From contig JANHAI010000012.1 in assembly GCA_024464205.1 (NCBI GenBank), positions 1 through 11,656 of the forward strand: a DNA stretch of 11,656 nt. Direction: 5' to 3'. A model generated the notes under the pieces. That model was not told the DNA's origin. It did not search any database and worked only from the letters and a program-made list of their open reading frames with translations. This document shows, in pieces, positions 1 to 11,656 of the stretch (positions within the stretch are counted from its first letter, which is position 1; each line of letters begins with the position of its first letter). The translations under genes were made by a program, and so were the position numbers. This DNA is from Candidatus Methanomethylicia archaeon. Its GTDB lineage: Archaea; Thermoproteota; Methanomethylicia; Methanomethylicales; Methanomethylicaceae.

Positions 1-1
1 G

Positions 2-1366
2 TTAGGTTTTTGAAATATTGGGCAGGTCACTCAGCGCCAGTTCTTTTGGCTCGCAGTTGTTAACCAGCCTCCCATCAAGGAATTCGCCATACCCTCCCAA
101 GTCTAGGAGACCGTGGCCGCTCAAGTTGAATAGGATGACTTTCTTCTCATTTGTCTCTTTGCATCTCCTCGCGATGTCTATGGCAGCGCAGACAGCATGT
201 GCACTCTCAGGCGCTGGCACTACCCCTTCATACCTCGACATGATCTTGCCCGCCTCGAATATCTCATATTGCCCCACAGCAACAGCCTTGATCACTTTGT
301 TCTTCACAAGGACGCTCATGGATGGCGCTTTTCCATGGTACCTGAGCCCGCCTGCATGTATGGGGGGCGTCACGAAGTTGTGCCCTACAGTGTACATAGG
401 AAAGAGTGGCGTCATCCCCGCGGTATCGCCAAAGTCATAAGTGTATGTGCCCCTTGTGAATGATGGCACAGCCTTTGGCTCGACAGCTATGAACTCTGCG
501 TTGAGCTTCCCATTCATCTGGTCATAGATGAAGGGGTAGCAGAGCCCAGCATAGTTGCTGCCGCCTCCGACGCACCCTATCACAAAGTCGGGCTTCTTGT
601 CAACCGCCTCCATCTGCATCCGGGCCTCTTGTCCTATCACTGTCTGGTGAAGGAGGACAAAATTCGTTACCGAGCCAAGAGAATATTTTGAAGTTGGGTC
701 CTTTCTGACGGTCTCAATGGCTTCACTAATTGCAACACCAAGGCTTCCAGGATGATTTGGCTTCTCCGACAAGAGCTTCTTGCCAAACTCGGTCATATTG
801 CTTGGCGAAGCATGGACCTCCGCTCCGTAAAGCTCCATCAAAGTTCGGCGGTACGGCTTCTGATCATGTGACGCCCTCGTCATGAATACGGTGCACTTCA
901 GATCGAAGAACATGCAAGCCAAGGACAATGCCGTTCCCCATTGCCCCGCCCCTGTCTCAGTAATCAATCTCTCCGTCCCTTCCTTCTTATTGAAATACGC
1001 TTGGGCTATGGCAGTGTTCCCCTTGTGGCTCCCTAAAGGTGAGATGCCCTCATACTTGAAGTATATCTCTGCAGGCGTATTCAGGTATCTCTCAAGCCTC
1101 GTGGCTCGGAATATGGGGGTCGGGCGCGACATCTTAGCCATGGCTTCCCGGACCTCCTCTGGTATCGGTATGAAACGCTCAGTAGATATTTCCTGAGCTA
1201 TCAGGTTCTTAGGGAAGAACCATAGATCTTCGAGCCCTGCCGGAGCCTTTGTCCTCGGGTTCAATGGCGGAGGGCATGGTTCAGGCAGATCAGGCGTTAT
1301 ATTATACCATGATTTTGGGATATCGTCGACCGGGAGGTCGATCCTTATTTTACCAAAGACAGTCAC
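2..1366 (-). CDS. trpB2: TrpB2-type tryptophan synthase beta chain (PLP enzyme)
   Basis: PLP-dependent enzyme that joins indole and L-serine to make tryptophan. This is the TrpB2 subgroup, longer than TrpB1 and usually working without a tight TrpA partner. With the GTG start at 1366 it is 454 residues, in the usual range. Visible motifs are the PLP lysine in GSHKGNTA (K115), ETGAGQWG (137-144), and the cofactor-phosphate loop GGGSN (267-271). The N-terminal stretch ending DDIPKSWYN and [12 protein letters not shown] is typical of TrpB2. An in-frame TTG at 1390 would add 8 residues. I prefer the GTG because a GGTG ribosome site lies 11 nt upstream, and because the TATA box at 1409-1416 predicts transcription starting near 1386, inside the TTG-led extension. 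The stop (TAA, 2-4) is just inside the window. The gene follows tpiA on the same strand but has its own promoter. TrpB2 identity is firm; the start is less certain. Confidence 0.93.
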
Positions 1367-1408
1367 CCATTTTTTTACACCATAAGGCAACGTAGAGCCA
1401 ATTAGACA

Positions 1409-1438
1409 TATTTAAACATTTATGCATAAAAATGTGCA
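1409..1438 (-). promoter_or_regulatory. trpB2 promoter with possible degenerate TRP box
   Basis: On the minus strand TTTAAATA (1409-1416) is a good archaeal TATA box and would place the transcript start near 1386. About 20 bp upstream are TGCACA on the minus strand (1433-1438), one base off the TGTACA TRP box, and the perfect 8-bp palindrome TATGCATA (1421-1428). The TATA call is reasonable. The operator reading is inference from the TrpY-like gene nearby. Confidence 0.5.
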
Positions 1439-1448
1439 TTTAAAAAAA
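1427..1448 (-). terminator. oligo-T terminator after tpiA
   Basis: Read on the minus strand, the tpiA stop TGA is followed at once by seven T residues (1442-1448) and then by a run of five T residues (1427-1431). There is no strong hairpin. T-runs alone are typical archaeal intrinsic termination signals. They sit between tpiA and the separate trpB2 promoter. Confidence 0.5.
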
Positions 1449-2739
<1,291 letters not shown>

Positions 2740-2748
2740 CTTTCGTCA

Positions 2749-2764
2749 TGTACATTATTGTACA
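2749..2764 (-). promoter_or_regulatory. Double TGTACA TRP-box operator of trpY
   Basis: TGTACA (2749-2754) and TGTACA (2759-2764) are separated by TTAT. Each hexamer is self-complementary, so the pair is both a direct and an inverted repeat. It lies between the TATA box and the ATG, overlapping the predicted transcript start, where a bound protein would block RNA polymerase. TGTACA is the known TRP-box consensus for TrpY, and the gene directly downstream encodes a TrpY-like protein. By eye the only other TGTACA in the window is inside trpB2 coding sequence (391-396). Confidence 0.75.
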
Positions 2765-2770
2765 CTGGTG

Positions 2771-2779
2771 CTATTAAAT
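2771..2779 (-). promoter_or_regulatory. TATA box of trpY
   Basis: ATTTAATAG on the minus strand, about 25 bp before the inferred transcript start near 2750. The transcript would have a leader of only about 10 nt before the ATG at 2739. The 79-bp gap 2740-2818 holds this promoter and the end of the MCR activation operon. I see no clear terminator in it. Confidence 0.5.
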
Positions 2780-2818
2780 GATTGGTCATGTCTTTGCGGG
2801 CAAATCCTTCGAAGTTTG

Positions 2819-3364
2819 CTACGCGTCGAATCCGACCAAGACTGTCCCGAGCTTTGGGTCCTCCAAATTCGCATCCAGCCTTCTCTTAAGATAGGAATCT
2901 GCTGGCGGTGAAGGGCTACCGACCTTGGCTTTGATCCCAAGGATCTCCGGCATCTCGAGGGGGAGTATCAACACTCGCATCTCGCCCTGCCTCTCTCTTA
3001 TTAGCCTCATCTTTTCTTTGTAGAACACCACGTCCCCCGTCACAATGTTGCCGCAAGCCTTCAGCCCCTCGAGCCTCTCCTTGTCCACTACCTGTTCCCC
3101 AATCACCTCGCTACCGCATACGATCTTGATGAGCGAGCACTCTGGCCATTTGAGGTTCATGTCCGTCAAGCAAGCATAGACTCTCTTCTTTGCCAGGGCC
3201 TCCCGCACTCCGACGTTTATCCCCTTGCAGAACCCCATCAAAACGTTGTTTTCTGCCTCCGCTTCGAGCCTCTCGATCTCTTTCACGTCCGATTCCGTGA
3301 GGGGGATGACTTTGAGTATCCCTTTCATGCCACTCATTGCCTTGACAAGCTCATCTTCTGACAT
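2819..3364 (-). CDS. Unrecognised cysteine-containing protein coupled to the RACo-like gene
   Basis: A 181-residue soluble protein that I do not recognise. There is no signal peptide or membrane segment. Five cysteines fall in the first 104 residues (C46, C65, C76, C83, C104), with contexts FCKGIN, YACLTD, PECSL, VCGSE and KACGN. None form a CxxC pair. The N-terminal 40 residues are helical and acidic; the C-terminal half is mixed alpha/beta with a SPSPPADSY loop. The ATG at 3364 overlaps the RACo-like stop by 14 nt, with GTGA 6 nt upstream, so it is translationally coupled as last gene of the operon. The coding composition matches its neighbours. The cysteines might bind a metal, Fe-S cluster or corrinoid, or the protein might be a partner or substrate of the RACo-like ATPase; both are conjecture. 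It may be an uncharacterised methanogen-specific family. Confidence 0.8.
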   Translation of the reverse strand: MSEDELVKAMSGMKGILKVIPLTESDVKEIERLEAEAENNVLMGFCKGINVGVREALAKKRVYACLTDMNLKWPECSLIKIVCGSEVIGEQVVDKERLEGLKACGNIVTGDVVFYKEKMRLIRERQGEMRVLILPLEMPEILGIKAKVGSPSPPADSYLKRRLDANLEDPKLGTVLVGFDA

Positions 3365-5252
3365 ACTTCTTCACAACCTTTGGCGCTTTAATCGAAGAGG
3401 TGGTCTCGGGAAAGTCCTCCAAGCTGCTGTTGGGGAGGTACATGGCATTTATGTACTCCTCAACGAATATCGGCTCAGCTGCAAGCTCAACATACTTCAT
3501 CTTCCTTGCGACCTCTTTCGCCTCCCCCCTCGCATCAAGGGACTTTAGGCACATCCTTGCCCCTGATCCTGCTGTGTTTCCAGTGAACGATATCTTTTCG
3601 AGGGGCATTTCGGGTATCATGCCTATTATCCTGGCGCTTGCGGGATCTATGTAATTTCCGAAAGCACCCGCAATTATTATCTCAGAGAGCTGATCCTTAC
3701 GCATGCCGCTCTTCCTGAGAAGCGTCATGTAGCCTGCATACATCGCCGCTTTTGCCTTCTGGATCTCCCTGACGTCATCCTGCGTAACGACGATGTCCTC
3801 CTTGCCGCTCGACGTCTCCTCTTTCGGCACAAGGAGGAACTCCCTCCCGTTCGGTCCATCCCTTACCCTGTCGCTTACGCCAATCAGTATCCTCCCAGAA
3901 GTGTCCATTATGCCGCTCCTCAACATCTCGGCAACAGAATCTATTATCCCCGAACCGCAAATGCCCCTTGCCTTTTCGTCCTCGATGGTCTTGCAGACGA
4001 CCTCTCCGCTCTCGGTGATCTTGACCTTCTCGATCGCCCCGGTGGCTGCACGCATGCCATTCCTTATGTGCGCCCCCTCAAAAGCTGGGCCAGATGCAGT
4101 CGAGCAGGACCAAATGCCCTCCTTGTTGCCGAGCATCACCTCGGTGTTCGTGCCAACATCCATCAACAGCGTCATCTTTTCCTTCTCGTGCAACCTGGAA
4201 GCCAAAATATCAGCTATCGCGTCAGCGCCAACGAAACCCGCTACGTTGGGAAGCACGTGGACGTTTCCAGATGGGTTGATGCGTATGCCCAAATCCCTTG
4301 CTAAAAAGTCGTTCGCGTTCCCCATGCCTGCAGCGTACGGCGCCAAGCCGAGGCTTTTCACGTCAATGCCAACAAAGAGATGGTGCATCGCCGTGTTGCC
4401 GACTACTACCATCTCATTGACGTCCTCCCGGAGAACCCCTGTTTCGTCGAGCCCTTTCTGGATTAGCTCGTTTATCCCAGCGACTATCGTCTCCTGTACT
4501 TCCTCAAGCTCTCTCGGCCCTTGCGACGCATAGTTAATTCGCGAGATCACGTCCTCGCCGAACCTGATCTGCGGGTTCATTATTCCATCCGCAAATATGA
4601 TCGAGCCGTCGTTCAGATCTACCAAAAAGACAGCCAACTTAGTCGTCCCGATGTCCACGGCGACTCCGTATGAGCTCCTTGTGGTGTCTCCTTTCTGGAT
4701 GTTAACTACCGTCTCATTTGCCAGCAGGGTGGCAGTTACGTTGAATTCGCCCTCCCTCAATATCCTCGGGGCGATCTTGGATAGAATGTAGTCTAGCTTT
4801 GGCTTCTTTCCTGTCTTTGCGGCGATGGCTTGCATCAGCCTCTCGTCGTCTGCCACCAGATCGTGGAGCGTTGGTGGCGGGATCTCGAGAAATAGCTTCT
4901 GGACGTTACTTCTGATCTCCACGCGTGGCTCCTTCCCCATTATGACAAGCCTCTGCCTCCCGACCCTGCTCTGATCAGGAACCTTGACAGTCACGTTTCC
5001 AAGAACCTTTGCCTGGCAAGCTAGCCTGAACCCTTTCGCGATCTTTTCTGGGCTTATCCGCTTCTGCTCCATCACGGTCAAGTCGGAAAGCTTCCCTTCG
5101 ATCAGCTCAACCTGGCACTTGCCACAGTACCCTTTGCCTCCGCAAATGTTGGCGAGATCGACATCGGCATTCATCGCTGCCGTCATGAGCGTGCTGCCTT
5201 CAGCGACTGATGCCCTCTTGCCCTCTGGCAAAAACCTGACCTCAAACGTCAT
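3351..5252 (-). CDS. RACo-like reductive activator: [2Fe-2S] ferredoxin fused to ASKHA ATPase
   Basis: 633 residues from the ATG at 5252, the usual size of acetogen RACo-type activators that use ATP to reduce Co(II) corrinoid proteins to Co(I). Residues 1-95 form a plant-type ferredoxin domain with cluster cysteines C37-x5-C43-x2-C46 and C79. A linker follows, then an ASKHA ATPase domain: phosphate-1 loop VDIGTTKLAV (199-208), second loop MDVGTNTEVM (364-373), SGPAFEGAHIRNGM (387-400), and the C-terminal nucleotide region IIIAGAFGNYIDP (525-537) and FTGNTAGSG (556-564). It lacks the C-terminal 2x[4Fe-4S] domain of methanogen RamA. An ATG at 5300 would add 16 residues, overlap atwA by 47 nt and has no ribosome site. 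The ATG at 5252 is 1 nt after the atwA stop behind GAGGTTGA, and starts exactly where ferredoxin homology begins. Its substrate (methyltransferase corrinoid protein, or the MCR machinery) is unknown. Confidence 0.9.
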   Translation of the reverse strand: MTFEVRFLPEGKRASVAEGSTLMTAAMNADVDLANICGGKGYCGKCQVELIEGKLSDLTVMEQKRISPEKIAKGFRLACQAKVLGNVTVKVPDQSRVGRQRLVIMGKEPRVEIRSNVQKLFLEIPPPTLHDLVADDERLMQAIAAKTGKKPKLDYILSKIAPRILREGEFNVTATLLANETVVNIQKGDTTRSSYGVAVDIGTTKLAVFLVDLNDGSIIFADGIMNPQIRFGEDVISRINYASQGPRELEEVQETIVAGINELIQKGLDETGVLREDVNEMVVVGNTAMHHLFVGIDVKSLGLAPYAAGMGNANDFLARDLGIRINPSGNVHVLPNVAGFVGADAIADILASRLHEKEKMTLLMDVGTNTEVMLGNKEGIWSCSTASGPAFEGAHIRNGMRAATGAIEKVKITESGEVVCKTIEDEKARGICGSGIIDSVAEMLRSGIMDTSGRILIGVSDRVRDGPNGREFLLVPKEETSSGKEDIVVTQDDVREIQKAKAAMYAGYMTLLRKSGMRKDQLSEIIIAGAFGNYIDPASARIIGMIPEMPLEKISFTGNTAGSGARMCLKSLDARGEAKEVARKMKYVELAAEPIFVEEYINAMYLPNSSLEDFPETTSSIKAPKVVKKYVRR

Positions 5253-5253
5253 T

Positions 5254-6921
5254 TCATTCAACCTCGCAGAATCGTCTGATGACTTCTGATGGGTCGCCAT
5301 CCGTTATAACCCTTCCTTCAACGATCAATATTGCCCTGTCTGCTACTTCTTCCACGAAATCAAGTTGGTGACTAACCAGCACAATTGACGGCTTCAACTT
5401 TGATTTGACCATCTTTAGCGAGTTGGCGACAAGCCGCAACGTCAATGGATCAAGATCCCCAAACGGCTCATCCAGCACGATGAGCTTGGGGCTCGATATA
5501 AGCGCAAGGGCAAGGGCAACCCTGATCTTCTCCCCGCCAGAAAGTTCGTAGACATGCCTCCCCAAGAAATCCGTGCTGAGTCCGACAGCCTCCAGGGCGG
5601 TAGTTGCAACGCGCTGAGCTAACACAGGATCTTTTTTCCTGAACAATTCATTCAATATCTCGCTGTTCAGCCCTATCTGTTCAAGCTTTGCTTGCATCTC
5701 GCCATCCGGAAGCTCAGCGACCCTGTGTAGCGCATCCACCGTCTCCTCGCTTATTCCTGACCTCTTCGCCCGCCTCAGCGCCTCCTCGACGATTGAGTAA
5801 TCCTTAATTCCTATCCTGGCAGCGAACAGATCGATTATTTTAGCCCAATGAGGCAGATCGAATTCTTGATGTAGCATCCCTATGTGCCTCCTCGCGTGGA
5901 GGCTCCTCCTACCCAGCTTTCCAAGCGTCACCCATTCGCCTCTGTGGATCATCTTGACCTCTCCGCTGTCAGGCAATTCCAGGCCGGCGAGCATCCTGAG
6001 GATTATTGTTTTGCCCGCACCAGACGGTCCCACTATAGCGGTGATCTCGCCCCTCCTGAACTCGAGGTTGGTCCCCTTCAGCTCGAAGACTTTCCCATAA
6101 GGTATGAGAGTGTAATCCTTCGTCACGCCCTCGAGCTTGAGGACTACGGGGCCACCAATCGAAACCTTCATGATGGGATCCTCCATCCTTGAAAGGAAAG
6201 CCCGCAGCACCTCCTCAGTGTTGCCATCATTAACTATCCTCCCCCTCGACAGAAGCAACGTCCTTTTTGCGAGGCTTCGGTGGATCTCTGGGTTATGCGA
6301 TGCGAAGAGTATTGACATTTTGAATTTCTTGTTTGCCATCTTCAACGCATCGATTAAGGCCTCCCTTGTCGAGGGGCAGGACATTGTCCCCGGCTCGTCC
6401 AAGAGTAGGAGCTTGGGCTTCCTGGCGACCTGCCTTGCCACAATGAGCCTTTGCTTCTCACCCCCGCTCATTATCTCTGCCCAAAGGTCGGCCCTCTCGT
6501 CGAGTCCGACAGCCTTCAAGATCTCGATCGCTCGCTCCTTGTACTCGTTGTACTCCCCTTCGTCTTCGGGGATGCTCTCCTCGCCAAACTCGCTGTATCT
6601 GATTGCCCTGATGATGTTGTCTGCCGCTGTTTCTGGCCAGATTCCGAAGCTCCGCTGAAGCTGTATGGCTGTCTGCTTCTGGAGCCTCAAAAAATCGTCC
6701 TTTGGGGAGGTGGGCATTACAGTCAAGTCCTGGAACCTCACGATGCCCCCATCGAACTCCTCCACGCCGCGCAGCACACGGAGCAGAGTGCTCTTGCCAG
6801 CCCCGCTCTCACCTATTATGCCAACAATTTCCCCCTCATCTATAGAGAAGGTCACTGAATCAAGTGCGCGGATACCGGATTCCCTGTAATTCTTAACGAT
6901 CCCCTCGACGCTCAGCAGCAT
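5254..6921 (-). CDS. atwA: MCR activation component A2, twin ABC ATPase
   Basis: 555 residues with two ABC ATPase domains and no membrane segments, so it is a soluble ATPase rather than a transporter part. NBD1 has Walker A GESGAGKST (37-45), signature MSGGEKQR (151-158), Walker B LLLLDEP (171-177) and switch H209. NBD2 has Walker A GPSGAGKT (298-305), signature LSGGEKIR (460-467), Walker B LIVLDEPFGDLDP (480-492) and H518. The NBD1 D-loop reads GTMSCPS, unlike the canonical form, and NBD2 has about 100 residues between Q-loop and signature; both fit A2. The family supplies ATP hydrolysis for reductive activation of the Ni(II) F430 of MCR. The ATG at 6921 directly follows the mmp7 stop (TAGATG) with GGTGA 5 nt upstream, so expression is coupled to mmp7. 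Confidence 0.96.
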   Translation of the reverse strand: MLLSVEGIVKNYRESGIRALDSVTFSIDEGEIVGIIGESGAGKSTLLRVLRGVEEFDGGIVRFQDLTVMPTSPKDDFLRLQKQTAIQLQRSFGIWPETAADNIIRAIRYSEFGEESIPEDEGEYNEYKERAIEILKAVGLDERADLWAEIMSGGEKQRLIVARQVARKPKLLLLDEPGTMSCPSTREALIDALKMANKKFKMSILFASHNPEIHRSLAKRTLLLSRGRIVNDGNTEEVLRAFLSRMEDPIMKVSIGGPVVLKLEGVTKDYTLIPYGKVFELKGTNLEFRRGEITAIVGPSGAGKTIILRMLAGLELPDSGEVKMIHRGEWVTLGKLGRRSLHARRHIGMLHQEFDLPHWAKIIDLFAARIGIKDYSIVEEALRRAKRSGISEETVDALHRVAELPDGEMQAKLEQIGLNSEILNELFRKKDPVLAQRVATTALEAVGLSTDFLGRHVYELSGGEKIRVALALALISSPKLIVLDEPFGDLDPLTLRLVANSLKMVKSKLKPSIVLVSHQLDFVEEVADRAILIVEGRVITDGDPSEVIRRFCEVE

Positions 6922-7839
6922 CTATTTCACCTTCTGGAGCATTGATTGAGGGTAGATCTTCACGAGCACATAATCCCTCATCAGCGATCTCTTGATCGAT
7001 GCTACATCACCGAGCCTCTTTCCCTGGACTACCATATCTGAGATTCTGTCCTTATACTCTAGATATGGCAGCTTGATCCTAACGCCGTCAATCTTTAGTG
7101 TAACTGGGTTTGGCGAGAGCGCCTCCCTCGCCTCAGGGACTTGCCGCTCCACCTCTTCCTTGACGACGGTCGGCTCAACAACAAGGGGATCCAAATCCAA
7201 CTCCCTCCTCCTCTCCTCGGCGACCTTCCCTGCGAGCTCAGAGACCGACTTCAGCTTGTCGATCATTTCCCCTGTTCTGGCCCTCTCCGGATACCTGCCA
7301 ATCCCCCCCACGTAGCCTTGGCACTCCGGCAAGGAATCCAAATAAGGACCGCCTGTGACTATGACAGGTATCTTAAGGTCCTTGAAAAGCGGTATCTTGA
7401 ATCCCTTTATGCACTGCTCAAAGTTGCCAAGCGTAAACACGGCGATGTCGTGCTCTTCAATGAGCTCCCTCTCTTTGGGGGAGCTATGCACTATCTTCTG
7501 CCCTACACCCCTCGCAAGGCCAAGGATGTTCGTCTTAGCCCCGTGCCTGCGAAGGTTCTCGGCTATGTCGCATGCGGGATGGGGCAGATGGTGCCTTGAA
7601 AGCGTTGGCGCAACAACCGCGACCTCAACCCCTATCAATGGCGCAATCGTGATCTTCCCCTTGACTTCTGCCACTATCCTCTCCAGCCTCCCCAGCTCCT
7701 CCTCTGGGACAGCTAAGTTCATTATGAGGTCGAGCCCAGCCACTGTCTTCTGGACTATGAAGCCCCCGACATCCTCAAGAAAATCTGTTATGAGCTCATG
7801 CTTGTAGAGACCGCCCTCAAAGAGTAGGAACTTAAGCAT
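6922..7839 (-). CDS. mmp7: Methanogenesis marker protein 7, MCR activation complex subunit
   Basis: 305-residue Mmp7 homologue. Family signatures are FEGGLYKHE (8-16), VVAPTLSRHHLPHPACDIAE (75-94), GAKTNILGLARG (100-111), and VIVTGGP (159-165) before the CQGYVGGIGR segment. Three cysteines (C90, C143, C173) and the H83/H84/H87 cluster are candidate ligands. In Methanococcus maripaludis Mmp7 co-purifies with McrC, Mmp17, Mmp3 and A2, and the complex holds large Fe-S clusters on the way to F430; which residues here bind clusters I cannot show. The C-terminal part (215-305) is charged and more variable. The ATG overlaps the mmp17 stop by 8 nt (ATGCTTAA), with a GAGGCGAT-like ribosome site 6 nt upstream. 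Confidence 0.95.
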   Translation of the reverse strand: MLKFLLFEGGLYKHELITDFLEDVGGFIVQKTVAGLDLIMNLAVPEEELGRLERIVAEVKGKITIAPLIGVEVAVVAPTLSRHHLPHPACDIAENLRRHGAKTNILGLARGVGQKIVHSSPKERELIEEHDIAVFTLGNFEQCIKGFKIPLFKDLKIPVIVTGGPYLDSLPECQGYVGGIGRYPERARTGEMIDKLKSVSELAGKVAEERRRELDLDPLVVEPTVVKEEVERQVPEAREALSPNPVTLKIDGVRIKLPYLEYKDRISDMVVQGKRLGDVASIKRSLMRDYVLVKIYPQSMLQKVK

Positions 7840-8407
7840 TGCCCATCGCCTCGATCTTCAATGCTTCTGCCTTCCATTCTTCCTTTATTGGGTCCTCTGC
7901 TGCAATGACCGTAAGCATGTTTTCGCCCCTTTTCACGGATCTTACCCTAAAACCCTCTGGTATGATCCTCGAGGAGAGCTCGCTGATTCTGCTGGAGATG
8001 TCGACAGCCTTCTCCCTTATCTTAATCTGCTGCACCTCTTCTGGCTCAACGCCTTGGACGACTATCTCCATCCTGCCTGCCTGCTCCACCCTTTCCCTGC
8101 CATATTCAGACCAAAGTACCTTCAACGCGTCCCCCAAGTCGATCTCGCTGTCCAGCCTTATCCTGATTGAACCGGTCCTAGCGTCAATGGAAGCAAGCTC
8201 CCCTATGGTGTTTTTCCCGCGAAAGTCCCGGTATCTTATGCTTATAATGAAGAGGGGGATCTCTGGTCTGATGTAAAGGACAATCGTCTCCACACTGCCC
8301 CCTATCCCGAGATCCTCAACGCTCTTCTCAGCGATGTACCGGTACTGATCGCCTCCGACCTTGTCTGAGCTGTCGACTATAATGTTAATTGCTGCCGCCC
8401 TCCTCAA
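7832..8407 (-). CDS. mmp17: Methanogenesis marker protein 17, MCR activation complex subunit
   Basis: 191-residue Mmp17 homologue. Family features are YIRPEIPLFIISIRYR in the first third, the IGELASIDARTGSIRIR strand region, and LWSEYGRERVEQAGRMEI near the middle. The protein contains no cysteine, so it cannot ligate an Fe-S cluster through thiolate and is more likely structural in the activation complex with Mmp7, McrC, Mmp3 and A2. The TTG start at 8407 lies behind GAGGATGA and overlaps mmp6 by 23 nt. An AGGAGG inside the first codons (8399-8404), 9 nt before an in-frame ATT at 8387-8389 where the mmp6 stop also lies, leaves a small chance of a non-canonical start there. Family call is good; exact start uncertain. 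Confidence 0.88.
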   Translation of the reverse strand: MRRAAAINIIVDSSDKVGGDQYRYIAEKSVEDLGIGGSVETIVLYIRPEIPLFIISIRYRDFRGKNTIGELASIDARTGSIRIRLDSEIDLGDALKVLWSEYGRERVEQAGRMEIVVQGVEPEEVQQIKIREKAVDISSRISELSSRIIPEGFRVRSVKRGENMLTVIAAEDPIKEEWKAEALKIEAMGNA

Positions 8408-8801
8408 TCATCCTCTTGATCTTCTCTGCACTGATCTTTTCCCTTAATGGCCTCTCAATGGGTTTGGAATCAGGAGAATCAAGCGCCCTTGCAACATTTT
8501 TAAGCGCCTCCCTCTCGACGCTCAGCATGTGATAGCCTGGCCTCGGGCCTCCGCCCCTTTTTGCCCTGCAGATCCTCTCGTCTCCAATCCTGTACCCTCT
8601 TATTTTGAAGAATACTCGGTTAGGGTCGAGCTTCCTAAGCTCCTCAAGAACTTCCTTCACCCTCCCCTCCTCCCCCTCAACCAAGATGCCATAACAAGTT
8701 TCCTTGGCTTCCACCCCTCCCATCAGGGCCACCTTCTCAGTGAGCATTGAAGGAGTCAGGTTAGAATCTGAGGATAGCACCACGACGTATGTCTTTATCA
8801 T
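8385..8801 (-). CDS. mmp6: Methanogenesis marker protein 6
   Basis: 138-residue Mmp6 homologue of unknown biochemical role, found with the MCR maturation genes of methanogens. Recognition rests on the central block FFKIRGYRIGDERICRAKRG (65-84) followed by GPRPGYHMLSVE (85-96), which is the conserved core of the family. Cysteines are C36 and C78. The N-terminal half looks like a small alpha/beta domain (TYVVVLSSDSN, then YGILVEGEEGRVKEVLEEL). The ATG overlaps the mmp3 stop in the classical ATGA arrangement, so translation is coupled. Membership of the published activation complex is not established for Mmp6; the operon position suggests a linked job. Confidence 0.92.
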   Translation of the reverse strand: MIKTYVVVLSSDSNLTPSMLTEKVALMGGVEAKETCYGILVEGEEGRVKEVLEELRKLDPNRVFFKIRGYRIGDERICRAKRGGGPRPGYHMLSVEREALKNVARALDSPDSKPIERPLREKISAEKIKRMIEEGGSN

Positions 8802-10327
8802 TCGGCAGCCTCCAGCAAATAGACCACATCCCCTTCCTTCAGCCCCTCGAGGATCTCGATGCCCGAGGCCACCTCGCCAATTATGTTCGTCCCGTCAAAG
8901 CCTTCAGCAGTCGGGCCAAACTTGTCGCTCTCGCTGAACCTGACGCCTATCATACCAGTGAACTTTTTAACTGAATTGGTGACGCCCAAGGTACCTGGCC
9001 TCACCTGGCCTGTTGGGGTGTTCTCGGGCATGAGTCCCTTTGCCACATCTTCATCGCCCTTGAAGAGGGCCACTCCCATCTTCGAAGTAGAAAAATACAC
9101 TTTCAATTTTCCGAAGCGCCTTATCTCAAGGCCAGTTACCCTCTTGAAGTATCTGACTGAAGCAGGAGCCCTCTCGTGGAATAGTCTGATCCTTATAACC
9201 CTGTCGGGCTTAATGCCTCTGCACGTGACCTCGCCTTTATGATATATCTCCAGGGTATTCGCCGGCTCATGCTCCACTATTATCGCACTATCGCTGGCAT
9301 CCCCGTCTCTAACCATCTTTATCCCGATCTTCTCCAGCTCGTCCTCCGCCGCCTTCTGCGTCATTCCTGTTATCTCCAGCCTCTTAGGATTTACCTCGAC
9401 TGCTATCATATCGCCAACTTCAGCAGCGTCCGCGAGCTCAATCCCCCTCTTTATCCTGGCGACAAGCGTATGACTCTCAGCCAATGGCGCCCCAGAGATG
9501 TAGACAAAGATCGCTCCCGCCTCAGTTCCGCCATTTCTAACGGTCACCGCTCCCCTCTTCCTTTCGGCCAATTTTTCTGCCTTTAGTGATGTGACGACCA
9601 TCTTCTTGAATGCGATGTACTTGCTGGTCTTGTCAGAAACCATGAACCTGTCTCCCGAGAGTGCATTGTAAAGGTGCTCTCCGCAGAGGGGAGAATCGCC
9701 ATCCAGTTCAATTGCCATTCTTGTGAAGACGCTATCGCCGTCGTTCAACTTTGAATCAAGGCTTGCCTTTGATACGGCCTCAGCCTCTGCCTTTTTTTCA
9801 AGCACAGGCGATATCCTTAGTATGCGATCGCCCATGCCCATGATCTTGAGGAGGTGCTTCCCATAGACCACCTTCCCCATTGCGTGGCATCCTTTGGGGG
9901 AAGAATAATGGCCAGAATGGCTCTTCTTGCTCAGTATCAGATGGGTATTCTCGCCACTGTAACCAGATAGGCTCAGTGTAAACTCGCTCTCCATCAGCTC
10001 GACAACATCCTTCGAAGGCTCGAAGTCGGTTATAAAAGGACCGAAGGCGATCGCGTCCCTCGTTGACCACCTGGCAGCAGCCCCTTCCAGCTTCTTCATA
10101 TGCCTCCGCCACCCTTCAAGAATTGCTTTGCACTCCAGCTTTACGGTGATCCTCCCTCTTGTGGTCTCTATGTCGAAGAGATCTGTTTCGACTCCCTCCT
10201 CCTTTATCCGGTGCTTTACAGCCAATATGCATCCGTCAGGCAATCGGATCCCTGCTTTAGCTAGGGCGTCCTTTATATCCTCGCCTGCCCTCGCCTCTGT
10301 CTTGATCCCATCAACCTCAAGCTCCAA
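8798..10327 (-). CDS. mmp3: Methanogenesis marker protein 3, MCR activation complex subunit
   Basis: 509-residue Mmp3 homologue (UPF0288 type), usual length. The N-terminal domain resembles a ubiquitin/ThiS-like fold (LEVDGIKTEARAGEDIKDAL, then LPDGCILAV). The middle holds SPKGCHAMGKVVYGKHL and SPLCGEHLYNALSGDRFM. The C-terminal about 70 residues (NTPTGQVRPGTLGVTN, FGPTAEGFDGTNIIGEV) resemble a cyclophilin-like barrel, as known for this family. Cysteines C33, C66, C147, C215 and C369 are possible ligands. Mmp3 co-purifies with McrC, Mmp7, Mmp17 and A2 in the complex that reduces MCR F430 using ATP. It is the first gene of the leftward operon. The frame permits a TTG at 10336, but I chose the TTG at 10327 because GGAG lies 9 nt upstream and the family homology starts there. 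The stop overlaps the mmp6 start by 4 nt. Confidence 0.95.
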   Translation of the reverse strand: MELEVDGIKTEARAGEDIKDALAKAGIRLPDGCILAVKHRIKEEGVETDLFDIETTRGRITVKLECKAILEGWRRHMKKLEGAAARWSTRDAIAFGPFITDFEPSKDVVELMESEFTLSLSGYSGENTHLILSKKSHSGHYSSPKGCHAMGKVVYGKHLLKIMGMGDRILRISPVLEKKAEAEAVSKASLDSKLNDGDSVFTRMAIELDGDSPLCGEHLYNALSGDRFMVSDKTSKYIAFKKMVVTSLKAEKLAERKRGAVTVRNGGTEAGAIFVYISGAPLAESHTLVARIKRGIELADAAEVGDMIAVEVNPKRLEITGMTQKAAEDELEKIGIKMVRDGDASDSAIIVEHEPANTLEIYHKGEVTCRGIKPDRVIRIRLFHERAPASVRYFKRVTGLEIRRFGKLKVYFSTSKMGVALFKGDEDVAKGLMPENTPTGQVRPGTLGVTNSVKKFTGMIGVRFSESDKFGPTAEGFDGTNIIGEVASGIEILEGLKEGDVVYLLEAAE

Positions 10328-10344
10328 AAGGGACAACTCCAGTC

Positions 10345-10362
10345 TAGCTTAAGATAGCTATC
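10345..10362. promoter_or_regulatory. Palindromic candidate operator upstream of mmp3
   Basis: Two nested symmetric elements lie between the TATA box and the expected start of the mmp3 transcript: the perfect 10-bp palindrome GATAGCTATC (10353-10362) and the inverted repeat TAGCT-N6-AGCTA (10345-10360). A protein bound here would block initiation of the leftward operon. No cognate regulator is identified, and short palindromes also arise by chance in AT-rich DNA. Confidence 0.35.
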
Positions 10363-10365
10363 ATC

Positions 10366-10377
10366 ATTTATTAATTT
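10366..10377 (-). promoter_or_regulatory. Promoter (TATA) of the mmp3-led operon
   Basis: The minus strand reads AAATTAATAAAT, an AT-rich TATA-like element about 27 bp before an inferred start near 10344. The leader would be about 17 nt, holding the GGAG ribosome site (10337-10340). No other convincing promoter is seen between the tightly packed genes from mmp3 down to the 181-residue gene. Confidence 0.5.
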
Positions 10378-10430
10378 GTGCTGCCTTGAGGCGTCTTTCC
10401 GCCATAATGATGGGAATATTTCCGACCACG

Positions 10431-10468
10431 TTTTTTATTAGTTGCCCTCATTTTTTATAGTGTAGGTG
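10431..10468 (+). promoter_or_regulatory. Promoter and ribosome site of mcrD-mcrC-mmp5
   Basis: TTTTTTATTA (10431-10440) is a TATA-like element predicting a transcript start near 10462. The ribosome site AGGTG (10464-10468) lies 5 nt before the mcrD ATG at 10474. A second T-rich block at 10451-10460 is too close to the ATG to be the TATA box of this gene. Together with the leftward promoter this makes the region divergent. Confidence 0.5.
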
Positions 10469-10473
10469 CTGGT

Positions 10474-10803
10474 ATGCCTGACAAGACTGAAGCGCGCGAA
10501 CTCCAGATATTCCCCAGAAGGCTCATGGACAGCAAAAAGGCTGATGACTTTGTAGCTCTATTGAAGGATATGCCAGAAGTCGAGGAAGTCTTCATTCATG
10601 GGCCATCATATAAGGGAGGGGGTCACATAGTCGGGAGCATAATAGTCCGCGTCCACCCGGATGTTGTCATTTCAGAGACGACTGAGAAGATCAAACCGAT
10701 CTGCGAGCAATACATGCAATTCGGTTTCGACCTCAGGGTGGGTCAATTTACCAAGACAAGACCAACCGTAAAAGACTATGTGACTGGGAAGATGAGAGGG
10801 TGA
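10474..10803 (+). CDS. mcrD: MCR operon protein D, short form
   Basis: 109-residue McrD homologue. McrD is a small accessory protein that binds immature MCR lacking F430 and helps its assembly; it is not part of the active enzyme. Recognisable parts are LQIFPRRLMDSKKADDF (10-26), VFIHGP (39-44), a GSIIVRV strand (54-60) and the C-terminal signature FGFDLRVGQF followed by TKTRPTVKDY (83-102). Many family members have about 140-170 residues; here the loop after the IHGP motif is much reduced. No frameshift is visible and both ends of the family are present, so I read it as a compact variant rather than a broken gene. It is followed by mcrC with 4 nt between stop and start, and the end of mcrD supplies the mcrC ribosome site. 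Confidence 0.88.
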   Translation: MPDKTEARELQIFPRRLMDSKKADDFVALLKDMPEVEEVFIHGPSYKGGGHIVGSIIVRVHPDVVISETTEKIKPICEQYMQFGFDLRVGQFTKTRPTVKDYVTGKMRG

Positions 10804-10807
10804 CCAA

Positions 10808-11491
10808 TTGCAGGATTCCATAGGCAGGGATTGCCAGATCGTTGATTGCCGTGAATCGATGGGCATAGGCGAAGGAGGTGGCCTCGCGCAGCGCGGCACA
10901 ATCTCGGAATCCGAGAGATTTGAAGTGGTCGCTGTGGCAATGTCCCCCTCTAAAAGACATATCACAAAGCCGGTTTGCGAGATAACCTATGGACTCAGGG
11001 AACAGGGAATTAGGACGAGCGTGCTTGTGCTCGAATCTGGCTCAGGGGTGCCTCCAGATTCTCCTTATGGCGGCGCGCCTGGCGGCTCAATGGCCGGCAT
11101 TAACGAGAAAGAGATCTTTCAAGTAAACCGGTTCAAGATCGCATTGTTCCATCTCGGTGGCATAACTGGCCACGTTGTATACAAGGCTAAGGCATTCCTG
11201 CGGTATGCAGACATCCCAACCATAATAGTCTGCGAGGCTCCAGTTGACTACGAAGATTTCGCAAAGGCAGGGATCATTACCCGGCTCGTTAGGCCCCCAC
11301 CTGGAAGGGTCGAATGCGTTGGAGAGATCGTTGATCTGGTCACAGGCGTGGTCAGGGGCGTGAGTTGCCCTAGAGACAAGCTCAATGAGATAATAATAAA
11401 GGTAAAATTCTGGCTCAGTAAGATAGACAGCGGAGAGCTCAAGGTGAGGGGTGGAGCGATTGGCAAAGATATTCATATTCCCGCCGAATAG
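10808..11491 (+). CDS. mcrC: MCR operon protein C, core of the MCR activation complex
   Basis: 227-residue McrC homologue, the subunit that links the activation machinery (Mmp7, Mmp17, Mmp3, A2) to MCR during reduction of F430 nickel to Ni(I). Family motifs are [20 protein letters not shown] (11-30), [17 protein letters not shown] (44-60), [12 protein letters not shown] (116-127), [14 protein letters not shown] (142-155) and [13 protein letters not shown] (184-196). Cysteines C9, C14, C57, C142, C170 and C187 include candidate cluster ligands. About 25 residues beyond the last motif extend the C-terminus slightly. The start is TTG at 10808, supported by GGTGA (10799-10803), which also contains the mcrD stop, 4 nt upstream; no closer ATG gives the conserved N-terminus. 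The 3' end overlaps mmp5 by 32 nt. Confidence 0.95.
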
Positions 11492-11656
11492 CCTCATACT
11501 TTTTGATCTTGTCACGCGCGAAGGCCATCAGCCTCTCGGTCTCGGGGAAGAGGTGGCCAAGAACCTTAGCAAACCCGAGATCGACTCCCCCCCCATGAAC
11601 ATAACGCCTGAATTCCCCAGGAAAGGGCTGAAATATGCTGCAATAGAGGTGCCTTC
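11460..11656 (+). CDS. mmp5: Methanogenesis marker protein 5, N-terminal part (cut by window edge)
   Basis: 65 codons are visible before the window ends. The protein begins [20 protein letters not shown] and continues EGHQPLG, then [12 protein letters not shown] and [12 protein letters not shown]. This matches the start of the Mmp5 family (a PPNSLIL motif, the DSPPxNIT block, the GLKYAA block), about 140-170 residues in full and of unknown function. The TTG at 11460 lies behind a GGTGG ribosome-like site 5 nt upstream; an in-frame GTG at 11451 is the alternative and would add three residues. The start lies inside mcrC, with an overlap of 32 nt in another frame. The mcrD-mcrC-mmp5 operon therefore continues beyond the window. 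Confidence 0.85.

What the first reader, a model, noticed from the sequence alone, without database searches (positions are those of the whole stretch)
3351..5252. RACo-type [2Fe-2S]/ASKHA activator embedded in the MCR activation operon
A RACo-like protein starts 1 nt after atwA. RACo and RamA are known to use ATP to reduce Co(II) corrinoid proteins of methyltransferases. Methanogen RamA carries a C-terminal 2x[4Fe-4S] domain; this protein instead has the acetogen-like N-terminal [2Fe-2S] domain (C37, C43, C46, C79). Two readings follow. It could be the corrinoid activator co-expressed with MCR activation, so both low-potential metal centres are recharged together. Or it could deliver electrons into the Mmp7/McrC cluster chain. 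Either would be an unusual coupling of two ATP-driven reductive activation systems.
Basis: partly seen in the sequence, partly recalled or inferred. Interest (0 to 1): 0.75.

Follow-up and report, generated by a model that had tools for sequence, protein, structure and literature searches.

The report
Corrinoid activator in MCR activation operon
A lineage of methane-making archaea keeps the gene for an ATP-driven helper that recharges vitamin-B12-type cofactors inside the operon that recharges its methane-forming nickel enzyme, so two separate repair systems are probably made together.

Summary
On the minus strand, 3351-5252 encodes a complete RACo-type protein: N-terminal [2Fe-2S] domain, linker, middle and C-terminal ASKHA domains. 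It starts 1 nt after atwA, behind Mmp3-Mmp6-Mmp17-Mmp7-AtwA, in a Methanomethylicus-type archaeon. The linkage is fixed: 22 of 22 order genomes with readable flank (one further contig starts inside RACo), while downstream synteny decays. The atwA-linked proteins form one clade. Of 22 homologue loci outside the operon, 13 lie near corrinoid, MtaB, MTTB, MtrH or CdhD genes. Outside the order, RACo-type proteins go with corrinoid proteins (16 of 18 with, 3 of 20 without), not with MCR. Two incomplete Mmp7-bearing genomes and M. jannaschii lack PF14574, and the purified M. maripaludis complex has no RACo. All 23 order genomes have corrinoid proteins, none full-length CdhD, and in 12 this is the only DUF4445 protein found. 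Best reading: the housekeeping ATP-dependent Co(II)-to-Co(I) activator of methyltransferase corrinoid proteins, captured once by the MCR-activation operon. Electron delivery to Mmp7/McrC is not excluded, but only the linkage speaks for it. The protein is a known kind; its fixed place in this operon is the new part.

The parts
3351..5252 (-). RACo-type activator, 633 aa: [2Fe-2S] (C37 C43 C46 C79), linker, middle, ASKHA C-terminal domain; an upstream in-frame ATG at 5300 would give 649 aa
5254..6921 (-). AtwA (component A2, twin ABC ATPase of MCR activation)
   Evidence: best TIGR03269 match, below its equivalog cut-off; conserved position
6922..7839 (-). Mmp7
   Evidence: TIGR03274 387 bits, over cut-off
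7832..8407 (-). Mmp17
   Evidence: TIGR03291 over cut-off
8385..8801 (-). Mmp6
   Evidence: TIGR03272 over cut-off
8798..10336 (-). Mmp3
   Evidence: TIGR03268 494 bits, over cut-off
2819..3364 (-). Orf181, lineage-specific unknown protein whose start overlaps the RACo stop; likely the next gene of the operon
   Evidence: adjacent to RACo in 16 of 18 loci; no family match and no fold match at E <= 0.001
10474..10803 (+). McrD-like, divergent
   Evidence: PF02505 over cut-off, TIGR03260 under cut-off
10808..11491 (+). McrC, divergent
   Evidence: TIGR03264 288 bits, over cut-off

Best explanation
The protein is a RACo-type reductive activator of corrinoid proteins. Its [2Fe-2S] domain takes a low-potential electron. 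Its ASKHA domain binds an oxidised Co(II) corrinoid protein of the methyl-CoM-forming methyltransferases (MtmB-, MtrH- and URO-D-linked sets in the genomes examined) and uses ATP to push the electron onto cobalt, restoring Co(I). It was captured once, before the order radiated, into the Mmp3-6-17-7-AtwA operon that restores Ni(I) F430 in MCR. Both metal centres fail by loss of one electron, so one transcript supplies both repair machines. Shown here: family, intact cluster cysteines and ASKHA motifs, fixed tight linkage, single clade, co-occurrence with corrinoid proteins. Inferred: the activity itself, its substrates, co-transcription.
For: Full RACo architecture and fold; NCBIfam best match AcsV 521 bits, RamA 165 bits, both below the curated cut-offs. 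PF02607 corrinoid proteins in 23 of 23 order genomes. Full-length CdhD in 0 of 23 (one partial 33-bit match, G020) and MtrA in 1 of 23, so methyltransferase corrinoid proteins are the main known corrinoid clients. PF14574 is found only as this gene in 12 of 23 order genomes, 10 of them 80-97% complete. Of nine such genomes examined for MtmB, eight have it, and in G006, G009 and G012 it follows the corrinoid gene. Outside the order (38 genomes) PF14574 against PF02607 is 16/2 versus 3/17 (Fisher p 1e-5); against MCR 3/15 versus 1/19 (p 0.33) (phylogeny ignored). Of 22 homologue loci outside the operon, 13 have a corrinoid protein, MtaB, MTTB, MtrH or CdhD within three genes. The 22 atwA-linked proteins of the tree are one clade, 97/96 support; three database proteins of unknown context also fall in it. 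Linkage 22 of 22; an in-frame start codon overlapping the atwA stop or within 4 nt of it in 20 of 22. With adjacency set at under 350 nt, AtwA-RACo is kept in 17 of 18 (the miss is a cut contig), while the three pairs beyond Orf181 fall to 12, 9 and 5 of 18 (at least one of those misses, L032, is a contig end).
Against: Nine of 22 homologue loci have no corrinoid or methyltransferase gene recognised nearby (not all their neighbours were scanned). G032 has RACo and MCR without a PF02607 match, though RACo is beside MtrH there. The cobalt-ligating Ser398 of bacterial RACo is Ala in all 22 order proteins read, with Ser one position on. None of 18 outside homologues read has Ser398 either; the Ala-Ser pair is in 11 of the 18, but in only 3 of the 10 corrinoid- or methyltransferase-linked ones read, so the order does not look like that subset at this site. 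Corrinoid activation alone does not explain why this gene, rather than RamA, is never separated from atwA.
Confidence: 0.77

Rival explanations
1. The RACo has become a working part of MCR activation: it docks on Mmp7/Mmp17/McrC or AtwA and feeds electrons from its [2Fe-2S] cluster into the L-cluster-like chain, with or without keeping its corrinoid role.
For: Fixed position in 22 of 22 order genomes and overlapping or near-touching genes in 20 of 22, kept as well as the bona fide activation genes. The M. maripaludis study says additional factors might be required for efficient activation (PMC12176620 discussion).
Against: No RACo among the proteins named as co-purified in M. maripaludis (PMC12176620, passages). 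M. jannaschii matches MCR and Mmp7 but not PF14574 (controls). G036 and G038 have Mmp7 but neither PF14574 nor PF02607 (67% and 72% complete). In the three f6 genomes with both, RACo is on another contig (G026, G030) or about 870 kb along the contig (G032). Only 8 of 257 positions conserved in the clade are clade-specific. Reduced ferredoxin is the donor named in the literature seen (PMC3087415; PMC12176620).
Confidence: 0.13
2. An AcsV-type activator of the CODH/ACS corrinoid iron-sulfur protein (CdhDE), the role of acetogen RACo.
For: Closest curated model is AcsV. Three homologues outside the order lie beside CdhD.
Against: Full-length CdhD absent from 23 of 23 order genomes; the two CdhD-linked homologues in the tree branch elsewhere; score far below the AcsV cut-off.
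Confidence: 0.03
3. The linkage is neutral: ordinary slow loss of gene order, with no functional meaning.
For: Archaeal operons can persist passively; Orf181 is also often kept (16 of 18).
Against: Synteny further downstream decays within the same genomes (12, 9 and 5 of 18) while AtwA-RACo never breaks (17 of 17 readable).
Confidence: 0.07

Closest known systems
RACo of Carboxydothermus hydrogenoformans (PDB 3zyy, 4c1n)
   Same: Matches the solved RACo along its length by sequence and fold, with the [2Fe-2S] cysteines and ASKHA motifs
   Different: No CODH/ACS corrinoid partner found in this order; Ser398 cobalt ligand replaced by Ala with Ser at the next position; gene sits in the MCR-activation operon (organism name of 3zyy recalled, not from a call)
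RamA of methanogens (TIGR04270)
   Same: Shared ASKHA core; expected job, Co(II) to Co(I) in methyltransferase corrinoid proteins
   Different: RamA lacks the N-terminal [2Fe-2S] domain and has a C-terminal CxxCxxC motif; in this order it is a separate protein in 11 of 23 genomes, beside mtaB and its corrinoid gene in six Methanosuratincola-genus genomes and beside an MTTB gene in G003
[quoted passage not shown]
   Same: Genes for Mmp3, Mmp7, Mmp17, AtwA and McrC are all in this window
   Different: RACo is not among its named subunits; in this order a RACo gene is the next one in the operon
O-demethylase activating enzyme of A. dehalogenans (PMC6739815, passages)
   Same: [2Fe-2S] ATP-dependent activator of a methyltransferase corrinoid protein, the nearest functional analogue
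   Different: Bacterial; sequence not compared here

Membership tests
RACo/AcsV-type corrinoid activator | Fer2 + RACo linker + middle + C-terminal ASKHA domain in that order | tested here: met
RACo/AcsV-type corrinoid activator | four [2Fe-2S] cysteines | tested here: met
   C37 C43 C46 C79 invariant in 46 sequences; motif in all 22 order proteins read
RACo/AcsV-type corrinoid activator | RACo fold | tested here: met
   model pLDDT 88.7, best PDB matches 3zyy and 4c1n
RACo/AcsV-type corrinoid activator | Ser398 cobalt ligand (shown for bacterial RACo) | tested here: inconclusive
   Ala at that position, Ser next to it, 22 of 22 order proteins; no Ser398 in any of 18 outside homologues read, CdhD-linked ones included, so it does not define the archaeal family
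RACo/AcsV-type corrinoid activator | ATP-dependent reduction of a corrinoid protein | not testable with these tools
   needs biochemistry
AcsV equivalog (NF040756) | score over 800 bits and a CdhDE partner | tested here: not met
   521 bits; full-length CdhD absent
RamA (TIGR04270) | score over 500 bits, C-terminal [4Fe-4S] motifs | tested here: not met
   165 bits; no CxxCxxC
MCR activation complex subunit | encoded with the complex in relatives | tested here: met
   22 of 22 in the order; not in the f6 genomes outside it
MCR activation complex subunit | present wherever the complex is present | tested here: not met
   M. jannaschii control and two incomplete f6 genomes (G036, G038) have Mmp7 without PF14574
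MCR activation complex subunit | physical binding to McrC/Mmp7/AtwA | not testable with these tools
   single-chain prediction only

The most novel reading that the evidence does not exclude
In Methanomethylicales the RACo protein is a shared ATP-driven electron-injection module that docks both on corrinoid proteins and on the MCR activation complex, so one protein supplies low-potential electrons to Co(I) and, through Mmp7/McrC, to Ni(I).
Probability: 0.1. Interest if true: 0.88.

Novelty: new variant of a known kind. Interest (0 to 1): 0.52.

Why it matters
How electrons reach F430 in the cell is not settled: ferredoxin is named as a donor, but the purified M. [quoted passage not shown] PMC3087415 passage). 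In the sample read here, corrinoid activators often sit beside their methyltransferases (13 of 22 loci). An order of methanogens in which the two activators were never seen apart points to joint control of cobalt and nickel reactivation, and offers an electron-donor candidate that can be tested in the cultured Methanosuratincola petrocarbonis. It also gives a probable job to a gene that public records name only as DUF4445, ASKHA domain protein or ferredoxin.

Tried and rejected
CODH/ACS activator: rejected because full-length CdhD is absent from all 23 order genomes. MtrA as client: only G006 has it. RamA under another name: TIGR04270 165 of 500 bits and no C-terminal CxxCxxC. Ser398 as a test of partner: inconclusive. 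Clade-specific residues as a test of a new partner: 8 of 257 conserved positions, spread over the linker, middle and C-terminal regions; weak evidence. Orf181: no family or fold match, so no help with function. TATA-like pattern in the window: uninformative. PF14574 against CdhD outside the order: 11/7 versus 6/14, p 0.10, so CdhD alone explains it less well than corrinoid proteins do.

The neighbour survey is partial. It covers 22 homologue loci, several from the same genome (two each in G025, G027 and G029). Only 30 neighbouring proteins were scanned in Pfam, six of them beside RamA; others were assigned by BLAST groups or by the places, so misses are possible. The tree used 65 rows: of 55 collected proteins, 8 were dropped (fragments and redundant RamA copies), and 18 database proteins without known context were added; no bacterial sequence was put in it on purpose. 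MtmB was searched in 16 of the 23 order genomes. The homologue search was capped at 8000 candidates and listed 120.

Full report
What is there. The window is contig C183 of a 1.17-Mb genome, 78% complete. The named relatives found are Candidatus Methanomethylicus, Methanosuratincola and other Methanomethylicota records. The minus strand carries a tight run Mmp3 - Mmp6 - Mmp17 - Mmp7 - AtwA - RACo - Orf181, with McrD and McrC divergent from it. The RACo starts 1 nt after atwA (ATG at 5252) and its end overlaps the start of Orf181.

Is the linkage real? Of 23 genomes of the order in hand (G000-G022), 22 show AtwA next to RACo; in the 23rd (G019) the contig begins inside RACo. In 20 of those 22 an in-frame start codon overlaps the atwA stop or follows it within 4 nt (G002 and G022 are the exceptions). 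In 18 loci with longer flanks every pair from Mmp3 to RACo is adjacent (under 350 nt) in 17, the one miss being that cut contig. RACo-Orf181 is kept in 16, and the next three downstream pairs in 12, 9 and 5 (some of these misses are gaps only a little over the limit, and L032 ends there). RACo therefore behaves as a fixed member of the operon, not as a chance neighbour.

Whose activator is it? All 23 order genomes match MCR alpha and PF02607, one to nine matches each. None has a full-length CdhD; one, G020, has a partial 33-bit match. Only G006 has MtrA. RamA-type second copies occur in 11 of 23; six of them lie beside MtaB and its corrinoid gene in the Methanosuratincola genus, one (G005) shares a region with them, one (G003) is beside an MTTB gene, and the rest were at contig ends or beside other genes. 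The other 12 genomes, ten of them 80-97% complete, have this RACo as their only PF14574 match and still hold corrinoid proteins. Eight of nine such genomes examined carry MtmB homologues, and in G006, G009 and G012 these follow the corrinoid gene. In those genomes this RACo is the only ATP-dependent corrinoid activator of known type that was found.

Relatives. Of 22 homologue loci outside the operon (one a second copy in the order genome G005), 13 have a corrinoid protein, MtaB, MTTB, MtrH or CdhD within three genes, and 9 show none in the partial scan. Across 38 genomes outside the order, PF14574 occurs in 18; 16 of these have PF02607 and the other two (G032, G035) have CdhD. Of the 20 without it, 3 have PF02607 (p 1e-5). 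The same table against MCR gives p 0.33 (shared ancestry is not corrected for). In a sample of 398 genomes of the phylum 28 match Mmp7: the 23 order members and five of family f6, whose scores fall a little under that model's cut-off. Three of those five have RACo, away from Mmp7 (other contigs in G026 and G030, about 870 kb along the contig in G032); two (G036, G038; 67% and 72% complete) have neither PF14574 nor PF02607. The controls agree: M. jannaschii matches MCR and Mmp7, not PF14574. The tree puts the 22 atwA-linked proteins in one clade (97/96), which also holds three database proteins of unknown context; the corrinoid- and methyltransferase-linked ones lie outside it and RamA far off. 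One capture, then vertical descent, is the simplest history.

Mechanism. Established for RACo and its kin: the [2Fe-2S] cluster supplies an electron and ATP makes reduction of Co(II) to Co(I) possible (PMC4934906, passages; PMC6739815, passages). MCR needs ATP-dependent reduction of F430 with AtwA, McrC, Mmp7, Mmp17 and Mmp3; RACo is not among the proteins named as co-purified in M. maripaludis, and further factors are thought to be missing (PMC12176620, passages and the discussion section). An older review names reduced ferredoxin as the donor (PMC3087415, passages). I infer that the order makes both repair machines from one transcript. That RACo itself feeds the MCR chain cannot be excluded, but only the linkage supports it. 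The cobalt-ligating Ser398 of bacterial RACo is Ala in all 22 order proteins read, with Ser at the next position; none of 18 outside homologues read has Ser398, and the Ala-Ser pair is in 11 of them but in only 3 of the 10 linked to corrinoid or methyltransferase genes. This site does not decide between the readings and leans slightly against plain likeness to the linked subset.

Novelty. Nine searches of the held open-access library listed no paper that by its title, start of abstract or the passages read describes a corrinoid activator in the MCR-activation operon of this order. Subscription papers on the lineage that I recall (its first description in 2016 and its cultivation in 2024) were not seen. 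A Yellowstone study mentions methyltransferases and mtrH near corrinoid genes in this group (PMC10033731, passages). The isolate M. petrocarbonis reduces methanol and monomethylamine (PMC12244365, abstract and passages), so the tests are feasible.

Noticed in passing
window 2819-3364 (-): Orf181: confident model (pLDDT 91.6), invariant PSPP motif, 11 protein clusters found in a word-seeded search, no family match and no PDB fold match at E <= 0.001; follows RACo in 16 of 18 loci but was not found in G008 and G012.
   Followed up: partly
L146:4545-7279, L152:344-3074, L161:275-3030: Tandem pairs of MtmB homologues without an in-frame stop, next to a corrinoid protein, in this order; only one copy each in G002 and G003 has an in-frame TAG. 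A non-pyrrolysine MtmB homologue was recently reported to act on tetramethylammonium and choline (PMC13044021, passages), so these may not act on monomethylamine.
   Followed up: no
L098:7690-11682: In the Methanosuratincola genus the RamA gene lies beside mtaB and its corrinoid gene (methanol), not beside methylamine genes; two genes without Pfam match (198 and 334 aa) lie on its other side.
   Followed up: no
L075:7111-8920: In G030, the best-scoring relative outside the order (50% identity), RACo converges on a FecCD permease and ABC ATPase pair, possibly a corrinoid uptake system.
   Followed up: no
window 8798-10336 (-), residues 4-37 of the protein: The N-terminus of Mmp3 gives a weak Fer2_4 (2Fe-2S) match just below the Pfam cut-off (20.4 against 22.8 bits).
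   Followed up: no
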